Positions 1 through 64,000 of a DNA stretch of 64,000 nt are shown here, one piece after another. Each line of letters begins with the position of its first letter. Within the stretch, counting starts at the first letter, position 1. The notes under the pieces were generated by a model that worked only from the letters and a program-made list of their open reading frames with translations, was not told where the DNA came from and did no database searches. This DNA is from Streptomyces seoulensis (lineage in GTDB: Bacteria > Actinomycetota > Actinomycetes > Streptomycetales > Streptomycetaceae): contig CP054936.1 in assembly GCA_013364255.1 (NCBI GenBank), forward strand, positions 620,001-684,000, in the 5' to 3' direction. The translations under genes and the position numbers were made by a program.

Positions 1-105
1 GTCGCAGCACCAGATCCGGGGATCCTGTCCGGCGTGCTCGGTGAGGGCCTGGCGGAAGGCGTCGCGGCCCGTTGCCGCGGCGAGGTCCTGCGGGTGGGCG
101 GTCAT
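1..105 (-). CDS. Transketolase C-terminal subunit, 5' end only (cut by window edge)
   Basis: Only the first 35 codons are present. They start with ATG at 105 and read MTAHPQDLAAATGRDAFRQA and on, the usual opening of the pyrimidine-binding half of a split transketolase. The ATG overlaps the TGA of the transketolase N subunit (ATGA at 102-105), so the two halves should be translationally coupled and form one ThDP enzyme. As seen: a start and a short family-like N-terminus. As inferred from the partner: it supplies the catalytic pyrimidine/C-terminal domains for transfer of a two-carbon ketol unit. In this cluster the acceptor may be a carrier-protein-bound aldehyde rather than a pentose phosphate. 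The remainder lies left of the window. Confidence 0.85.
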   Translation of the reverse strand, partial: MTAHPQDLAAATGRDAFRQALTEHAGQDPRIWCCD

Positions 106-1025
106 CGGTCCTGCTCCGTCCTCGACGCGGCGGCGAGGGCCTTGAGGGCCCGGTGCCTGAGGGTGGGCGACAGCAGGGCGTAGTGGCTCTTGGCGCGGTT
201 CTCCAGGAACGGCACTCCCCTGCCCTTGACGGTGTCCGCGAGCAGCACGGTGGGGACGCCCGGCTCGGCCGGCGGCTCGCGCAGTGCGGCGCTCAGCGCG
301 TCCAGGTCGTGGCCGTCGATCTCCACGGCCCGCCAGCCGAAGGCCCGCCAGCGGTCGGCCAGGTTGCCCCGGTGCGAACTGCCGTTGATCTGGAGGCGGT
401 TGCGGTCCACCACGGCGGTCAGGTTGTCGAGGCCGAGTCGGGCCGCCGAGTCGGCGGCCTCCCACACGCTGCCTTCCTGGAGTTCGCCGTCACCGAGCAG
501 GACGTAGGCCCGGTTGTCCCTGCCGTCCCGCCGGGCGGCCAGGGCGAGTCCGAGTCCCAGGGCGAGTCCGTGGCCGAGCGAGCCGGTGGGGAACTCGACG
601 CCGGGCACCGTCCGCAGCGGGTGGCCGCCCAGGCGGCTGCCGCTGCGGGCGTAGGTGTCCAGCTCCTCGACGGGCAGGAAGCCGCGCTCGGCGAGCACCG
701 CGTACAGGCCGGCGGCGGCGTGGCCCTTGCTGAGCAGGAAGTAGTCGCGTCCGGGCCACTCGGGCTCCTCGGGCCGCACGCGCAGCACGTCGAAGTAGAG
801 CGCGGTGAGGATGTCGGCGGCGGACAGCGCTCCGCCGATGTGCGCCCCCTCGGGGCTCGCCGCCATGGCGACGATGTGCTGCCGTACGCGCAGCGCCCGC
901 TCGGCGAGCGGAAGACCGGTGCGGGCGGTCGCCGTGGCGGCCGGATCGGTCACCGTGGCGGCCGGCTCTGCGGCGGCCGGATCGGTGGTGGCCGGGTCGG
1001 TGGCGGTCTGGTCGGTGGTGGTCAT
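102..1025 (-). CDS. Transketolase N-terminal (ThDP-binding) subunit
   Basis: This 307-aa protein is the diphosphate-binding half of a split transketolase. After a low-complexity Thr/Ala/Asp/Pro-rich N-terminus of about 30 residues comes the family start (MAASPEGAHIGGALSAADIL), the SKGHAAAGLYA segment, and the ThDP motif beginning GDGELQEGSVWEAA and ending about 25 residues later at an Asn in VVDRN. It starts with ATG at 1025, overlapping the TGA of the upstream NRPS (ATGA), and its own TGA overlaps the start of the C subunit. Split transketolases in an operon with a LysW carrier protein are known from azabicyclic/diamino-dihydroxyheptanoate pathways, where a two-carbon unit is added to a carrier-bound semialdehyde. 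That assignment is by analogy. Primary-metabolism transketolase is unlikely, since that enzyme is normally a single chain. Confidence 0.93.
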   Translation of the reverse strand: MTTTDQTATDPATTDPAAAEPAATVTDPAATATARTGLPLAERALRVRQHIVAMAASPEGAHIGGALSAADILTALYFDVLRVRPEEPEWPGRDYFLLSKGHAAAGLYAVLAERGFLPVEELDTYARSGSRLGGHPLRTVPGVEFPTGSLGHGLALGLGLALAARRDGRDNRAYVLLGDGELQEGSVWEAADSAARLGLDNLTAVVDRNRLQINGSSHRGNLADRWRAFGWRAVEIDGHDLDALSAALREPPAEPGVPTVLLADTVKGRGVPFLENRAKSHYALLSPTLRHRALKALAAASRTEQDR

Positions 1026-4000
1026 CGGGCACCGCCGGGGGTGTCGGGGTCGGTCGCCCGGGCCAGCAGCTCGGCGAGCGCGGGCACGTGCGGGGGTCGC
1101 ATCATGGTGTAGTGGTCGCCGGGGACGTCGTGGATCCGCAGCGGCCGGTCGAGCAGCCGCTGCCAGCCGGTGACCGGGCTGTGCGGCTCCTCGGCGGCGC
1201 GTACGGCGGTCAGCGGGCCGTCCCACGGTGTGAGCGGATACCCGCGCACCGCCCTGACGTTCGCGTTGAACACCGCCATCAGCCGGGAGAGCTGGCCGGT
1301 CGCGGTGTCCGGGGGCAGGACGTCGGCGGCGGCCGCCCGGGACAGCAGCTCCTCGGTGAGCCGCTCCGGCGGCACCGTGCGCAGCTCGTCCGGGTCGATC
1401 TCCAGGCGCCGGTCGGCGGCCCGGCCCAGTTCCCAGCCGAACCAGGCGGCGAGGTCGGCCTCGTCCGCCTGCTCCAGACCGTTGTCGAGGTTCGGCGGGC
1501 CGCCGTCGAGCATGGTGAGCGAGGCCACCTCGCGCCCGGTCCCGCGCAGCCGCTGGGCGACGGCGTAGGCGACCACACTGCCGACGCAGAAGCCGACGAG
1601 GTGGTACGGGCCGTGCGGCTGCACGCCGACGATGGCGTCGAGATAGTGCTCCACCGCCTCCTCCAGCAGGTCCACCGGGTGCTGTCCGGCGTCCAGGCCG
1701 AAGGACTGGAGGCCGTACACCGGCTGGTCCTCGGGGAGGTGCCGGGTCAGGTCGAGGTAGCTGAGGGCGTTGCCGACCGCGGGCGGCAGGCAGAACAGCG
1801 GCGGCCGGGAGCCGGCGGCCCGGATGGGCACGATCGGCGACCAGGCGCCGGACGGGCCGGTACGCAGCTCGGCGGCCATCCGCTCGACGGTCGCCCCGCT
1901 GGCGAACAGCGAGGAGAGCGGCAGCTCGCGGCCGTGCTCGGCGGCCACCCGGGACAGCAGCCGCACGGCGCGCAGCGAGGTCCCGCCCAGGTCGAAGAAG
2001 TCGTCGGTGACGCCGACGGGACGGCGGCCGAGGACGTCCTCCCACAGGGCCACCAGCGCCAGTTCCAGACCGTCCCGGGCCGCGACGTGCTCGCTCTCGT
2101 CGGTGACCGGGCCGGGGTCGGGCAGCGCCTTGCGGTCCGCCTTGCCGTTGGGCGACAGCGGGATCTCCGCCAGCCACACCACGGTCTCGGGCACCATGTA
2201 CTCGGGCAGCGAGCGGCCCATCGCCTCCCGCAGCCGCCCGGTGTCGACCCGTTCGCGGTCGCCGACGGCGTAGAGGACCAGCCGCTGGTCCCGGGCGAGC
2301 GCGACGGCGTTGCGGATCCCGTCCACGGCCCCGGCGACGGCCTCCACCTCGCCGAGTTCGACGCGGAAGCCGCGCAGCTTCACCTGGTCGTCCAGCCGGC
2401 CGAGGAAGTCCAGCGCGCCGTCCGGCCGCCAGCGCGCCAGATCGCCGGTGCGGTACATGCGGCCGCCGTGGAAGGGGTCGGTGACGAAGCGCTCGGCGGT
2501 GAGTTCCGGCCGGTTGAGGTAGCCCCGCGCCACCTGGACGCCGGCGATGCACAGTTCGCCGGGGACGCCGACCGGGGCGGGCGCGCCGCGCTCGTCGAGC
2601 ACGTACAGCCGGGTGTTGGCGATGGGGCGTCCGATCGGGACGCCCGGCCCTGGCTCGTCGGGGCGGCACTCCCAGTGACTGACGTCGATGGCCGCCTCGG
2701 TGGGGCCGTACAGGTTGTGCAGGCCGCAGTGGCCGGCCTCGGCCAGGAAGCGGCGGGCCAGGGCGGCGGGCAGCGCCTCGCCGCTGCACACCACCCGGCG
2801 CAGCGAGGTGAGGTCCGAGACCTCCTCCACCTCCAGGAACACCTCCAGCATGGAGGGGACGAAGTGGGCGGTGGTGACCCGTTCGGCGCGGATCAGACCG
2901 GCCAGGTAGCGCGGGTCCCTGTGGCCGTCCGGGCGGGCCACCACCAGCCGGGCGCCGGTCATCAGCGGCCAGAGGAACTCCCAGACCGAGACGTCGAAGC
3001 CGTACGGCGTCTTCTGGAGCACGGTGTCGTCGCCGCGCAGGCCGAAGCGGTCCTGCATCCAGCGCAGCCGGTTGACGATGCCCCGGTGGCTGTTGACCAC
3101 GCCCTTGGGCGTTCCGGTGGAGCCGGAGGTGTAGATGACGTACGCCGTGTCGTCCGGCGCGTTGACCGGCTCGGGCCGGTGCGGCGCACACCGTCGGAGG
3201 GCGGCGGCCTCCTCGTCCAGGTCCACCACCAGCGGGGCGGCCGAGGGCACCCGGTCGCGGGCGGCGGCGTGGGTGAGCACCACCTTCGCCCCGGCGTCCT
3301 CGCACACGAACGCGAGCCGCTCCTCGGGGTGGTCCGGGTCGAGCGGCACATAGGCACCGCCCGCCTTGAGCACCGCGAGCAGCGCGACCACCAGTTCCGT
3401 CGAGCGGTGCAGGCACAGGCCCACCAGCTCGCCCCGCCGCACGCCGAGCGCGCGCAGCCGGTGGGCCAGGCGGTTGGCGCGCCCCTCCAGCTCCCGGTAG
3501 GTCAGCTCGGCGCCCTCGAAGGACACCGCCACGGCCTCGGGCGTCCGGTCCGTCTGCCGGTGGATCAGCTCGTGCACGGCGTCCACGGGCGGGTGGTCGA
3601 CGGCGGTGGCGTTCCACTCGCGCAGCAGCAGTCGGCGTTCGGCCGCGGGCAGCACCGGCAGGTCCCCGACGGGCCGGTCCGGATCCTCCACCACGGCCTG
3701 GAGCAGGGTGCGCAGCTGGGCGAGGAACCGGTCCACCCAGCCCTCGTCGAACAGGTCGGTGCGGTACTCGACCGCGAGGTCGATCCCCGAGGGGCCGTAC
3801 GCGGCCGACATGTTGAGGTCGTACTTCACCTCGCTGCGCCGCGCGGGCAGCGGCTCGACACGCAGCGGACCGCGGGGCGCGGCGGGCGGCGGGGTGTTGT
3901 TGACCGCGAACATCACCTGGAACAGCGGGGCGAGCGGGGCCGAGCGGTCCGGCTGGACCGCGTCGACGATCTCCTCGAAGGAGAGGGCCTGGTGGTCGTA

Positions 4001-4973
4001 GGCGCCCAGCGCCACTTCGCGGACGTCGCCCAGGAGGTCGGTGAAGGTCCGCCGCGGGTCGATCCGGACGCGCAGCGGCAGGGTGTTGATGAAGCAGCCG
4101 ATCATCGGCTCGACGTCGGCGCTGAGCCGTCCGGCCACCGGGGTGCCGACGACCAGGTCGGTGCGTCCGGTGTAGCGGTGGAGCAGCACGTCGAAGGCGG
4201 TCAGCAGGGTCATGAAGAGGGTGCCGCCGTGCAGTTCCGCCAGCTCGGCCAGGTCCTCGGTGAGCGCGGCCGGCAGTCGCGCGGTGCGCAGCGCTCCGGC
4301 CCCGCTCCCGGCGGCGCCGGTGCGCGGGTGGACGGAGGGCAGTTCCAGCACCGGTGGGGCGCCGTCGAGCGCGGTGCGCCAGTAGGCGCGCTCGCGTTCT
4401 CCGGACCCCTCGCCGTCCGGGCCGCTTCGGCGGCGCGCGTAGTCGCCGTACTGGAGCGGCAGCGGCGGCAGCGAGTCGGGGCGGCCGGCGGCGAAGTCCG
4501 CGTAGAGGGTCTCCAGTTCGGACAGCAGCCGGCCCAGCGACCAGCCGTCGATCACGATGTGGTGCGCGGCCAGCGAGAGCACGTGCTCCGTCGGGCCGAT
4601 CCGCAGCAGCTCGGCGGTGAACAGGGGGCCTTTCGCCAGGTCGAACACCTGCCGGGAGGCACGCTCGACCGCCTCGTCCACCCACCGCCGCGCGTCGGGC
4701 TCGCCGGTCAGGTCGCGCACGGCCAGCGGCAGCGGCCGGGCGGGATGCACCCGCTGCACCGGTTCGCCGTCGACGAGGTGGAAGGTGGTGCGCAGCACCT
4801 CGTGCCGGGCGACGATCCGGTCCAGGGTGGCGCGCAGCGCCCGCTCGTCGAGCGCGCCGTGGACGCGTACCGCGAGCGGCACGGTGTAGGCGCAGCCGCC
4901 GGGAGCGATCCGGTCCACCAGCCACAGCCGGCGCTGGGTCGGCGAGGTGGGGTGCTCCTGGACGGCCGGGTGG

Positions 4974-4990
<17 letters not shown>
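1022..4990 (-). CDS. NRPS termination module C-A-T-TE (Ser-like code, Cys-type thioesterase)
   Basis: This 1322-aa protein has a condensation domain (residues about 15-440, HHIVIDG near 141), an adenylation domain (about 470-960; YTSGSTGTPKG near 618), a carrier domain (DLGGTSL, Ser near 1002) and a thioesterase (about 1075-1310). The specificity code read by eye is D-V-W-H-V-S-L-I-D-K, one residue from the classical serine code, so Ser is predicted. In the thioesterase the nucleophile elbow is GFCVGS, with Cys (residue about 1135, codon 1586-1588) instead of Ser; the active-site His is in GDHYTMM. The GTG at 4990 is preferred because GGAAG lies 6 nt upstream; an ATG at 4984 is possible. The gene overlaps the preceding NRPS by 17 nt and the transketolase by ATGA. 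It should load the last residue and release the product. Confidence 0.95.
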
Positions 4991-8242
<3,252 letters not shown>

Positions 8243-8246
<4 letters not shown>

Positions 8247-11200
8247 CGGGCGCTGCCTTTCGGGTCCACGGCCAACGAGGCTCGGGCGGCGTGCGCGGCG
8301 AGCATCGCCGCCTCGATGCGAGGGGTGAGCGAGGCCACGGTGGGATGGTCGAACACCTCGCGGAGCGCGAGCTCCACTCCGAAGCTCTTGTGGATGTCCC
8401 ACACCAGCTGCACCGCGGCGATGGAGTTGCCCCCCAGTTCGAAGAAGTTGTCGTGCACGCCGAGTTCCGGTACGTGCAGGAGGGCGCACCAGAGTTCGGC
8501 GAGCGTGCGTTCCCGGCGGTTGCGGGGTTTGACGACGGCGCGGGCCGCCGTGAGGTCGGCCGCGGCGGGGGCCGGCAGGGAGCGGCGGTCGATCTTGCCG
8601 CTGGGGCTGAGCGGCAGCGCCTCCAGCAGGACGAAGGCGTCCGGCACCATGTGCGCCGGGAGCCGGTCCGCCAGGTGGGCGCGCAGTTCGGCCGCGGTGA
8701 GGGCGTCGTCCGCGGCGACCGCGTACCCGACCAGCCTCGGGTGGCCGGGGTTGTCCTCGCGCAGCAGCACGGCGGCGGCGCGCACCCCCGGATGCTCGGC
8801 CAGCACCGTTTCGACCTCGCCCAGTTCGATCCGGAAGCCGCGCAGCTTGACCTGGTCGTCGACCCGGCCGAGGAAGTCGAGGCGTCCGTCGGGCAGCAGT
8901 CTGACCAGGTCGCCGGTCCGGTAGATCCGCGCGTCCGGGTCGGGCAGGAACGGGTCGGGTTTGAAGCGCTCCTCGGTCAGCTCGGGCCGTCCCAGGTAGC
9001 CGCGGGCCAGTCCGGCGCCGCCGATCCACAGTTCGCCCGGCGTCCCGGTCGGCAGCAGCTGCCGGCGCCGGTCCAAGACGTAGGCCCGCATGTTGCCCAT
9101 CGGCCGTCCGATCGGCGGCGAACCCTCGTAGGCGCCGGGGCGGCATTCCTCGGCGATCACCGTCACGGTGCCCTCGGTGGGTCCGTAGCCGTTGATGAAG
9201 CGCCGGCCGGGGACCGACCAGTCGTCGACCAGGCCGCCGGAGAACGCCTCGCCGCCGACGAAGGCGATCCGCAGCGCCGGGAACTCCTGCCCGGGCAGCA
9301 GCTTCATCACCGCCGGCGGCATGTCCATCACGGTGATGCCCTGCTCGGTCATGAACCGGCTCAGCGCGCGCACCGACAGCAGGGTCTCCTGCCGGGCGAG
9401 GCAGAGCCGGGCGCCGCTGGTGAGCGCGCCGAAGATCTCGAACGCCGAGACGTCGAAGCTCAGCGAGGCGAACTGGAGCATCCGGTCGTCGGGGCCGAGG
9501 CCGAACATCTCGTGGACGTTGGCCATGAAGTTGCAGACCGAGCGGTGTTCGATCAGCACGCCCTTGGGCCGTCCGGTGGAACCGGAGGTGTAGATCACGT
9601 AGGCGAGATCGTCCGGCCCGGAGAGCGGCTCGGGCCGCGTGTCGGGCAGCGCGGTCCAGGTCTCGTCGGTGTCCAGCTCGATCACCGCGGCCGTAGTCCC
9701 GGGCAGCCGCCCGCGCACCGCGGACTGGGTCACCACGACCGGGGCGGCGCTGTCGGCGAGCATGAAGGCCAGCCGGTCGGCGGGGTAGGCCGGGTCGAGC
9801 GGCACGTACGCGCCGCCGGCCTTGAGCACCGCGAGGACGGCGACCACCAGTTCCGGCGAGCGCTCCACGCAGAGTCCGACCCGGCTCTCCCGGCCGACGC
9901 CGAGTTGGCGCAGCCGGTGCGCCAGCGCGTTGGCGCGGCGGTCCAGCTCGCCGTAGGTCAGCGCGGCGCGGTCCTCGAACACCACCGCGACCGCGTCCGG
10001 GGCGGCGTCCGCCCGGCGCTCGATCAGCTCGTGCACGGTCGCCGCGTCCTCGAAGGGGCGCGCGGTGTCGTTCCAGGTGCGCACCTGGTCGTGGTACTCG
10101 TCCGGTGCGAGCAGCGGCAGCAGCGTGAAGGGCCGGTCGGGCTCGGTCAGCGCGGCGTCGAGCAGGGTGCGGATCGTCGCGAGCGTCCCGCGGACGGTGT
10201 CCGGGGCGTACAGGTCGGACCGGTACTCGGCGGTGAGCCGCAGGCCGCCGCTGTGCGGGGTGGCGGAGAAGCTGAGGTCCGCGCGTGCGGTGCCGGCGTC
10301 CAGTTCGGTCACGGTGGCGCTGAGCGGGCCGAGGCCGAACTCCGCGCGGTGCGCGTCCTCCAGCGCGAACACCACCTGGTAGACCGGGTTCTGGTCGGCG
10401 GAGCGGCCGGCCGCGGCCAGTTCCACGATCCGCTCGAACGGCGTGTCCTGGTGCTCGAACGCGCCCAGGACGACGGCGCGGACCCGGTGCAGCAGGTCAC
10501 GGAAACCGGGCTCGCCGCTCAGGTCGGTGCGCAGCGGCAGGGTGTTGATGAAGCAGCCGACCAGCGGTTCGCTGCCGGGCGCGTCGCGGCCGGCCACCGG
10601 GCTGCCGATCACCACGTCCTCGGCGCCGGTGATCCGGCTCAGATACGCCTGGCAGAGCGCGGCCAGGGCCATGAACAGGGTGACGCCCTCGGCCCGGCAC
10701 AGGGTCCGCAGCGCGTCCAGCGTCCGGGGCTCGATGTCGAGGCTCACCCGGCCGCCGCGGTTGGTGGGCCGGGACGGGCGTACGAAGTCGGTGGGCAGTG
10801 CGAGGTCCTGCGGCGCGCCCTCCAGCGCGCCGCGCCAGTACTCCGCGTGGGGGCCCTGCGCCGCCGCGTCCGCCGCGTGCTGGAGCTGTCCGGCGAGGTC
10901 CGCGGGCTGCACGGCCGGGGGCGGCGCGGGCGCGCGGCCGGCGCGGGCCACCTCGTAGCAGTCGGCGAGGTCGCGGCTGAACACGCCGAGCGACCAGCCG
11001 TCGAAGACGATGTGGTGCAGGACCGCCAGCAGGACGTGCCGTTCCTCCCCCAGGCGCAGCAGTTCGCAGCGGATGAGCGGACCGGTGGTGAGGTCGAAGC
11101 GGTGCCGGGCGATCCGCTCCGCGCGGCCGAGCCGTTCCTCGTCGTCGCGGACCTCGACCACCGGGAGGTCGAGGTCGGGCACGGCGCCGACGACCTGGAG

Positions 11201-13177
11201 GGGTGTGCCGCCCTCGACCACGAAACGGGTGCGCAGCGCCTCGTGGCGCTCCACCACCGAGCGCAGCGCCTGCCGCAGCGCCGCCTCGTCCAGCGGTCCG
11301 GTCAGCTCGAAGGCGAGCGGCACGTTGTAGGTGGTGCCGGAGTCGTCGAGGCCGTGCATCAGCCACATCCGGCGCTGGGACGGCGACAGCGGCAGCGGCC
11401 CGGAACGGTCGGCGGTCGCCGGCTCGGGCCGTGCGTCCGCGCGCCGGGGCGCGGCGGCCACCGCGCCGGCCAGTCCGCGGACGGTGGGCTCGGCGAACAC
11501 CGCGGTGAGCGGCAGTTCGACGGCGAGGCGTTCGCGCAGCCGTCCCGTCACCCGGGCCGCCGACAGGGAGTTGCCGCCCAGCAGGAAGAAGTCGTCCAGC
11601 GCGCCGACCCGGTCCACGCCGAGCACCTCCTGCCACAGCCGCGCGAGGTCGGCCTCGACGCCCTCGGCCGGCGCCACGTACGCGCCGGCCAGCTCGTCGC
11701 GGCCCGCGGCGGGGGCCGGCAGGGCGGACCGGTCGACCTTGCCGTTGCGGGTGAGCGGCAGCGCGTCCAGCGGCGTGAAGGAGGCGGGGACCAGGTGTCC
11801 GGGGAGCCGTTCGGCGAGCCAGGAGCGCAGTGCGGCGGCGTCCGGCCGCTCGCCGGGCCGGAACACCGGGTAGGCGGCCAGCCTCGGGTCGCCGGGGACG
11901 TCCTCGCGCAGGGCGACCGCCGCGCCGCCGACCTGCGGGTGGGCGCACAGCGCGGACTCGATCTCGCCGAGTTCGATCCGGAAGCCGCGCAGCTTGACCT
12001 GGCCGTCGGCGCGGCCCACGAACCGCAGGCTGCCGTCCGGGGCGCGCACGGCGAGGTCTCCGGTGCGGTAGTACCGCGAGCCGTCGGGCTCCAGGGTGAC
12101 GAAGCGCTCCGCGGTGAGCTCCGGCCGGTTCAGATAGCCGCGGGCCAGTCCCGTGCCGCCGAGGAACAGCTCGCCCTCGGCGCCGTCGGGCACGTCCGCG
12201 CCCCGGTCGTCGAGCAGCCGGGCCTCGATGCCGCGGATGGGCCGCCCGATGGACGGCTCGCGGTCCTCGTCGCCCGCGGGCACCTCGCCCGCGGTGGCGA
12301 CGACGGTGCACTCGGTCGGGCCGTAGTGGTTGACCAGGGTGAACGGCAGTCCCGCGGGCGGGTGGCGGTGCAGCCGGTCGCCGCCGGTGAGCAGGTAGCG
12401 CAGCCGGGTTCCGGTCGGCCACTTCTCGGCGATCACCAGTTCGGCCAGGGGGGTGGGCAGGAACGAGACGGTGATCCCCGCCCCGGTCAGCCACTCCACC
12501 AGTTCGGCCGCCGAGCTGTGCTCCTCGGCGGCCAGGTGCAGTTCGGCGCCCGCGGCGAGCGTCGGCCAGATCTCCCACACCGAGGCGTCGAAGGCGGTGC
12601 CCGCGATCTGGGTGGTGCGGTCCCGCGGGGTCAGTCCGTACGCCTCACGGTGCCAGGCGACCAGGTGGGACAGGCCCTCGTGCGCGATCTCCACGCCCTT
12701 GGGCAGGCCGGTGGAGCCGGAGGTGTAGATGCAGTAGGCGAGGTCCGACCCGTCCGTGGGCACGGGGGCCGCTCGCCGCTCGCCGCCGTCCTCGTCACGC
12801 GGCACGTCGAGGGCCGGGCAGTCGAGTGCGGGCAGTGCGGGCCGCACCTCCGGCTCGGTGAGCACCAGGCGGGCGCCGGCGTCCCTGATCAGGAACTCCA
12901 GCCGCTGGGCCGGATAGCCGGGGTCGACCGGGACGTACGCCGCGCCCGCCCGGAGCACGGCGAGCATGCCGACCACCATCTCGGGCGACCGGGTCGTGGC
13001 CAGCACCACGCGGTCGCCCGGCGACACTCCCGATTCCTGGAGCCGGAGCGCCAGCGACTCGGCCCGGCGCACCAGGGTCCGATAGGTGAGGCGGCGGGTT
13101 CCCTGGACGACGGCGATCGCCTCGGGACGGGCCTCGGCGGCCCTGGACACCAACTCCTGCACCGGCAACGTGTTCAC
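8243..13177 (-). CDS. NRPS initiation plus elongation modules A-T-C-A-T (first module Leu-like)
   Basis: This 1644-aa protein begins directly with an adenylation domain and no condensation domain, as expected for a loading module. A1 has YTSGSTGLPKG near 149 and T1 has LLGGNSL near 534. The C domain has HHIVFDG near 720, A2 has YTSGSTGRPKG near 1192, and T2 has ELGGNSI near 1581. The A1 code is D-A-W-F-L-G-H-V-V-K, one change (N to H) from the known Leu code DAWFLGNVVK. A2 reads about D-V-F-D-F-G-G-V-T-K, which I cannot assign. The GTG at 13177 follows GAGGCGG about 8 nt upstream and lies 21 nt after the exporter stop. No epimerase, methyltransferase or oxidase domain is present. It should start the peptide chain with a free N-terminus, or with a substrate modified by enzymes outside the window. 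Confidence 0.95.
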
Positions 13178-13198
13178 GAGTTCCGCCTCTCGGTCCGT

Positions 13199-14539
13199 TC
13201 AGTGGTCGGCGACCGCTTCCGCGTTCGGATCGCCGGTCTTCGCCTCGACCGCGTCGTCCGTGCCGCCGTCGTCCGCCGCGACCGCCGCCATGTCGTCGGC
13301 GGGCGGCGGGAGTTCGCTCATCGCGCGGATCGGGGAGAACACGATCCACAGCGCCGAGGCGAAGAGGCCGGCCGCGCCCACGAACAGCGACGGGCGCAGT
13401 CCGATCGAGTCGCCGAGCCAGCCGCCCAGCAGCGCGCCCAGCGGCACCACGCCCCAGGACAGGAAGCGGTAGCTGGCGTTCATCCGGCCCAGCATCGCGT
13501 TGGGTGTGATGGTCTGCCGCAGACTCACGACCTGGATGTTGGCGACCATGGTGCCCACCCCGCCGATGAAGAACGACAGCAGGAGAAGCCCCAGGGCCAC
13601 GGGGCGCGGACCGCCCGCGAGCGGCACCAGCACCGGCGCGGCGCAGCCCAGCACCATCGCGAGCGTGACGGTGTTGCCGAGTCCGAGGCGCTCGGAGACC
13701 CGCTTGGCGATCAGCGAACCGGCCAGCGAGCCGACGGCGCCGCCGCCCAGCACCAGACCGACCGTCCCGGGCGAGAAGCCCAGTTCCCGGGTGGCGTAGA
13801 GCAGGAAGACGGTCTCCAGCACCAGCCAGAACATGTTGTACGTGGCGGCCTCCAGCACGCAGGCGCGCAGGACCCGGTTGCCGAAGGTGAACCGCAGTCC
13901 CTCGGCGATCTGCCCCCGTACCGGCGGGTGTTCGGCGGGCCGGGGCGGGGCGGGCTCCCGCTTGCGGACCAGGCCGAGTCCGCCGGCCGAGACGGCGAAC
14001 GCGATCGCGCTGACCAGGATCGCCGTCTGCGGGGTCAGCCAGCCCGCCAGCCAGCCGGCCAGGGCCGGACCGCCGACCTGTGCCGCCGACGCGCTGACCT
14101 GGAGCTTGCTGTTGCCCTCCATCAGGTTGTCGCGGTCCACCAGCGACGGCAGATACGACTGGTACGTCACTTCGAACAGGACCGTGAACACGCCGACGGC
14201 GAGCGCGACCGCGACCAGGTAGCCGAGGTTCAGCTCGTCCAGGGCGGCCAGCAAGGGGATGAGGGCGAGCAGGGCGGCGCGGCACAGGGTGCTCGCCAGC
14301 ATCACCGGCCGGCGCCGGTAGCGGTCGGCCCAGACGCCGGCGAACAGGGTCAGCACCAGGAACGGAAGGTAGGAGGCGGCGTTCAGCACACCCATCGCCT
14401 TCGCGTCCACCTTCAGGGTGACCGCGGCGGTCAGCGGCACGGCCAGGAGCGTGACCTGGCTGCCGAACTGGGCAACCGTGTCTCCGGCCCAGAAGACCAT
14501 GAAGTCACGGTTGCCCAGGAGGGAGCGGTGCCCGGTCAC
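13199..14539 (-). CDS. MFS transporter, probable product exporter
   Basis: This 446-aa major facilitator superfamily protein has about 12 hydrophobic segments. Its first loop carries FAGVWADRYRRRPVML, matching the conserved cytoplasmic G-x(3)-D-R-x-G-R-R-type motif, and its C-terminal tail is Asp/Ala-rich and hydrophilic (DDMAAVAADDGG). It resembles the EntS/DHA3-type drug and siderophore exporters of actinomycetes. The GTG start at 14539 overlaps the stop of the LysW gene (GTGA), so it is coupled to that carrier protein and precedes the NRPS genes. The position suggests self-resistance by export of the peptide; this is inferred from context and no substrate can be read from the sequence. Confidence 0.9.
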   Translation of the reverse strand: MTGHRSLLGNRDFMVFWAGDTVAQFGSQVTLLAVPLTAAVTLKVDAKAMGVLNAASYLPFLVLTLFAGVWADRYRRRPVMLASTLCRAALLALIPLLAALDELNLGYLVAVALAVGVFTVLFEVTYQSYLPSLVDRDNLMEGNSKLQVSASAAQVGGPALAGWLAGWLTPQTAILVSAIAFAVSAGGLGLVRKREPAPPRPAEHPPVRGQIAEGLRFTFGNRVLRACVLEAATYNMFWLVLETVFLLYATRELGFSPGTVGLVLGGGAVGSLAGSLIAKRVSERLGLGNTVTLAMVLGCAAPVLVPLAGGPRPVALGLLLLSFFIGGVGTMVANIQVVSLRQTITPNAMLGRMNASYRFLSWGVVPLGALLGGWLGDSIGLRPSLFVGAAGLFASALWIVFSPIRAMSELPPPADDMAAVAADDGGTDDAVEAKTGDPNAEAVADH

Positions 14540-14700
14540 TCGCCCCAGTCCTCCTCGACCTCGGGCGCCAGGGCGACCAGGACCGGGTCCAGGGCGAGGA
14601 TCTCGAGCTCGCTCGCACACCCGGAGCAGTCGAGGATCTCGCCCTTCCTGGACCCGGCCGGGAGAGCCAGCCCCTCCTCGCACTCAGGACAGACGACCAT
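14536..14700 (-). CDS. lysW: LysW-type amino-group carrier protein (AmCP)
   Basis: This 54-aa acidic protein starts MVVCPECEEG and ends EVEEDWGE. It has a zinc-binding pair (Cys4/Cys7 and Cys25/Cys28) and the invariant C-terminal EDWGE of LysW, whose last Glu side-chain carboxylate is joined to the alpha-amino group of glutamate or aminoadipate. The length and motif order are exactly those of the family. The ATG at 14700 has a strong AGGAGG 5 nt upstream; longer in-frame starts lack this. It is the first gene of the leftward cluster operon. In Thermus and archaea LysW serves lysine/arginine synthesis. In streptomycetes its homologues work in secondary metabolism (vazabitide A, ficellomycin, azinomycin). 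The expected partner ligase (LysX), kinase (LysZ) and reductase (LysY) are not in the window and are predicted to the left. Confidence 0.93.
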   Translation of the reverse strand: MVVCPECEEGLALPAGSRKGEILDCSGCASELEILALDPVLVALAPEVEEDWGE

Positions 14701-15074
14701 GGGGACCTCCTGAAACCGGTTCGGATGCGGTGGCTGCGGGCGCCACCGACGGCCGAACCTACCCACCGCTTCCCGGGCGGTCGTCCGCGCCGCATTGACC
14801 TGCGTCGCAGGGCTGTTCAACGCTGCGCTTACCCCGGCTCACAGCGGTGCGGACGGCGCGCGTCCGTTCCGGCCGGGGCACCGGGCGCGGGGTCGGCGCC
14901 ACGGGATGTTCATGGAGGACGTCTTGACAGGACCGACAGGAGCCGAAGCCTTGTTGTCGCACGTCAAGAGATGCCATCTCCCTTGATATGAAAGGGTCAT
15001 GTGCAGATCAGATGCTGATAGCGTGATGCGGCTGAACGAAGAGGGTGTCACCATCCCCGACCCAAGGATGACAA
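14701..15074. promoter_or_regulatory. Divergent regulatory region between the NRPS operon and the LuxR-type regulator
   Basis: This 374-bp gene-free stretch is the only place where the leftward operon and the rightward regulator can start. On the left it has AGGAGG ahead of the LysW ATG. On the right it has AAGGA ahead of the regulator ATG. A perfect TTGACA lies at 14924-14929 on the plus strand but has no good -10 at standard spacing. A short inverted repeat CCCTT-N7-AAGGG occupies 14980-14996 and could bind the adjacent regulator. Neither element is proven. Confidence 0.55.
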
Positions 15075-15740
15075 ATGTCCCTTCGAGTACTGGTCTGCAA
15101 CGACCTGCCGATCGTTCTTGACGGGCTTCGCAGTCTCATCGAGGCCGAACCGGACATGCTGGTCATTGGCACCACCAACAGCGGTATGGAAGCGATCATG
15201 ATGGCGCGCGCCCAGCGGCCCGACGTGGTCGTGACCGGTCTGGACCTCCAGGGCATCAACGGCACGGAGATGATCCGCCGACTCCTCCGTGAGCCCGGAG
15301 AGACGCCGCCCCGCGTCGTGGCGCTGGCCATGAACGACGACGACGAGACCCTCGTCAGCCTGCTGCACCTCGGTGTCAACGGCGTACTGGTCCGCGGCGC
15401 CACGGGGCAGGAGCTGAGCGCCGCCGTGCGGTCCGCCGCCAAGGGCCAGACGACACTCGCTCCGCAGATCGCCACCCGGCTCGTCGACTGGTACCGGCGC
15501 GACAGCCGCGGCCGCAGCGAGGCGTTGCGCATCCCCACCGAGGAGATCACCGCCCGCGAGCGCCAGGTGCTGACCCTGCTGGCACACGGCCACTCCACGG
15601 AGGAGGTCGCCGAGCAGCTGTCGATCGGAGTGACCACCGTACGCACCCACCTCTACCGGCTGCGCTGCAAACTCGACGTGCGCGACCGCGTCCAGCTCGT
15701 CTCGCTCGCCTACCGGGCCGGACTGATCCAGTCGGCCTGA
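15075..15740 (+). CDS. NarL/LuxR-family response regulator with degenerate receiver
   Basis: This 221-aa protein has an N-terminal receiver-like domain and a C-terminal LuxR helix-turn-helix (ITARERQVLTLLAHGHSTEE region, about residues 157-215). The receiver is non-canonical. The phospho-acceptor position within DVVVTGLDLQG is Gly55 instead of Asp, the acidic pair near the N-terminus is ND, and the conserved Lys-Asp near residue 112 is Arg-Gly. It therefore probably does not respond to a kinase by aspartyl phosphorylation and may sense a ligand, as other atypical streptomycete regulators do. No kinase gene is adjacent. It is divergent to the LysW-NRPS operon and is the likely pathway-specific regulator (inferred). 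The ATG at 15075 is preceded by AAGGA. Confidence 0.88.
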   Translation: MSLRVLVCNDLPIVLDGLRSLIEAEPDMLVIGTTNSGMEAIMMARAQRPDVVVTGLDLQGINGTEMIRRLLREPGETPPRVVALAMNDDDETLVSLLHLGVNGVLVRGATGQELSAAVRSAAKGQTTLAPQIATRLVDWYRRDSRGRSEALRIPTEEITARERQVLTLLAHGHSTEEVAEQLSIGVTTVRTHLYRLRCKLDVRDRVQLVSLAYRAGLIQSA

Positions 15741-15835
15741 GCGGGTGCGGGCGCGTTCGGCGCGGTGGTGTTGAATGCGGACCGACGGTGCCCGCCGGCG
15801 CCGTCCCGCTTTTGCCGAGCGCCCCGGAGAGAGCC

Positions 15836-16918
15836 ATGCCCGCCGAGACCGAGACCGAGACCGGTGTCCGTGACCGGCTCACCGCACACCGGGACCGCTT
15901 CGACGCCCGGTTCGCCGACTACTTCGACACGGTCGCCCACCAGCTGTCCCCGCTCGGTTCGTTCGCGCCCGAGGCACTGGCACTGGTGCGGGACATGTCG
16001 TTGCGCGGCGGGAAGCGGCTGCGCGTCGCGCTGCTGTACGAGGCGGCCCGGCTGGTGACCTCCGAGGCGGTGGCCGGGCTGGAGGAGGCCGCGCTCAGCG
16101 TCGAGTTGCTCCAGACCCACGGCCTGATCCACGACGACATCGTCGACGACTCCCCGGTGCGCCGGGGAGCGCCGTCGGTGTACTACGCCTACCGCGAGCG
16201 CTTCGCCGACCGTCCGCAGACGGCGCTGGGGCTGGCGGTCCTCGCCGGGGACCTGGCCGCGTTCCTGTCGGTGCGGGTGCTGCTCACCGCGCCCGTGCCC
16301 GGTGAGCTGCGGCAGGCGATGGCGGCCGTGCAGGCGACGGTGGGCGCGGACACCGTCGTCGGACAGTTCCTCGACCTCGAACGCGACTTCGGCCCGCTGC
16401 CCGACCGCGCGCTGCTGGACCTGGTGTCCGAGTACAAGAGCGCCCGGTACTCGGTGCTCGCCCCGTTGCGGCTGGGCCTGCTCGCGGCGGGCGCGGACCC
16501 GGCCGCCCACGAGGGCGAACTCGCGCGGTACGCGACGCTGGTCGGGATCGGCGGCCAGATGTGCGACGACTACCTGGACCTGTTCGGCGACGCCGACGCG
16601 ACCGGCCGGGCGGCCGGGTCGGATCTGCGCGCGGGCCGCCGCAGTTACGCGGTGTGCGCGGTCCTGGCGGCGGCGACCGGCCCGGAACGCGAGCTGGTGG
16701 AGTCGGCGCTCGCCGACCCCGGCTGCCCGGCCGCCACCGTCGCGCAGGTCCGCGACCTCGCCGGCCGGCACGGCGTGGACGCACGGATGCGCGCGGACAT
16801 CCGCCGTACCGCCGAGGAGGCGGCCGCCATCGCGGCCGGCTGGCGGCCGCGGTGGCGCGCGGAGGCCGTCGACTTCTTCGAACGGCTGCCGCTGTGGGCC
16901 GCGCGACGCGCCCGGTGA
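15836..16918 (+). CDS. Polyprenyl diphosphate synthase (trans-isoprenyl chain elongation)
   Basis: This 360-aa protein is an all-alpha polyprenyl synthase that condenses isopentenyl diphosphate with an allylic diphosphate. The first Asp-rich motif is LIHDDIVDDSPVRRG and the second is QMCDDYLDLFGD, where the usual GGxxQDD reads GGQMCDD. RGGKRLR near the N-terminus is the usual substrate-binding stretch. The ATG at 15836 follows GGAGAGA. No terpene cyclase or carotenoid gene is next to it, so the chain length and pathway are unknown. It lies 95 bp after the cluster regulator in the same direction and may be read through, but no functional link to the NRPS genes is visible. Confidence 0.9.
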   Translation: MPAETETETGVRDRLTAHRDRFDARFADYFDTVAHQLSPLGSFAPEALALVRDMSLRGGKRLRVALLYEAARLVTSEAVAGLEEAALSVELLQTHGLIHDDIVDDSPVRRGAPSVYYAYRERFADRPQTALGLAVLAGDLAAFLSVRVLLTAPVPGELRQAMAAVQATVGADTVVGQFLDLERDFGPLPDRALLDLVSEYKSARYSVLAPLRLGLLAAGADPAAHEGELARYATLVGIGGQMCDDYLDLFGDADATGRAAGSDLRAGRRSYAVCAVLAAATGPERELVESALADPGCPAATVAQVRDLAGRHGVDARMRADIRRTAEEAAAIAAGWRPRWRAEAVDFFERLPLWAARRAR

Positions 16919-17057
16919 CCTCCGCGGCGGCGGCCGCGCACGGGCGGGTGAACACGCGGCGCTCCAGCGGCTTTTCGCGTACGAAAGGGAACTTTCCGGC
17001 CTTCCGGCCCCTCTCCCCGGGCGTACGGCCCGTGCGCCGACGAGAGGAGCCGTTTTG

Positions 17058-17792
17058 ATGGTGCGTCGAGTTCGTGTCCTGTTGCTGACCCTCTTCCTGC
17101 TGGTGACGGGCGGGGCCCTGTCCGCCGCGCCGGCCTCCGCCGTCATCGGCGGAGCCAGGAGCGACTACGGCCCGTGGGCGGTGCGCATGCTCGTCGACGG
17201 GAAACCGGCGTGCACCGGCACGGCGGTCACCGCCCAGTGGATCATCAGCGCCTCGCACTGCTTCTACGAGCAGGGGCAGCCGGTCGCCGACAAACGGATC
17301 TCGTTCCGGGTGGGCAGCCTCGACATGCGCAAGGGAGTCACGGTCAGGCCGCTGCCCGGCAAGCGCGTCGGGAGCGCGCGCGCCGACATGCTGCTGATCA
17401 AGGTGACGCCCATGAAGGTCCGCCCGGCGCGCCTGGCTGCGACCGGGGTCCGTCCGGGCCAGGTCGTACGGCAGTACGGCTGGGGCGCCACCTGTACCGG
17501 CGACGAGAACACGTGCCAGTCCCCCGTGCTCAAGCAGTCGACGCTGCGGGTCGTACGGCAGGACGATCCGCGCTGCGCGGGTCACACCGCCCCGGGCGGC
17601 TCGGACTTCTGCATGGAGAAGGTGTCCGGCATTCCCGCCGGCGGCGACTCCGGCGGCCCGGTGATGAGCACCGCCCCGCGCGGCGCCGAAGTCCTCCTCG
17701 GCGTCTTCGACGGCTCCGACCGGGAGCACGTCGCCGAGGCCGGCGAGATCAGCCGGCAACTGGCCTGGATCCGCTCGGTCGTCCGCCGCTAG
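17058..17792 (+). CDS. Secreted trypsin-like serine protease (S1 family)
   Basis: This 244-aa protein has an N-terminal signal peptide (MVRRVRVLLLTLFLLVTGG, cleavage near ASA). The mature domain begins VIGGARSDYGPW, like an activated chymotrypsin fold. The catalytic triad is visible: His in ISASHC, Asp in ARADMLLIKV and Ser in GIPAGGDSGGP. Four or more Cys residues could form disulfides. The ATG at 17058 follows GAGGAGC. It is expected to act outside the cell. Its stop codon overlaps that of the convergent hydrolase (17789-17792), so the two genes share their 3' ends. Confidence 0.92.
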   Translation: MVRRVRVLLLTLFLLVTGGALSAAPASAVIGGARSDYGPWAVRMLVDGKPACTGTAVTAQWIISASHCFYEQGQPVADKRISFRVGSLDMRKGVTVRPLPGKRVGSARADMLLIKVTPMKVRPARLAATGVRPGQVVRQYGWGATCTGDENTCQSPVLKQSTLRVVRQDDPRCAGHTAPGGSDFCMEKVSGIPAGGDSGGPVMSTAPRGAEVLLGVFDGSDREHVAEAGEISRQLAWIRSVVRR

Positions 17793-18598
17793 TCGGGGTC
17801 CGTGTCCAAGGCGTCCAGGAAGGCGCGGACGGCCGGGGCGACGGCGGCGGCCAGGTCCTCGGCGGTGCGCAGCCGGGCGTCGAGGGCGGGCGCGGCGAGC
17901 CGGCCGCCGGGCAGGGTGGCGGCCACCCGGCGGGCGAGTGCCGTCGGGTGACGCGGGTCGGCGCCGGGGAAGACCAGGGCCGGCGCGGTGACGGCGGCGA
18001 GGTCGGCGACGCTTCGGAAGGCCCGGTCGCGTCCGATGGCCGCGGCGGCCGCGATGCTCGCCGGGTCGCAGCGGGGCAGGGCGTCGCGCACCATGGCGCC
18101 CACCATCGGCGGGAGTCGGCCGAGGATCGGCGCCCAGGCGGCCTCCAGTCCCCCGGTCGCGACCCGGGCGGCGAACGCGTCGAGGAAGCGGACCTCCGCC
18201 TCCCTGGCGGCGTCGTCCTCCTCGATGTCCTCCACCCCGATCAGCACGGCGGCGCGCACCCGGTCCGGGTGGGCGGCGGCCGTCCTGAGCGTGATCGTGG
18301 AGCCGAGGCCCGCACCGGCGAGTACGGCACGCGCGACGCCGAGGTGGTCCAGCAGGCGGATCACGTCGGCCGTGTAGCGGGCCCAGGTGTGGCGGGCCGG
18401 GTCGGTGCAGACCGAGCGGCCGTAGCCGCGCAGGTCCGGCAGGACGACGCGGTGCCGGTCGGCGAGCCGTTCGGCGAGCGGCAGCATGCTGGTGTGGTCG
18501 GGGCCGCCCGCGTGCAGGAGGACCACCGTGGGTCCGGCGCCGATGGCGGCGGCGTGCAGGAGGCAGGCGTCGTCCGCCCGGTAGCTGATCCATGGCAT
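17789..18598 (-). CDS. Alpha/beta-hydrolase fold protein lacking the nucleophile Ser
   Basis: This 269-aa alpha/beta-hydrolase has the oxyanion-hole strand VVLLHAGGPDH and VVLPDLRGYGRS, matching the HGGPGS and DxxGxGxS-type motifs of the family. At the nucleophile elbow, where GxSxG is expected, the sequence is LAGAGLGS, so Gly replaces Ser. No His in the usual C-terminal position is obvious either. It may be catalytically dead, bind a ligand, or use other residues. The ATG at 18598 has AGGAGGG 7 nt upstream. It is convergent with the protease and overlaps it at the stop codons. Confidence 0.8.
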   Translation of the reverse strand: MPWISYRADDACLLHAAAIGAGPTVVLLHAGGPDHTSMLPLAERLADRHRVVLPDLRGYGRSVCTDPARHTWARYTADVIRLLDHLGVARAVLAGAGLGSTITLRTAAAHPDRVRAAVLIGVEDIEEDDAAREAEVRFLDAFAARVATGGLEAAWAPILGRLPPMVGAMVRDALPRCDPASIAAAAAIGRDRAFRSVADLAAVTAPALVFPGADPRHPTALARRVAATLPGGRLAAPALDARLRTAEDLAAAVAPAVRAFLDALDTDPD

Positions 18599-18797
18599 GG
18601 ATCCACCCTCCTGCGGCGGGGCGGCCCGCGCCACGGGCCGGCCCGCCGACCGATGTCGCGATTCCGCCGCGGGCAGCGCCGGCGTCCGGCCGGCGCCGTG
18701 TGCTCCCCCGCATCCGCATCCGCATCCGCACCGGCCCGGCCTGGCCTGACCTGGCCGCCTAAGCGAACGCCTCGGATCACCGGTAGCCTGCCTCACC

Positions 18798-19250
18798 ATG
18801 ATGCGCGTGTGGACTGTGCCGGCCCTGTTCGCGCTCTGCGGCTCGGCCGCCGCGACGGGAGAGTTCTTCGCGGGAGACCCGGGCGGGGCCACCGCACTCC
18901 TGCTGGCGTTCCTGGCGCTCGCGGGGGTGAACTCGCCCCTGGTCTTCCCGCGTTCGGTCGGCGCGCGGGAGGCGCAGCGGCGCAGTGCGGCCGACGGCCG
19001 GCCCATTGTCTTCTGGCGGCCGGGCTGCGCGTACTGCGTACGCCTGCGCCTCCGGCTGGGCCGCGCCGCCCGCGCGGCGCACTGGGTCGACATCTGGCGC
19101 GACCCGGCGGGAGCGGCGGCGGTACGGGCCGCCAACGACGGGAACGAGACCGTGCCGACCGTCGTCGTGGCGGGCCGGCCGCACACCAACCCCGATCCCG
19201 CCTGGGTGCGCGACCAGCTCTCCGCGCCGTCTCCCGGCCCCCGTTCGTAG
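18798..19250 (+). CDS. Glutaredoxin/mycoredoxin-like membrane-anchored protein
   Basis: This 150-aa protein has two N-terminal hydrophobic segments (residues about 3-22 and 30-50) followed by a small thioredoxin-fold domain. The redox motif is CAYC (Cys77-Cys80) in FWRPGCAYCVRL, and TVPTVVVAGRPHTNP gives the conserved cis-Pro region. This matches actinobacterial mycoredoxin-like proteins that reduce mycothiol mixed disulfides; here the domain would be membrane-tethered. The ATG at 18798 is used. It is probably monocistronic, with convergent NIPSNAP downstream. The precise substrate is unknown. Confidence 0.82.
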   Translation: MMRVWTVPALFALCGSAAATGEFFAGDPGGATALLLAFLALAGVNSPLVFPRSVGAREAQRRSAADGRPIVFWRPGCAYCVRLRLRLGRAARAAHWVDIWRDPAGAAAVRAANDGNETVPTVVVAGRPHTNPDPAWVRDQLSAPSPGPRS

Positions 19251-19289
19251 CGCCGGCTCCCGCGCGGCGGCCGGGACGCGCGGGCGCGG

Positions 19290-19625
19290 TCAGCGGTCCC
19301 CGGTGCCCTCCCGCGGGGGCTCGGGGAGCAGCGGGCGCATGAAGGTGCGTTCGTAGCGCAGTACGCAGCCGCTGTCGTCCCTGATGCGGTCCGCCTCGAT
19401 GAACTCCGGATCGTTGCCGAACAGGGTCCGGTACCGCTCGTAGGCCGCGAGGCTGGGAAAGCTGAACAGGGCGAGCGCCTTGTCGCTGGCCCCCTCGGCC
19501 GGCAGGAAGTACCCGTGGTGCGTTCCGCCGTGCTGGGCCACCAGCCGCATCCAGCGGTTACCGAACCGCTCGAACGCCTCGATCTCGGACGGATCGATCA
19601 CGTACTCGACTACGCAGGTAATCAC
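19290..19625 (-). CDS. NIPSNAP family protein
   Basis: This 111-aa dimeric alpha+beta barrel-type protein begins MITCVVEYVIDPSEIEAFE and carries HGGTHHGYFLPAEGASDKAL, the characteristic NIPSNAP segment, and FSFPSLAAYERYRTLF. The function of bacterial NIPSNAP proteins is poorly defined. It lies 18 bp downstream of the VOC gene in the same direction, so both are probably transcribed together and controlled by the divergent TetR repressor through the operator at 20058-20092. Confidence 0.85.
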   Translation of the reverse strand: MITCVVEYVIDPSEIEAFERFGNRWMRLVAQHGGTHHGYFLPAEGASDKALALFSFPSLAAYERYRTLFGNDPEFIEADRIRDDSGCVLRYERTFMRPLLPEPPREGTGDR

Positions 19626-19643
19626 CCCGCAAGGCTAACGCGC

Positions 19644-20030
19644 TCACCGCCCGTCGGGTGCGGTCCAGGACACGAGCTGGAGGATCACGCCGTTCGGGTC
19701 GGTGACCTGGAAGAGGCGTTCGCCCCACGGCTCTTCGCGCAGCGGCATGGTGATGCGGACGCCCTCGGCCCGCAGTCGCTCGTACTCGGCGTCCAGGTCG
19801 GCCACCGTGAACGCGATGATCACCCCCGCGGCGCGCTGGTCCCGGACGTCTTCGGGGAGGACCTCGATGCCGCGCCGCAGAAAGATCACGTGGACGGCGT
19901 CCTCGCGGACCAGCGAGGCGAAGCCTTCGGCGGCCATGGCCTCCTGGAAGCCGAAGTGCGCGGTCAGGAACGCGGCGGAGGCGGGGACGTCGTCGACGGT
20001 CAGGGAGACGGCGGTGGAAGTGATCTTCAT
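19644..20030 (-). CDS. VOC (glyoxalase/bleomycin-resistance fold) protein
   Basis: This 128-aa single-domain vicinal-oxygen-chelate protein starts MKITSTAVSLTVDDVPAS and ends with the typical FQVTDPNGVILQLVSW strand. Members bind metal-dependent substrates, or sequester antibiotics; the substrate here is unknown. It is divergent from a TetR regulator 110 bp away. The intergenic region carries an exceptionally clear dyad, so it is most likely repressed by that TetR and induced by a small molecule. NIPSNAP follows in the same transcript. Confidence 0.88.
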   Translation of the reverse strand: MKITSTAVSLTVDDVPASAAFLTAHFGFQEAMAAEGFASLVREDAVHVIFLRRGIEVLPEDVRDQRAAGVIIAFTVADLDAEYERLRAEGVRITMPLREEPWGERLFQVTDPNGVILQLVSWTAPDGR

Positions 20031-20057
20031 GGATTCTCCTGGCGCTCGGGACCAAAA

Positions 20058-20092
20058 ACTCTGTACAACGTACTCTATACAACGTACAGAGT
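20058..20092. promoter_or_regulatory. Probable TetR operator with 9-bp perfect inverted repeats
   Basis: ACTCTGTAC (20058-20066) and GTACAGAGT (20084-20092) are perfect inverted repeats with a 17-nt spacer. Within the same stretch TACAACGTAC occurs twice as a direct repeat (20064-20073 and 20078-20087). It is the only AT-richer segment between the VOC and TetR genes and probably overlaps both promoters, giving autoregulation and control of the VOC-NIPSNAP transcript. Confidence 0.8.
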
Positions 20093-20140
20093 GGAAGGGG
20101 TGGACTGAGGACCCGGTCTCCCAGGGGGGAGGATGGGCGC

Positions 20141-20911
20141 ATGGTCAAGGAACGAAGCGGCGCGGACGATCCGGCCCGCACCCTGGAACTGCTGTGGCGC
20201 GAGCCGGACCGAGGCGGCCCCCGGCGCGGCCCCAAGCAGGGTCTGACGGTCGACGCGGTCGTCCGGGCCGCCGTCGAACTCGCCGACTCGGGCGGGCTGG
20301 ACGCGCTGACCATGCGCGGCGTCGCCCAGCGGCTGGGCGTCACGCCGATGACGCTGTACACGTACGTCCCGGGCAAGGCGGAACTGCTCGCTCTCATGCT
20401 GGACGCCGCCTACTGGCGGATGCCGCGCACCGATCACACGGCCGCGCCGTGGCGTACGAGGGTGGCGGCCGTCGCGCACGAGAACCGCGACCTCTACCGG
20501 CGCCACCCCTGGGTGGCGACCCTGCCCACCGCGCGCCCGCCGCTGGGTCCGGGACTCATGACCAAGTACGAACACGAACTGGCCGCGTTCGACGGCCTCG
20601 GCCTCGACGACGTCGAGCGGGACGCGGCCCTCACCTTCCTGCTCGGCTTCGTCCAGTCCGTCGCCCGCGCCGACCTCGACACCCAGGCCGCCGTCCGCGA
20701 CAGCGCCCTGTCCGACGCGCAGTGGTGGGCGGCCCACGCACCCCTTCTGGCCAAGGTGTTCGACCCTGCCCGGTTCCCCCTCGCGGCCCGGGTGGGAAGC
20801 GCCGCGGGCGAAGCCCACCAGGGCATGCACGACCCCGAGCACGCCTTCGCCTTCGGTTTGGAGCGCGTCCTGGACGGCCTCGCCCAGCTCGTCGCGAGCC
20901 GTGCCCGCTAG
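20141..20911 (+). CDS. TetR/AcrR-family repressor with TetR-like C-terminal domain
   Basis: This 256-aa one-component regulator has a helix-turn-helix at residues about 45-95 (LTVDAVVRAAVELADSGG followed by LTMRGVAQRLGVTPMTLYTY). The C-terminal ligand domain is of the large tetracycline-repressor type, with an Asp/His-rich middle. The ATG at 20141 is preceded by GGGAGGA. It is divergent to the VOC-NIPSNAP genes and should bind the 9-bp inverted repeat at 20058-20092. The ligand is unknown. Confidence 0.92.
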   Translation: MVKERSGADDPARTLELLWREPDRGGPRRGPKQGLTVDAVVRAAVELADSGGLDALTMRGVAQRLGVTPMTLYTYVPGKAELLALMLDAAYWRMPRTDHTAAPWRTRVAAVAHENRDLYRRHPWVATLPTARPPLGPGLMTKYEHELAAFDGLGLDDVERDAALTFLLGFVQSVARADLDTQAAVRDSALSDAQWWAAHAPLLAKVFDPARFPLAARVGSAAGEAHQGMHDPEHAFAFGLERVLDGLAQLVASRAR

Positions 20912-20959
20912 CGGGTCACCCGCCGGCCGGGCGACGTCCGCGCGCCCGGCAGGCGCGCC

Positions 20960-21523
20960 TCAGGGCCGTGCCCGCGCGAAGGCCGCCGGGGAGAAGGTGA
21001 AGGCGACGCAGGCGCGTCCGGCCGCCTCGAAGCGGGCGGCCTCGGTCATCCCGTAGTGCCGGTGGACGGCCAGGGAACGCTCGTTGGCCGTCTCCACGAA
21101 GGCGACCGCGAGGTCGAAGTCGTCCGCCAGGGCGCGGCTGAGCGCGGTGAGCAGCCGCGTCAGCACCCCGCGCCCCTGGAAGCGTTCGTCGACGGCGACG
21201 GGGCCGTAGAGGAAGAGGCGGCCCAGGTCGCGCCCGTCCGCCGCCCCGAGGACCGCGGCGACGGCCGCCGCGGCCGGATGGTGCGGCGGGAGGCGGCTCG
21301 GCTCGCTCGTGATCGCGAACCCGGCCAGCTCCCCCGCGGCGTCGGCGACGAAGACGCCCGGCCCCTCCTCGAAACGGTCGAGGAGTTCGCCGGTCAGGTT
21401 GCCCTGCACGAATCCGCGACGCGCCCGTTCCTCGTCGCTGAGCCCCGCTCCGCGGGCCGCGTCCATGAGCGACAGGATCGCCGCGTGATCTTCCGGACGG
21501 GATCGGCGTACGTTGATCGTCAT
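20960..21523 (-). CDS. GNAT-family N-acetyltransferase
   Basis: This 187-aa protein has the acetyl-CoA-binding pattern VAVDERFQGRGVLTRLL (motif A, Q/R-x-x-G-x-G/A region) and a C-terminal FVETANERSLAVHRHYGM segment typical of GNATs. The acceptor substrate cannot be inferred. The ATG at 21523 is chosen over upstream in-frame GTG/ATG codons because AGGGTC lies at a reasonable distance. It is convergent with the TetR gene at 20141-20911 and codirectional with the downstream-strand TetR/P450 pair. Confidence 0.85.
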   Translation of the reverse strand: MTINVRRSRPEDHAAILSLMDAARGAGLSDEERARRGFVQGNLTGELLDRFEEGPGVFVADAAGELAGFAITSEPSRLPPHHPAAAAVAAVLGAADGRDLGRLFLYGPVAVDERFQGRGVLTRLLTALSRALADDFDLAVAFVETANERSLAVHRHYGMTEAARFEAAGRACVAFTFSPAAFARARP

Positions 21524-21598
21524 ACCGGTGACCCTACGCACGGTGCGGGCGCCCGGAGCGGTACGCCCGGTCCTTCCGTGCGGCGAAGGCGGCCGTCC

Positions 21599-22255
21599 TC
21601 AACGCCGCCGGTGCGGACCGAGTGCGAGGAGTACGGTGCCGAGCTGAGCCTCGGTCAGGGGCGGCGCGGGCAGCGCGGGCGCGGCCGGACGGGCGCGGAA
21701 GCCGTCGAGGAGCAGGGCGAGCGGGCGGGCCCAGGCGTCCGGGCCGGCCGCGCTCAGCGCGGGGACGACCCGGCCCAGCGCCGCCAGGGCGAGGAGGACG
21801 TCCTCGGTGGTGAGGTCCGCGCGGACGGTGCCCTGCGCCTGACCGCGGCGGAGCAACTCCTCGACGGTGGCGCGGTTGTGGGCGTGGACGGCGTCGAGCG
21901 AGGTCACGCCCTCCAGGCTCGTGGTCATGAGGTCGTTGGTGCCGCGGTCCGCGGCGAGCGTCGCGAACACGGCGTGCAGGTACCGCGTCAGCCCGGTCCA
22001 GGCGTCCTCGGCGGCGCGGGCTCGGGTGCCGGCGGCCATGGTCTCGGTGAGGGCGTCCCGGAAGACCTCGTCCACGAGCGCGGCGCGGGTCGGGAAGTGA
22101 CGGTAGAGGGTCGCGTTGCCCACCCCCGCGCGCCGGGCGATGACGTCCAGCGGGGCGTCCAGGCCCTGTTCGGCGAACACCTCGCGGGCCGTCCGCGTCA
22201 GCAGTGTCCGGTTGCGCAGCGCGTCGCGGCGCCCGGTCGGCGCGTGGCCACCCAT
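21599..22255 (-). CDS. TetR-family regulator next to P450
   Basis: This 218-aa protein has an N-terminal helix-turn-helix (TREVFAEQGLDAPLDVIARR followed by GVGNATLYRHFPTRAAL) and a variable all-helical ligand domain. The ATG at 22255 (MGGHAPTGRRD) with GGAG 5 nt upstream is preferred over longer starts. It lies downstream of and codirectional with the P450 gene. A GGGGA-N4-TCCCC dyad lies 78 bp upstream of its start, and two more copies lie upstream of the P450, suggesting that it represses itself and the P450. Confidence 0.9.
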   Translation of the reverse strand: MGGHAPTGRRDALRNRTLLTRTAREVFAEQGLDAPLDVIARRAGVGNATLYRHFPTRAALVDEVFRDALTETMAAGTRARAAEDAWTGLTRYLHAVFATLAADRGTNDLMTTSLEGVTSLDAVHAHNRATVEELLRRGQAQGTVRADLTTEDVLLALAALGRVVPALSAAGPDAWARPLALLLDGFRARPAAPALPAPPLTEAQLGTVLLALGPHRRR

Positions 22256-22333
22256 CCCGACTCCATCGTCCTCGTCCTCTCCCCGCGGCGGAGAGCACTC
22301 CCCGGACCGCATGCTACCGCCGGTCGAGCGGCC

Positions 22334-22347
22334 GGGGACGCCTCCCC
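22334..22347. promoter_or_regulatory. GGGGA-N4-TCCCC dyad upstream of the TetR gene (copy 1)
   Basis: A perfect inverted repeat GGGGA-CGCC-TCCCC sits in the P450-TetR gap. The same dyad, with identical spacing but a different centre, occurs twice upstream of the P450 gene (23694-23707, 23740-23753). It is a candidate operator of the TetR at 21599-22255. Confidence 0.6.
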
Positions 22348-22399
22348 GGGCGCGCCGGCTCCGTGCCGGGAGGGAGCCGGCGCCGGGGAGGCGGTGCGT

Positions 22400-23671
22400 C
22401 TACCAGCGCACCGGCAGCTCCCGCAGTCCCCGCATGAGACTGGTGCGCCACCGCGGGGCGCCGTCGCCGTCGAAGGCCAGGCGGGGGAAGCGCTCCAGCA
22501 GGAGGCGCAGGGCCGCGGTCGCCTCCAGGCGGGCCAGCGGGGCGCCCAGGCAGTGGTGCAGTCCGTGCCCGAAGGCGAGGTGGGCGCGGGTCTCGGCCGG
22601 ATCGCGCCGGATGTCGAACCGTTCGGGGGCGGGGAAGCGGGCGGGGTCGCGGTTCGCGGCGGCGATGGAGAGCACGACGCGCGCGCCGGCGGGTATCCGG
22701 ACGCCGCCGAGGGTGACCGGTTCGGCGGCGTAGCGGTAGGCGCCGGCCGGCACGGGCGGCTCGAAGCGGAGCGTCTCCTCCACGGCGCCCTCCAGCAGGC
22801 CGGGGTCGGCGCGGAGGGCGGCGAGCTGCTCGGGATGGCCGAGCAGCAGGTGGACGGCGCCGGAGATCAGGTTGACGGTGGTCTCGTGCCCGGCGACGAG
22901 CAGCAGGAAGGCCATGCCGAGCAGTTCCTCGGAGCTGAGCCGGTCGGCGCGGTCACCGGCGTTTCCGTTCCTGCCGTCCTTCCCGTCCGTCCCGTCGTGA
23001 CCGTCGGCGCGGTCCCCGTCGTGACTGCGGACCAGGGCGTGCAGCAGATCGCTCTCCGGCGCCTCGCGCTGCCGCCGCTTCTCCTCCGCCAGCCCCATGA
23101 GGTACGCGGCCATCTCCCGCGAGGCGCGGCCGGACTCCTCCGGTTCGTCGAGGGCGACGACCTTCACGGACCACGCCCGGAAGACGGGCCGGTCCGCTTC
23201 CGGCACGCCGAGCAGCTCGCAGATGATGGTGAGCGGCAGCGGATGGGCGTACGCGGCCACCAGGTCCGCGCGGCCGTCGGCGGCCACGGCGTCCAGGAGC
23301 GCGCCGGCCGCCTCCTGGACGCGGGGGCGCAGCGCCTGGACGCGGCGGGCGGTGAACTCGCGCGCCACCAGCGTGCGCAGACGGGTGTGGTCGGGCGGAT
23401 CGACCTGGAGCATGTTGCGGCCCACGGCGTACAGCCCGTCGTCCTCGAACTCGGCCGAGTGGCGCACGTCGTTGCGCAGCCTGGGGTCGACGAAGGCGGC
23501 CCGCACCTCCTCGTGCCCGACCACCGCCCAGGACTCGTCCCCGGTGGGGAAACGCACGTGGTGGACGGGCCCGCGGGAACGCAGCGCGGTGAAGGCGGAG
23601 TGGGGATCGGCGGTGAAGTCGTGGGTGAGATCGGCGAGTCGAACGGTGGGGTGCTGGTGCTGCGGGCACAT
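22400..23671 (-). CDS. Cytochrome P450 with Asp/Gly-rich insertion
   Basis: This 423-aa soluble bacterial P450 has the I-helix oxygen-activation motif AGHETT, the ExxR motif EETLRF and the heme loop FGHGLHHCLGAPLAR with ligand Cys near residue 374. The CYP105/107-like layout suggests a class I enzyme that needs ferredoxin and reductase, none of which is adjacent. Between the H and I helices (residues about 212-242) the usual short DEDG loop is expanded to an Asp/Gly/Arg-rich repeat (DGDRADGHDGTDGKDG and on). The ATG at 23671 follows GGGAGCC. The neighbouring TetR and shared dyads indicate inducible expression. The substrate is unknown. Confidence 0.94.
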   Translation of the reverse strand: MCPQHQHPTVRLADLTHDFTADPHSAFTALRSRGPVHHVRFPTGDESWAVVGHEEVRAAFVDPRLRNDVRHSAEFEDDGLYAVGRNMLQVDPPDHTRLRTLVAREFTARRVQALRPRVQEAAGALLDAVAADGRADLVAAYAHPLPLTIICELLGVPEADRPVFRAWSVKVVALDEPEESGRASREMAAYLMGLAEEKRRQREAPESDLLHALVRSHDGDRADGHDGTDGKDGRNGNAGDRADRLSSEELLGMAFLLLVAGHETTVNLISGAVHLLLGHPEQLAALRADPGLLEGAVEETLRFEPPVPAGAYRYAAEPVTLGGVRIPAGARVVLSIAAANRDPARFPAPERFDIRRDPAETRAHLAFGHGLHHCLGAPLARLEATAALRLLLERFPRLAFDGDGAPRWRTSLMRGLRELPVRW

Positions 23672-23693
23672 CGGCGGCTCCCGGGACAGAAGC

Positions 23694-23707
23694 GGGGACC
23701 ATTCCCC
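23694..23707. promoter_or_regulatory. GGGGA-N4-TCCCC dyad upstream of P450 (copy 2)
   Basis: GGGGA-CCAT-TCCCC, a perfect inverted repeat, lies 23 bp upstream of the P450 start codon, where a bound repressor would block transcription or elongation. Confidence 0.6.
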
Positions 23708-23739
23708 GTCTAGACGGCGGGACGACCCTAGCATGAAGT

Positions 23740-23753
23740 GGGGATGACTCCCC
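23740..23753. promoter_or_regulatory. GGGGA-N4-TCCCC dyad upstream of P450 (copy 3)
   Basis: GGGGA-TGAC-TCCCC is a perfect inverted repeat, 46 bp centre to centre from copy 2. The two probably flank the P450 promoter. Confidence 0.6.
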
Positions 23754-23823
23754 GTTTCTCTTCCCGGGGCCCGGCACCATGGCCCGCGCCGGTGCGGTGG
23801 CGGCTGGCGGACCCCCGGGGACG

Positions 23824-23859
23824 GCGAAGGGCCCCCGCCCGACGGCGGAGGCCCTTCGC
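23824..23859 (-). terminator. Hairpin terminator after the FG-GAP protein gene
   Basis: Ten-bp perfect arms GCGAAGGGCC (23824-23833) and GGCCCTTCGC (23850-23859) enclose a 16-nt loop and lie 21 bp past the stop of the leftward FG-GAP gene. There is no U-run, as is usual in streptomycetes. Confidence 0.7.
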
Positions 23860-23880
23860 TCGATCAGTGGTCGTGCCCGG

Positions 23881-25101
23881 TCAGAAGACGCCGTTCAGCT
23901 TCCACCAGTCGTCGCCCGTGACCGCTCCGGCGTTCAGCGCGCCGTCGCCGCGGCCGTCGTACACCAGTTGGCAGCCGGCGCCCCGGCACCCGTCGCCGAC
24001 GAAGCCGCTGGTGGTCGTGGTGACGAGGTCGACGTGTGCGTCGCCGTTGACGTAGCCCAGGCCGAGGATGGTGTCCATGACGTTCCAGCCGCCGGCGCCG
24101 ATCAGCTTCCGGGAACCGAGGGAACCGGTCTTGCCCGGGTACAGCCACAGCTTGCCGGTGGACGCCTCGCGGCCGACCAGGTCGGCACGGCCGTCGCCGT
24201 TCATGTCGCCCGCGCCGACCAGCGCGTTCATGCCGTTCCAGCCGCCGGTGCCGACGAGCTTGCGCGCGCCGAGAGCGCCCGTGCCGGTGCCCGGGTACAG
24301 CCACAGCTTGCCCGTGGTCTTCTCGACGGCCAGCAGGTCCGCGCGGCCGTCGCCGGAGAGGTCTCCGACGCCGGCGATCCGGCTCATGGCGTTCCAGCCG
24401 CCGGTGCCGACGAGCTTGCGCGCGCCGAGGGCGCCGGTGCCGGCGCCCGGGTACAGCCACAGCTTGCCGGTGGACGCCTCGCGGGCGATCACGTCCTCGC
24501 GGCCGTCACCGCTGAAGTCGCCGTGCCGGACGAGGGCGTTGAACGCGTTCCAGCCGCCGGTGCCGACCAGCTTGCCGGACTGGTCCCCGGGCAGGAACCA
24601 CAGCCGGCCCGCCTTGTCGCGGACCAGGACGTCGGCCCGGCGGTCGCCGTTCAGGTCGCCGAAGCCCGCCGCCTTGGGCGCGGGCGAGGAGTACCACTGC
24701 GGGTAGGGGCCCAGGGAGCACTCCCGTTCGGTGGCCACGAACTTCACCGAACTGGTGGCGCCGAAGGCGTGGCCCCACTCCGTGCCCGCGGGGTCCGGCG
24801 CCCACACGTCGACGGAGCCGGCCTGGCCGTAGCTCGGGTCGTCGTACAGGCAGACGTACTTGGACGTGTGGTTCACCACCGACTTGAAGGTGTTGTCCCA
24901 GGCGCCGAGCGTCGCCTTGTCGGTGTTGGTCTTGAACATGGTGCCGGTGCCGTTCTCGGTCTTCCAGGCACAGAAGTAGCCCGACGGGCAGTCGCCGGTC
25001 GCGGCCTGTGCGGGCGCGCCGCCCGCGCCGAGCAGCCCGAGTGAGGCGAGCCCCAGTGTCGTGGCCAACGTGGCCAGACGCCGAAGCGGTGATACGCGCA
25101 T
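23881..25101 (-). CDS. Secreted FG-GAP/VCBS repeat protein with peptidase-inhibitor-like N-domain
   Basis: This 406-aa exported protein has a signal peptide (MRVSPLRRLATLATTLGLAS, cleavage near AQA). An I36-type peptidase-inhibitor-like Cys-rich domain follows (CPSGYFCAWKTENGTG region), then five FG-GAP-like repeats. Each repeat carries a calcium-binding DxNxDxxxD-type loop (DLNGDRRAD, DFSGDGRED, DLSGDGRAD, DMNGDGRAD, YVNGDAHVD) and the recurring KLVGTGGWNxMN segment. It should fold as a beta-propeller-like extracellular domain. The ATG at 25101 follows GGGAGGGA. The role is unknown; a binding or adhesive function is plausible. Confidence 0.85.
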   Translation of the reverse strand: MRVSPLRRLATLATTLGLASLGLLGAGGAPAQAATGDCPSGYFCAWKTENGTGTMFKTNTDKATLGAWDNTFKSVVNHTSKYVCLYDDPSYGQAGSVDVWAPDPAGTEWGHAFGATSSVKFVATERECSLGPYPQWYSSPAPKAAGFGDLNGDRRADVLVRDKAGRLWFLPGDQSGKLVGTGGWNAFNALVRHGDFSGDGREDVIAREASTGKLWLYPGAGTGALGARKLVGTGGWNAMSRIAGVGDLSGDGRADLLAVEKTTGKLWLYPGTGTGALGARKLVGTGGWNGMNALVGAGDMNGDGRADLVGREASTGKLWLYPGKTGSLGSRKLIGAGGWNVMDTILGLGYVNGDAHVDLVTTTTSGFVGDGCRGAGCQLVYDGRGDGALNAGAVTGDDWWKLNGVF

Positions 25102-25274
25102 GTGTTCCCTCCCTGTCGCGGCGCGGAGAGACGCTCGACGCGCCGCGAGAGGAAGATACCTCGTTCGAAGATCAATCAGCACGCCGAGCACGGCCGGCCG
25201 GAGCGACGACGCACTCACGTCAGGTGTGCGCGTTTCGTCGGCCGGCCCGCCAGGCCGGCGCCCGAAACGTCCGG

Positions 25275-25314
25275 GCGCGGTGGCTCGGTGGCGCGGTGGC
25301 GCGGTGGCGCGGTG
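25275..25314. repeat. 8-bp tandem repeat (5 copies of GCGCGGTG)
   Basis: Five head-to-tail copies of GCGCGGTG (the second reads GCTCGGTG) end 4 bp before the stop codon of the ABC permease. They lie in the gap between its 3' end and the FG-GAP gene promoter. It looks like slippage-derived sequence. Confidence 0.85.
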
Positions 25315-25318
25315 GCCG

Positions 25319-26103
25319 CTACTTCGGCTCGCGCTCGAAGAGCGACCGGGACCACACGTAGCCGAGCACGGCCAGCGCCAGGCACCAGACCACGGCCAGC
25401 CACGCGTTGTGGCCGGTCTCGGTGCCGAGCAGCAGCCCGCGCAGCGTCTCGATGGCCGGGGTGAACGGCTGGTACTCGGCGATCGGCCGGAACCAGCCCG
25501 GCATCGCGTCGACCGGCACGAAGGCGCTGGACAGGAGCGGCAGGACCATCAGCGGCATGGCGTTGTTGCTCGCCGCCTCCGCGTTCGGGCTGGACAGGCC
25601 CATGCCGACCGCGATCCAGGTGAGGGCGAGGGAGACGAGGGTCAGCAGCCCCACCGCCAGGACCCAGTCGAGGACGGTGGCGTCCACGGACCGGAATCCG
25701 ATGGCCACCGCCACGGCCCCGACCACGACCACGCTCAGCACGCACTGGAGGACGCTGCCGACGACGTGCCCGATGAGCACCGACCCGCGGTGGATCGCCA
25801 TCGTGCGGAAGCGGGCGATGACGCCCTCGTTCATGTCCATGGAGACGGACACCGCGCTGCCGATCGTGGTGCCGCCGATGGTCAGCATCAGGATGCCCGG
25901 GACGAGGTAGGCGAGGTACTCGGAGCGTCCTGCCCCGCCGCCGATGCCGGCGCTCATCACGTCACCGAAGATGTAGACGAAGAGCAGTAGCAGCATGACC
26001 GGTGTGAACAGCAGGTTCAGGGTCAGGGACGGGTAGCGCCGGGCGTGCAGGAGGTTGCGGCGCAGCATCGTGGAGGCGTCGCGGGCGGCGAGCGGGAGGG
26101 AGT

Positions 26104-26107
<4 letters not shown>
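25319..26107 (-). CDS. ABC-2 type transporter permease (DrrB-like)
   Basis: This 262-aa integral membrane protein has six hydrophobic segments and the ABC-2 family signature VIARFRTMAIHRGSVLIGHV around the coupling region. It pairs with the upstream ATPase, whose TGA overlaps its ATG (ATGA at 26104-26107). Such DrrA/DrrB-type exporters give resistance to lipophilic drugs, but the substrate is not evident. It is the last gene of an RHH regulator-DUF4097-ATPase-permease set. Confidence 0.92.
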
Positions 26108-27102
<995 letters not shown>

Positions 27103-27195
27103 GGAGCACTCCCCTTTCAGGAGGCCGGAGTCACTGGTTGCGGGAGGTTGACGTCACCGGGGGCGCGGACGGGTCCGCCGCGGACGGGCCGGCGG

Positions 27196-28038
27196 TCAGG
27201 GCCGGGCGCGGCGGACGTCGATGGTGCCGTACCGGGTGCGGGCGTGGATCTTCACGGTCTCCTCGGTCTCCGCGGGGGTCCGGGAGGCGGTGAGCGTGTT
27301 GCGCACCTGCCCGGAGTCCGAGTGGGCGTCGAGCCAGGCGGCGGTGCCCTCGCGGATGCCGACCTCGATGGCGCCGTAGGAGGTCTTCAACTGGACCTCG
27401 CCGCGCACCACTTCGCCGACCCGGAGGGTGCCGTGGGCCGTGGTGGCGGTGACGGAGTCCTCGGCGCGCCGGATGTCGATGTCGCCGTTGGCGCCGCTCA
27501 CCCGGAGTTCGCCGGTCGCGCTGCCGACGACCGTGGTGCCGTGCGAGTTCTTCAGGACGGCGGAGCCGTCGACGTGACCGACGCGCAGGCTGCCCGAGCT
27601 GGTGGTGATCTCGGCCGCGCCCTCGACCCGGTCCACCGTGATCGAGCCGTGGGAGGCGGTCAGCTGGAGCGGCCCGGCCGTGTCGAGGCGGACGTCGCCG
27701 CCCGAGGTCTTCACCCGCACCTCGCCGAGCCGGCCCTCACCGAGCACCTGGGTCCAGGAGCCGGTCATGTCCACGTGCGAGCCCGTGGGCAGGTCGATCG
27801 TCACGGCGACGACGCCGGAGGGGCCGATGAACACGCGCTCCTTCGTCCGGACGGTCAGGACGCCGTTCGCGTAGCCGACCTCCGTCTGTTCGGCGGCCCG
27901 CACGTCCTTGTCCCGCTTCGGGTCGCCGGGGCGCACCTCCACGACCGTGTCGGTGCGGTCGCCCGCGGTGAGGTGGAGGGATCCGGCGCCGACGTGGGCG
28001 GTCACCGCGATCGGTCCGGGAGTGTCGAAAGAAGGCAT
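27196..28038 (-). CDS. DUF4097 family beta-helix protein
   Basis: This 280-aa protein lacks a signal peptide and is built of short repeating beta units (SGDVRLDTAGPLQLTASHGS, then similar strands), the DUF4097 pattern of a right-handed parallel beta-helix. The family is often found with transporters and anti-sigma or toxin-antitoxin-like regulators, and its role is not established. It lies between the RHH regulator and the ABC genes in the same direction and is probably cotranscribed. The ATG at 28038 is used. Confidence 0.85.
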   Translation of the reverse strand: MPSFDTPGPIAVTAHVGAGSLHLTAGDRTDTVVEVRPGDPKRDKDVRAAEQTEVGYANGVLTVRTKERVFIGPSGVVAVTIDLPTGSHVDMTGSWTQVLGEGRLGEVRVKTSGGDVRLDTAGPLQLTASHGSITVDRVEGAAEITTSSGSLRVGHVDGSAVLKNSHGTTVVGSATGELRVSGANGDIDIRRAEDSVTATTAHGTLRVGEVVRGEVQLKTSYGAIEVGIREGTAAWLDAHSDSGQVRNTLTASRTPAETEETVKIHARTRYGTIDVRRARP

Positions 28039-28152
28039 GGCTGTACCGTCCTCGTGAGTCTTGGGGCGTCCCGGCCGCGGGAGCGTGCTGTGGATGAGGC
28101 GGCGCGCAGGGACGTGAGGGGAAGGAAGGGGCGCGGGAGGAGCGCGGTCCGG

Positions 28153-28671
28153 CTAGCGCACCCAGCCCGTGAAGCTGTGTCCGGTGTTCTTGGCCCGCTC
28201 CGCGGTGCGGGGCCGGGCGCCGCCCTCGACCGCGGCGGAGACGGCGCGCACCAGCCACGCGTTGACCGACAGGCCCTCGCGGGCGGCGGCCTCCTCCGCG
28301 CGGGCCTTGAGATGGGCCGGCAGACGCAGGTTGACGCGGGCGGTGCCGCCCTCGTCGCCGTCGGCCGGCGCCGGGGAGCCGAGCGCTTCGGCGGGTACGG
28401 CGGCCTCCTCCACGGGGACGCGGTCGGCGGGCGGCGGCGTCACCACGAAGTCGGGGTCGAGTCCGCGCAGCCGCACGTCCACCGAGCCGGGGGCGAGTTC
28501 GCGGGTGATCTCGTCCATCGCGGCGGAGAGCACGTGCAGCATCGTCAGCCGGGTCGCCGACTCCAGGGGCGCGGTGAGCCGCTCGGCCAGCTCGCGGGCT
28601 TCGTCGCCGCCGGCTTCGGCGGCCACCGCCAGTTCGCGGCGGAGGGTGTCGACGTACGGGGTGAGATCCAT
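28153..28671 (-). CDS. Ribbon-helix-helix (HicB-like) regulator
   Basis: This 172-aa protein has an N-terminal helical region and a C-terminal RHH domain (ARVNLRLPAHLKARAEEAAA, then REGLSVNAWLVRAVS), as in HicB/Arc-type repressors. No toxin gene adjoins it, so it is probably a transcription factor for its own operon (with DUF4097 and the ABC exporter) rather than an antitoxin. The ATG at 28671 lies inside the first operator half-site: TGACGCCAT at 28671-28679 pairs with ATGGCGTCA at 28681-28689. Further TGGCRYCA motifs follow upstream. Confidence 0.85.
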   Translation of the reverse strand: MDLTPYVDTLRRELAVAAEAGGDEARELAERLTAPLESATRLTMLHVLSAAMDEITRELAPGSVDVRLRGLDPDFVVTPPPADRVPVEEAAVPAEALGSPAPADGDEGGTARVNLRLPAHLKARAEEAAAREGLSVNAWLVRAVSAAVEGGARPRTAERAKNTGHSFTGWVR

Positions 28672-28892
28672 GACGCCATCATGGCGTCAAAGTGGCATCA
28701 CCCGCAAGTCTTTTTGGCACCGAGTCCGCGAGCGATCCGACACGTACCCCGTTGACCTGCGAAAATACACAGAACAAGTTGGCTCCGAATAGCACTCCTA
28801 GGGCTCTCGCACCCCCTCGCATCCTCATGGTGGCACCACTTGGCACAACGAGCGGCACCACGCGGAGCCATCGACCGCGCCACGTGACGCCA
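28671..28892. promoter_or_regulatory. Array of TGGCRYCA-type motifs, probable RHH operator region
   Basis: A 9-bp perfect inverted repeat (28671-28679 with 28681-28689) touches the start codon of the RHH gene. Related octamers follow: TGGCATCA 28693-28700, TGGCACCG 28715-28722, TGGCACCA 28831-28838, TGGCACAA 28841-28848, CGGCACCA 28853-28860 and TGACGCCA 28885-28892 (inverse). RHH proteins bind such short repeats cooperatively, so this is the likely autoregulatory site. It also reaches toward the aldo/keto reductase promoter at 28919. Confidence 0.6.
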
Positions 28893-28918
28893 CAGATCGC
28901 ACCACCGATCCGCGCCGC

Positions 28919-28949
28919 TTGACTTGGAGCGCACTTCAACTCGTAGCGT
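28919..28949 (+). promoter_or_regulatory. MerR-type promoter of the aldo/keto reductase gene
   Basis: TTGACT (28919-28924) and TAGCGT (28944-28949) are separated by exactly 19 bp, the overlong spacer of MerR-regulated promoters. Inside the spacer is the imperfect dyad ACTTGGAG-CGCA-CTTCAACT (6 of 8 positions symmetric), the usual MerR operator layout. No merR gene is in the window, so it would act in trans. Confidence 0.6.
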
Positions 28950-29083
28950 CGTGGACGTACGGCTCACGAGGGCGCCGTGGCGGGCCGCCCGCCACGGGAT
29001 GCGGGGCGGCGGAAACCGTCGCTGGATGGAAGCAGGCCCTCGCGCCGGACGGACGACGATCGACAGTGCGGGAAAGGACCCTC

Positions 29084-30073
<990 letters not shown>

Positions 30074-30345
30074 CGGCCGCCGGGATCAGCCGCCGGCCGC
30101 CGCACCGGGCGGCCGGCGCGGGGAAGGGAAGTCCGCTCACTTAAGTCAAGGTAAAAGAAAAGACGTGGAACTTCTTGACCGGTGCATGGCGGGCGGGCAT
30201 GGTTCCGGAGGGCGCCCTCCTGGCCCTGCTCCCCGCTCGCCCTCCTGACGTCCCGCGAAGCCCTGCCCTGCCCCTGATGGCTTCGATGCCCGTCGGCGGC
30301 CGGAGCGCGCGCTCCCGCACCGCTCGGCGACATCAAGGAGACGCT

Positions 30346-32502
30346 GTGTTCGGCAGACCCCCGGCTCCGTCCTCACGGACCCCACGGACCTCACGGACCT
30401 CTCGATCCCGTCACGGACCCTTCCGCATGACGGTCCTGGCGTGTGTGACGGCGCTCGTCGCCGCGCTCGCCCTGGCCGTCACGCCGGCCCCGGCCCGCGC
30501 CGCCGGAACCCTCCTCTCGCAGGGGAAGCCGGTCACGGCCTCCTCCACCGAGAACGGCGGCACCCCGGCCACCGCCGCGGTCGACGGCGACCCCGGTACC
30601 CGCTGGTCCAGCGCGGCCGGCGACCCGCAGTGGCTTCAGGTCGACCTCGGCACCGGATCGACGATCAGCTCCGTCACCCTCACCTGGGAGACGGCGTACG
30701 CCACCGCGTACCAGCTCCAGACCTCCACCGACGGCACCACGTGGAAGAGCCTCTACACGACCACGACGGGCAAGGGCGGCACCGAGAACCTCACCGTCAG
30801 CGGTTCCGGGCGGTACGTCCGCCTCACCACCACCCAGCGCGCGACCCAGTACGGGGTGTCCCTCTGGGAGTTCCAGGTGTACGGCACGGCCGGCACCGGC
30901 AGCGCCTGTTCGACGGCGAACGCCGCGCTCCGCAGGCCCGCCACCGCCTCCTCCACCGAGAACGCCGGCACCCCGGCCGGCGCGGCGGTCGACGGCGACT
31001 CCGGCACCCGCTGGTCCAGCGCGGCCGCCGACCCGCAGTGGCTCCAGGTCGACCTCGGCTCCGTACAGAGCGTCTGCGGCGTCCAGTTGAGCTGGGAGAC
31101 GGCGTACGCGAAGGCGTACCAGATCCAGGTCTCCACCGACGGCGTCTCCTGGACCGGCGTCTACAGCACGACCAGCGGCGCCGGCGGCACCGAGCTGGTC
31201 TCCCTGACCGGCACCGGCCGCTACGTCCGGGTGTACGGCACCGCCCGCGCCACCCAGTACGGCTACTCGCTCTGGGAGTTCCAGGTCTTCACCGCAGGCA
31301 CGACGACCCCGCCGGGCGACGGCGCGACCCTGCTGTCGTACAAGAAGCCGGCCACCGCCTCGACGTACCAGAACGCCAACAGCTGCCTCGACTGCACTCC
31401 GGCGAAGGCGTTCGACGAGGACCCGGCCACCCGCTGGGCGACCAGTGACGTCAACGGCTGGGTGGACCCGGGCTGGATCGCCGTCGACCTCGGCGCGAGC
31501 GCGCACATCACCAAGGTCGTCCTCCAGTGGGACCCCGCCTACGCCAGCGCCTACCAGATCCAGACCTCGCCCGACGGCGTCAACTGGACCAGCATCTACT
31601 CGACTTCCAGCGGCAAGGGCTTCAAGGAGACGCTGAACGTCGACGGCACGGGCCGCTGGGTGCGGATGTACGGCACCGCGCGCAGCAACGGCTACGGCTA
31701 CTCGCTGTGGACCTTCGACGTGTACGGCACGGGCGGCAGCCCCACCGCTCCGCCGGCGCCCCCGGCGGACCCGGCGGACCCGGGAAACCCCACCCACCTG
31801 GTGTGGAGCGACGAGTTCAACGGCCCGGCGGGCAGCAAGCCGGACACCGCGAAGTGGACCCAGGACCCGGGCAACGGCCAGAACGGCGAGCTGGAGTACT
31901 ACACCAACGGCGACAACACGTCGATGGACGGCAACGGCAACCTCGTCATCGAGGCGCGCAAGGAGGCCAACGGGCAGTACACCTCGGGGCGGATCAACAC
32001 CTCGGACCACTTCAACTTCACCTACGGCCACGTCGAGGCGCGCATCAAGGTGTCGGGCACCCAGGGCCTGTGGCCGGCCTTCTGGCTGCTGGGCTCGAAC
32101 TTCAAGACCGGTACGCCGTGGCCCAACTGCGGTGAGATCGACATCATGGAGCACGTCGGCAAGGTCGCGGACTCCGTCTACTCCACGCTGCACGCCCCCG
32201 CGTACAACGGCGGCAACGGCTACGGCTCGCCGTACACGGTCGCGGGCAGCGACTTCGCCTCCGCCTTCCACACCTACGCCCTGGACTGGAACTCCAGCCG
32301 CATGACCTTCTCGGTGGACGGCAAGAGCTTCTTCACCGCGGACCGCTCGACGGTGGAGCAGACCCGGGGGCCGTGGGTGTACGACCACCCGTTCTACATC
32401 ATCCTCAACAACGCGGTGGGCGGTGACTGGCCCGGAGCGCCGGACGCCACCACCGTGCTGCCGCAGAGGATGCTCGTCGACTACGTGCGCGTGTCGCAGT
32501 AG
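30346..32502 (+). CDS. Secreted beta-glucanase: three discoidin domains plus GH16 catalytic domain
   Basis: This 718-aa exported protein begins at GTG 30346, 5 nt after AAGGAG; a weaker internal ATG at 30427 would also leave a signal peptide ending near ARAAG. Three F5/8-type-C (discoidin) modules follow at about 55-185, 188-320 and 326-465, each with repeating WLQVDLG/IAVDLG and ...YSLWEFQVF strands and probably carbohydrate-binding. A Pro-rich linker leads to a glycoside hydrolase family 16 domain with the catalytic EIDIMEH motif (near residue 596). It probably cleaves beta-1,3- or mixed-linkage glucan outside the cell. The three binding modules are close in sequence, suggesting internal duplication. 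Confidence 0.93.
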   Translation: MFGRPPAPSSRTPRTSRTSRSRHGPFRMTVLACVTALVAALALAVTPAPARAAGTLLSQGKPVTASSTENGGTPATAAVDGDPGTRWSSAAGDPQWLQVDLGTGSTISSVTLTWETAYATAYQLQTSTDGTTWKSLYTTTTGKGGTENLTVSGSGRYVRLTTTQRATQYGVSLWEFQVYGTAGTGSACSTANAALRRPATASSTENAGTPAGAAVDGDSGTRWSSAAADPQWLQVDLGSVQSVCGVQLSWETAYAKAYQIQVSTDGVSWTGVYSTTSGAGGTELVSLTGTGRYVRVYGTARATQYGYSLWEFQVFTAGTTTPPGDGATLLSYKKPATASTYQNANSCLDCTPAKAFDEDPATRWATSDVNGWVDPGWIAVDLGASAHITKVVLQWDPAYASAYQIQTSPDGVNWTSIYSTSSGKGFKETLNVDGTGRWVRMYGTARSNGYGYSLWTFDVYGTGGSPTAPPAPPADPADPGNPTHLVWSDEFNGPAGSKPDTAKWTQDPGNGQNGELEYYTNGDNTSMDGNGNLVIEARKEANGQYTSGRINTSDHFNFTYGHVEARIKVSGTQGLWPAFWLLGSNFKTGTPWPNCGEIDIMEHVGKVADSVYSTLHAPAYNGGNGYGSPYTVAGSDFASAFHTYALDWNSSRMTFSVDGKSFFTADRSTVEQTRGPWVYDHPFYIILNNAVGGDWPGAPDATTVLPQRMLVDYVRVSQ

Positions 32503-32503
32503 C

Positions 32504-32546
32504 CGGCCGGCGGGGCCGGCCGCTCCCCGGCCGGCCCCGCCGGCCG
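32504..32546. terminator. Strong bidirectional hairpin after the GH16 gene
   Basis: An 18-bp perfect GC stem (32504-32521 with 32529-32546) has a 7-nt loop and begins 1 bp after the glucanase stop. The convergent DUF4097 lipoprotein gene ends 56 bp further on, so it can serve both directions. Confidence 0.85.
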
Positions 32547-32601
32547 ACGCGGACGGTCCGCCGGGCCGACGCCGGGCGCCGTATGCCGCCCGCCGGGTCC
32601 C

Positions 32602-33453
32602 TCAGCCCCGGTGGGCCTCGGTGTCGCCGTTGACGGTGCGCAGCGTCAGCCGGTACCGGTGGTCCGTCGCACCGGCGGCCGGGACGTCCACGGTGGAGCG
32701 GCCGTTGACGGTTCGCGTGTCGATGGCGTAGGGCGGGGCGTCGGCCGGGAGGGTCACCCGCACGGAGCCGTTGCGGGACACGCCGTCGAGGGTGTCCGGC
32801 GAGGTCGTGCACAGCAGGTCGACGTCGCCGTTGACCGTCTCCGCGCCCACGCCGCGGGCGGCCAGACCGGTCGCGCGGACCGATCCGTTCCGGGTCACCA
32901 GGTGCTGGCGGGCTTCCTTCGCGCCCGAGTCCTGCACCGTGACGTCGCCGTTGACGGTGCTCAGGCTCAGCTCGCCCCGCACGTCGCTCACGTCGATCCC
33001 GGCGTTGCGGGCCCGCACGGTGAGGGTGACGCCGGCCGGCACGTGGACGAGCGGCATGCCGCCGCAGTTGTCCCTGGTCCGGTCGTCGCCCTGGTCGCAG
33101 GGCAGGTCGAGGGTGTGCGTGCCCGCGTCGCCGTCACCGTCCCAGTGGGCGAACGTCCCGTCCTCCACCGTCACGCTGTCGTCGTCCGTCCCGACGACCC
33201 GCACACCGCCCTCGGTGGTGATGACGAGACGGCTGCCGTGCGCGACGGCGGCCCTCTCGAACTCCCCGCCGCTCTCGCCGCGGGCGGCTCCGGGCAGCGG
33301 CCGGCCGTCGCGGTCGCCGTCGCTGTGGCCGCAGGCCGTCAGCGCGAGGAGCGCGACCACCAGCGAGCACCCGGCGGCGCGGGCCGCGCGGCCACCGCGG
33401 CGGGACTCCCGCTCCCGGCCCCGGCGGCTGGTTCTGCTCCACGATGAGGTCAT
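32602..33453 (-). CDS. DUF4097-type lipoprotein
   Basis: This 283-aa protein has an Arg-rich N-terminus, a hydrophobic stretch (VVALLALTAC) and a lipobox Cys near residue 41, so it is probably anchored to the outer face of the membrane. After a short linker, repeated STVNGDVTV / TVNGDVDLL / TVNGRSTVDV beta units identify a DUF4097 parallel beta-helix. A second protein of the family lies at 27196-28038, but the two are not closely similar and only this one is exported. The role is unknown. Confidence 0.85.
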   Translation of the reverse strand: MTSSWSRTSRRGRERESRRGGRAARAAGCSLVVALLALTACGHSDGDRDGRPLPGAARGESGGEFERAAVAHGSRLVITTEGGVRVVGTDDDSVTVEDGTFAHWDGDGDAGTHTLDLPCDQGDDRTRDNCGGMPLVHVPAGVTLTVRARNAGIDVSDVRGELSLSTVNGDVTVQDSGAKEARQHLVTRNGSVRATGLAARGVGAETVNGDVDLLCTTSPDTLDGVSRNGSVRVTLPADAPPYAIDTRTVNGRSTVDVPAAGATDHRYRLTLRTVNGDTEAHRG

Positions 33454-33851
33454 GGGATGCGTATGCCCGGGAGCGGCGAGTTAACCGAGGCGGCGGGTCC
33501 CCGACGGGGACGCGGGCCGGCGGTTCCCGGGCCTGCCGCGGCCGCGGATGGGCGGGATGGGGGAATCGGCCGCACTCGCCGCAGCCCTGACGGGCGGTCG
33601 CCTCCGCCTCCGCGCACGGGAGAACCCTCCCGTCATCCGTTGGAACGGACGTCATCGGCCTGGTCCGGTCGCGCCGGATCGAGCGGAGTGGTCGCATCGG
33701 CCCGTACCGCTACAAGGTCCACGGGACGGGCTGCCGCTTCGTCGGCCGTGACGGCGGGCGGCCTACTTCCGCCGGCCCGGGTTCCTCGGCCGCCGGGAGT
33801 AGGTCCCGCGCCTCAGGCGCGCCCCGGGGCCGCTGGCTAGGGTCGGTCCGC
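33454..33851. other. Gene-poor interval with two hairpins and a possible gene remnant
   Basis: This 398-bp stretch has no convincing complete gene. It contains a perfect hairpin GTCCCC-GAC-GGGGAC (33497-33511) and a palindrome CCGTT-GG-AACGG (33637-33648). Around 33690-33760 the plus strand reads GRIGPYRYKVHGTGCRFV, which looks like a fragment of a real protein but lacks a start, a reading frame of useful length and a conserved end. It is treated as a remnant at low confidence. Confidence 0.3.
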
Positions 33852-34313
33852 ATGGAGAGCACGGAAGGCGTCCGCCGCGCGACGGCGGAGCGCGTACGCG
33901 ACACCCGGGAACGGCTGGCCGTCGAGCGGGACATGTGGGTGGCGACGGCGCATCCTGAGCACGGGCCGCACCAGGTGCCGCTGTGGTTCGCGTGGGACGG
34001 GCGGGCGGTGTGGATGTGCACCGACGCCGCGTCCGTGACGGCGCGCAACGTCCGCGCGGAGCCGCGCGTGCGCCTGTCGCTGCCGGACACCTGTGACGTG
34101 GTGCTCCTCCAGGGCGAGGCGGAGTGCTTTCCGGACCAGGAGGCGCCCGCGGACGGCGCGCGGGCCCTCGCCGACACGTTCGGGTGGGACCCGCGCGGGG
34201 AGGAGGGCTCCTTCGTGTACGTGCGCGTGGTCCCGAGGACGGTGCGCGCCTGGCGCGGCGAGCGGGAACTGCGCGGGCGAGTCGTCATGCGCGACGGGGC
34301 GTGGCTGGCGTGA
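33852..34313 (+). CDS. Pyridoxamine 5'-phosphate oxidase/F420-binding-fold protein
   Basis: This 153-aa split-barrel protein has conserved strands PHQVPLWFAWDGRAVWMCT and ARNVRAEPRVRLSL, as in the PPOX/F420-dependent reductase superfamily of actinomycetes. Members reduce or bind flavin or F420; no catalytic assignment is possible by eye. The ATG at 33852 is used. Its 3' end overlaps the convergent gene 34285-34806 by 29 bp. Confidence 0.83.
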   Translation: MESTEGVRRATAERVRDTRERLAVERDMWVATAHPEHGPHQVPLWFAWDGRAVWMCTDAASVTARNVRAEPRVRLSLPDTCDVVLLQGEAECFPDQEAPADGARALADTFGWDPRGEEGSFVYVRVVPRTVRAWRGERELRGRVVMRDGAWLA

Positions 34314-34806
34314 CGACCGCCCTTCGCTGGTCCCGGCCGGTGGTCCTGGCGAGGTGGCGGACGCGCCGGGTGCGGCCGCGCTCGGCCAGGAGCCCGACCG
34401 CGTCGGCGTCGGCACGGGAGGCGGCGGCCACCTTGCGCTGGAGCCAGTCGGACGAGGCGAGCAGGGCGTCGGGACTCCAGGGCCGCTTCAGCACGATGGC
34501 GCGAAGGAGGGTCCACTCCGCCAGGCGGCGGGTCAGGAAGGGATGGTGGACGACCGCGAGCGCCATCGACTCCCGCCACGGTTCGTAGGCGGGTTCGAGG
34601 TGGAGGTGCTCGGCCCTCAGGTCCAGGTGCCGCACGACGGCGGACTGAGCCATCGTGCGGTCGGGATCGCGGAGGACGGCGCTGATCACCGACATCTCGT
34701 CGGCCGCCCCGGCCTCGGCGAGCCGCTTCAGGTGGGCGGCGAAGCGGCGGTGCTCGGCCGGCTCGTCGGACGGGGTCCCGTAGGGGTCCATCTCGTAGGG
34801 GTCCAT
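34285..34806 (-). CDS. Hypothetical helical protein (possible HEAT-like repeats)
   Basis: This 173-aa protein of unknown function is mostly helical (MSVISAVLRDPDRTMAQSAV, AVVHHPFLTRRLAEWTLLRA), with short alternating helices that recall HEAT-type repeats. No motif identifies an activity. The ATG at 34806 or 34791 (both in frame, reading MDPYEMDPYG) could start it. The C-terminus is Arg/Thr-rich and overlaps the convergent PPOX-fold gene, so its end is less certain. Codon usage is normal for the region. Confidence 0.65.
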   Translation of the reverse strand: MDPYEMDPYGTPSDEPAEHRRFAAHLKRLAEAGAADEMSVISAVLRDPDRTMAQSAVVRHLDLRAEHLHLEPAYEPWRESMALAVVHHPFLTRRLAEWTLLRAIVLKRPWSPDALLASSDWLQRKVAAASRADADAVGLLAERGRTRRVRHLARTTGRDQRRAVVTPATPRRA

Positions 34807-34974
34807 ACGGCATGTTCCCGCGCTCGGCCGGGACGCGGTAGCCGAAGCGGTGGCGGCGGGGGTCCGTGTGACGCTTCTGTGAAAGGGCGCGCGGACGCCC
34901 CTTCCGCCGGGCCGGCCTCGCGTCGCCGTTCCGTATTCTGGCGCCTGGAACCACTGGGGCAGCTAGGGGGCGCC

Positions 34975-37215
34975 GTGCCGCTGCACAAGAAAGACCCGAG
35001 GTCCGTCGGCGGCTACCGGCTCGTCGACCGGCTGGGGGCCGGCGGCATGGGCATGGTCTACCGGGGCAGATCGCGTTCCGGGCGCGAGGTCGCCGTCAAG
35101 GTCGTGCACGCCAAGTACGCCCAGGATCCCGTCTTCCGTGCCCGCTTCCGGCAGGAGGTCGACGCCGCGCGCCGGGTGAGCGGCGCCTTCACCGCCGCCG
35201 TGGTGGACGCCGACCCGGAAGCCGAATCGCCCTGGATGGCCACCCAGTACGTGCCCGGCCAGTCCCTCGCCGCCCGCATCCGCGACCAGGGCCCGCTGCG
35301 CGTCGCGGAGTTGCGGCCGCTGGCGCTGGGCCTGGCGGAGGCGCTGCGGGACATACACCGGGCCGGCGTGGTGCACCGCGACCTGAAACCGGCCAACGTG
35401 CTGATGGCCGAGGACGGCCCCCGGGTCATCGACTTCGGCATCTCCCGGGCGGCGGAGAGCCACCACACCCTCACCGAGACCGGGCAGGTGATCGGCACCC
35501 CGCCCTTCATGTCCCCGGAGCAGTTCACCGACGCCCGGACGGTCGGCCCGGCCTCGGACGTCTTCTCCCTCGGCGCGCTGCTCGTGTACTGCGTCACCGG
35601 ACGCGGCCCCTTCGACGCCGACAGCCCCTATCTGGCCGGCTACCGGGTGGTCCACAGTCCGCCCGTCCTCGACGGGGTGACCGGAGCCGTCCGCGCGGTG
35701 CTGGAGCGCTGCCTCGCCAAGGAGCCCGCCGACCGGCCCGTACCGGACGAACTGGCCCGGGAGTTCGCCGCGGCGCTGCCGGAGCCGTCGCCGGACGAAC
35801 CGGGGACGATGACGCTGCGGCTGCCCTCCGCGCGGCCGCCCGGCCACCCGCACCGCGCCGGCAGCGCCGTCGGCGCCGGGACCGCCACCCCCACCGCCGC
35901 AGGCCGTCGCGCCCGATGGCGCGCGCCGCGGACCGCGCCGGCCGTGTCCGGTGTGCTGGCCGTGGCCCTGGCCGGCTCCGCCCTGCTGGGCCTGCGCGGC
36001 GGCGCCGACACGACGCGGGCGGACACCCCGGCCGCCGCCGCCCGCTGGGCCGCCCTCCCGGCCGGCTGGAGGCCGTGGCAGACGACCGCGGCCGCGGCCG
36101 CGGAGAAGGGCGTGCGCGACGCGCCGGGGTACGAGGGGAACCGGGCGCCGGCCTGCGTGCCGGACGACGGCGCGCTCTACTGCGCCGGCAGCGCGCTCCT
36201 GCCGGAGCGGATCGACGCCACCACCGGACGCACCCTGTGGCGCTCCGGCATCGCGCCCGCCGGCGTCCCGGCCGCCCGCTACGTCACGACGCTGCTCGGG
36301 GTGCACGAGGGCGTGGTGCTCGTGGAGTTGACGGTCACCGACGAGGGCGGCATCGGACAGGCGCAGTCCGTCCTCGCGCTCGACGGCGCGAGCGGCGCCC
36401 GGCTCTGGTCCCATCCGGTACGCACCGACAGCCTGGGCTCGGTCTACGCCGCCGGGGTGCTCCTGACCCAGGAGGACGACGGCAGCGCGGTCACCGTCCG
36501 CTCGGCGCGCGACGGCGCCGTACGCCGCAGGATCCCCGTGCCGCCCGGGTACGACTGCCTGCCGCTCACCGCCGGGGACCGCCCGTACGTGGAGTGCATG
36601 ATCAAGACGGAGGGCTCGCACGCCACGAAGTTCCTCGTCGTCGAGCCCGGCGACGGCTCCGCGCGCACCCTGGACTCCCCGGCGCAGCAGCGGAGTTTCG
36701 TGGGTGTCCAGGACGGGCGGCTGCTCTTCGCCGAGACGGACGACCGCCCCGTGGTCAACGGCCCCGACCAGATCTACACCCGGATCGTGCGCGTCGATCC
36801 GCGCACCGGGGAGCGCGCGCTGACGCCGCTGCCGGAGCGGTACCGAGGGGGCACCCCGACCCTGGCGCACGGGACGCTCTACTTCGTCACCTCCAGCGGC
36901 CTGGTCACCGCCGTCTCACCCGGGACGGGAGCCCGGCGGTGGCAGACGCACACGACGCTGGAGACACCGGGGCAGGCGTCGGTGGACGGCGGCGGGCGCA
37001 CCGTGTACCTTGCCGGGGGCAGCGGCCGGGTGGCCGCCCTCGACACCGCGCGCGGCACCCTGCTGTGGGAGTCGTCGGCGCGTGCCGAGGTGCTGAACAC
37101 CGGGCTGCTGCCCACCGTGTGGTTCGACAAGGGCGCCCTGGTGCTGGCGGCCTCCGACGGCACCCTCTTCACCCTCGACCCGGCGCACCCCGGCCAGAAG
37201 CCCGTCACGGGGTGA
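34975..37215 (+). CDS. Transmembrane Ser/Thr protein kinase with PQQ-like extracellular propeller
   Basis: This 746-aa Hanks-type kinase has a Gly-rich loop GAGGMGMVYRG, Lys in AVKVV, catalytic loop HRDLKPAN (near 135), DFG and APE-equivalent SPEQ. A Pro/Arg-rich linker leads to a single transmembrane helix (about 321-343). The extracellular part carries repeats of ATTGRTLWRS / TGARRWQTH type, a PQQ/beta-propeller sensor. The GTG at 34975 lies 4 nt after AGGGGG. It likely senses an external ligand or cell-wall state and phosphorylates intracellular targets. No substrate gene is adjacent. Confidence 0.93.
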   Translation: MPLHKKDPRSVGGYRLVDRLGAGGMGMVYRGRSRSGREVAVKVVHAKYAQDPVFRARFRQEVDAARRVSGAFTAAVVDADPEAESPWMATQYVPGQSLAARIRDQGPLRVAELRPLALGLAEALRDIHRAGVVHRDLKPANVLMAEDGPRVIDFGISRAAESHHTLTETGQVIGTPPFMSPEQFTDARTVGPASDVFSLGALLVYCVTGRGPFDADSPYLAGYRVVHSPPVLDGVTGAVRAVLERCLAKEPADRPVPDELAREFAAALPEPSPDEPGTMTLRLPSARPPGHPHRAGSAVGAGTATPTAAGRRARWRAPRTAPAVSGVLAVALAGSALLGLRGGADTTRADTPAAAARWAALPAGWRPWQTTAAAAAEKGVRDAPGYEGNRAPACVPDDGALYCAGSALLPERIDATTGRTLWRSGIAPAGVPAARYVTTLLGVHEGVVLVELTVTDEGGIGQAQSVLALDGASGARLWSHPVRTDSLGSVYAAGVLLTQEDDGSAVTVRSARDGAVRRRIPVPPGYDCLPLTAGDRPYVECMIKTEGSHATKFLVVEPGDGSARTLDSPAQQRSFVGVQDGRLLFAETDDRPVVNGPDQIYTRIVRVDPRTGERALTPLPERYRGGTPTLAHGTLYFVTSSGLVTAVSPGTGARRWQTHTTLETPGQASVDGGGRTVYLAGGSGRVAALDTARGTLLWESSARAEVLNTGLLPTVWFDKGALVLAASDGTLFTLDPAHPGQKPVTG

Positions 37216-37270
37216 GCCGGGCGCGGTGTACGGGCGCCGTCGGGCGCCCATACCGCTGTCGCCGACGCGG

Positions 37271-39076
37271 CTACTTCACGACCGTGATCCGGTCGGCGGC
37301 CGGCGGCGCGATCGGGTGGGACGCCGACGAGGCGGCCGTCAGGTAGTCGTTGAACGCCTTCAGGTCGTCCGCGCCGACCACGGGGTTCTTCCCCTTGCCC
37401 AGCTCGGTGAAGCCGTCGCCGCCGCCCGCGAGGAAGGAGTTCATCGCGACCCGGTAGGTGGCGGCCGGGTCGATCGCCGCCCCGTTCAGCCGGATCGAGT
37501 CGGTGGCGACACGGGCCGCGCCCGACTTGGTGAGGTCCAGCGTGTAGGTGAGGCCCGCGGATATCTGGAGGATCTTCGGCGATGCCTCGTTCGGGCCGCT
37601 GACCTGCTGCTGGAGCGCGGTGATCAGTTGCGCGCCGGTGAGGTCCACCAGGTTCACCGTGTTGCTGAAGGGCTGGACCGTGAACGCCTCGCCGTACGTC
37701 ACGACGCCGTCGCCCTCGCCGCCGCTCGCCTTGTGGACGAGGTCGGAGCGGATGCCGCCGGGGTTCATCAGCGCCAGCGCGGCCTGGGGGTCCAGGGACT
37801 TGGCGTGCGCGAGCTGGGCGTCCGCGATCAGGTCGCCGAGCGGGGATTCGGGGGTGGTGGCCCCGCGTCCGTTGATGTCGCCGGAGATGTAGCCGACGGG
37901 CTTGCCGGCCACCGGCGCGGCCAGCGCGTTCCAGCGGGAGATCAGCGCCGTCATGTCGGCGGCCTTCGGCTGGGTGCGGCTCACCACGTGGTTGGCGGAG
38001 CGCACGCCGGTGCGGACGATGTCCCGGGTGCGGCGGTCGTAGGTCAGCGTGGTGTCGGTGTACAGCTTCCCGTACGAGGACGCGGAGGTGACCATGCGCG
38101 GCCGGCCCGACGGGTCCGGGATCGTGCACACGTATGCCTGGTGCGTGTGACCGGTGACCAGGGCGTCGACCTTGGGTGTGATGTGCCGGGCGATGTCGAC
38201 GATCGACCCGGAGACGCCGTCGCCGGCGCCCGGGGAGTCGCAGTCGTAGTCGTAGGACTGCGAGGCGGGCTGGCCGCCCTCGTGGATGAGCGCGACGATC
38301 GACTTCACACCCTGCTTGTCGAGGATGTCGGCGTACTTGTCGACGGTCTCGACCTCGTCGCGGAACTTCAGTCCCTTGACGCCCTCGGCGGTGACGATGT
38401 CCGGCGTGCCCTCCAGCGTCACGCCGATGAAGCCGATCTTCACGCCGTCGTGCTTCCACACCCAGTAGGGCTTGAGGATCGGCTTGCCGGTCTTCTCGTC
38501 GGTCACGTTGGCGGCGAGGTAGGGGTAGTCGGCGCCCTTGAAGGTGCGGCCGCGCTCGTAGCAGCCGTCCTTGGGGTGGCAGCCGCCGTTCTGCATGCGG
38601 GCGAGTTCGGTGGCGCCCTCGTCGAACTCGTGGTTGCCGACGCTCGTCACGTCCAGGTCGAGCTTGTTCATCGCCTCGACGGTCGGCTCGTCGTGGAACA
38701 GGCCCGACAGCAGCGGGCTCGCGCCGATCAGGTCGCCGGCCGCGGCCGTGACGCTGTACGGGTGCCCCTTGCGGGCCGTGCGCAGCGAGGTCGCGAGGTA
38801 CTCGACGCCACCCGCGTCGATCTTCTTCGCGGTGCCGTCCGGCGCGGTCTCGGTGACCTGGCCCGAGGAGCCGGCCGGCGGTTCGAGGTTTCCGTGGAAG
38901 TCGTTGAACGACAGCAGTTGGACGTCGACCGTGCGACCGCCGTGCCCGTGGTGGTGGGCCGCGGACACCCCCTTCGCCGGCGTGGCGGCGGCGGTCAGCG
39001 CACCGGCCGTGGCCAAGGCGGCGACGGCCCCGAGGACACGGTAGGCGCGCCGTATCGGCTTGGTCGGGTGGGTCAT
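37271..39076 (-). CDS. Secreted bifunctional metallophosphatase/5'-nucleotidase
   Basis: This 601-aa exported enzyme has a signal peptide (MTHPTKPIRRAYRVLGAVAA, cleavage near ATPAKG), then a metallophosphatase domain with metal ligands in FNDFHGNLEP, AGDLIGASP, GNHEFDEG and TGHTHQAYV. The C-terminal 5'-nucleotidase domain contains ALMNPGGIRSDL and YGEAFTVQPFSN. It should hydrolyse extracellular nucleotides to scavenge nucleoside and phosphate. No clear PHO-box direct repeat was seen upstream. The ATG at 39076 is used. Confidence 0.93.
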   Translation of the reverse strand: MTHPTKPIRRAYRVLGAVAALATAGALTAAATPAKGVSAAHHHGHGGRTVDVQLLSFNDFHGNLEPPAGSSGQVTETAPDGTAKKIDAGGVEYLATSLRTARKGHPYSVTAAAGDLIGASPLLSGLFHDEPTVEAMNKLDLDVTSVGNHEFDEGATELARMQNGGCHPKDGCYERGRTFKGADYPYLAANVTDEKTGKPILKPYWVWKHDGVKIGFIGVTLEGTPDIVTAEGVKGLKFRDEVETVDKYADILDKQGVKSIVALIHEGGQPASQSYDYDCDSPGAGDGVSGSIVDIARHITPKVDALVTGHTHQAYVCTIPDPSGRPRMVTSASSYGKLYTDTTLTYDRRTRDIVRTGVRSANHVVSRTQPKAADMTALISRWNALAAPVAGKPVGYISGDINGRGATTPESPLGDLIADAQLAHAKSLDPQAALALMNPGGIRSDLVHKASGGEGDGVVTYGEAFTVQPFSNTVNLVDLTGAQLITALQQQVSGPNEASPKILQISAGLTYTLDLTKSGAARVATDSIRLNGAAIDPAATYRVAMNSFLAGGGDGFTELGKGKNPVVGADDLKAFNDYLTAASSASHPIAPPAADRITVVK

Positions 39077-39549
39077 GAGGCTCCCTCGGTAGGAGTACGA
39101 AGCGGTTGAAGCTGTGCGAAGCCTATGATCAACGCGCGTAGCGTGGACAGGGGTCGGCGGGTCACGAGGAGGTTGCGCTCAGCTTGGGCCGGGCGCGCTT
39201 CCCGCCATGCGGACGTCGCTTGACGCGCCCCTTCCCGCGCTGGCAGCCTCCCCGGTCATGAGGCCGCCCGCCGATCACCACCGTGTCCGCACCGCGCTCG
39301 TGGAGCGGCGGCACGTCGATCTGTGCCGGCAGTCCAGCGCCCTGTGTCGCTGAGCCCGTAGGGCCGCCCCTCACCCAGAGGTGATTCCTCGACTCCCCAT
39401 CCGTGGGGGTCTTTTCGCGTACCGCATCCGCCGCTTCCCCCGCGCGCCCGGCGCCCTCGTGCCGCCGGGCGCCGCGTGGCGTGCGCGGTGGCGCGCCCCG
39501 CCCGCCGATCCGCGCCCTGTCACGGGCGCCGCCCGAGCAAGGACTTCGC
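39077..39549. other. Divergent regulatory interval containing a terminator-like hairpin
   Basis: This 473-bp stretch between the 5'-nucleotidase and sulfatase genes has no credible gene. Near the sulfatase side, CCCCA-TCCG-TGGGG (39395-39408) followed by G and TCTTTT (39409-39415) has the form of an intrinsic terminator with a short U-run. It points toward the sulfatase gene, so it could be an attenuator in its leader. Upstream sequence showed no recognised riboswitch. Confidence 0.4.
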
Positions 39550-40971
39550 ATGCCCGACACCTCACCCGTCTCCCGCCGTGCCTTCGGCGGCCTCGTCGGC
39601 GGCGGCGCGGTCACCGCCGTCGCCGGCGCCGTCGCGACGACGACTCCCGCGGCCGCCGTCCAGGACAGGGCCGAGCGGCCCTTCCGGGCCAAGCCCGGGA
39701 GGAGACCGGGACGGCGGCCCAACTTCCTGTTCATCCTCGGCGACGACCTGGGCTGGGCCGACCTCTCCTCCTACGGCGCCCCGCACATCCGCACCCCGAA
39801 CCTGGACCGGCTGGCCGCTCAGGGAGTGCGCTTCACCGACGCCTACTCCGGCTCGGCGACCTGCTCCCCCACCCGGTTCAGCCTCTACACCGGCCGCTAT
39901 CCGGGCCGTACCAAGGGCGGACTGGCCGAGCCCATCGGCAGCAGGACGCAGGGCCTGGACCCCCATCACCCCACGCTCGCCTCGCTGTTGAAGCGGGCCG
40001 GGTACGCGACCGCGCTGATCGGCAAGTGGCACTGCGGCTGGCTCCCGGACTACAGCCCCACCAAGTCCGGCTGGGACGAGTTCTTCGGCAACTTCGGCGG
40101 CGCGCTGGAGTACTTCTCGAAGCTGGGCCAGCTCGGCGACTACGACCTGTACGAGGGCGACGCCGCCTACCAGGACCTGCGCTACTACACCACCGTCCTG
40201 ACCGAGCGGGCCGTGGACTACGTGGGCCGCCGCCACGACAGGCCCTGGCTGCTGAACCTCAACTTCACCACCCCGCACTGGCCTTGGCTGACCGAGGACG
40301 ACGAGGAGACGGCCGCCGGGATCGCCGCGCGGATCCGCGCCGGGAACGTGCTCGGCGCCCTCCTGCACACCGACGGCGGCTCGGTGCAGAAGTACAAGGA
40401 GATGGTGGAGAGCCTGGACGCGTCGGTCGGCGAGGTGCTCGGCGCGCTGCGCCGCTCGGGGCAGGAGGAGAACACCGTCGTCGTCTTCGCCAGCGACAAC
40501 GGCGGCGAGCGCTTCTCCTACCAGTGGCCGCTCAGCGGCGGCAAGTCCGAGCTGCTGGAGGGCGGCATCCGGGTGCCGACCCTCCTGCGGTGGCCGGCCG
40601 CCGTCGACGGACGCCAGGTCAGTCACGAACCCGTCTACTCCCCCGACTGGACCGCCACCCTGCTGGAACTGGGCGGAGCGCGGCCGGACCCGGCCTACCC
40701 GCTGGACGGGCACAGTCTCGCCGGTTACCTGCTGCGCGGGGAGGACGTCCCCGAACGCGACCTGTTCTGGCGGGTGCGCGGCAACCGCGCGCTGCGGCGC
40801 GGCGACTGGAAGTACTTCCAGGACGCCGACGGCACGGACCACCTGTACGACCTCGCCGCGGACGCGCGCGAACAGGCCGACCTCGCCGGCGACCGGCCGG
40901 CCCTGCTCGCGGAGCTGAAGGCGGCCTGGGAGCGGATCGACCGCGGACTCCTGCCGTACTCGGCGGCCTGA
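39550..40971 (+). CDS. Tat-exported arylsulfatase-type sulfatase
   Basis: This 473-aa protein has an N-terminal twin-arginine signal (SRRAFGGLVGGGAVTAVAGA, cleavage near AAA). The sulfatase core has metal ligands in FILGDDLGW and the formylglycine site CSPTR (Cys105), matching the C-x-P-S/T-R rule that requires a sulfatase-maturase. ASDNGGERF supplies the second metal/His region. It should hydrolyse sulfate esters outside the cell. The ATG at 39550 follows AAGGA. No maturase gene is in the window. Confidence 0.93.
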   Translation: MPDTSPVSRRAFGGLVGGGAVTAVAGAVATTTPAAAVQDRAERPFRAKPGRRPGRRPNFLFILGDDLGWADLSSYGAPHIRTPNLDRLAAQGVRFTDAYSGSATCSPTRFSLYTGRYPGRTKGGLAEPIGSRTQGLDPHHPTLASLLKRAGYATALIGKWHCGWLPDYSPTKSGWDEFFGNFGGALEYFSKLGQLGDYDLYEGDAAYQDLRYYTTVLTERAVDYVGRRHDRPWLLNLNFTTPHWPWLTEDDEETAAGIAARIRAGNVLGALLHTDGGSVQKYKEMVESLDASVGEVLGALRRSGQEENTVVVFASDNGGERFSYQWPLSGGKSELLEGGIRVPTLLRWPAAVDGRQVSHEPVYSPDWTATLLELGGARPDPAYPLDGHSLAGYLLRGEDVPERDLFWRVRGNRALRRGDWKYFQDADGTDHLYDLAADAREQADLAGDRPALLAELKAAWERIDRGLLPYSAA

Positions 40972-41134
40972 CCGCACCGCGAGGCCGCCGCACCCCGGCG
41001 GCTGTTACAGGACGGGGACATACGCCGATGAACGCCCCGCCCCTCCCGTGCCATCCCTCTACATGACTGCATCAAACGGCATGTAGCTCACCTCAGGCAG
41101 GAAAAGGCACACTCGGCACGGAAGGAACATACCT

Positions 41135-41557
41135 GTGATGATCTCGAAGCGGCGCTCGCTGCGCACCGTCGTCGTCGGCGCTCTGGGAGCCGCGTCCCTC
41201 GCTCTCGCGGGCACCGCGACGGCCGCCACCGCGAGCACGCCCACCGCGTCGCCCGTCACCTCGGCGCACCCGGCCCAGGCCGCGAAGGCCGCCATCACCG
41301 CCACGCCCTCGACGACCTCGGTGCGGGCCTGGCAGCTGTTCCGGGTCACCGGCAGGACCACCGGCATCGCGGCCGGCGGCAAGGTGACCCTGCAGCAGAA
41401 GCAGCACGGCACGTGGGTCTCCCTGCCCGCGTCCGCCCCCGTGTCGCGCGGCGGCTCCTACTCGCTGGGCGTCAAGCTCGGCCTCAAGGGCAAGAACGAC
41501 CTGCGCATCGTCAACGGCGCGACGGCCTCCCCGGTCTTCCAGGTCACCGTGCGCTAG
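41135..41557 (+). CDS. Small secreted hypothetical protein
   Basis: This 140-aa protein has a signal peptide (residues 1-31, LGAASLALAGTATA), an Ala/Thr/Pro-rich linker and a C-terminal beta domain with VRAWQLFRVTGRTTGIAAGG and similar strands, perhaps an Ig-like or cell-wall-associated fold. No enzyme motif is seen. Start: GTG 41135 with GGAAGGA 8 nt upstream, or ATG 41138. It is probably extracellular and monocistronic; the hairpin downstream ends it. Confidence 0.75.
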   Translation: MMISKRRSLRTVVVGALGAASLALAGTATAATASTPTASPVTSAHPAQAAKAAITATPSTTSVRAWQLFRVTGRTTGIAAGGKVTLQQKQHGTWVSLPASAPVSRGGSYSLGVKLGLKGKNDLRIVNGATASPVFQVTVR

Positions 41558-41574
41558 CGGGCCCGTTCACCGGC

Positions 41575-41632
41575 CCCGCCCGGCCGCCTCACGCACCCGT
41601 CCGACGAAGGGGGCAGAGGCCGGCCGGGCGGG
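41575..41632 (+). terminator. Hairpin after the small secreted protein gene
   Basis: Twelve-bp perfect arms CCCGCCCGGCCG (41575-41586) and CGGCCGGGCGGG (41621-41632) enclose a 34-nt loop, 17 bp after the stop codon. Confidence 0.6.
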
Positions 41633-41648
41633 CGGTGTCCGCGCGCAC

Positions 41649-41764
41649 GGCTCACTCCACCCGGCGCACTCACCCCGCCCGGCGCACTCACCCCGCCCGG
41701 CGCATTCACGTCGTCAGGCGCACTCACGTCGTCAGGCGCACTCATGTCACCAGGCGCAGTGACG
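41649..41764. repeat. 18-bp tandem repeat at the 3' end of the NAD-kinase-like gene
   Basis: Full units occupy 41663-41680, 41681-41698, 41699-41716, 41717-41734 and 41735-41752, with partial units on both sides (consensus GGCGCACTCACSYCGYCA). On the minus strand the last full unit contains the final codons and stop of the NAD-kinase-like gene, so the array looks like repeated duplication of that gene end. The copies next to the gene have diverged most. Confidence 0.85.
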
Positions 41765-42641
41765 TGTCCGCGATGCCCAGCCGTACGCTCTGCCCCCAGG
41801 TCAGCTCCAGGGCGTCGGCCTCCATCCCGTCCCCGAAGACCACGACCCGGTCCGACTCCACGGTCAGCCGCAGCGCCTGCCCCCGCCCCAGCTCACCGCC
41901 GACCCGGGACGTCCCGGTCGCGGGCGACGGCCACGCCTCGCGCACGAACCACAGGAGCCGCCGGTCGCACGGCGCGGGCATCGGCACGGTGCCGGCGCGC
42001 TCCAGCCACACGGAGCGCAGCCAGCCGGTGGCGCCGGTGCCGGTGCCGACCAGCACCCCGGAGGACGCCTGGGCCTCGTCGGGCGCCGTCTCGCCCTCGA
42101 CGCCGAGGCGGTAACGGGTCGTCTGATGGCCGGCCGAGCCCAGGTAGATCTCGTTCAGCGCGACGAGTCGCTGGGTGTCGTCGGCGACGGCCTCCACCAT
42201 GGTCAGCTCCTCCACCCGGCCGCCGGCGGTCGTCGCGGCCCGCAGCAGGGCGGCCGCGTCGGCGCGGCGGTGCCGGACCAGGACTCCCGGGTTGCGGCCC
42301 GGATCGGTGTCGATGCCCACCACCGGCTGCCCGGCGAGGTACTTCGCGGTGTTGGCGACCAGGCCGTCCTGGCCGACCACGACCACCACGTCCTCCGGGG
42401 CGAACAGGAAGCGGTCCAGGTCCGCCCGCTCCACCCGGGAGCTGCGCCAGGTGAGCGGCACCGCCGACGAGACGTCCCGCAACGCCTGCTGGGTGCGCTC
42501 GTGGCGACGGAGCACCTCGTCGACGGAGCGGCCCCGGCCGGCGAGGAAGAACGCGGCCTGCCCGTGCGTGCCGTGCCGGGCGAGCAGTTCCTCGTACTCG
42601 GTCCTGCGGTGCACGAGGACCGCGCGCGGGGCCAGGCTCAC
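41742..42641 (-). CDS. NAD-kinase-like (ATP-NAD kinase fold) protein
   Basis: This 299-aa protein resembles the predicted NAD kinase/sphingosine-kinase-like fold. VVVVVGQDGLVANTAKYL corresponds to the GGDG(T) phosphate-binding motif but reads GQDG. SSGVLVGTGTGATGWL matches the second conserved region of the family (GTGATGW). The altered motif makes authentic NAD+ kinase activity uncertain. Its ATG overlaps the stop of the SPFH gene upstream (ATGA at 42638-42641), so the two are coupled. The stop lies within an 18-bp repeat array. Confidence 0.75.
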   Translation of the reverse strand: MSLAPRAVLVHRRTEYEELLARHGTHGQAAFFLAGRGRSVDEVLRRHERTQQALRDVSSAVPLTWRSSRVERADLDRFLFAPEDVVVVVGQDGLVANTAKYLAGQPVVGIDTDPGRNPGVLVRHRRADAAALLRAATTAGGRVEELTMVEAVADDTQRLVALNEIYLGSAGHQTTRYRLGVEGETAPDEAQASSGVLVGTGTGATGWLRSVWLERAGTVPMPAPCDRRLLWFVREAWPSPATGTSRVGGELGRGQALRLTVESDRVVVFGDGMEADALELTWGQSVRLGIADTSLRLVT

Positions 42642-43651
42642 GCGTCCGCTCCGCCGTCCGGGCGCCCGAGCTTGGCGAGGAGCCCGGTGAGAACGTCGGG
42701 GGTGAGCACGACGCTGTCGATCCGCGGCAGGTTCTCCGCCAGCCGGGTCGCCGCCAGGGCGTGCAGCGTGGCCGGGTCGACCTCGCCGTGCACCCGCAGC
42801 CAGGCGGCCTGAGCCTCCGCGCGCGCCGCGCCGGTCTCGCGGGCCGCCTCGGCCTCCGCGCGCGCCAGGCGGACCGTGCGGGCCGCCTCGGCCTCGGACC
42901 GCACGCCGTCGGCGGCCGCCTTCTCCTCGGCCTCACGACGGGTGTTGGTGCCGCGCTGCTCGACCAACTGCTCCTCACGCCGCGCCAGTTCGATCTGGCT
43001 GGCCAACTCGTTCTCGGCGATGGCGCGTTCGCGCTCGACGGCGACGGCCCGCCGTTCGTAGGTGGCCCGGTCGGCCTCCTGCTGGATCTGCTCGCGGGCC
43101 GGGGTGCGCAGGGCGCGCTCCACCTCGACCTCGGGACGGATGGCGACGACGCGGACGGTCACCACCTCGATGCCCGTGGCCGGGAGCCGGGGTTCGGCCT
43201 CGAGACCGGTGACGACCCGTTCCCGTACGGAGGCCACGCCGTCCACGAGGGCGACGGCCAGCGGGGTCCGGGCCAGTACGTCCAGCGTGTGCTGCTGCGC
43301 GGTCTCGGTGAGGAGGGTGGCGATCTGCTCCAGGGGCGCGGCGCGCCACTTCCCGTTGTCCGGGTCCACGGAGAAGTCGATCCGGTCCGCCGCCTCGGCC
43401 GGGTCGCTGATCCGGTAGGTGACGGTGGCCTGCACGGTGACGTCCTGGAAGTCGGCCGTGCGGGCGTGGAAGGCCATCGCCAGCTCCCGGTCGTCGACCG
43501 GCACTTCGGAGAGCGCCGCCGACAGCGACCGGTACCAGAAGCTGAGCCCCCGGCCGTCGTGCGCGAGTCGGCCGCGCTTGTGGTGGCGGATGTGCGCGGT
43601 GGGCGCGGAGCGCAGATGGCGCCAGCCGAAGCGGCGGGTGATGTCGGCCAT
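42638..43651 (-). CDS. SPFH/Band-7 domain protein
   Basis: This 337-aa protein has an N-terminal SPFH domain (DVTVQATVTYRISDPAEAAD, then TLLTETAQQHTLDVLART) and a long Ala/Arg/Glu-rich coiled-coil-like region (about residues 205-290, ERAIAENELASQIELARRE). No clear transmembrane segment is visible at the N-terminus, so membrane association would be peripheral. Flotillin-like proteins scaffold membrane domains. The ATG at 43651 follows GAGGGGGG. It is coupled to the NAD-kinase-like gene, a repeated pairing in actinomycetes whose role is unknown. Confidence 0.88.
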   Translation of the reverse strand: MADITRRFGWRHLRSAPTAHIRHHKRGRLAHDGRGLSFWYRSLSAALSEVPVDDRELAMAFHARTADFQDVTVQATVTYRISDPAEAADRIDFSVDPDNGKWRAAPLEQIATLLTETAQQHTLDVLARTPLAVALVDGVASVRERVVTGLEAEPRLPATGIEVVTVRVVAIRPEVEVERALRTPAREQIQQEADRATYERRAVAVERERAIAENELASQIELARREEQLVEQRGTNTRREAEEKAAADGVRSEAEAARTVRLARAEAEAARETGAARAEAQAAWLRVHGEVDPATLHALAATRLAENLPRIDSVVLTPDVLTGLLAKLGRPDGGADA

Positions 43652-43844
43652 GGTGGACCCCCCTCTACCTTTTATTTCGTCAGTGCGACGATAACGGGCC
43701 ACGCGAATATCGTCAACAGGACGAGAAGAGGGCGGTCGGCAGGGAGCAGCCGCGTCGTCGTATCCCTCGGTCCCTCTCCGTCGAGATCCGCCGAGCCCTT
43801 CCGTTCTCGCTGAGGGAGCCGGCTCCGGGGCGGCGACGGGCACG

Positions 43845-45059
43845 TCAGCCGGCGCTCAGCGCGGCGATGTGCGAGAGCAGCGGGGCCGCGCCGTCCTCCG
43901 CGGCGAGGCCGCGGGCGAGTTCGGCGGCGCGGCGGCGGTGGGCCGGCTCGGACAGGCAGGCGGTGATCGCGTCGCCGAGGGCGTCGGCGGTGAGGTCCCG
44001 GAACGGCACGGGCCGGGGGGAGACTCCCAGCCCGTGCAGGCGGGACGCCCAGAACGGCTGGTCGGCCATGACGGGAACGGGCACGGCGGGCACTCCCGCG
44101 CGCAGACCGGCCGCGGTGGTGCCCGCCCCGGCGTGGTGGACCACGGCGGCCGTGCGGGGGAACAGCCAGTCGTGCGGGACGTCGCCGACGGTCAGGACGT
44201 CGGCGCCGCGGCCGCTCACACCTGCCCATCCCGCCTGCACCACCGCCCGCACGCCCGCCCGCCGCACCGCCGCGGCGACGAGTTCGCTGAGCCGCTCCCC
44301 CTGCCCCGCCGCCATGCTGCCGAACCCGATGAACACCGGGGGCGGGCCGGCCCGGAGGAAGTCGGTCAGGGCGGCCGGGGGACGCCAGCCGTCCGGCCGG
44401 GCGGGCCACCAGTAGCCGACCCCTTCGGCCCAGGACGGCCAGTCCTCCGGGCGCGGCACGACCAGCGGGCTGAAGCCGTGGAAGACCGGCCGGACGTCCA
44501 CCGGCCCCGAGGGCCGGGCGGCGGGCAGCCCGAGGCGGGCGCGCAGCCGGGTCACCGCGCCCGCGAAGGCCCCTTCCGCGCGCCTCAGCACGTCCCGGCC
44601 CGCGGCGAGGTTCGCCGCCGGGCCGAGGCTCCCGGCGCTCCGCGCGTTGGGCAGCGGGAAGCGGCCGGTGGGGAAGGCCGGCACGAGGTAGGCGCCGACG
44701 ACGGGGACGCCGAGCGCTTCGCCGGCCGTCCGGCCGAGGGGCGCCGGGGCGAAGGCCGTGATCAGGAGGTCGGCCCCGCCTGCCACGGCCTGCGCCACCC
44801 CCTCGGCCAGGCCGTCGGTGTACGCCCTCGTCAGGGCCCGGACCTCGTCCCGTGACGCCGCCCTGCCCCGGTCCCGGATCAGCTTCCGCGGGTCTCCCGG
44901 CACGGGCCGGTGTTCGAGACCGCACGCGCCGACGAGTGCGGCGAAGGCCGGGTGAGCGGCCACGGCGACCTGATGGCCCGCGTCCCGCAGCCGCCGCCCC
45001 AGTCCGGTGTAGGGCGCGACGTCTCCCCGTGAACCGGCGGTGATGATCAGAATGCGCAT
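43845..45059 (-). CDS. GT1-family glycosyltransferase (UGT/MGT-like)
   Basis: This 404-aa GT-B protein begins MRILIITAGSRGDVAPYTGL. The C-terminal donor site VVHHAGAGTTAAGLRAGVPA, followed by PVMADQPFWASRL, is typical of sterol- or macrolide-type GT1 enzymes using UDP- or dTDP-sugars. The ATG at 45059 with GAGGAGGG 8 nt upstream is preferred over the longer frame. The acceptor is unknown and no sugar-biosynthesis genes are nearby, so it may use a common sugar nucleotide and modify small lipophilic molecules. Confidence 0.9.
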   Translation of the reverse strand: MRILIITAGSRGDVAPYTGLGRRLRDAGHQVAVAAHPAFAALVGACGLEHRPVPGDPRKLIRDRGRAASRDEVRALTRAYTDGLAEGVAQAVAGGADLLITAFAPAPLGRTAGEALGVPVVGAYLVPAFPTGRFPLPNARSAGSLGPAANLAAGRDVLRRAEGAFAGAVTRLRARLGLPAARPSGPVDVRPVFHGFSPLVVPRPEDWPSWAEGVGYWWPARPDGWRPPAALTDFLRAGPPPVFIGFGSMAAGQGERLSELVAAAVRRAGVRAVVQAGWAGVSGRGADVLTVGDVPHDWLFPRTAAVVHHAGAGTTAAGLRAGVPAVPVPVMADQPFWASRLHGLGVSPRPVPFRDLTADALGDAITACLSEPAHRRRAAELARGLAAEDGAAPLLSHIAALSAG

Positions 45060-45190
45060 GCCGCCACCCTCCTCGGCGGACGCGGTCCGCTCGCCGTCGC
45101 CGACCGTCTCCGGCGCCGTTGTCACTGGTCTGCTCTACAGTTCCCGGCACTTGATCATTGCGGGTGCGGGAGGCACGTATGGGGTGGGTG

Positions 45191-46304
45191 TAGGCCGGCG
45201 GCTACGAGGTCGCCCTCGACGACGGCAAGGTGGTGTGCCGCAACGCGGCCGGACGGCGGCTGAAGTCCGTGCCGCCGAAGATCGCCGACGATCCGGCGGT
45301 GCTCTTCTCCGAGCCGGTGCTGACCTCGACCGGCTGCGCGGGCGCGGTCATCTGGACCGCCGACGCGGGCGGCCGCCTCTACACGGTGTCGGACGTGGCG
45401 CAGGACCGTACGGCTCGGCGACACCGCGCTGACCCATCGTGAACTGTCGCGGGCGGGGCTGGCCGTGTCGGGCGCCACCGTCTCCGGGACGGGCCGCCTG
45501 GGCGCGGGGGCCGGGGTGCGGGCGGTCCGCGCGTCCGGCGCCGCCTGGCACGCCGAGCCGCTGCGCCGGCTGTGGGACGTGCCCGCCGCCGAGCAGGTGG
45601 CCCGCGCCCTCGACGGCGGTCACGACCTGCTGTTCCTGGAGGTGACGTGCGTGGGCGCGGTGCGGGAGGCGGCCGGTGAGAGTCTGCTGGCCGACTGCGC
45701 GGGCGTGCCCGTGCGGCTGGGCGTCGCGCACGACGATCCCGCGCTCCCCTACCGCGACAACCTCCGGCTGCTCGCGGCCGCCCGCGGCAGCCGGCTGCGG
45801 ATCGTGGCGCGCCTGGCGCCCGGTCCCCGTCCGCGCGCCCTGCCGCTGGCCGTGGAGCATCCCACCGACCCCGCCGCCCGGGTGGACCTCGGTCTGGACC
45901 GGCTCCGGCGCGCGGACCTGCCCACCGGCGCGGCGGCCGTGCCGCCGGCCGCGGTCGCCCCGGGCGGGGACGAGGTTCCGCTGCATCTGCTGCGCCGCCG
46001 CGTCCACCAGGCGGTGTCCGGGGGCCGCCTCGTGCTGGCGTTCGCCGGGGACGGGGCGGGCGACGGCGCCAGGCTGCGACGGCACGGCCTCACCACGGCC
46101 GCCGCTCTCCTGGACGACCTGCACGCCGCCGCCGCGGTCCGCTCCCGCGACGCCTTCGGCCGGCTGCTGCCGACCGACACGGACCGCTTCGCCCGGTCCT
46201 GGCTCGCCGCCGCCGTCTACACCGACACGGTCGAACGGTCCCTGTGCGCGGCCGGCTGGAGCGTACCCGCCCCACAACTCCCCCTCCCACCCCCGGCCAC
46301 CTGA
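45191..46304 (+). pseudogene. Decayed DUF4132/MolR-like gene remnant with frameshift
   Basis: From 45191 the plus strand reads GGYEVALDDGKVVCRNAAGR with a stop directly before it, so the N-terminus is missing. This is close to the C-terminal DUF4132 motif. At about 45295 it joins another segment (VLTSTGCAGAVIWTADAGGR). Near 45403-45410 the frame shifts: VAQD in one frame continues as RLGDTALTHRELSRAGLAVS in the next, after which about 280 residues run to the stop at 46304. The deletion, missing start and frameshift together argue for a pseudogene rather than two small genes. The exact family of the C-terminal part is uncertain. Confidence 0.65.
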
Positions 46305-46316
46305 CCGAAACGCGAA

Positions 46317-46660
46317 CGCCCGCGGCCCGGCCCCGCCCGACCCCGCCCGAGCCCAGCCGGGCCGGGCGGAGCCGGGCGGAGCCGAGCCGACCCGAGCCGG
46401 GGCCGACCCGAGCCGAGCCGGGCCGAACCGGGCCGGGCAGAGCCGAGCCGGGTCAAACCGAACCGGGACGGGCCAACCGGAGCGGAGCCGGGCGGAGCCG
46501 AACCAGACCGACCTCGGAGCGGAGCCGGGCGGAGCCGAACCGGGCCGACCTCGGAGCCGGGCCGACCCGAACCGGGCGGAGCCGAACCGAGCCGAACTGG
46601 ACCGGGCGGAGCCGAACCGGCCGAGCTGGACCGGGCCGGGTCGAGCCGCACCGCACCGCA
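46317..46660. repeat. Degenerate pentamer low-complexity tract (GAGCC/GGGCC/GAACC)
   Basis: About 340 bp consist of five-base steps such as CCGAG, CCGGG and CCGAA, with longer sub-blocks repeated (CGGAGCCGGGCGGAGCCGAA appears twice near 46480-46540). It has no sensible protein reading. It follows the pseudogene and looks like slippage-expanded sequence. Confidence 0.85.
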
Positions 46661-46769
46661 AGGCGACGACCCGGCCCGGTGCCGAGAGGGGTTCGGGGCG
46701 CCCGGCCGGTGCCCTCATCGTCGCCCCGGTCCGCTCGCCGCCCGCCACACCACCGCGAACCGCCGACGG

Positions 46770-47054
46770 TCAGTCGTTGAGTTCCGTGTACACCGTCTCC
46801 ACCAGTTCGTCGGCCTCGTGCGTCCCGGGGTCGTCCGGGACGACGTAGTAGCCGCCCAGGGTGTTGATCACGCTTTTCTCGGAGCGGTCGAACTCATGCT
46901 GACCGTCCCCTCTCTCCTCGGAGGTCCCGGACTCGGTGTGCTGCCACCACCACACCTTGTCCCGGATCTCCTCCTTGCTCAGCGGGCCCGTCAGGACGAT
47001 GTCCCTGCCCTGGACCTTCCCCGTGATCCTCGGGGAGTTCACGTCGGCCGCCAT
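46770..47054 (-). CDS. Small hypothetical protein
   Basis: This 94-aa acidic protein (MAADVNSPRITGKVQGRDIV, ending VETVYTELND) has no recognised domain. The ATG at 47054 with AAGGAG about 9 nt upstream is well placed, and codon usage is normal, so it is probably real. The sequence suggests a mixed beta strand/helix fold. Nothing in the neighbourhood indicates its role. Confidence 0.7.
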   Translation of the reverse strand: MAADVNSPRITGKVQGRDIVLTGPLSKEEIRDKVWWWQHTESGTSEERGDGQHEFDRSEKSVINTLGGYYVVPDDPGTHEADELVETVYTELND

Positions 47055-47394
47055 ACGCCATCTCTCCTTCCCGCCGGAGGAGTTGTCACCGATGTGCCGC
47101 CCCCGACCACAGCAGCGGATACCCGGCGCGGGCGCTTCCTCACCCCGCGCACCCGCGTGAACACCCCGATGGCCGCGGGGCTCACCCGAGACATGCGGAC
47201 TCCGCCCTGACGGGTCTGGCATGCAACGGTCAAATCTGTCACTCTTTGGCAGTCGCGGCCCCGACCCCAGTGGGGCCCGACCGGCTCCTGAGCACAGCAA
47301 CGCGCAAGCCCCACCCACGGCCGCCCCGGCGCACCCCGCCGGTCCGGCGGCCTTCGAGCAGGCCGGGACCCCGGCCGCCGTAGAAGGAGTAGCG
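47055..47394. other. Intergenic interval before the M1 peptidase
   Basis: This 340-bp stretch contains divergent promoters for the small leftward gene and the peptidase. An open frame from 47221 runs into the peptidase but lacks a ribosome-binding site and would bury the signal peptide, so it is treated as non-coding. TGGCA occurs near 47216 and 47246, flanking an AT-richer block, but no firm operator was assigned. Confidence 0.45.
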
Positions 47395-49251
47395 TTGAGA
47401 CCCACCCCCCACAAGGCCCTCGGCGCCGGTGCGCTCACCGTCGCCGCCGTGGCCGCCCTCGTCCTCCCCGGCACCCCCGCCGCCGCCCGGCAGGCCGCCG
47501 CACCGGCCGCCTGCACCCCGGCCCAGGTCGTCGCCAACAGCGGTTTCGAGAGCGGGACTTCACCGTGGTCCCCGTCCTCGTCCAGCGTGATCACCAGCCG
47601 TTCCGGACAGAGCGCGCACGGCGGCAGCTCCTACGCCTGGCTGGACGGAACCGGCGGCACCCGCACCGACACCCTCACCCAGAGCGTCACGATCCCCTCC
47701 GGGTGCCCCACCGCCACCCTGAGCTACTGGCTGCACATCGACACCGCCGAGACCACCTCCTCCACGGCGTACGACAAACTGTCCGTGAAGCTGGGCGGCA
47801 GCACCCTGGCCACGTACTCGAACCTGGACAAGAACACCGGCTACGTCCGCAGGACGGTCGACGTGTCCTCGTTCGCCGGGCAGACCGTGAACCTGTCCTT
47901 CACCGGTGCCGAGGACTCCAGCCTCCAGACCAGCTTCGTCCTCGACGACGTCGCCCTCGACACCTCGGGCGGAGGCACCACCCCGCCGGCCGACTCCACC
48001 CGGACCCCGGCGGCCCCGGCGTACACCGTCAGCCTCAGCAGCGACACCGCCGGCACCGTCTGGAACGGCCACGAGAGCGTCACCTTCACCAACGCCTCCG
48101 CCACCGCGCTGAGCGAGGTGTACCTGCGGCTGTGGGACAACTACCACGGCAGCTGCGACGCGATGCCGATCAAGGTCAGCAACGTCACCGGCGGCACCGC
48201 CGGCGCCCTCTCGGTGGCCTGCACCGCCCTGAAGGTCGATCTGCCGGCCCCGCTCGCCCAGGGCCAGAGCGCCACCGTCGGCTTCGACCTCGGCATCACC
48301 GTGCCCAGCGGCGCCGACCGGTTCGGGCACGACGGCGCGTTCAGCTTCATCGGCAACGCCCTGCCCGTCCTCGCGGTCCGCGACGGCGCCGGCTGGCACC
48401 TGGACCCGTACACCAACAACGGCGAGTCGTTCTACTCCCTGGCCGCCGACTTCAAGGTGACCCTGGACCACCCCAGCACCCTGCTCGTCCCGGCCACCGG
48501 CACGTCGGCCGACACCCCCGGCGCCAGCGGCCGTACGGTCACCACGGCCACCGCCTCCAAGGTCCGTGACTTCGCCTGGGCGGCGGGTCCGTTCAGCAAG
48601 ATCTCCGGCACCTCGCCCGGCGGCGTCCCGGTGAACGTGTACTCCGTCTCGAACATCAGCTCCTCCAGCGCCCAGTCCATGCTGAGCACCGCCAAGAGCG
48701 CGGTCGACGCCCACGCGGCCCGGTTCGGCGCCTACCCCTACGGCGAGCTGGACGCCGTCATCGACAACAACTACTGGTTCGGCGGCATGGAGTACCCCGG
48801 CTTCGTCCTCGACCTGGTCAGCACCACCGCGCTCACCCACGAGATCGGCCACCAGTGGTGGTACGGCATCGTCGGCGACGACGAGTACAACAGCCCCTGG
48901 CTGGACGAGGCGTTCACCGACTACGCCACCGACCTGGCGCAGGGCATCACCGGCGCCAACTGCTGGAACAGCGTGTCCTGGGCCTCCAGCGCCGAGAAGA
49001 TCACCAACTCGATGGCCTACTGGGACGCCCACTCCTCCCGCTACTCCACCGTCGTCTACGGCTACGGCAAGTGCGCCCTGCACGACCTGCGCCGGCTCAT
49101 CGGCGACAGCACGATGACGAAGCTGCTGAAGGACTACGCCACCGCGCACTGGTACGGCGTGTCCACCACGGCCGAGTTCAAGGCGGCGGCCCAGGCCGCC
49201 ACCGGCACGGACCTCACGTCCTTCTGGACCCAGCACCGCATCGACGGCTGA
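47395..49251 (+). CDS. Secreted M1-family (gluzincin) metallopeptidase with N-terminal beta domain
   Basis: This 618-aa protein has a signal peptide ([20 protein letters not shown]), a carbohydrate-binding-like or jelly-roll domain (about 40-200) and an M1-type peptidase with the zinc site HEIGH (His482, Glu483, His486) and third ligand Glu in SPWLDEAF about 20 residues on. The exopeptidase motif GAMEN is GGMEYPG here, so the aminopeptidase specificity is altered. The start is the TTG at 47395 with AAGGAG 5 nt upstream; ATG or GTG alternatives would leave a long non-signal N-terminus. Confidence 0.88.
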
Positions 49252-49261
49252 CCTGCCCCGT

Positions 49262-49300
49262 CCGTCGCCGCCCGGACCGGTGAGGGCCGGGCGGCGACGG
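49262..49300 (+). terminator. Hairpin terminator after the M1 peptidase
   Basis: A perfect 14-bp stem CCGTCGCCGCCCGG (49262-49275) and CCGGGCGGCGACGG (49287-49300) has an 11-nt loop and begins 10 bp after the stop. Confidence 0.85.
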
Positions 49301-49368
49301 CAGCGTCGGGCGGCGCCGCGCTTCGGGCGCCGCCCGACCACCGACCGGCCCGCGCCCTCGGGCGGTCC

Positions 49369-49851
49369 CTAGCCGGTGACCTTCACGGTCCAGTCGCACT
49401 CGCTGACGATCTGCAACCGGCGCGTGCCCGACGAGTGCTGCCGCGTGTCGGCCTCGCCGGTCTTGTCCATCTCGTTGACGAGCCTGTCGTCCCGGTCGAA
49501 CACGATGAAGTTGCCCTTGCCGTCGACGGCGCCCATGGCCTTGGTGCAGTCGAAGGTGTAGGACAGCGTCCAGTCGCCGCCGGTCTCGAACGCGCCGGTG
49601 GTCTTCGTGCCGGAACCCGTGAGGGTGAGCAGCGTGGCCGGCGCGGCCTTGTGCGCCGGAGCGGGAGCCGCCTTCCGCGACGCGGTCGCCGACGCCGGCG
49701 CGCTCGCGGCCGGCCCGCCGCCGTCGCTCCTGTCGTCGTTCTGGTCGTCGCTCCCGCAGCCGGAGACGGCGGTGACGAACACGACGGCGGCGAGCGAGCC
49801 GCCGATCCCCCACGGAAGACGGCCGTTACGCTGCGGACGGAAGTCGGACAC
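49369..49851 (-). CDS. Small lipoprotein of unknown function
   Basis: This 160-aa protein starts at GTG 49851 with GGGGA 7 nt upstream. A signal (GIGGSLAAVVFVTAVSGC) ends in a lipobox Cys. After an Asp/Ala/Ser-rich linker comes a domain with a Cys pair (TFDCTK, SECDWTVKV) that is possibly a ligand-binding beta sandwich. The same frame stays open upstream to an ATG at 50085, encoding two hydrophobic stretches, but that longer start lacks a ribosome-binding site and would hide the lipobox. The role is unknown; the next gene (50104-50439) has a similar membrane-anchored layout. Confidence 0.7.
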   Translation of the reverse strand: MSDFRPQRNGRLPWGIGGSLAAVVFVTAVSGCGSDDQNDDRSDGGGPAASAPASATASRKAAPAPAHKAAPATLLTLTGSGTKTTGAFETGGDWTLSYTFDCTKAMGAVDGKGNFIVFDRDDRLVNEMDKTGEADTRQHSSGTRRLQIVSECDWTVKVTG

Positions 49852-50103
49852 TCCGGTTTCCCCTTTTCGTTTTCCTCGCGACCGCGAGACCCTCTGACTC
49901 CGCATGGCGCCCGCCGTGACGGCGACGGCCGCCCCGGACAGGGTGGGAACGAGCGGCCACGGCAGGCCCGTCCAGCCGGTGATCAGGCCCACGGCGGCAC
50001 ATGCGGCGCCCGCCGCGACGACCAGCCGCCTGCCGTACGGACGCCAGGTGAAGGGGCTGGGCTCATGCGGTCTGACCAGGTGCATCGTACCGAATACCAG
50101 TGC

Positions 50104-50439
50104 CTATGCCGCCAGCAGCCCGGCGTCGCCGAAACGCACGAGTGTCCTGGGGAAGGGTTCCGGGCCGCGCAGGGTCGCCGTCAGCTTCTTCACGTTGAGC
50201 GAGGTGTTCTCGACGGTGAAGGTCATCTCCCGCAGGCAGTCCTCCGCCTTCGGCACCGTCTGCCGGGCGGGGCACTTCCCGGCCGCCCGGTACTCCCGGT
50301 ACAGGGCACGGTCGCTGGGCAGCCAGCCGGTGCGGATGACGTAGGAGGCGAGCGCGGAGGCCAGGGACAGAACGATCTGCAGCGCGCCCACCAGCAGGTT
50401 CCGGCCAGTCCTCGGCCGGGGCGGCGGAGGTTCGTGCAC
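50104..50439 (-). CDS. Small membrane-anchored hypothetical protein
   Basis: This protein is about 111 aa with one hydrophobic segment (LLVGALQIVLSLASALASYV) and a small extracytoplasmic domain (YREYRAAGKCPARQ, CLREMTFTVENTS) with two Cys. The GTG at 50439 is the most plausible start, but its ribosome-binding site is poor and the 5' end is uncertain. It lies upstream of and codirectional with the lipoprotein gene, so the two could act together. No function can be assigned. Confidence 0.55.
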   Translation of the reverse strand: MHEPPPPRPRTGRNLLVGALQIVLSLASALASYVIRTGWLPSDRALYREYRAAGKCPARQTVPKAEDCLREMTFTVENTSLNVKKLTATLRGPEPFPRTLVRFGDAGLLAA

Positions 50440-50633
50440 GTCCCCGTGGTGGTCATCGCTCGTCTCCCGCCGTCTTCCGCCGTGCGCCCCCAGTTTCGTC
50501 CGTCCGCGATCAAGCAGGCAAGGTGACGAACCCGCAGTCGCGGAGCAGCGCTCCTTGCCGCATCCGGGCAAGGAGCGCCGGGAGCGGCGTCCGGCGTCCG
50601 GGGGCGGCGCCTTGGCGTGCCAGGCTGGGGCGC

Positions 50634-51158
50634 ATGATCAGCGAAGCCGGTGAACCCCGTCGAGACCTGTTCCTGCGCAGCGGTCTGGAGGCCGCGGTCG
50701 TGGTGCGCGCGCACCGTGCGGCGCTCCAGGTCTTGCGGGACGGCATCGAGACCGCGCACGTCGACGCCTACAGCGACGACGCCTGGCCGCAGGACGTGGT
50801 GCCCGCCTACGAGCAGGCGCTGGCGATGGCCGCGCGCGACGTGGCCGAAGGCGTCCGTCCGGCGAGGAGCGACCCGGGCATGGGGATCGACGTCGACGTC
50901 CGCGACGACGCCCAGTTCGACGTACTCCTGGCCCTGGCCCCCCACACCATCCACGCCGAGGCGTGGCAGCGGGGCCGGCTCGTCTTCAGCGCCAGTGACA
51001 CCGGCACGGCCCTGTGCCTCACCGTCACCCCGCGGCAGGAGGAGCGACTCCTGTCCCGGCTCGACGCGTTGGGCATCCCGCGCACAACGTTCACGACCCG
51101 CCCGGCACGGCGCGGTCGATGGACCTCGCGCTGGAAGAGGGCGGCCCGCACGAGCTGA
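50634..51158 (+). CDS. Hypothetical protein
   Basis: This 174-aa protein begins MISEAGEPRRDLFLRSGLEA, with an Asp/Glu-rich middle (GMGIDVDVRDDAQFD) and an Arg-rich C-terminus. No known motif is seen. The ATG at 50634 lies in good codon context but has no strong ribosome-binding site. It is convergent with, and ends 7 bp from, the LAL regulator gene, so the 3' ends are packed. The gene may be a small cytoplasmic protein of the regulator's neighbourhood. Confidence 0.6.
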   Translation: MISEAGEPRRDLFLRSGLEAAVVVRAHRAALQVLRDGIETAHVDAYSDDAWPQDVVPAYEQALAMAARDVAEGVRPARSDPGMGIDVDVRDDAQFDVLLALAPHTIHAEAWQRGRLVFSASDTGTALCLTVTPRQEERLLSRLDALGIPRTTFTTRPARRGRWTSRWKRAARTS

Positions 51159-51165
51159 TGACGCG

Positions 51166-54075
51166 TCAGAAGCGTTCCGCGGCCAGGGCGCAGAGTCGGG
51201 AGCGGTTGGGCTGGCCGGTCTTGGCGATCAGGCTGGCGACGTGCTTCTCCACGGTGCGCGGCGATATGTAGAGCCGGGCGGCTATGTCCTTGTTGCTGGG
51301 GCGGTCGGCCAGCAGCCGGAAGATCTCGTACTCGCGGACCGTCATGCCCTTCAGGCGCAGCTCCGCCGGGATCTGTTCGCTGCCGGTGCGGTGCTGGCGC
51401 ACCGGCGCGCCGATCGCGCGCAGCAGGGTGCGGCAGGCGCCGACGACCGCGGTGGCGGAGGTCTCGCGGAAGTGCTGCTCGGCCTCCCGCAGCCATCGTT
51501 CCGGCTCGCCCCAGCCCAGCGCGTGGGCCTCCTCCGCGATCAGCCGCTGCCCGAGGTGGCGGGCCGTGGGATAGGGCGCGGCCGCCTTCTGGGCGAGCAG
51601 TGCCGTGTGTCCGGCCTCCTCGGGCCGGCCCTCCCGGCCGAGCAGGACGGCCTCGGCGAGCAGGACGAAGTGGCGGTTCCACCGCATCCGGCCGGCGGCG
51701 CTCGCGGCCAGCCGTTCGAGGTGGGCGCGGTCGGCCCGGCCGGCCAGGAGGTCGAGCAGCAGTCCGAGGCCGTGCCGTCCGCTCAGGTGGAAGGTGGTCG
51801 GGTTCTCCGCCTCCAGCGCCTGGAGGTCGGCCATGGTGCGGGCGGCCCGGTCGCGGTCCTCCTCCAGAAGGGCGCAGAAGACCTGGGCGAGGCCGAGGGC
51901 CAGCGGCTCCTCGGGCGAGCGGCTCCCGCCCCAGCGGCCGAAGTCGGTCAGGGCCTCCTCCATGGCGCTCCGGTCGCCCTGGTGGGCCGCGAGCACCGCG
52001 CGGGCCATCAGCAGGTAGCGGGCCACCGACGTCAGCTTCTGGCGGGCCGCCATGGTCAGCGTCTCGTCGCCCAGCGTCCGGGCCTCGGTGAAGCGGCCGC
52101 ACAGCACGTCGTGCAGGGTGAGGATGCCGTCGATGCCGTACAGGACGGGGACCGCGCCCAGCCGCCGGGCCTCCGTGCGGGCCTCGTCGAGGGTGGCGGT
52201 GCTGCCGTCGTCCAGCCAGCGGATGCCGCCGAGCCGGGTGAGCGCGTACATCCGCTGGAGGGGCAGGCTGTGCCGCTCTGCGGTGCTCATCGCCTGTTCC
52301 AGATAGGTGCTGGCCTCCGCCAGGTCGCGTTCGCGGGCGACCACGCCCAGCAGTTCCCACGCCTGGCAGGCGACCAGGTGCAGGCCCTGGCGCTCGGCCG
52401 TGTCCAGCGCGGTCCGGGCCAGCCGCTCGGCCCGCTGGGTGCGGTCCGGTCCCGGCGTGTCGAGGCACAGGTACGCCTCCACCACGTCGGTCAGCGCGGT
52501 GTGCGCCTCGTCCGGCGCCGTTCCCAGCAGTGCGCGGGCCCGTTCGATCTGGTTGTTGCCGTCGGCCCAGCGGCCGGCCATGTACGCCACGTGCGCCAGG
52601 CGGGTGTGCAGGGCCGCCAGCCGGGCCGCGCCGAGGCCGGCTCCGACGAGTTCGCGCAGGCTGCCGGTGAGGCTGAGGGCGCGGGTCAGCTCCCCGGTCT
52701 CGGCGAGCGCGGGCAGCAGCGCCTCCAGGGCCTCGGCGCGGGCGGCCCCGTCGCCGCCTTCCGCCAGCAGTCGTTCGGCGCGGTCGAGCAGCGCGACCGC
52801 GGAGCCCACCGAGCCGTCGGCGAGGGCGCGGTGCCCGGCCTCGGTGAACAGCCGGCCGGCCCGGACGAGGTCGCCGGCGTCGGCGCGCAGGGTCGCCGCC
52901 AGCGGGCACCAGTCGCCCGGCAGGCCCGGGTTGAGGGTCTCGATCGCGTCGGCGGCCTGCTGGGACAGGGCGACCCGGGCGGTCGGGGTGAGCTGTGCGA
53001 GCAGTGCCTCGGCGGTCAGCGGGTGCTGGAAGGCGTACCAGTCGGGCGCGGGTTCGTCGGCCGCGACCAGCCGGGCGGCCACGCTCGCGTGCAGATGGCT
53101 GAGCAGGGTCCGGTCGTCCACGCCGGTCATCGACTGGAGCACCGACAGGGGGAAGCGCCGGCCGAGCACCGCGGCGGCGCTGAGCAGGGTGCGTCCCTGC
53201 GGGCCGAGCTGGTCGATGCGGTGGATGGCGCCTTCCAGCAGGGCCCTGGGCATGTTGCGGCGCAGGTCGCCGACCACGCGCCAGGCGGCGCCCTCGCGGA
53301 CGAGCGCGCCGCCGGCGACCGCGCCCTGGAGGAGTTCCTCGACCAGGAACGGGATGCCCGCGCTGTCCTCCCACATCTGGCCGAGCACCTCGGCGGGCAT
53401 CAGGGCGGGTTCGGTGTCCAGGCAGGAGGCGATCATCCGGCCGACCTCGTCGGCGTCCAGCGGCGCCAGCCGGAACACCGCGGCGCTGTGCCGGCGCCCG
53501 GCGGACTCGGCGAGGCTCAGCGCCTCGCCGGGCTCCGAGCGCAGCGTCGCCACCAGCATCAGCGGCTGCTGTTCGAGGTTGTCCACGAGGTACTCGACGA
53601 CGGCGAGGGTCTCGGTGTCGGCGTCGTGCAGGTCCTCGAGCACCAGCAGGCAGCCGCTGTCGCGGCCGGCGAAGGCGAGCACCCGCAGGACCGCCTCGGC
53701 GAGCACCACCGTGGACCCCTGGTCGGGGGCGCCGCCGGTGCTCCAGCCCGGGATGAGCCGGCCGAGCACCGGGCGGTACGGTCCGAGGCTCGCCTCGTCC
53801 GGTGTCACCCCGCCGCGGGAGAGCGGCATCAGGGCCTCGGTGAGGGGCCGGAGCGGCACCATCGGTCCGATGGTGCTGCTCCGGCCCTTGAGGACCCGCA
53901 CGCCGGCGGCCAGCGCCGAGCCGATCAGCTCGGCGACCAGCCGCGACTTGCCGATCCCCCCCTCTCCGACCAGGAACGCCGTGCCTCCGCGGGACCGGTT
54001 CAGAGCCCGCAACGACTCGCCGAGCTCGGTGACTTCGGCCTCACGACCAATGAGATGAGCTGCCCGCAGACGCAT
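51166..54075 (-). CDS. Large ATP-binding LuxR (LAL) regulator
   Basis: This 969-aa protein has an N-terminal AAA-type ATPase (Walker A GEGGIGKSRL near 37-46; LLVLEDLHDADTE as Walker B), a long TPR-like helical middle and a C-terminal LuxR helix-turn-helix (about 905-960, TVREYEIFRLLADRPSNKDI). LAL proteins are typical pathway-specific activators of streptomycete clusters. It is the last gene of the leftward LanM-precursor set, 72 bp after the candidate precursor, and is the likely activator of that set (inferred from position). Confidence 0.93.
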   Translation of the reverse strand: MRLRAAHLIGREAEVTELGESLRALNRSRGGTAFLVGEGGIGKSRLVAELIGSALAAGVRVLKGRSSTIGPMVPLRPLTEALMPLSRGGVTPDEASLGPYRPVLGRLIPGWSTGGAPDQGSTVVLAEAVLRVLAFAGRDSGCLLVLEDLHDADTETLAVVEYLVDNLEQQPLMLVATLRSEPGEALSLAESAGRRHSAAVFRLAPLDADEVGRMIASCLDTEPALMPAEVLGQMWEDSAGIPFLVEELLQGAVAGGALVREGAAWRVVGDLRRNMPRALLEGAIHRIDQLGPQGRTLLSAAAVLGRRFPLSVLQSMTGVDDRTLLSHLHASVAARLVAADEPAPDWYAFQHPLTAEALLAQLTPTARVALSQQAADAIETLNPGLPGDWCPLAATLRADAGDLVRAGRLFTEAGHRALADGSVGSAVALLDRAERLLAEGGDGAARAEALEALLPALAETGELTRALSLTGSLRELVGAGLGAARLAALHTRLAHVAYMAGRWADGNNQIERARALLGTAPDEAHTALTDVVEAYLCLDTPGPDRTQRAERLARTALDTAERQGLHLVACQAWELLGVVARERDLAEASTYLEQAMSTAERHSLPLQRMYALTRLGGIRWLDDGSTATLDEARTEARRLGAVPVLYGIDGILTLHDVLCGRFTEARTLGDETLTMAARQKLTSVARYLLMARAVLAAHQGDRSAMEEALTDFGRWGGSRSPEEPLALGLAQVFCALLEEDRDRAARTMADLQALEAENPTTFHLSGRHGLGLLLDLLAGRADRAHLERLAASAAGRMRWNRHFVLLAEAVLLGREGRPEEAGHTALLAQKAAAPYPTARHLGQRLIAEEAHALGWGEPERWLREAEQHFRETSATAVVGACRTLLRAIGAPVRQHRTGSEQIPAELRLKGMTVREYEIFRLLADRPSNKDIAARLYISPRTVEKHVASLIAKTGQPNRSRLCALAAERF

Positions 54076-54147
54076 ACCTCCGGATAGTAGTCACTCGATC
54101 ACGAAGGTCACACACCTACTCGGGCAGAGAGTGCGGGCGACGGCGGG

Positions 54148-54354
54148 TCAGGCGGGCACCGACACGGTGGTGATGGCGGCGGAGCCGAGGCCGACCACCA
54201 CGCCGCTGCCGAGGTTCATCCCGGCCAGCGCACGGGTCCGGGCGCACGCCCCGTTCCAGCGGACCAGTCGGATCTCGCCGGCCGGGTCGGCGGCCGTCGC
54301 GGACGCGCCGGTGGGCTCGCCGTGGACGGTGCCGTTCTGCAGGAAGCTGGACAT
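54148..54354 (-). CDS. Candidate lanthipeptide precursor peptide (single Cys)
   Basis: This 68-aa small protein starts MSSFLQNGTVHGEP at ATG 54354, with AAGGA upstream, and lies 128 bp after the LanM gene. The C-terminal part is Gly/Val/Ala-rich with one Cys (Cys37, in NGACART) and several Ser/Thr after it (T40, S50, S58, T62, T63, S65). There is no double-glycine or GA cleavage motif and no acidic leader helix of the usual LanM type. It is the best substrate candidate by position and size, but the single Cys allows only one thioether ring, so the assignment is tentative. Confidence 0.55.
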   Translation of the reverse strand: MSSFLQNGTVHGEPTGASATAADPAGEIRLVRWNGACARTRALAGMNLGSGVVVGLGSAAITTVSVPA

Positions 54355-54460
54355 GGGGGGTTTCCTTTCCCTGGACGTCGATCCGGTGGGGATCGCTCTG
54401 TTTACCGACTGTTCGTGTTTCCGAGGAGGTCGTCGTGGCGCCCGCGGCGCGGGCTCCGGG

Positions 54461-54476
54461 CCGTACGGCGGTACGG
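54461..54476. promoter_or_regulatory. Inverted repeat between LanM and precursor genes
   Basis: CCGTAC-GGCG-GTACGG is a perfect 6-bp-arm repeat directly after the LanM stop (54483) in the 128-bp gap. It may be a weak terminator or an operator controlling the ratio of precursor to synthetase. Confidence 0.4.
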
Positions 54477-54482
54477 GGGCGC

Positions 54483-57400
54483 TCAGTCGCGGGCGCCGCC
54501 GTCCGGGGCGGGGTCGAGCAGCAGGACCGAGGGCACGGTGTCGGCGAAGCCCAGCCGGAGCAGGGCGTAGCCGATGCCGGACAGTCCGGTGAGCAGCCCG
54601 GGCGTCGGTACCCGCCCGGGTGTTCCGCAGCGCGGTCCCCAGGCGTGCAGCAGCCCGAGGACCGGGCCGATCCGGCCGGTCGGGCCGCCGTGTGCCTCGC
54701 TGTGGCCGTGCCCGGCGAGGGCGGCCACCGCCTCGGCGATGCCCAGCTCGCCGTGGCACAGGCTCAGGTCGGCCACCGGCGGGTGCTCGGCGAGCCGGCG
54801 TCCTGCGGCCGGCGCCGGGCCGTGCGTCCGCCGCGGGCTCAGTCCGGCGTCGGCCGCCGCCAGCACGACGCCCGCGGTGCCGGAGCACCAGCCCGCGTCG
54901 AGCCGGTCCGCCGCCGCGAGCGCGGTGGTCAGCCGGTCCCGGCCGGCCGCCGCGGCCCGTGCGGCCAGGGGGCCGTCGGTGAACCGGGCGTGCCGGGCGA
55001 GCGCCCAGCCGGTCCCGGCCTCGCCGAAGGCGAAGCCGAGGCGTTCGGGCGGGCCGTCGCCGGGCGGGCCCGCCGGGGGGAGCGCGAGCAGCCGTTCGGC
55101 GATCCGGTCGGCGAGGCCGGCGGCCTGCGGCAGCCCGCGCTCGCGGTGCACCGCGTGCAGGGCGGCGAGCGCGCCGGCCAGGCCGGCCGACACGTCCGGC
55201 GGGGTGTCGTCGCCGAGCGCCGCCAGCGCCAGGGCGTCCAGCGCGGTCGGCAGGCACGCGGCGAGGTCGTCGTCGACCAGGGTGGCCACCCGGGCGAGGG
55301 CGTAGCAGATGCCGCCCAGGCCCTCGAAGCCGCCCGGCCCCACGGCCCGGCTCAGCGCCGGGTCGGCGGCCAGCGCGGCGACCAGTTCGGGCACCGGGGC
55401 GAGGGCGGCCCGGGCCAGTTCGGTGTGCCGGGCGGAGCCGGTGAGCGCGCCGAGCTGGGCGAGGAACAGGGCCACCCCGCTGTATCCCTGGGCGAGGCCC
55501 GCGCCCAGGGGCAGCACGGTCCAGCGGTCGTCGACCGCCTCCAGGCCGATCCAGTTGGCCCGCCCGTGCCCGTGCACGGCCCGGCCGGCGATCTCGTCGG
55601 CGATCCCGGAGGCGGCGGCCAGCAGCGCGGAGGGCTCCGGCAGGGCGGCGGGGGCCGGCCGGGCCCGGCGGTCCACCCGGTGGTGGCGGCCGGCGGCGTC
55701 CGGCTCGGCGGACGCCAGGGTGGCCGAGATGATCCACTCCTGGGCGTGGCGGTCGACGGTGCTCATGGCGGCGAGCTTGGCCCGCGCGGAGGCGAGCCCC
55801 GAGGTGTCCAGGACGCCGTCCACCTCGCTGCCGTCCGAGGCGAAGACCCGCGGTGAGCCGGGCCGGTGGAAGAAGACGGGGACGTCGCCGTCCCACAGGT
55901 CGGCGATCTCGTACTCGATCAGGGCCTGGCGGGCCGGGTCGCCGTCCGAGTCGGCCCACAGCACCGCGAACATGGCGTCCCGGTCGAGTCCGTCGCGCAG
56001 CACCTGCGGATGGGTCGCCTCCTCCAGCAGGGTGGCGTACAGCATCGTCGGGCGGAGCACGAGGCGGCCGACCGCGTCCGCTCCGGCGGCCAGCGGGCCG
56101 TTGGGTGCGGCCAGTTCGTCGCGGTGCCGTACGACGGTGTCGTAGCCGGTGCGGAAGCCCGCGAGTACGGCGGTGAGCCGGTCGGCGCTCCGGGGTCCGG
56201 CCGCCGCGCTGTACGGCCGGTTCAGCGCGCCGGTGAACAGCGCCGGGCGGCGCACCAGGCGCATCTCGTCCGTGCCGGCGTCCTCCCACACCATGCGGGT
56301 GTTGGGGGCGGTGCCGCCGGGTGCGCCGCCGAGCGCGGAGACGTCGACCGCGCCCAGCTCGCCCACCAGGAGCTGCGGCAGCAGGCAGGTGCGGTGCACC
56401 GAGGAGGCGTGCGCGGCGGCGGCCGGGTCGGGGCGGGTGGTGCCTCCCTCCCGCAGGACGGGGTGCAGCAGGGTCTCGACGTCGACGAGCACGGGCTGGT
56501 CGCCGTGCGCGAGGACGTTCTCGTAGTGCAGGTCCACCCCTTCGAGGGTGTAGGCCAGGGCGAGCAGCGCGCCCTGCCGGCGGTGGAACCGGTCGATCTC
56601 GGCCAGGGAACGGCACGTGCGGTGGTCGATGTACTCCAGCCATCCGTAGCCGTCGCCGGCCACCCAGCGCGGGGTGCGCGGCGCGAGGTCCGGCACCTTG
56701 CCGTCCAGCCAGCCGGCCATCCGGTCCAGCAGGGCGTGCTGGTCGACCGGCCGCGGCTTGTAGACGGCGCGGGCGCCGTCGGCGAACCGGAGCACCGCCA
56801 CCGACCTGCCGCGCTGGTGCAGGTCCCCGAGTCCCAGCTCGACGGCGGTCAGCGGACCCGGGTCGCGTCCGTCGAACAGGACGTCGGCGAGCCGTCGCCG
56901 GTCGGCGGCGAGCCGCGCCAGCAGTTCGGCGCCGTAGCGGGCGGTGTGCCGGCAGGTCCGGGCCAGCAGCCGGGCGAGCACGGGGTAGCGGGAGAACAGC
57001 CGGGTCAGACCGGTGCGGGTGCCGGCCCGGGCGGCGAAGTCGGCGAACCGGGCCGCGGCGGTGGCGCCGGACAGGTCGTCCGCGGTGCGCGCGGCGGCGA
57101 GTTCCACGACCAGGGTCCGGGCGGCCGCCTTGGCCAGGCGGCGGGTCAGCCAGCGGGCGTAGAGCGGGGCGAGCACCGCCACGTCGCCGGGTTCGGCGCC
57201 GTCCGCCGTGGCCCGGTCGACCAGTTCGGCGACGGCCGCCGTCACCAGCGGGCGCAGCACCGGTTCGAACACCGCCGCCCCGTCCGCCGGGTCGGCGGGC
57301 GCGGTCACCGCGTCCCCGCAGACCTCGGCGGGCGTCTCGGGGGCCGCGGCGACCGCCGCCTCCACGAACACCGCCCACCGCGGCTTGGCGAGCCGGCCGG

Positions 57401-57644
57401 CCAGGCGGGTGGCGGGTTCGGCGGCGAGCGCCGCCACCAGGGGGGTGTCGGCGCCCAGTCGGGCCGAACGCACGGACTCGCAGGTCAGCTCGATCGGTGA
57501 GCGGGTGCGCGGCCCGGCGGCCGGGCCCGCCGCCGGCGCCGCCGGCGGGTGCGGGGCCGACAGCCGTTCGCGCAGTGTGGCGGCCGGCGCCCACCAGGAG
57601 GGCGTCGCCTCCGTGCTGGGACAGGCGGTGTCGGTTGTGGTCAC
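54483..57644 (-). CDS. lanM: Class II lanthipeptide synthetase LanM
   Basis: This 1053-aa protein has an N-terminal dehydratase domain and a C-terminal LanC-like cyclase. In the dehydratase, VYKPRPVDQHALLDRMAG, LALAYTLEGVDLHYENVL and VLVDVETLLHP give the kinase-like Lys, Asp/Asn and Asp residues used to phosphorylate and eliminate Ser/Thr. The cyclase retains the zinc ligands: Cys in AGWCSGTAG and Cys-His in LCHGELG. Both activities should therefore be intact. The GTG at 57644 has GGAAGGG about 8 nt upstream. It is divergent from the two LuxR genes and is followed by the candidate precursor. Confidence 0.95.
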   Translation of the reverse strand: MTTTDTACPSTEATPSWWAPAATLRERLSAPHPPAAPAAGPAAGPRTRSPIELTCESVRSARLGADTPLVAALAAEPATRLAGRLAKPRWAVFVEAAVAAAPETPAEVCGDAVTAPADPADGAAVFEPVLRPLVTAAVAELVDRATADGAEPGDVAVLAPLYARWLTRRLAKAAARTLVVELAAARTADDLSGATAAARFADFAARAGTRTGLTRLFSRYPVLARLLARTCRHTARYGAELLARLAADRRRLADVLFDGRDPGPLTAVELGLGDLHQRGRSVAVLRFADGARAVYKPRPVDQHALLDRMAGWLDGKVPDLAPRTPRWVAGDGYGWLEYIDHRTCRSLAEIDRFHRRQGALLALAYTLEGVDLHYENVLAHGDQPVLVDVETLLHPVLREGGTTRPDPAAAAHASSVHRTCLLPQLLVGELGAVDVSALGGAPGGTAPNTRMVWEDAGTDEMRLVRRPALFTGALNRPYSAAAGPRSADRLTAVLAGFRTGYDTVVRHRDELAAPNGPLAAGADAVGRLVLRPTMLYATLLEEATHPQVLRDGLDRDAMFAVLWADSDGDPARQALIEYEIADLWDGDVPVFFHRPGSPRVFASDGSEVDGVLDTSGLASARAKLAAMSTVDRHAQEWIISATLASAEPDAAGRHHRVDRRARPAPAALPEPSALLAAASGIADEIAGRAVHGHGRANWIGLEAVDDRWTVLPLGAGLAQGYSGVALFLAQLGALTGSARHTELARAALAPVPELVAALAADPALSRAVGPGGFEGLGGICYALARVATLVDDDLAACLPTALDALALAALGDDTPPDVSAGLAGALAALHAVHRERGLPQAAGLADRIAERLLALPPAGPPGDGPPERLGFAFGEAGTGWALARHARFTDGPLAARAAAAGRDRLTTALAAADRLDAGWCSGTAGVVLAAADAGLSPRRTHGPAPAAGRRLAEHPPVADLSLCHGELGIAEAVAALAGHGHSEAHGGPTGRIGPVLGLLHAWGPRCGTPGRVPTPGLLTGLSGIGYALLRLGFADTVPSVLLLDPAPDGGARD

Positions 57645-58222
57645 GTCGGCAACCCTTCCAGCGGCCTCACCCGCCCGTACAGGGAGTCGCACCCCCACAT
57701 TCCGCGCCGGACTACCCAGTCGAGGGGGCGGGGGTTCCCCATACGTGGGGGGTGGGGGGAGTGGGGGGAGTGGTGACCGCCGCGATGGTGTCGGCGCGTC
57801 CGGGAAACGGCCCCCAGCTGCGGCGGGGTGCTGTCGGGCGGTGCCCGGCGGTGGGCGGGGCGGGTGCGTGGTTGTACGGCCGTTCGCGGACCGGACGCCC
57901 GTGCCGGACGTACGCGGGACGGCCGCCGGCGCACAGCCGTGCGCGGGACGGCCGCATGGGTACGGGCCGGAGGCCGGGCGGGCCTCGGTACAAGTGGGTG
58001 GAGCGAACCAGTCGCCACTGTAGGGGTGTTCACAGTTCGGCCGCCGGTGCACGGCGTGCACGGGGCGGCCACCTGGGCGTATCCGGGGCCGGGCCGCCGG
58101 GGTCCACCCGGGGCGGTCGGCGGAGTGGGGGAATCCGGGTAATCGCGCCCCATGCGGCGCGCCGCGCCGGTTGCCGAGACTCCTCGCCGAGAGGTTCGAC
58201 CCGCGCTGATCGAGGAGTACAC
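57645..58222. promoter_or_regulatory. Divergent promoter region with G-quadruplex potential
   Basis: This 578-bp gap between LanM and the LuxR pair has no gene. The plus strand carries five runs of five or six G within 57724-57768 (GGGGG, GGGGG, then three GGGGGG), able to form a G-quadruplex. Inside it, CCCCA-TACG-TGGGG (57737-57750) is a short dyad. GAGGAGT precedes the LuxR start at 58223. The rest shows no recognised element. Confidence 0.45.
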
Positions 58223-58846
58223 ATGGGCAACCCCCTGTCGTTGTGCGTCGTGGCCCTGGACCCGCTGCTCGAAGCCGGCGCCGTCGCCGCCCTGTCCGGC
58301 GACCCGGACATCGCACTGGTCCGGCCGGAGGAGAGAGCCGACGTGGCCGTGGTGATCTTCGATCGAGTGGACCGTCAGGAACTCGACCTGGTGGCCGCGA
58401 CCGGTGCCGGACCGCACCGGCCCGCCATCATCGTGATCGCCTCCGACATGTCCCCGGCCGAGGCCGCCGAGGCCATCAACGCCGGGGCCCGCGGCCTGCT
58501 GCGCCGGCACGAGGTCAACGCCGACCGGCTGGCCCGCACCGTGCGGACGGTGGCCGGCGGCGACTGCACCGTGCCGCCCGAGCTGATCGACGGCCTCCTC
58601 GACCAGAGCGGCGAGGCCGACGCGTATCACGGCTCGCGGGGGCGCGGACCGGACTGGGGTCTGGACGAGCGGGAGCGCGCGGTGCTGCGGATGGTGGCCG
58701 ACGGCCGGGAGACGGACGAGATCGCCAGGGAACTCTGCTACTCCCCGCGCACGGTGACCACCGTGGTCCGCGACATCACGCAGCGGTTCCGGCTGCGCAA
58801 CCGCGCCCACGCGGTGGCCTACGCCCTCCGGACGGGCCTGCTGTGA
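58223..58846 (+). CDS. LuxR-family regulator with atypical receiver (first of pair)
   Basis: This 207-aa protein starts at ATG 58223 with GAGGAG upstream. The N-terminal 125 residues resemble a receiver but the phospho-acceptor region (ADVAVVIFDRVDRQ) does not align cleanly with the DxxxxD pattern, so phosphorylation is doubtful. The C-terminal LuxR helix-turn-helix (LDERERAVLRMVADGRETDE) ends RNRAHAVAYALRTGLL, almost identical to the end of the next gene, which indicates tandem duplication. The stop overlaps the GTG of the second gene (GTGA). It probably controls the LanM or NRPS genes. Confidence 0.82.
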   Translation: MGNPLSLCVVALDPLLEAGAVAALSGDPDIALVRPEERADVAVVIFDRVDRQELDLVAATGAGPHRPAIIVIASDMSPAEAAEAINAGARGLLRRHEVNADRLARTVRTVAGGDCTVPPELIDGLLDQSGEADAYHGSRGRGPDWGLDERERAVLRMVADGRETDEIARELCYSPRTVTTVVRDITQRFRLRNRAHAVAYALRTGLL

Positions 58847-59484
58847 GCGGCCTGGTCCTCGAAGCGGCGCCGGACGCCGGACGCGCCGTCGGCGCGCTGC
58901 GCGTGCGCCTCGGTCCGGCGGGCGGCGCGGCCCGCGACGCGGTGGCCGCCGGGCTGCGCCGGGCCGGCATCGAGCTGGTGGCCGGGCGCTGCGACGAGGC
59001 CGTCCGGGTGGCCGTCGGGCGGACGCCCGGCGCGGCGCTGGACGGCTGGCCGGAGCCCGGCTGCGGCCCTCTGCTGCTGGTCGCCGACACGTTCACCGCC
59101 GCGGGAGTGCGGCAGGCCGTCCGGGCGGGGGCGGTGGCCATGCTGCAATCGGCCGAGGCCACCCCGGAGCGCCTGCTCACCGCCGTCCACGCCGCCCGCT
59201 ACGGCGAGGGCCGGATGTCCTACGACGTCCTGGCCCGCCTCCTCGACCAAGCGGACGGCGGTGCCGCGGAGCGGCGGCGTCCGCTGGCCGACTCGCCGCT
59301 GACGGCCCGGCAGAAGACGGTGCTCGCGCTGGTCGCCGAGGGGCACGGCAACGCGGCCATCGCCCGGGAGCTCTCCTGCTCCCAGCACACGGTGAAGAAC
59401 GTCATGTACGACCTGATGACCCGCCTCCAGGTCCGCAACCGGGCCCACGCGGTGGCCTACGGCGTCCGCACCGGCCTGATCTGA
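58843..59484 (+). CDS. LuxR-family regulator (second of pair)
   Basis: This 213-aa protein starts at GTG 58843 inside the previous stop codon. It has a shortened receiver-like domain without an obvious phosphorylatable Asp and a C-terminal LuxR helix-turn-helix (LTARQKTVLALVAEGHGNAA) ending RNRAHAVAYGVRTGLI. Its paralogy with the preceding protein and the tight coupling suggest that they form a heterodimer or act on related targets. No sensor kinase is nearby. Confidence 0.82.
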   Translation: MSGLVLEAAPDAGRAVGALRVRLGPAGGAARDAVAAGLRRAGIELVAGRCDEAVRVAVGRTPGAALDGWPEPGCGPLLLVADTFTAAGVRQAVRAGAVAMLQSAEATPERLLTAVHAARYGEGRMSYDVLARLLDQADGGAAERRRPLADSPLTARQKTVLALVAEGHGNAAIARELSCSQHTVKNVMYDLMTRLQVRNRAHAVAYGVRTGLI

Positions 59485-60405
59485 CCCGGCCGCGGGCCCG
59501 GCCGCCGGAGAGCGGTCGCGGCCCTGGCCGTCCCACCGCGGGCCCGGTCGCGAGGTCCAGCAGCGGACCCGATCACCGGTCGCGGTCCCGTTCACCCGAC
59601 GCTGGGGCCGGCCGCACCCCCGGCCGCCCGGCCGCGCGGCCGCAGTCCCGCCCGCCCGGCCACGGGCTCGGTCACGGCGCCGACTGCCCGGCCGCAGACC
59701 CGGTGTCCGGTCACGTGCCCCCGGTCGCCCGGTCCGAGGACCAGTCACGCCCCCGACCGCCGGACCCGGCAGCGGCCCCGCCGTCCCAGGCCCGGTGACC
59801 TGCCCCGGATCGGCCGCCCGGCCGCGCACCCGCCCGATCGCCCGACACCGGTCCCGGCAGGGGCCCCGGCGCGAACCCCGCCCTCCCACCGCAGACCTGA
59901 CCGTCCGGCCGAGAGCGTGGCCGTGGCGTCGGCCACCCGGCCGCGCACCCGCTCGCCCGACCGCGGCCTCGGTCGCCGGGCCCGGTCGCGGACCGGCCCC
60001 GCCCCGCCCCGCCCCGGCCACTCGGCCGTAGGCCCACTCGCGCACCCGGCCGCCCGGCCGCCCGGGCGGCCAGTCGCCCAACCGCCCGGCCGCCCAGCCG
60101 CGGACCCGGCCCCCTCGCACCCCGCCCGCAAGCCCCGAGCCGCCGCACCGGCCGCGAACCCGACGGTGGCCCCAGCCACCGCCCCACCGCCGCCCGGCAT
60201 CCCCTCGCACCCTCGCCGCCCGGCACCCCTTCGCACCCCGCCCCCACCCCAGCCACACCCCCCAACAGAGACATTGACGCAGCAAAAGGCGCGGCGGGCG
60301 TTGCCGCTCCTTCCCTACTGCGGTGCCTCGGGGGGACGGCAAGCTCCGGACGTGCCCCGACCACCCGAGGCGCGACGACCTACCCGACTCCTCGGAGGTG
60401 AGCCG
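59485..60405. other. Gene-free, C-rich interval before the NRPS gene
   Basis: This 921-bp stretch on the plus strand is dominated by degenerate CCCGGCCGC steps, with no believable coding frame. CCCC-G-CCCC-G-CCCC-G-CCCC at 59997-60015 gives four G4 runs on the minus strand (G-quadruplex). A TTGACG at 60274-60279 is a possible -35 for the NRPS gene, but no clear -10 follows. It looks like slippage-prone intergenic sequence or the eroded remains of former coding DNA. Confidence 0.5.
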
Positions 60406-63400
60406 GTGGACCGCTGTGACGGCCGGACGACATCCTTCTCGCAGCAACGGCTGTGGTTCCTCGACCAACTGCGGCCCGGCACGGCCGACCATCTGCTGCC
60501 GCTGGCGCTGCGCCTGCGCGGCGGCCTCGACGCCGAGGCCCTCGCCGCCGCCCTGGGCGACGTGATCGACCGGCACGAGGTGCTGCGCACCCGGTACGCG
60601 GCCGCCGACGGCGAGCCGGTGGCCCTCGTGGCGCCGCGGGTCGCGGTCCCGCTGGACACGGTCGAGGCGCCCGGCGCCGACGCGGCCGGCGTCGCCGAGG
60701 TCCTGGACCGCGCGCTGCGCCGGCCGGTCGACCTGTCGACCGCGCCGCCGCTGCGGGCCACCCTGGCGCGGTTCGCGCCCGACGACCACCTGCTGGTCGT
60801 CGTGGTGCACCACATCGCCTTCGACTTCTCGTCCTGGAACATCCTCACCCGCGACCTGGCCGCGGCCTACCGCTCCCGGACCACCGGCGTCCCGCACGGC
60901 CTCCCGGACCTCCCCCTCCAGTACGCCGACCTCGCGGCCCGCCAGCGCGAGCAGTCGGCCGGCCCGCGGCTCACCCGCGGCCTCGACCACTGGCGCACCC
61001 GTCTCGCGGACCTGCCCCCGCTCGACCTGCCGACCGACCGCCCCCGCCCCGCCGAGTTCGACGGCGCCGCCGCCGTGACCCGCTTCACCCTCCCGGCGGA
61101 CCTGGTGGCGCGGGCCGACCTGCTGGCCAGGTCGCACCGGGCCACCCGGTTCATGGTGCTGCTGGCGGCCTTCCAGGCGCAGCTGGGCCGCTACAGCGGG
61201 CAGCGCGACTTCGCCGTCGGCACCCCGGTCGCGGGCCGCGGCCAGGCCGCCGCCCGGGATCTCATCGGACCTTTCGTCAACACCGTGGTCCTGCGCGCCG
61301 ACCTGTCCGGCCGGCCGAGCTTCGGCGAGCTGGTGGACCGGGTCCGCAACGCCTCCCTGACCGACCTCACGCACGCCGACGTCCCCTTCGAACGCGTGGT
61401 CGGTGAGCTGGCCCCGCCCCGCGACCTCAGCCGCAACCCCCTCTTCCAGGTCTCCTTCCTCACCCTGGACGCCCAGGCCGCACCGCCCGACCTGCCCGGC
61501 CTGTCCGTCGACGTGCTGCCCACGCCGGTCGCCGGAACCCCGTTCGATCTCGCGCTCGACCTGCTCGGCCGTCCCGACGGCGCCCTGGTGCTGCGCCTCC
61601 AGTACGCCACCGCGCTGTTCACGCCCCAGACCGCCGCCCGCGTCACCGAGGACTACGTGCGGCTGCTGCGCGCGCTGCTCGCCGCGCCGGACGCGCCGCT
61701 GGCCGACGCCGTCGCCGCGCTCGCGCCGCTGCCCGGCGGGGAGCGCCGCCGCCGGCTCGCGCTCGGCCTGGGCGAGGCCCGCGCCGTACCCGCGCACACC
61801 GTCACCGACCTGTTCGAGCGGCAGGCGCGCCGCACCCCGCACGCCACCGCCGTACGCTCCCAGGACGGCGAGCTGAGCTACGCGGAACTCGACGCGCGGG
61901 CCGACGTACTGGCGCACCGGCTGCGCGGCCTCGGCGTCGGCCGCGGCGCCCGGGTGGGCGTCCTGCTGGAGCGCGGCACCGGGCTCCTGGTCGCCCTGCT
62001 CGGCGTGCTCAAGGCGGACGCCGCGTACGTCCCGCTCGACCCCCTGCACCCCGCCCGGCGCATCGGCAGCCTGATCGAGGGCACCGAGGCCGCCGTGGTC
62101 GTCACCTCGGGACCGCTGGCCGAGCGGGCGGAGGGCACGCGGGCGAGGACCCTGCTGCTCGACGCCGCCGTGCCGCCGGCCGGTGCGGTGCAGCGGCCGG
62201 AGCGGACCACCGGCCCGGACGACCTGGCGTACGTGTTCCACACCTCCGGCTCGACCGGCGCCCCCAAGGGCGTGCAGATCCCGCACAGCGCCCTGACCAA
62301 CTTCCTGCACGCGATGGCGGCCCGGCTGGAGCTGACGCCGGGGCACACCGTCCTCGGTGTCACCACCGCGTCCTTCGATCCCTCGATGCTGGAGCTGTGC
62401 CTGCCGCTGCTGACCGGCGCCCGGCTGGTGCTGGCCGACGCCGAGCAGGCCCGCGACCCCGAGCGGCTGATCCGTCTGCTCGGCGAGGCACGCCCGGACC
62501 TGGTCCAGGCCACCCCGTCGATGCTGCGGATGCTGGTCGACGCCGGCTGGACGCCCGGCCCCGGCCTGACCGTGCTGTCCGGCGGCGAGAAGCTGCACAC
62601 CGACCTGGCGGCGACGCTCGCCGCCGGCGGCGCCCCGGTCCTGGACCTGTACGGGCCGACCGAGGCGACGATCTGGACCAGCGTGGCCCGGCACGGCGCC
62701 GACGGGCTGGTACGGGAGTGGGCCGCGGTGGACAACACCACCGTGCGGGTGCTCGACGACCGGCTGGAGCCGGTGGCCGAGGGCGTCACCGGACACGTCT
62801 GCATCGGCGGCGACGGGCTCGCCTGGGGCTACCGGGGGCGGCCCGGCCAGACCGCCGGCGTCTTCCTGCCCGACCCGCACGCCACCGCGCCCGGCGGCCG
62901 CCTCTACGCCACCGGCGACCTCGGCCGCCTGCGTCCGGACGGCTCGCTGGAGATCCTCGGCCGCAGCGACCACCAGGTGAAGATCCGCGGCCACCGGATC
63001 GAACCGGGGGAGATCGAGGCCGCGCTGCTCGCCCTCGACGGTGTGCGCGCCGCCGTGGTGCACCCGACGCCGGACGCCGACGGCGGCCGGCAGCTCACCG
63101 CCTACCTGGTCGCGGAGGACGCCGGGAACCCGCCCGCGCCGGACACGCTGCGCGCCGCACTGCTCGACTCCCTGCCGCACCACCTGGTGCCGGCCGCGTT
63201 CGTCCTGCTGGACGCCATCCCGACCGCGGTCAGCGGGAAGGTCGACCGTCACGCGCTGCCGGTGCCCGCGCCGCAGGCCGCCGGCCCGGCCGCCGCTCCC
63301 CGCACCCCGCGCGAGCGGTCGGTCGCCGGGGTGTGGGAGGAGGTGCTGGGCGCCACCGGGATCGGCGCCCACGACGACTTCTTCCTGCTCGGCGGCCACT

Positions 63401-63597
63401 CGCTGCTCGCCACCCGGGTGTCCGTGCGGCTGCGCGCCGCCCTCGGCGTGGACGTCCCCGTACGGGCGCTGTTCGACCACCCCACCGTCGCCGCGCTCGC
63501 CGCGGCCCTGGAGGGCTATCCGCGGCTGGCCGCGGACGGCCCCCTGCCGCGGCTGACCGCCCGCCCGCGCGGCGCGCGCACCACCGCCGGCCGCTGA
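60406..63597 (+). CDS. Single-module NRPS C-A-T (Gly-like code)
   Basis: This 1063-aa protein has a condensation domain (HHIAFDF near 135, where the usual HHxxxDG has Phe for Gly), an adenylation domain (HTSGSTGAPKG near 611, LYGPTEAT, Lys in SGKVD) and a carrier domain (LLGGHSL, Ser near 997). The code reads D-P-L-Q-L-G-L-I-W-K, one change from the glycine code DILQLGLIWK, so Gly is likely. There is no thioesterase. The GTG at 60406 with GGAGG 7 nt upstream is well supported. It is followed 30 bp later by an EctB-like aminotransferase gene, so diaminobutyrate may feed this assembly line. It probably needs partner NRPS genes beyond the window. Confidence 0.93.
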   Translation: MDRCDGRTTSFSQQRLWFLDQLRPGTADHLLPLALRLRGGLDAEALAAALGDVIDRHEVLRTRYAAADGEPVALVAPRVAVPLDTVEAPGADAAGVAEVLDRALRRPVDLSTAPPLRATLARFAPDDHLLVVVVHHIAFDFSSWNILTRDLAAAYRSRTTGVPHGLPDLPLQYADLAARQREQSAGPRLTRGLDHWRTRLADLPPLDLPTDRPRPAEFDGAAAVTRFTLPADLVARADLLARSHRATRFMVLLAAFQAQLGRYSGQRDFAVGTPVAGRGQAAARDLIGPFVNTVVLRADLSGRPSFGELVDRVRNASLTDLTHADVPFERVVGELAPPRDLSRNPLFQVSFLTLDAQAAPPDLPGLSVDVLPTPVAGTPFDLALDLLGRPDGALVLRLQYATALFTPQTAARVTEDYVRLLRALLAAPDAPLADAVAALAPLPGGERRRRLALGLGEARAVPAHTVTDLFERQARRTPHATAVRSQDGELSYAELDARADVLAHRLRGLGVGRGARVGVLLERGTGLLVALLGVLKADAAYVPLDPLHPARRIGSLIEGTEAAVVVTSGPLAERAEGTRARTLLLDAAVPPAGAVQRPERTTGPDDLAYVFHTSGSTGAPKGVQIPHSALTNFLHAMAARLELTPGHTVLGVTTASFDPSMLELCLPLLTGARLVLADAEQARDPERLIRLLGEARPDLVQATPSMLRMLVDAGWTPGPGLTVLSGGEKLHTDLAATLAAGGAPVLDLYGPTEATIWTSVARHGADGLVREWAAVDNTTVRVLDDRLEPVAEGVTGHVCIGGDGLAWGYRGRPGQTAGVFLPDPHATAPGGRLYATGDLGRLRPDGSLEILGRSDHQVKIRGHRIEPGEIEAALLALDGVRAAVVHPTPDADGGRQLTAYLVAEDAGNPPAPDTLRAALLDSLPHHLVPAAFVLLDAIPTAVSGKVDRHALPVPAPQAAGPAAAPRTPRERSVAGVWEEVLGATGIGAHDDFFLLGGHSLLATRVSVRLRAALGVDVPVRALFDHPTVAALAAALEGYPRLAADGPLPRLTARPRGARTTAGR

Positions 63598-63627
63598 CCG
63601 AAACCGCCTCCTCGCCCAAGGACCGCC

Positions 63628-64000
63628 ATGACCCTCGTCGCGACCACCGAATCCTCCCTCCGGGAGCAGTCCGACACCTCCGTCTTCGAGAAAGTCGAGT
63701 CCGAGGTGCGGATGTACTGCCGTACCTTCCCCGTGGTGTTCGAGCGCGCCAAGGGCGCGCTGCTGCACACCGACGACGGCCGGGCCTTCATCGACTTCTT
63801 CTGCGGCGCCGGCAGCCTCAACTACGGGCACAACCACGACGCCGTCAAGGACCGCATCCTCGGCTACCTCGCCGACGACGGCCTGATGCACGGCCTGGAC
63901 CTGCACACCGTCGCCAAGCGCGACTTCCTCACCCGTCTCACCGAGGTCGTGCTGCGGCCCCGCGGTCTCGACTACAAGGTGCAGTTCACCGGCCCGACCG
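63628..64000 (+). CDS. EctB-like diaminobutyrate-2-oxoglutarate aminotransferase, 5' part
   Basis: The first 124 codons are present. They start at ATG 63628 with AAGGA upstream and carry SVFEKVESEVRMYCRTFPVV, DFFCGAGSLNYGHNHDAVKD and LMHGLDLHTVAKRDFL, the N-terminal signature of the EctB/DABA class III aminotransferases. It should make L-2,4-diaminobutyrate from aspartate semialdehyde and glutamate with PLP. In a locus without EctA or EctC nearby and directly behind an NRPS, its product is more likely a peptide building block than ectoine (inferred). The PLP Lys is beyond the window edge. Confidence 0.9.
   Translation, partial: MTLVATTESSLREQSDTSVFEKVESEVRMYCRTFPVVFERAKGALLHTDDGRAFIDFFCGAGSLNYGHNHDAVKDRILGYLADDGLMHGLDLHTVAKRDFLTRLTEVVLRPRGLDYKVQFTGPT

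Follow-up and report, generated by a model that had tools for sequence, protein, structure and literature searches.

A probable carrier protein-dependent gene cluster for an aziridine-bearing nonribosomal tetrapeptide in Streptomyces seoulensis

At the left end of the window, the 64,000-nucleotide stretch of Streptomyces seoulensis DNA analysed here, we observe a run of minus-strand genes encoding a LysW-type amino-group carrier protein (AmCP), an MFS protein, three nonribosomal peptide synthetases (NRPS1 to NRPS3) and the N subunit of a split transketolase (table 1). Between lysW and the transketolase C gene there are six junctions: four overlaps of 4 bases, one overlap of 17 bases and one gap of 21 bases; across the whole cluster, overlaps of 1–4 bases occur at 14 of 17 minus-strand junctions. 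The coupled operon of exporter, three NRPS genes and both transketolase subunits proposed in a first-pass annotation is thus borne out by the shared strand and the mostly overlapping junctions. Of the transketolase C subunit that annotation covered about 35 residues, and the AziU3/AziU2 and sulfation genes lay outside its view. The LuxR-type regulator gene also adjoins lysW in another genome of the genus (G170) and in Streptomyces sp. NRRL F-6131; in Actinocrispum, a member of another family, the two are about 3.3 kb apart. On the left flank, the same genome encodes homologues of LysX, LysY, LysZ and LysK, an aminotransferase, a sulfotransferase, CysC, CysD and CysN, and homologues of AziU3 and AziU2. 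The LysX, LysZ and LysY genes anticipated within 15 kb to the left are all there, at about -6.1 to -10.3 kb, together with the aminotransferase, which by domain search is of the DegT type and not, as had been expected, of class I/III; LysK lies further out.

Table 1. Genes of the minus-strand run and the divergent regulator, in window coordinates
Feature	Position	Strand	Basis
LysW-type AmCP, 54 aa, heads the minus-strand run	14536..14700	-	Pfam PF21344, PDB LysW, alignment with four relatives
MFS exporter, probable product export	13199..14539	-	PF07690/PF05977; present in G170, NRRL F-6131, Actinocrispum
NRPS1, A1-T-C-A2-T	8243..13177	-	Pfam domains, motifs, codes, co-occurrence
NRPS2, C-A3-T	4974..8246	-	Pfam domains, motifs, codes
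NRPS3, C-A4-T-TE, predicted thioesterase release	1022..4990	-	Pfam domains, motifs, codes
Split transketolase N (ThDP-binding) subunit	102..1025	-	PF00456 E=1.7e-45
Split transketolase C subunit	-860..105; in window 1..105, first 35 codons only	-	PF02779 + PF02780, whole gene
LuxR-type response regulator, divergent from lysW, possible cluster regulator	15075..15740	+	NCBIfam NarL-type matches below cut-offs

The carrier was rightly called a canonical LysW: it has two CxxC pairs and the EDWGE C-terminal end, meets Pfam PF21344 (42.0 bits, cut-off 27), matches NCBIfam TIGR01206 below its cut-off (35.7 vs 53.2), and finds its best solved relatives in LysW chains (PDB, E=1.2e-8). Among its putative enzymes, LysK passes the cut-off for [LysW]-lysine hydrolase (366.9 vs 363), LysZ that for [LysW]-aminoadipate kinase (248.5 vs 223) and LysY that for argC (320.8 vs 233.6); the best NCBIfam match of LysX is LysX, below the equivalog cut-off (252.8 vs 275.6), with the LysX_preATP_grasp domain above cut-off. 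The LysW/X/Y/Z/K set is shared with the LysW-dependent lysine and arginine biosynthesis of Thermus and archaea; here, in contrast, transketolase, sulfation and AziU3/AziU2 genes are added and NRPS genes adjoin. A role in primary lysine or arginine metabolism was rejected, since these gene runs also include AziU3/AziU2, transketolase, sulfotransferase and NRPS genes. The sulfotransferase is predicted from its PF19798 domain, and CysC, CysN and CysD are all encoded in the cluster (NCBIfam). The homologues of Azi29/AziU3 (E 5.8e-77 and 7.1e-77) and Azi28/AziU2 (E 8.6e-52 and 9.7e-52) are adjacent, and AziU2 accompanies AziU3 in every one of the 69 named loci above 20 kb in length; TAL-effector chains that surfaced in the AziU2 search had no stretch that passed by itself and were treated as spurious. 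With the AziU3/AziU2 homologues decisive, and LysX/Y/Z/K, the DegT aminotransferase, the sulfotransferase and CysC/D/N alongside, we therefore read an AmCP aziridine cluster. Judged by its genes, the locus is probably an apparently complete AmCP-dependent cluster whose predicted product is an aziridine-bearing nonribosomal tetrapeptide.

The data themselves show which genes are there, in what order and of which families, that they are kept in other species, and that the A2 code goes with AziU3; from the vazabitide and azinomycin literature we infer each reaction, the order of reactions and the placing of sulfation and ring closure on the carrier or off it. LysX would join the amino group of glutamate to the Glu at the C-terminus of LysW; a semialdehyde would then be produced on the carrier by LysZ and LysY, to which the split transketolase would add two carbons; and the DegT aminotransferase would install a second amino group, giving carrier-bound diamino-dihydroxy-heptanoate (DADH). 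PAPS from CysD/N/C may feed the sulfotransferase, which would sulfate DADH, the AziU3 and AziU2 homologues may close the aziridine through sulfate elimination, and LysK would free the finished amino acid from the carrier. The assembly line would then join Leu (module 1), the carrier-derived residue activated by A2, the module 3 residue and Ser, with release by the thioesterase and export of the peptide by the MFS protein. Of the proposed new AmCP-dependent peptide pathway, the AmCP dependence is supported, but "new" was too strong: the carrier-built residue seems to follow a known route, and what differs is the peptide line together with two tailoring genes.

The four modules, with Leu-like first and Ser-like last codes as first described, read from the alignment as DAWFLGHVV (A1), DVFDFGGVT (A2), DVRHFALLA (A3) and DVWHVSLID (A4). 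We observe a close linkage between the A2 code and AziU3. We surveyed 392 genomes of the genus, scoring, among the matches listed, 11 first-look candidates per genome for the A2 class and 5 for AziU3. An A2-class domain of at least 150 bits occurs in 26 of 27 AziU3-positive and 1 of 365 AziU3-negative genomes (Fisher 2.6e-38, which overstates the linkage, given the relatedness of the genomes and the use of AziU3 loci to build the profile). The 150-bit line was drawn after the scores had been seen, the lowest above it being 151.7 and the next below 147.5, with another code, DVFESGGVA. Of 28 places at or above the line, all 27 that were read carry DVFDFG[G/A]V[T/A]; likewise, of the 65 AziU3 sources that had an A domain within reach, 49 show the A2 code, which was not seen in the other 16. 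The linkage is not absolute because of two exceptions: G359 has AziU3 and AmCP genes and no A2-class A domain was found in it, and G124 has an A2-class A domain with no LysW or AziU3 match. Module 2 thus most likely takes the carrier-derived residue, which narrows the first-pass assignment to one of the two middle modules. Neither the string DVFDFGG nor work joining aziridine, LysW and biosynthesis was found in the literature, whose coverage was limited, so that absence proves little. The A2 code provides a testable rule for finding the module that takes a carrier-derived residue, and prediction tools returned unclear results for what appears to be the same A-domain class in a malevonin cluster (PMC12690601).

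The cluster also has conserved genes for a hydroxylase, a GNAT protein and an arginase-like protein; of the clusters examined, just the four syntenic ones have a hydroxylase and an arginase-like gene next to AziU3. A single weak relative of known structure was obtained for the hydroxylase, "proline oxidase" 1e5r (E=3e-4), which is a type II proline 3-hydroxylase. The hydroxylase of the cluster is matched at E<=1e-20 in 29 of the 392 genomes besides its own and G170, the best-scoring match being 38% identical. The arginase-like protein is homologous to arginase (E=1.6e-25) and carries GGDCT and DGDLD at the arginase motif sites in all four aligned orthologues; arginases carry GGDHS and DAHGD, and because of these replacements arginase activity is not to be assumed. 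Matches to its gene at E<=1e-60 occur in 3 of the 392 genomes, namely its own, G170 and G059. In G059 the homologue (74%) lies outside any aziridine cluster: that genome gave no AziU3 match, and the 40 kb around the gene otherwise show only distant NRPS and LuxR similarity to the 22 proteins of our cluster.

That the AmCP and NRPS genes are merely two unrelated neighbours is hardly credible. G359, whose AmCP set has no NRPS match in the surrounding 40 kb, speaks for it; here, however, NRPS3 and both transketolase genes overlap in succession and LysW heads the same strand run. All 22 cluster proteins recur in G170 in the same order at 75–93% identity, because of which the arrangement is more than chance, and all 22 are also found in Actinocrispum (48–76% identity, with CysC/D/N moved), where AmCP and NRPS genes are still kept together in another family. 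Loading of the carrier-derived residue by module 3, or by both middle modules, is quite unlikely. The A3 code is unreadable as a substrate, its best solved relatives being linear gramicidin synthase and other A domains, and several AziU3 loci (L048, L061, L084, L100 and L104) contain two or more DVFD A domains, so that some members of the wider family may load the residue twice; yet the A3 code is confined to the four syntenic clusters (4 of 116 A-domain matches, one in each), whereas the A2 code is the one common to most AziU3 sources.

We also consider it very unlikely that the locus encodes one of the known compounds azinomycin, vazabitide A and ficellomycin, even though AmCP and AziU genes are common to that group. 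The azinomycin cluster has a Thr-specific module. Its AziU3/AziU2 pair, which like Vzb10/11 makes aziridines by eliminating sulfate, is homologous to the pair here, and its reductase (AziC4) and transketolase (AziC5/C6) steps (PMC9570651) and NRPS recur here. Nonetheless, azinomycin identity was rejected: in the AziU3 tree Azi29 falls in a separate 8-row clade (100% SH-aLRT) that excludes the AziU3 here, and the Thr code found in five loci of that clade is absent from all four A domains of our cluster. G077, whose AziU3 is 94% identical to Azi29, carries a DVFDFGGVT domain. The cluster here also differs from that of azinomycin in having no polyketide synthase among its 22 annotated genes and no AlkZ-type self-resistance gene nearby, the genome's two lying at about 2.8 and 3.7 Mb distance; genes of this kind have been reported from some related clusters (PMC9040887). 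Aziridine natural products can alkylate DNA (PMC9570651). Vazabitide A shares the DADH/AmCP route (PMC9570651) and was judged through a vazabitide-like cluster, malevonin cluster 3 in S. kitasatoensis, for which the published description gives A domains for Val and Thr and a further two of unclear specificity that are 90% identical (PMC12690601). That combination, not seen among our four codes, fits instead L100, with a Val code and two DVFDFGGVA domains 90.6% alike, and the unclear domains would thus seem to be of the DVFDFGGV class. The described cluster has Val and Thr modules and a P450, whereas ours has Leu- and Ser-like modules, a hydroxylase and an arginase-like gene. In a comparison with azinomycin and vazabitide-type clusters through the AziU3 tree, codes and descriptions, the predicted product matched no known compound. 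Ficellomycin contains an azabicyclic amino acid adjoining an aliphatic one, as the predicted product would. Few aziridine natural products are known. A further alternative is unlikely, namely that the cluster makes DADH or an aziridine amino acid which does not survive as an aziridine in the final peptide, the hydroxylase, the GNAT protein or the arginase-like protein having opened or further altered it; the conserved tailoring genes speak for it and nothing direct against it, the azinomycins being reported with the azabicycle and vazabitide A with one (PMC9570651). An aziridine tetrapeptide remains our preferred reading. Since the cluster is conserved and its peptide line differs from those described in azinomycin and vazabitide-type clusters, it offers a concrete target in the search for a new compound.

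Taken jointly, the data allow a bolder and rather unlikely reading. The product may be an undescribed aziridine tetrapeptide, Leu-azabicycle-X-Ser, X being a second non-standard residue made by the hydroxylase together with a protein of arginase fold whose metal ligands are altered; DVFDFGGV may mark carrier-derived aziridine residues in genomes throughout the actinobacteria; and AmCP pathways of the same cell may share enzymes, so that a cluster could lose its own kinase, transketolase, aminotransferase and sulfotransferase and rely on those that a distant paralogue supplies. We rate this combination lower because of the arginase-like homologue that G059 carries outside such a cluster. The orthologous cluster of Streptomyces sp. 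NRRL F-6131 is without kinase, transketolase, aminotransferase and sulfotransferase genes, and a second, distant AziU3 cluster (contig JOHN01000013) has all four. With this reduced cluster, the acceptance by carrier-protein enzymes of a LysW from another cluster becomes directly testable.

The cluster tabulated below (22 genes) is assigned to the AmCP-dependent aziridine pathways with high confidence. When compared with the PDB, the AziU3-like protein matched Azi29 (E 5.8e-77) and AziU3 (E 7.1e-77), and the AziU2-like protein Azi28 (E 8.6e-52) and AziU2 (E 9.7e-52); the azinomycin pair AziU3/AziU2 is reported (JACS 2022) to make the aziridine through sulfate elimination. LysK and LysZ scored above the cut-offs of LysW-specific NCBIfam models and LysY above that of the argC model; LysX and LysW fell under their equivalog cut-offs, and were recovered above cut-off by Pfam (LysX_preATP_grasp and Zn_ribbon_LysW, respectively). 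The sulfation and ring-closure step is summarized in PMC9570651. The left flank covers 38.5 kb of the genome to which the window (G000:C1:620001-684000) belongs; gene starts were picked by eye, and operons are predicted solely from gene overlaps. Two further ORFs noted by eye in the window, glycosyltransferase-like (43845-45125, -) and P450-like (22400-23734, -), have no connection with the cluster.

Genes of the predicted AmCP-dependent aziridine peptide cluster (window coordinates; negative values, left flank)
Gene	Position	Strand	Remark
LysW	14536-14700	-	
MFS exporter (predicted)	13199-14539	-	
NRPS1	8243-13177	-	
NRPS2	4974-8246	-	
NRPS3	1022-4990	-	
transketolase N	102-1025	-	
transketolase C	105 to -860	-	
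hydroxylase (predicted)	-1831..-857	-	
GNAT	-2482..-1886	-	
arginase-like gene	-3415..-2486	+	
sulfotransferase (predicted)	-4182..-3436	+	
AziU2-like	-5127..-4489	-	
AziU3-like	-6152..-5124	-	
DegT aminotransferase (predicted)	-7480..-6149	-	
LysX	-8343..-7477	-	
LysY	-9362..-8340	-	
LysZ	-10261..-9359	-	
LysK	-11358..-10258	-	
CysC	-11885..-11355	-	
CysD	-12790..-11882	-	
CysN	-14058..-12790	-	
LuxR-type regulator	15075-15740	+	adjoins lysW

We have good confidence that module 2, through its adenylation domain A2, takes the carrier-derived residue, and moderate confidence in the predicted peptide sequence and in the novelty of the product. The 116 A-domain hits (some partial) came from 82 sources, namely our own cluster, four extended clusters, and 77 loci; the column map is considered checked because it recovered what we take to be the familiar codes for Thr (DFWNVGMVH), Val (DALWLGGTF), Asp (DLTKVGHVG), and Ser (DVWHLSLID). 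An A domain was in reach in 65 sources and absent from the flanks of the other 17; none was found in the flanks of L067 and L074. The code DVFD[F/M]GGV[T/A] is present in 49 of these 65 sources and absent in 16. Domains bearing it fall to 44.7% identity with our A2, less than our own Ser-like A4 (50.3%), and thus conservation of the code exceeds what overall similarity would give. In the genome G077, with an AziU3 that shares 94% identity with Azi29, the DVFD-class domain lies ~37 kb away from AziU3, past the 10 kb flank, and some of the 16 misses may therefore be of this kind.

As a genome-wide control, a profile of 16 DVFD-class subdomains was run on the same 392 Streptomyces genomes as the AziU3 search, which had given matches in 27 (E<=1e-10). 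It returned 28 places of at least 150 bits, spread over 27 genomes of which 26 are AziU3-positive, and every code read (27 of 28 places) was DVFDFG[G/A]V[T/A]. Fisher's exact test of the A2-class domain against AziU3 gives 2.6e-38, a value overstated because the genomes are related, the 150-bit line was drawn after the scores were known, the profile was built on AziU3 loci, and scoring covered only part of the first-look candidates in each genome. Three loci slightly under the line carry DVFESGGVA, an A-domain class (L163, L164, and L165) from three Streptomyces genomes in which AziU3 had no match. One exception, G359, has AziU3 and LysW; no DVFD-class domain was found in its genome and no NRPS match in the surrounding 40 kb (L170/L171, G359:C1:8066001-8106000), and some other mechanism may attach its residue. 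That locus holds AmCP genes, AziU3/U2, and a sulfotransferase. The other, G124, has the domain and no AziU3 or LysW match, and may hold the remains of a cluster or show a different role for the DVFDFGGVT code; the NRPS with this code lies ~14 kb from a sulfotransferase homologue (L168/L169, G124:C1:7062001-7102000). In the malevonin paper (PMC12690601), two unclear A domains, 90% identical, are described together with a Val domain. At locus L100, a Val code accompanies two DVFDFGGVA domains that share 90.6% identity, and the DVFD-class pair of L104 is 79.7% identical; the unclear malevonin domains and the DVFDFGGV domains probably form one class.

In tblastn searches with our 22 proteins as queries, all were found in the syntenic cluster of G170 in unchanged order (75-93% identity), and in Actinocrispum wychmicini (48-76%), where CysC/D/N stand next to LysW rather than past LysK. 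Micromonospora tulbaghiae shares the AmCP/AziU core, yet its NRPS line is different. The named species collection gave 87 confirmed AziU3 stretches, 80 of them among the matches listed. In a quick AziU3 tree (83 rows), for which the program warned of long branches and unsure deeper joins, our sequence, G170, and Streptomyces sp. NRRL F-6131 group together (99% SH-aLRT), Actinocrispum, L042, and L043 lie beside them (6-row fork, 93%), and Azi29 falls in a distinct 8-row clade (100%).

The NRRL F-6131 orthologue (L130/L131, G392:C6:84001-124000) retains 14 of the 22 proteins (72-87%) in 40 kb, lacking LysZ, DegT, the sulfotransferase, both transketolase subunits, and CysC/D/N. The stretch contains no N runs, neighbouring tblastn matches at the expected LysZ, DegT, sulfotransferase, and transketolase sites are only 172, 77, 393, and 132 bases apart, and a permissive tblastn gave at best E 0.054. 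Actinocrispum lies outside the three-species clade and has the LysZ, DegT, sulfotransferase, and transketolase sets at the corresponding positions, so gene loss is the more economical explanation. The same genome has, on a different contig, a further and distant AziU3 cluster (L097) with LysZ, DegT, both transketolase subunits, and a sulfotransferase, and the reduced cluster probably borrows enzymes. It could also be decaying, although its genes for LysW, X, Y, K, AziU2, AziU3, the MFS exporter, and the three NRPSs keep 72-87% identity. Genome-wide, the sulfotransferase matches in L097 only, and LysZ best there (45%), with one weaker kinase (39%) that is perhaps ArgB. Transketolase N has six matches, the best in L097 (57%) and the next (52%) on another contig, so that this step could be supplied from elsewhere.

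Among loci longer than 20 kb (flanks ~10 kb a side), AziU2 occurs with AziU3 in 69 of 69, and the hydroxylase and arginase-like gene occur in two (L040 and L041), both of our own subfamily. Across the 392 genomes, the hydroxylase is found at high identity besides our own only in G170 (88%; next best-scoring, 38%), and arginase-like homologues in G170 (85%) and G059 (74%). G059 has no AziU3 match, nor a cluster of our type in the 40 kb around its arginase-like gene (L192/L193, G059:C5:170001-210000; near 19129-20050 of the joined stretch), whose neighbours, by eye, include ORFs resembling a 2-methylisoborneol-type terpene synthase and the corresponding regulator.
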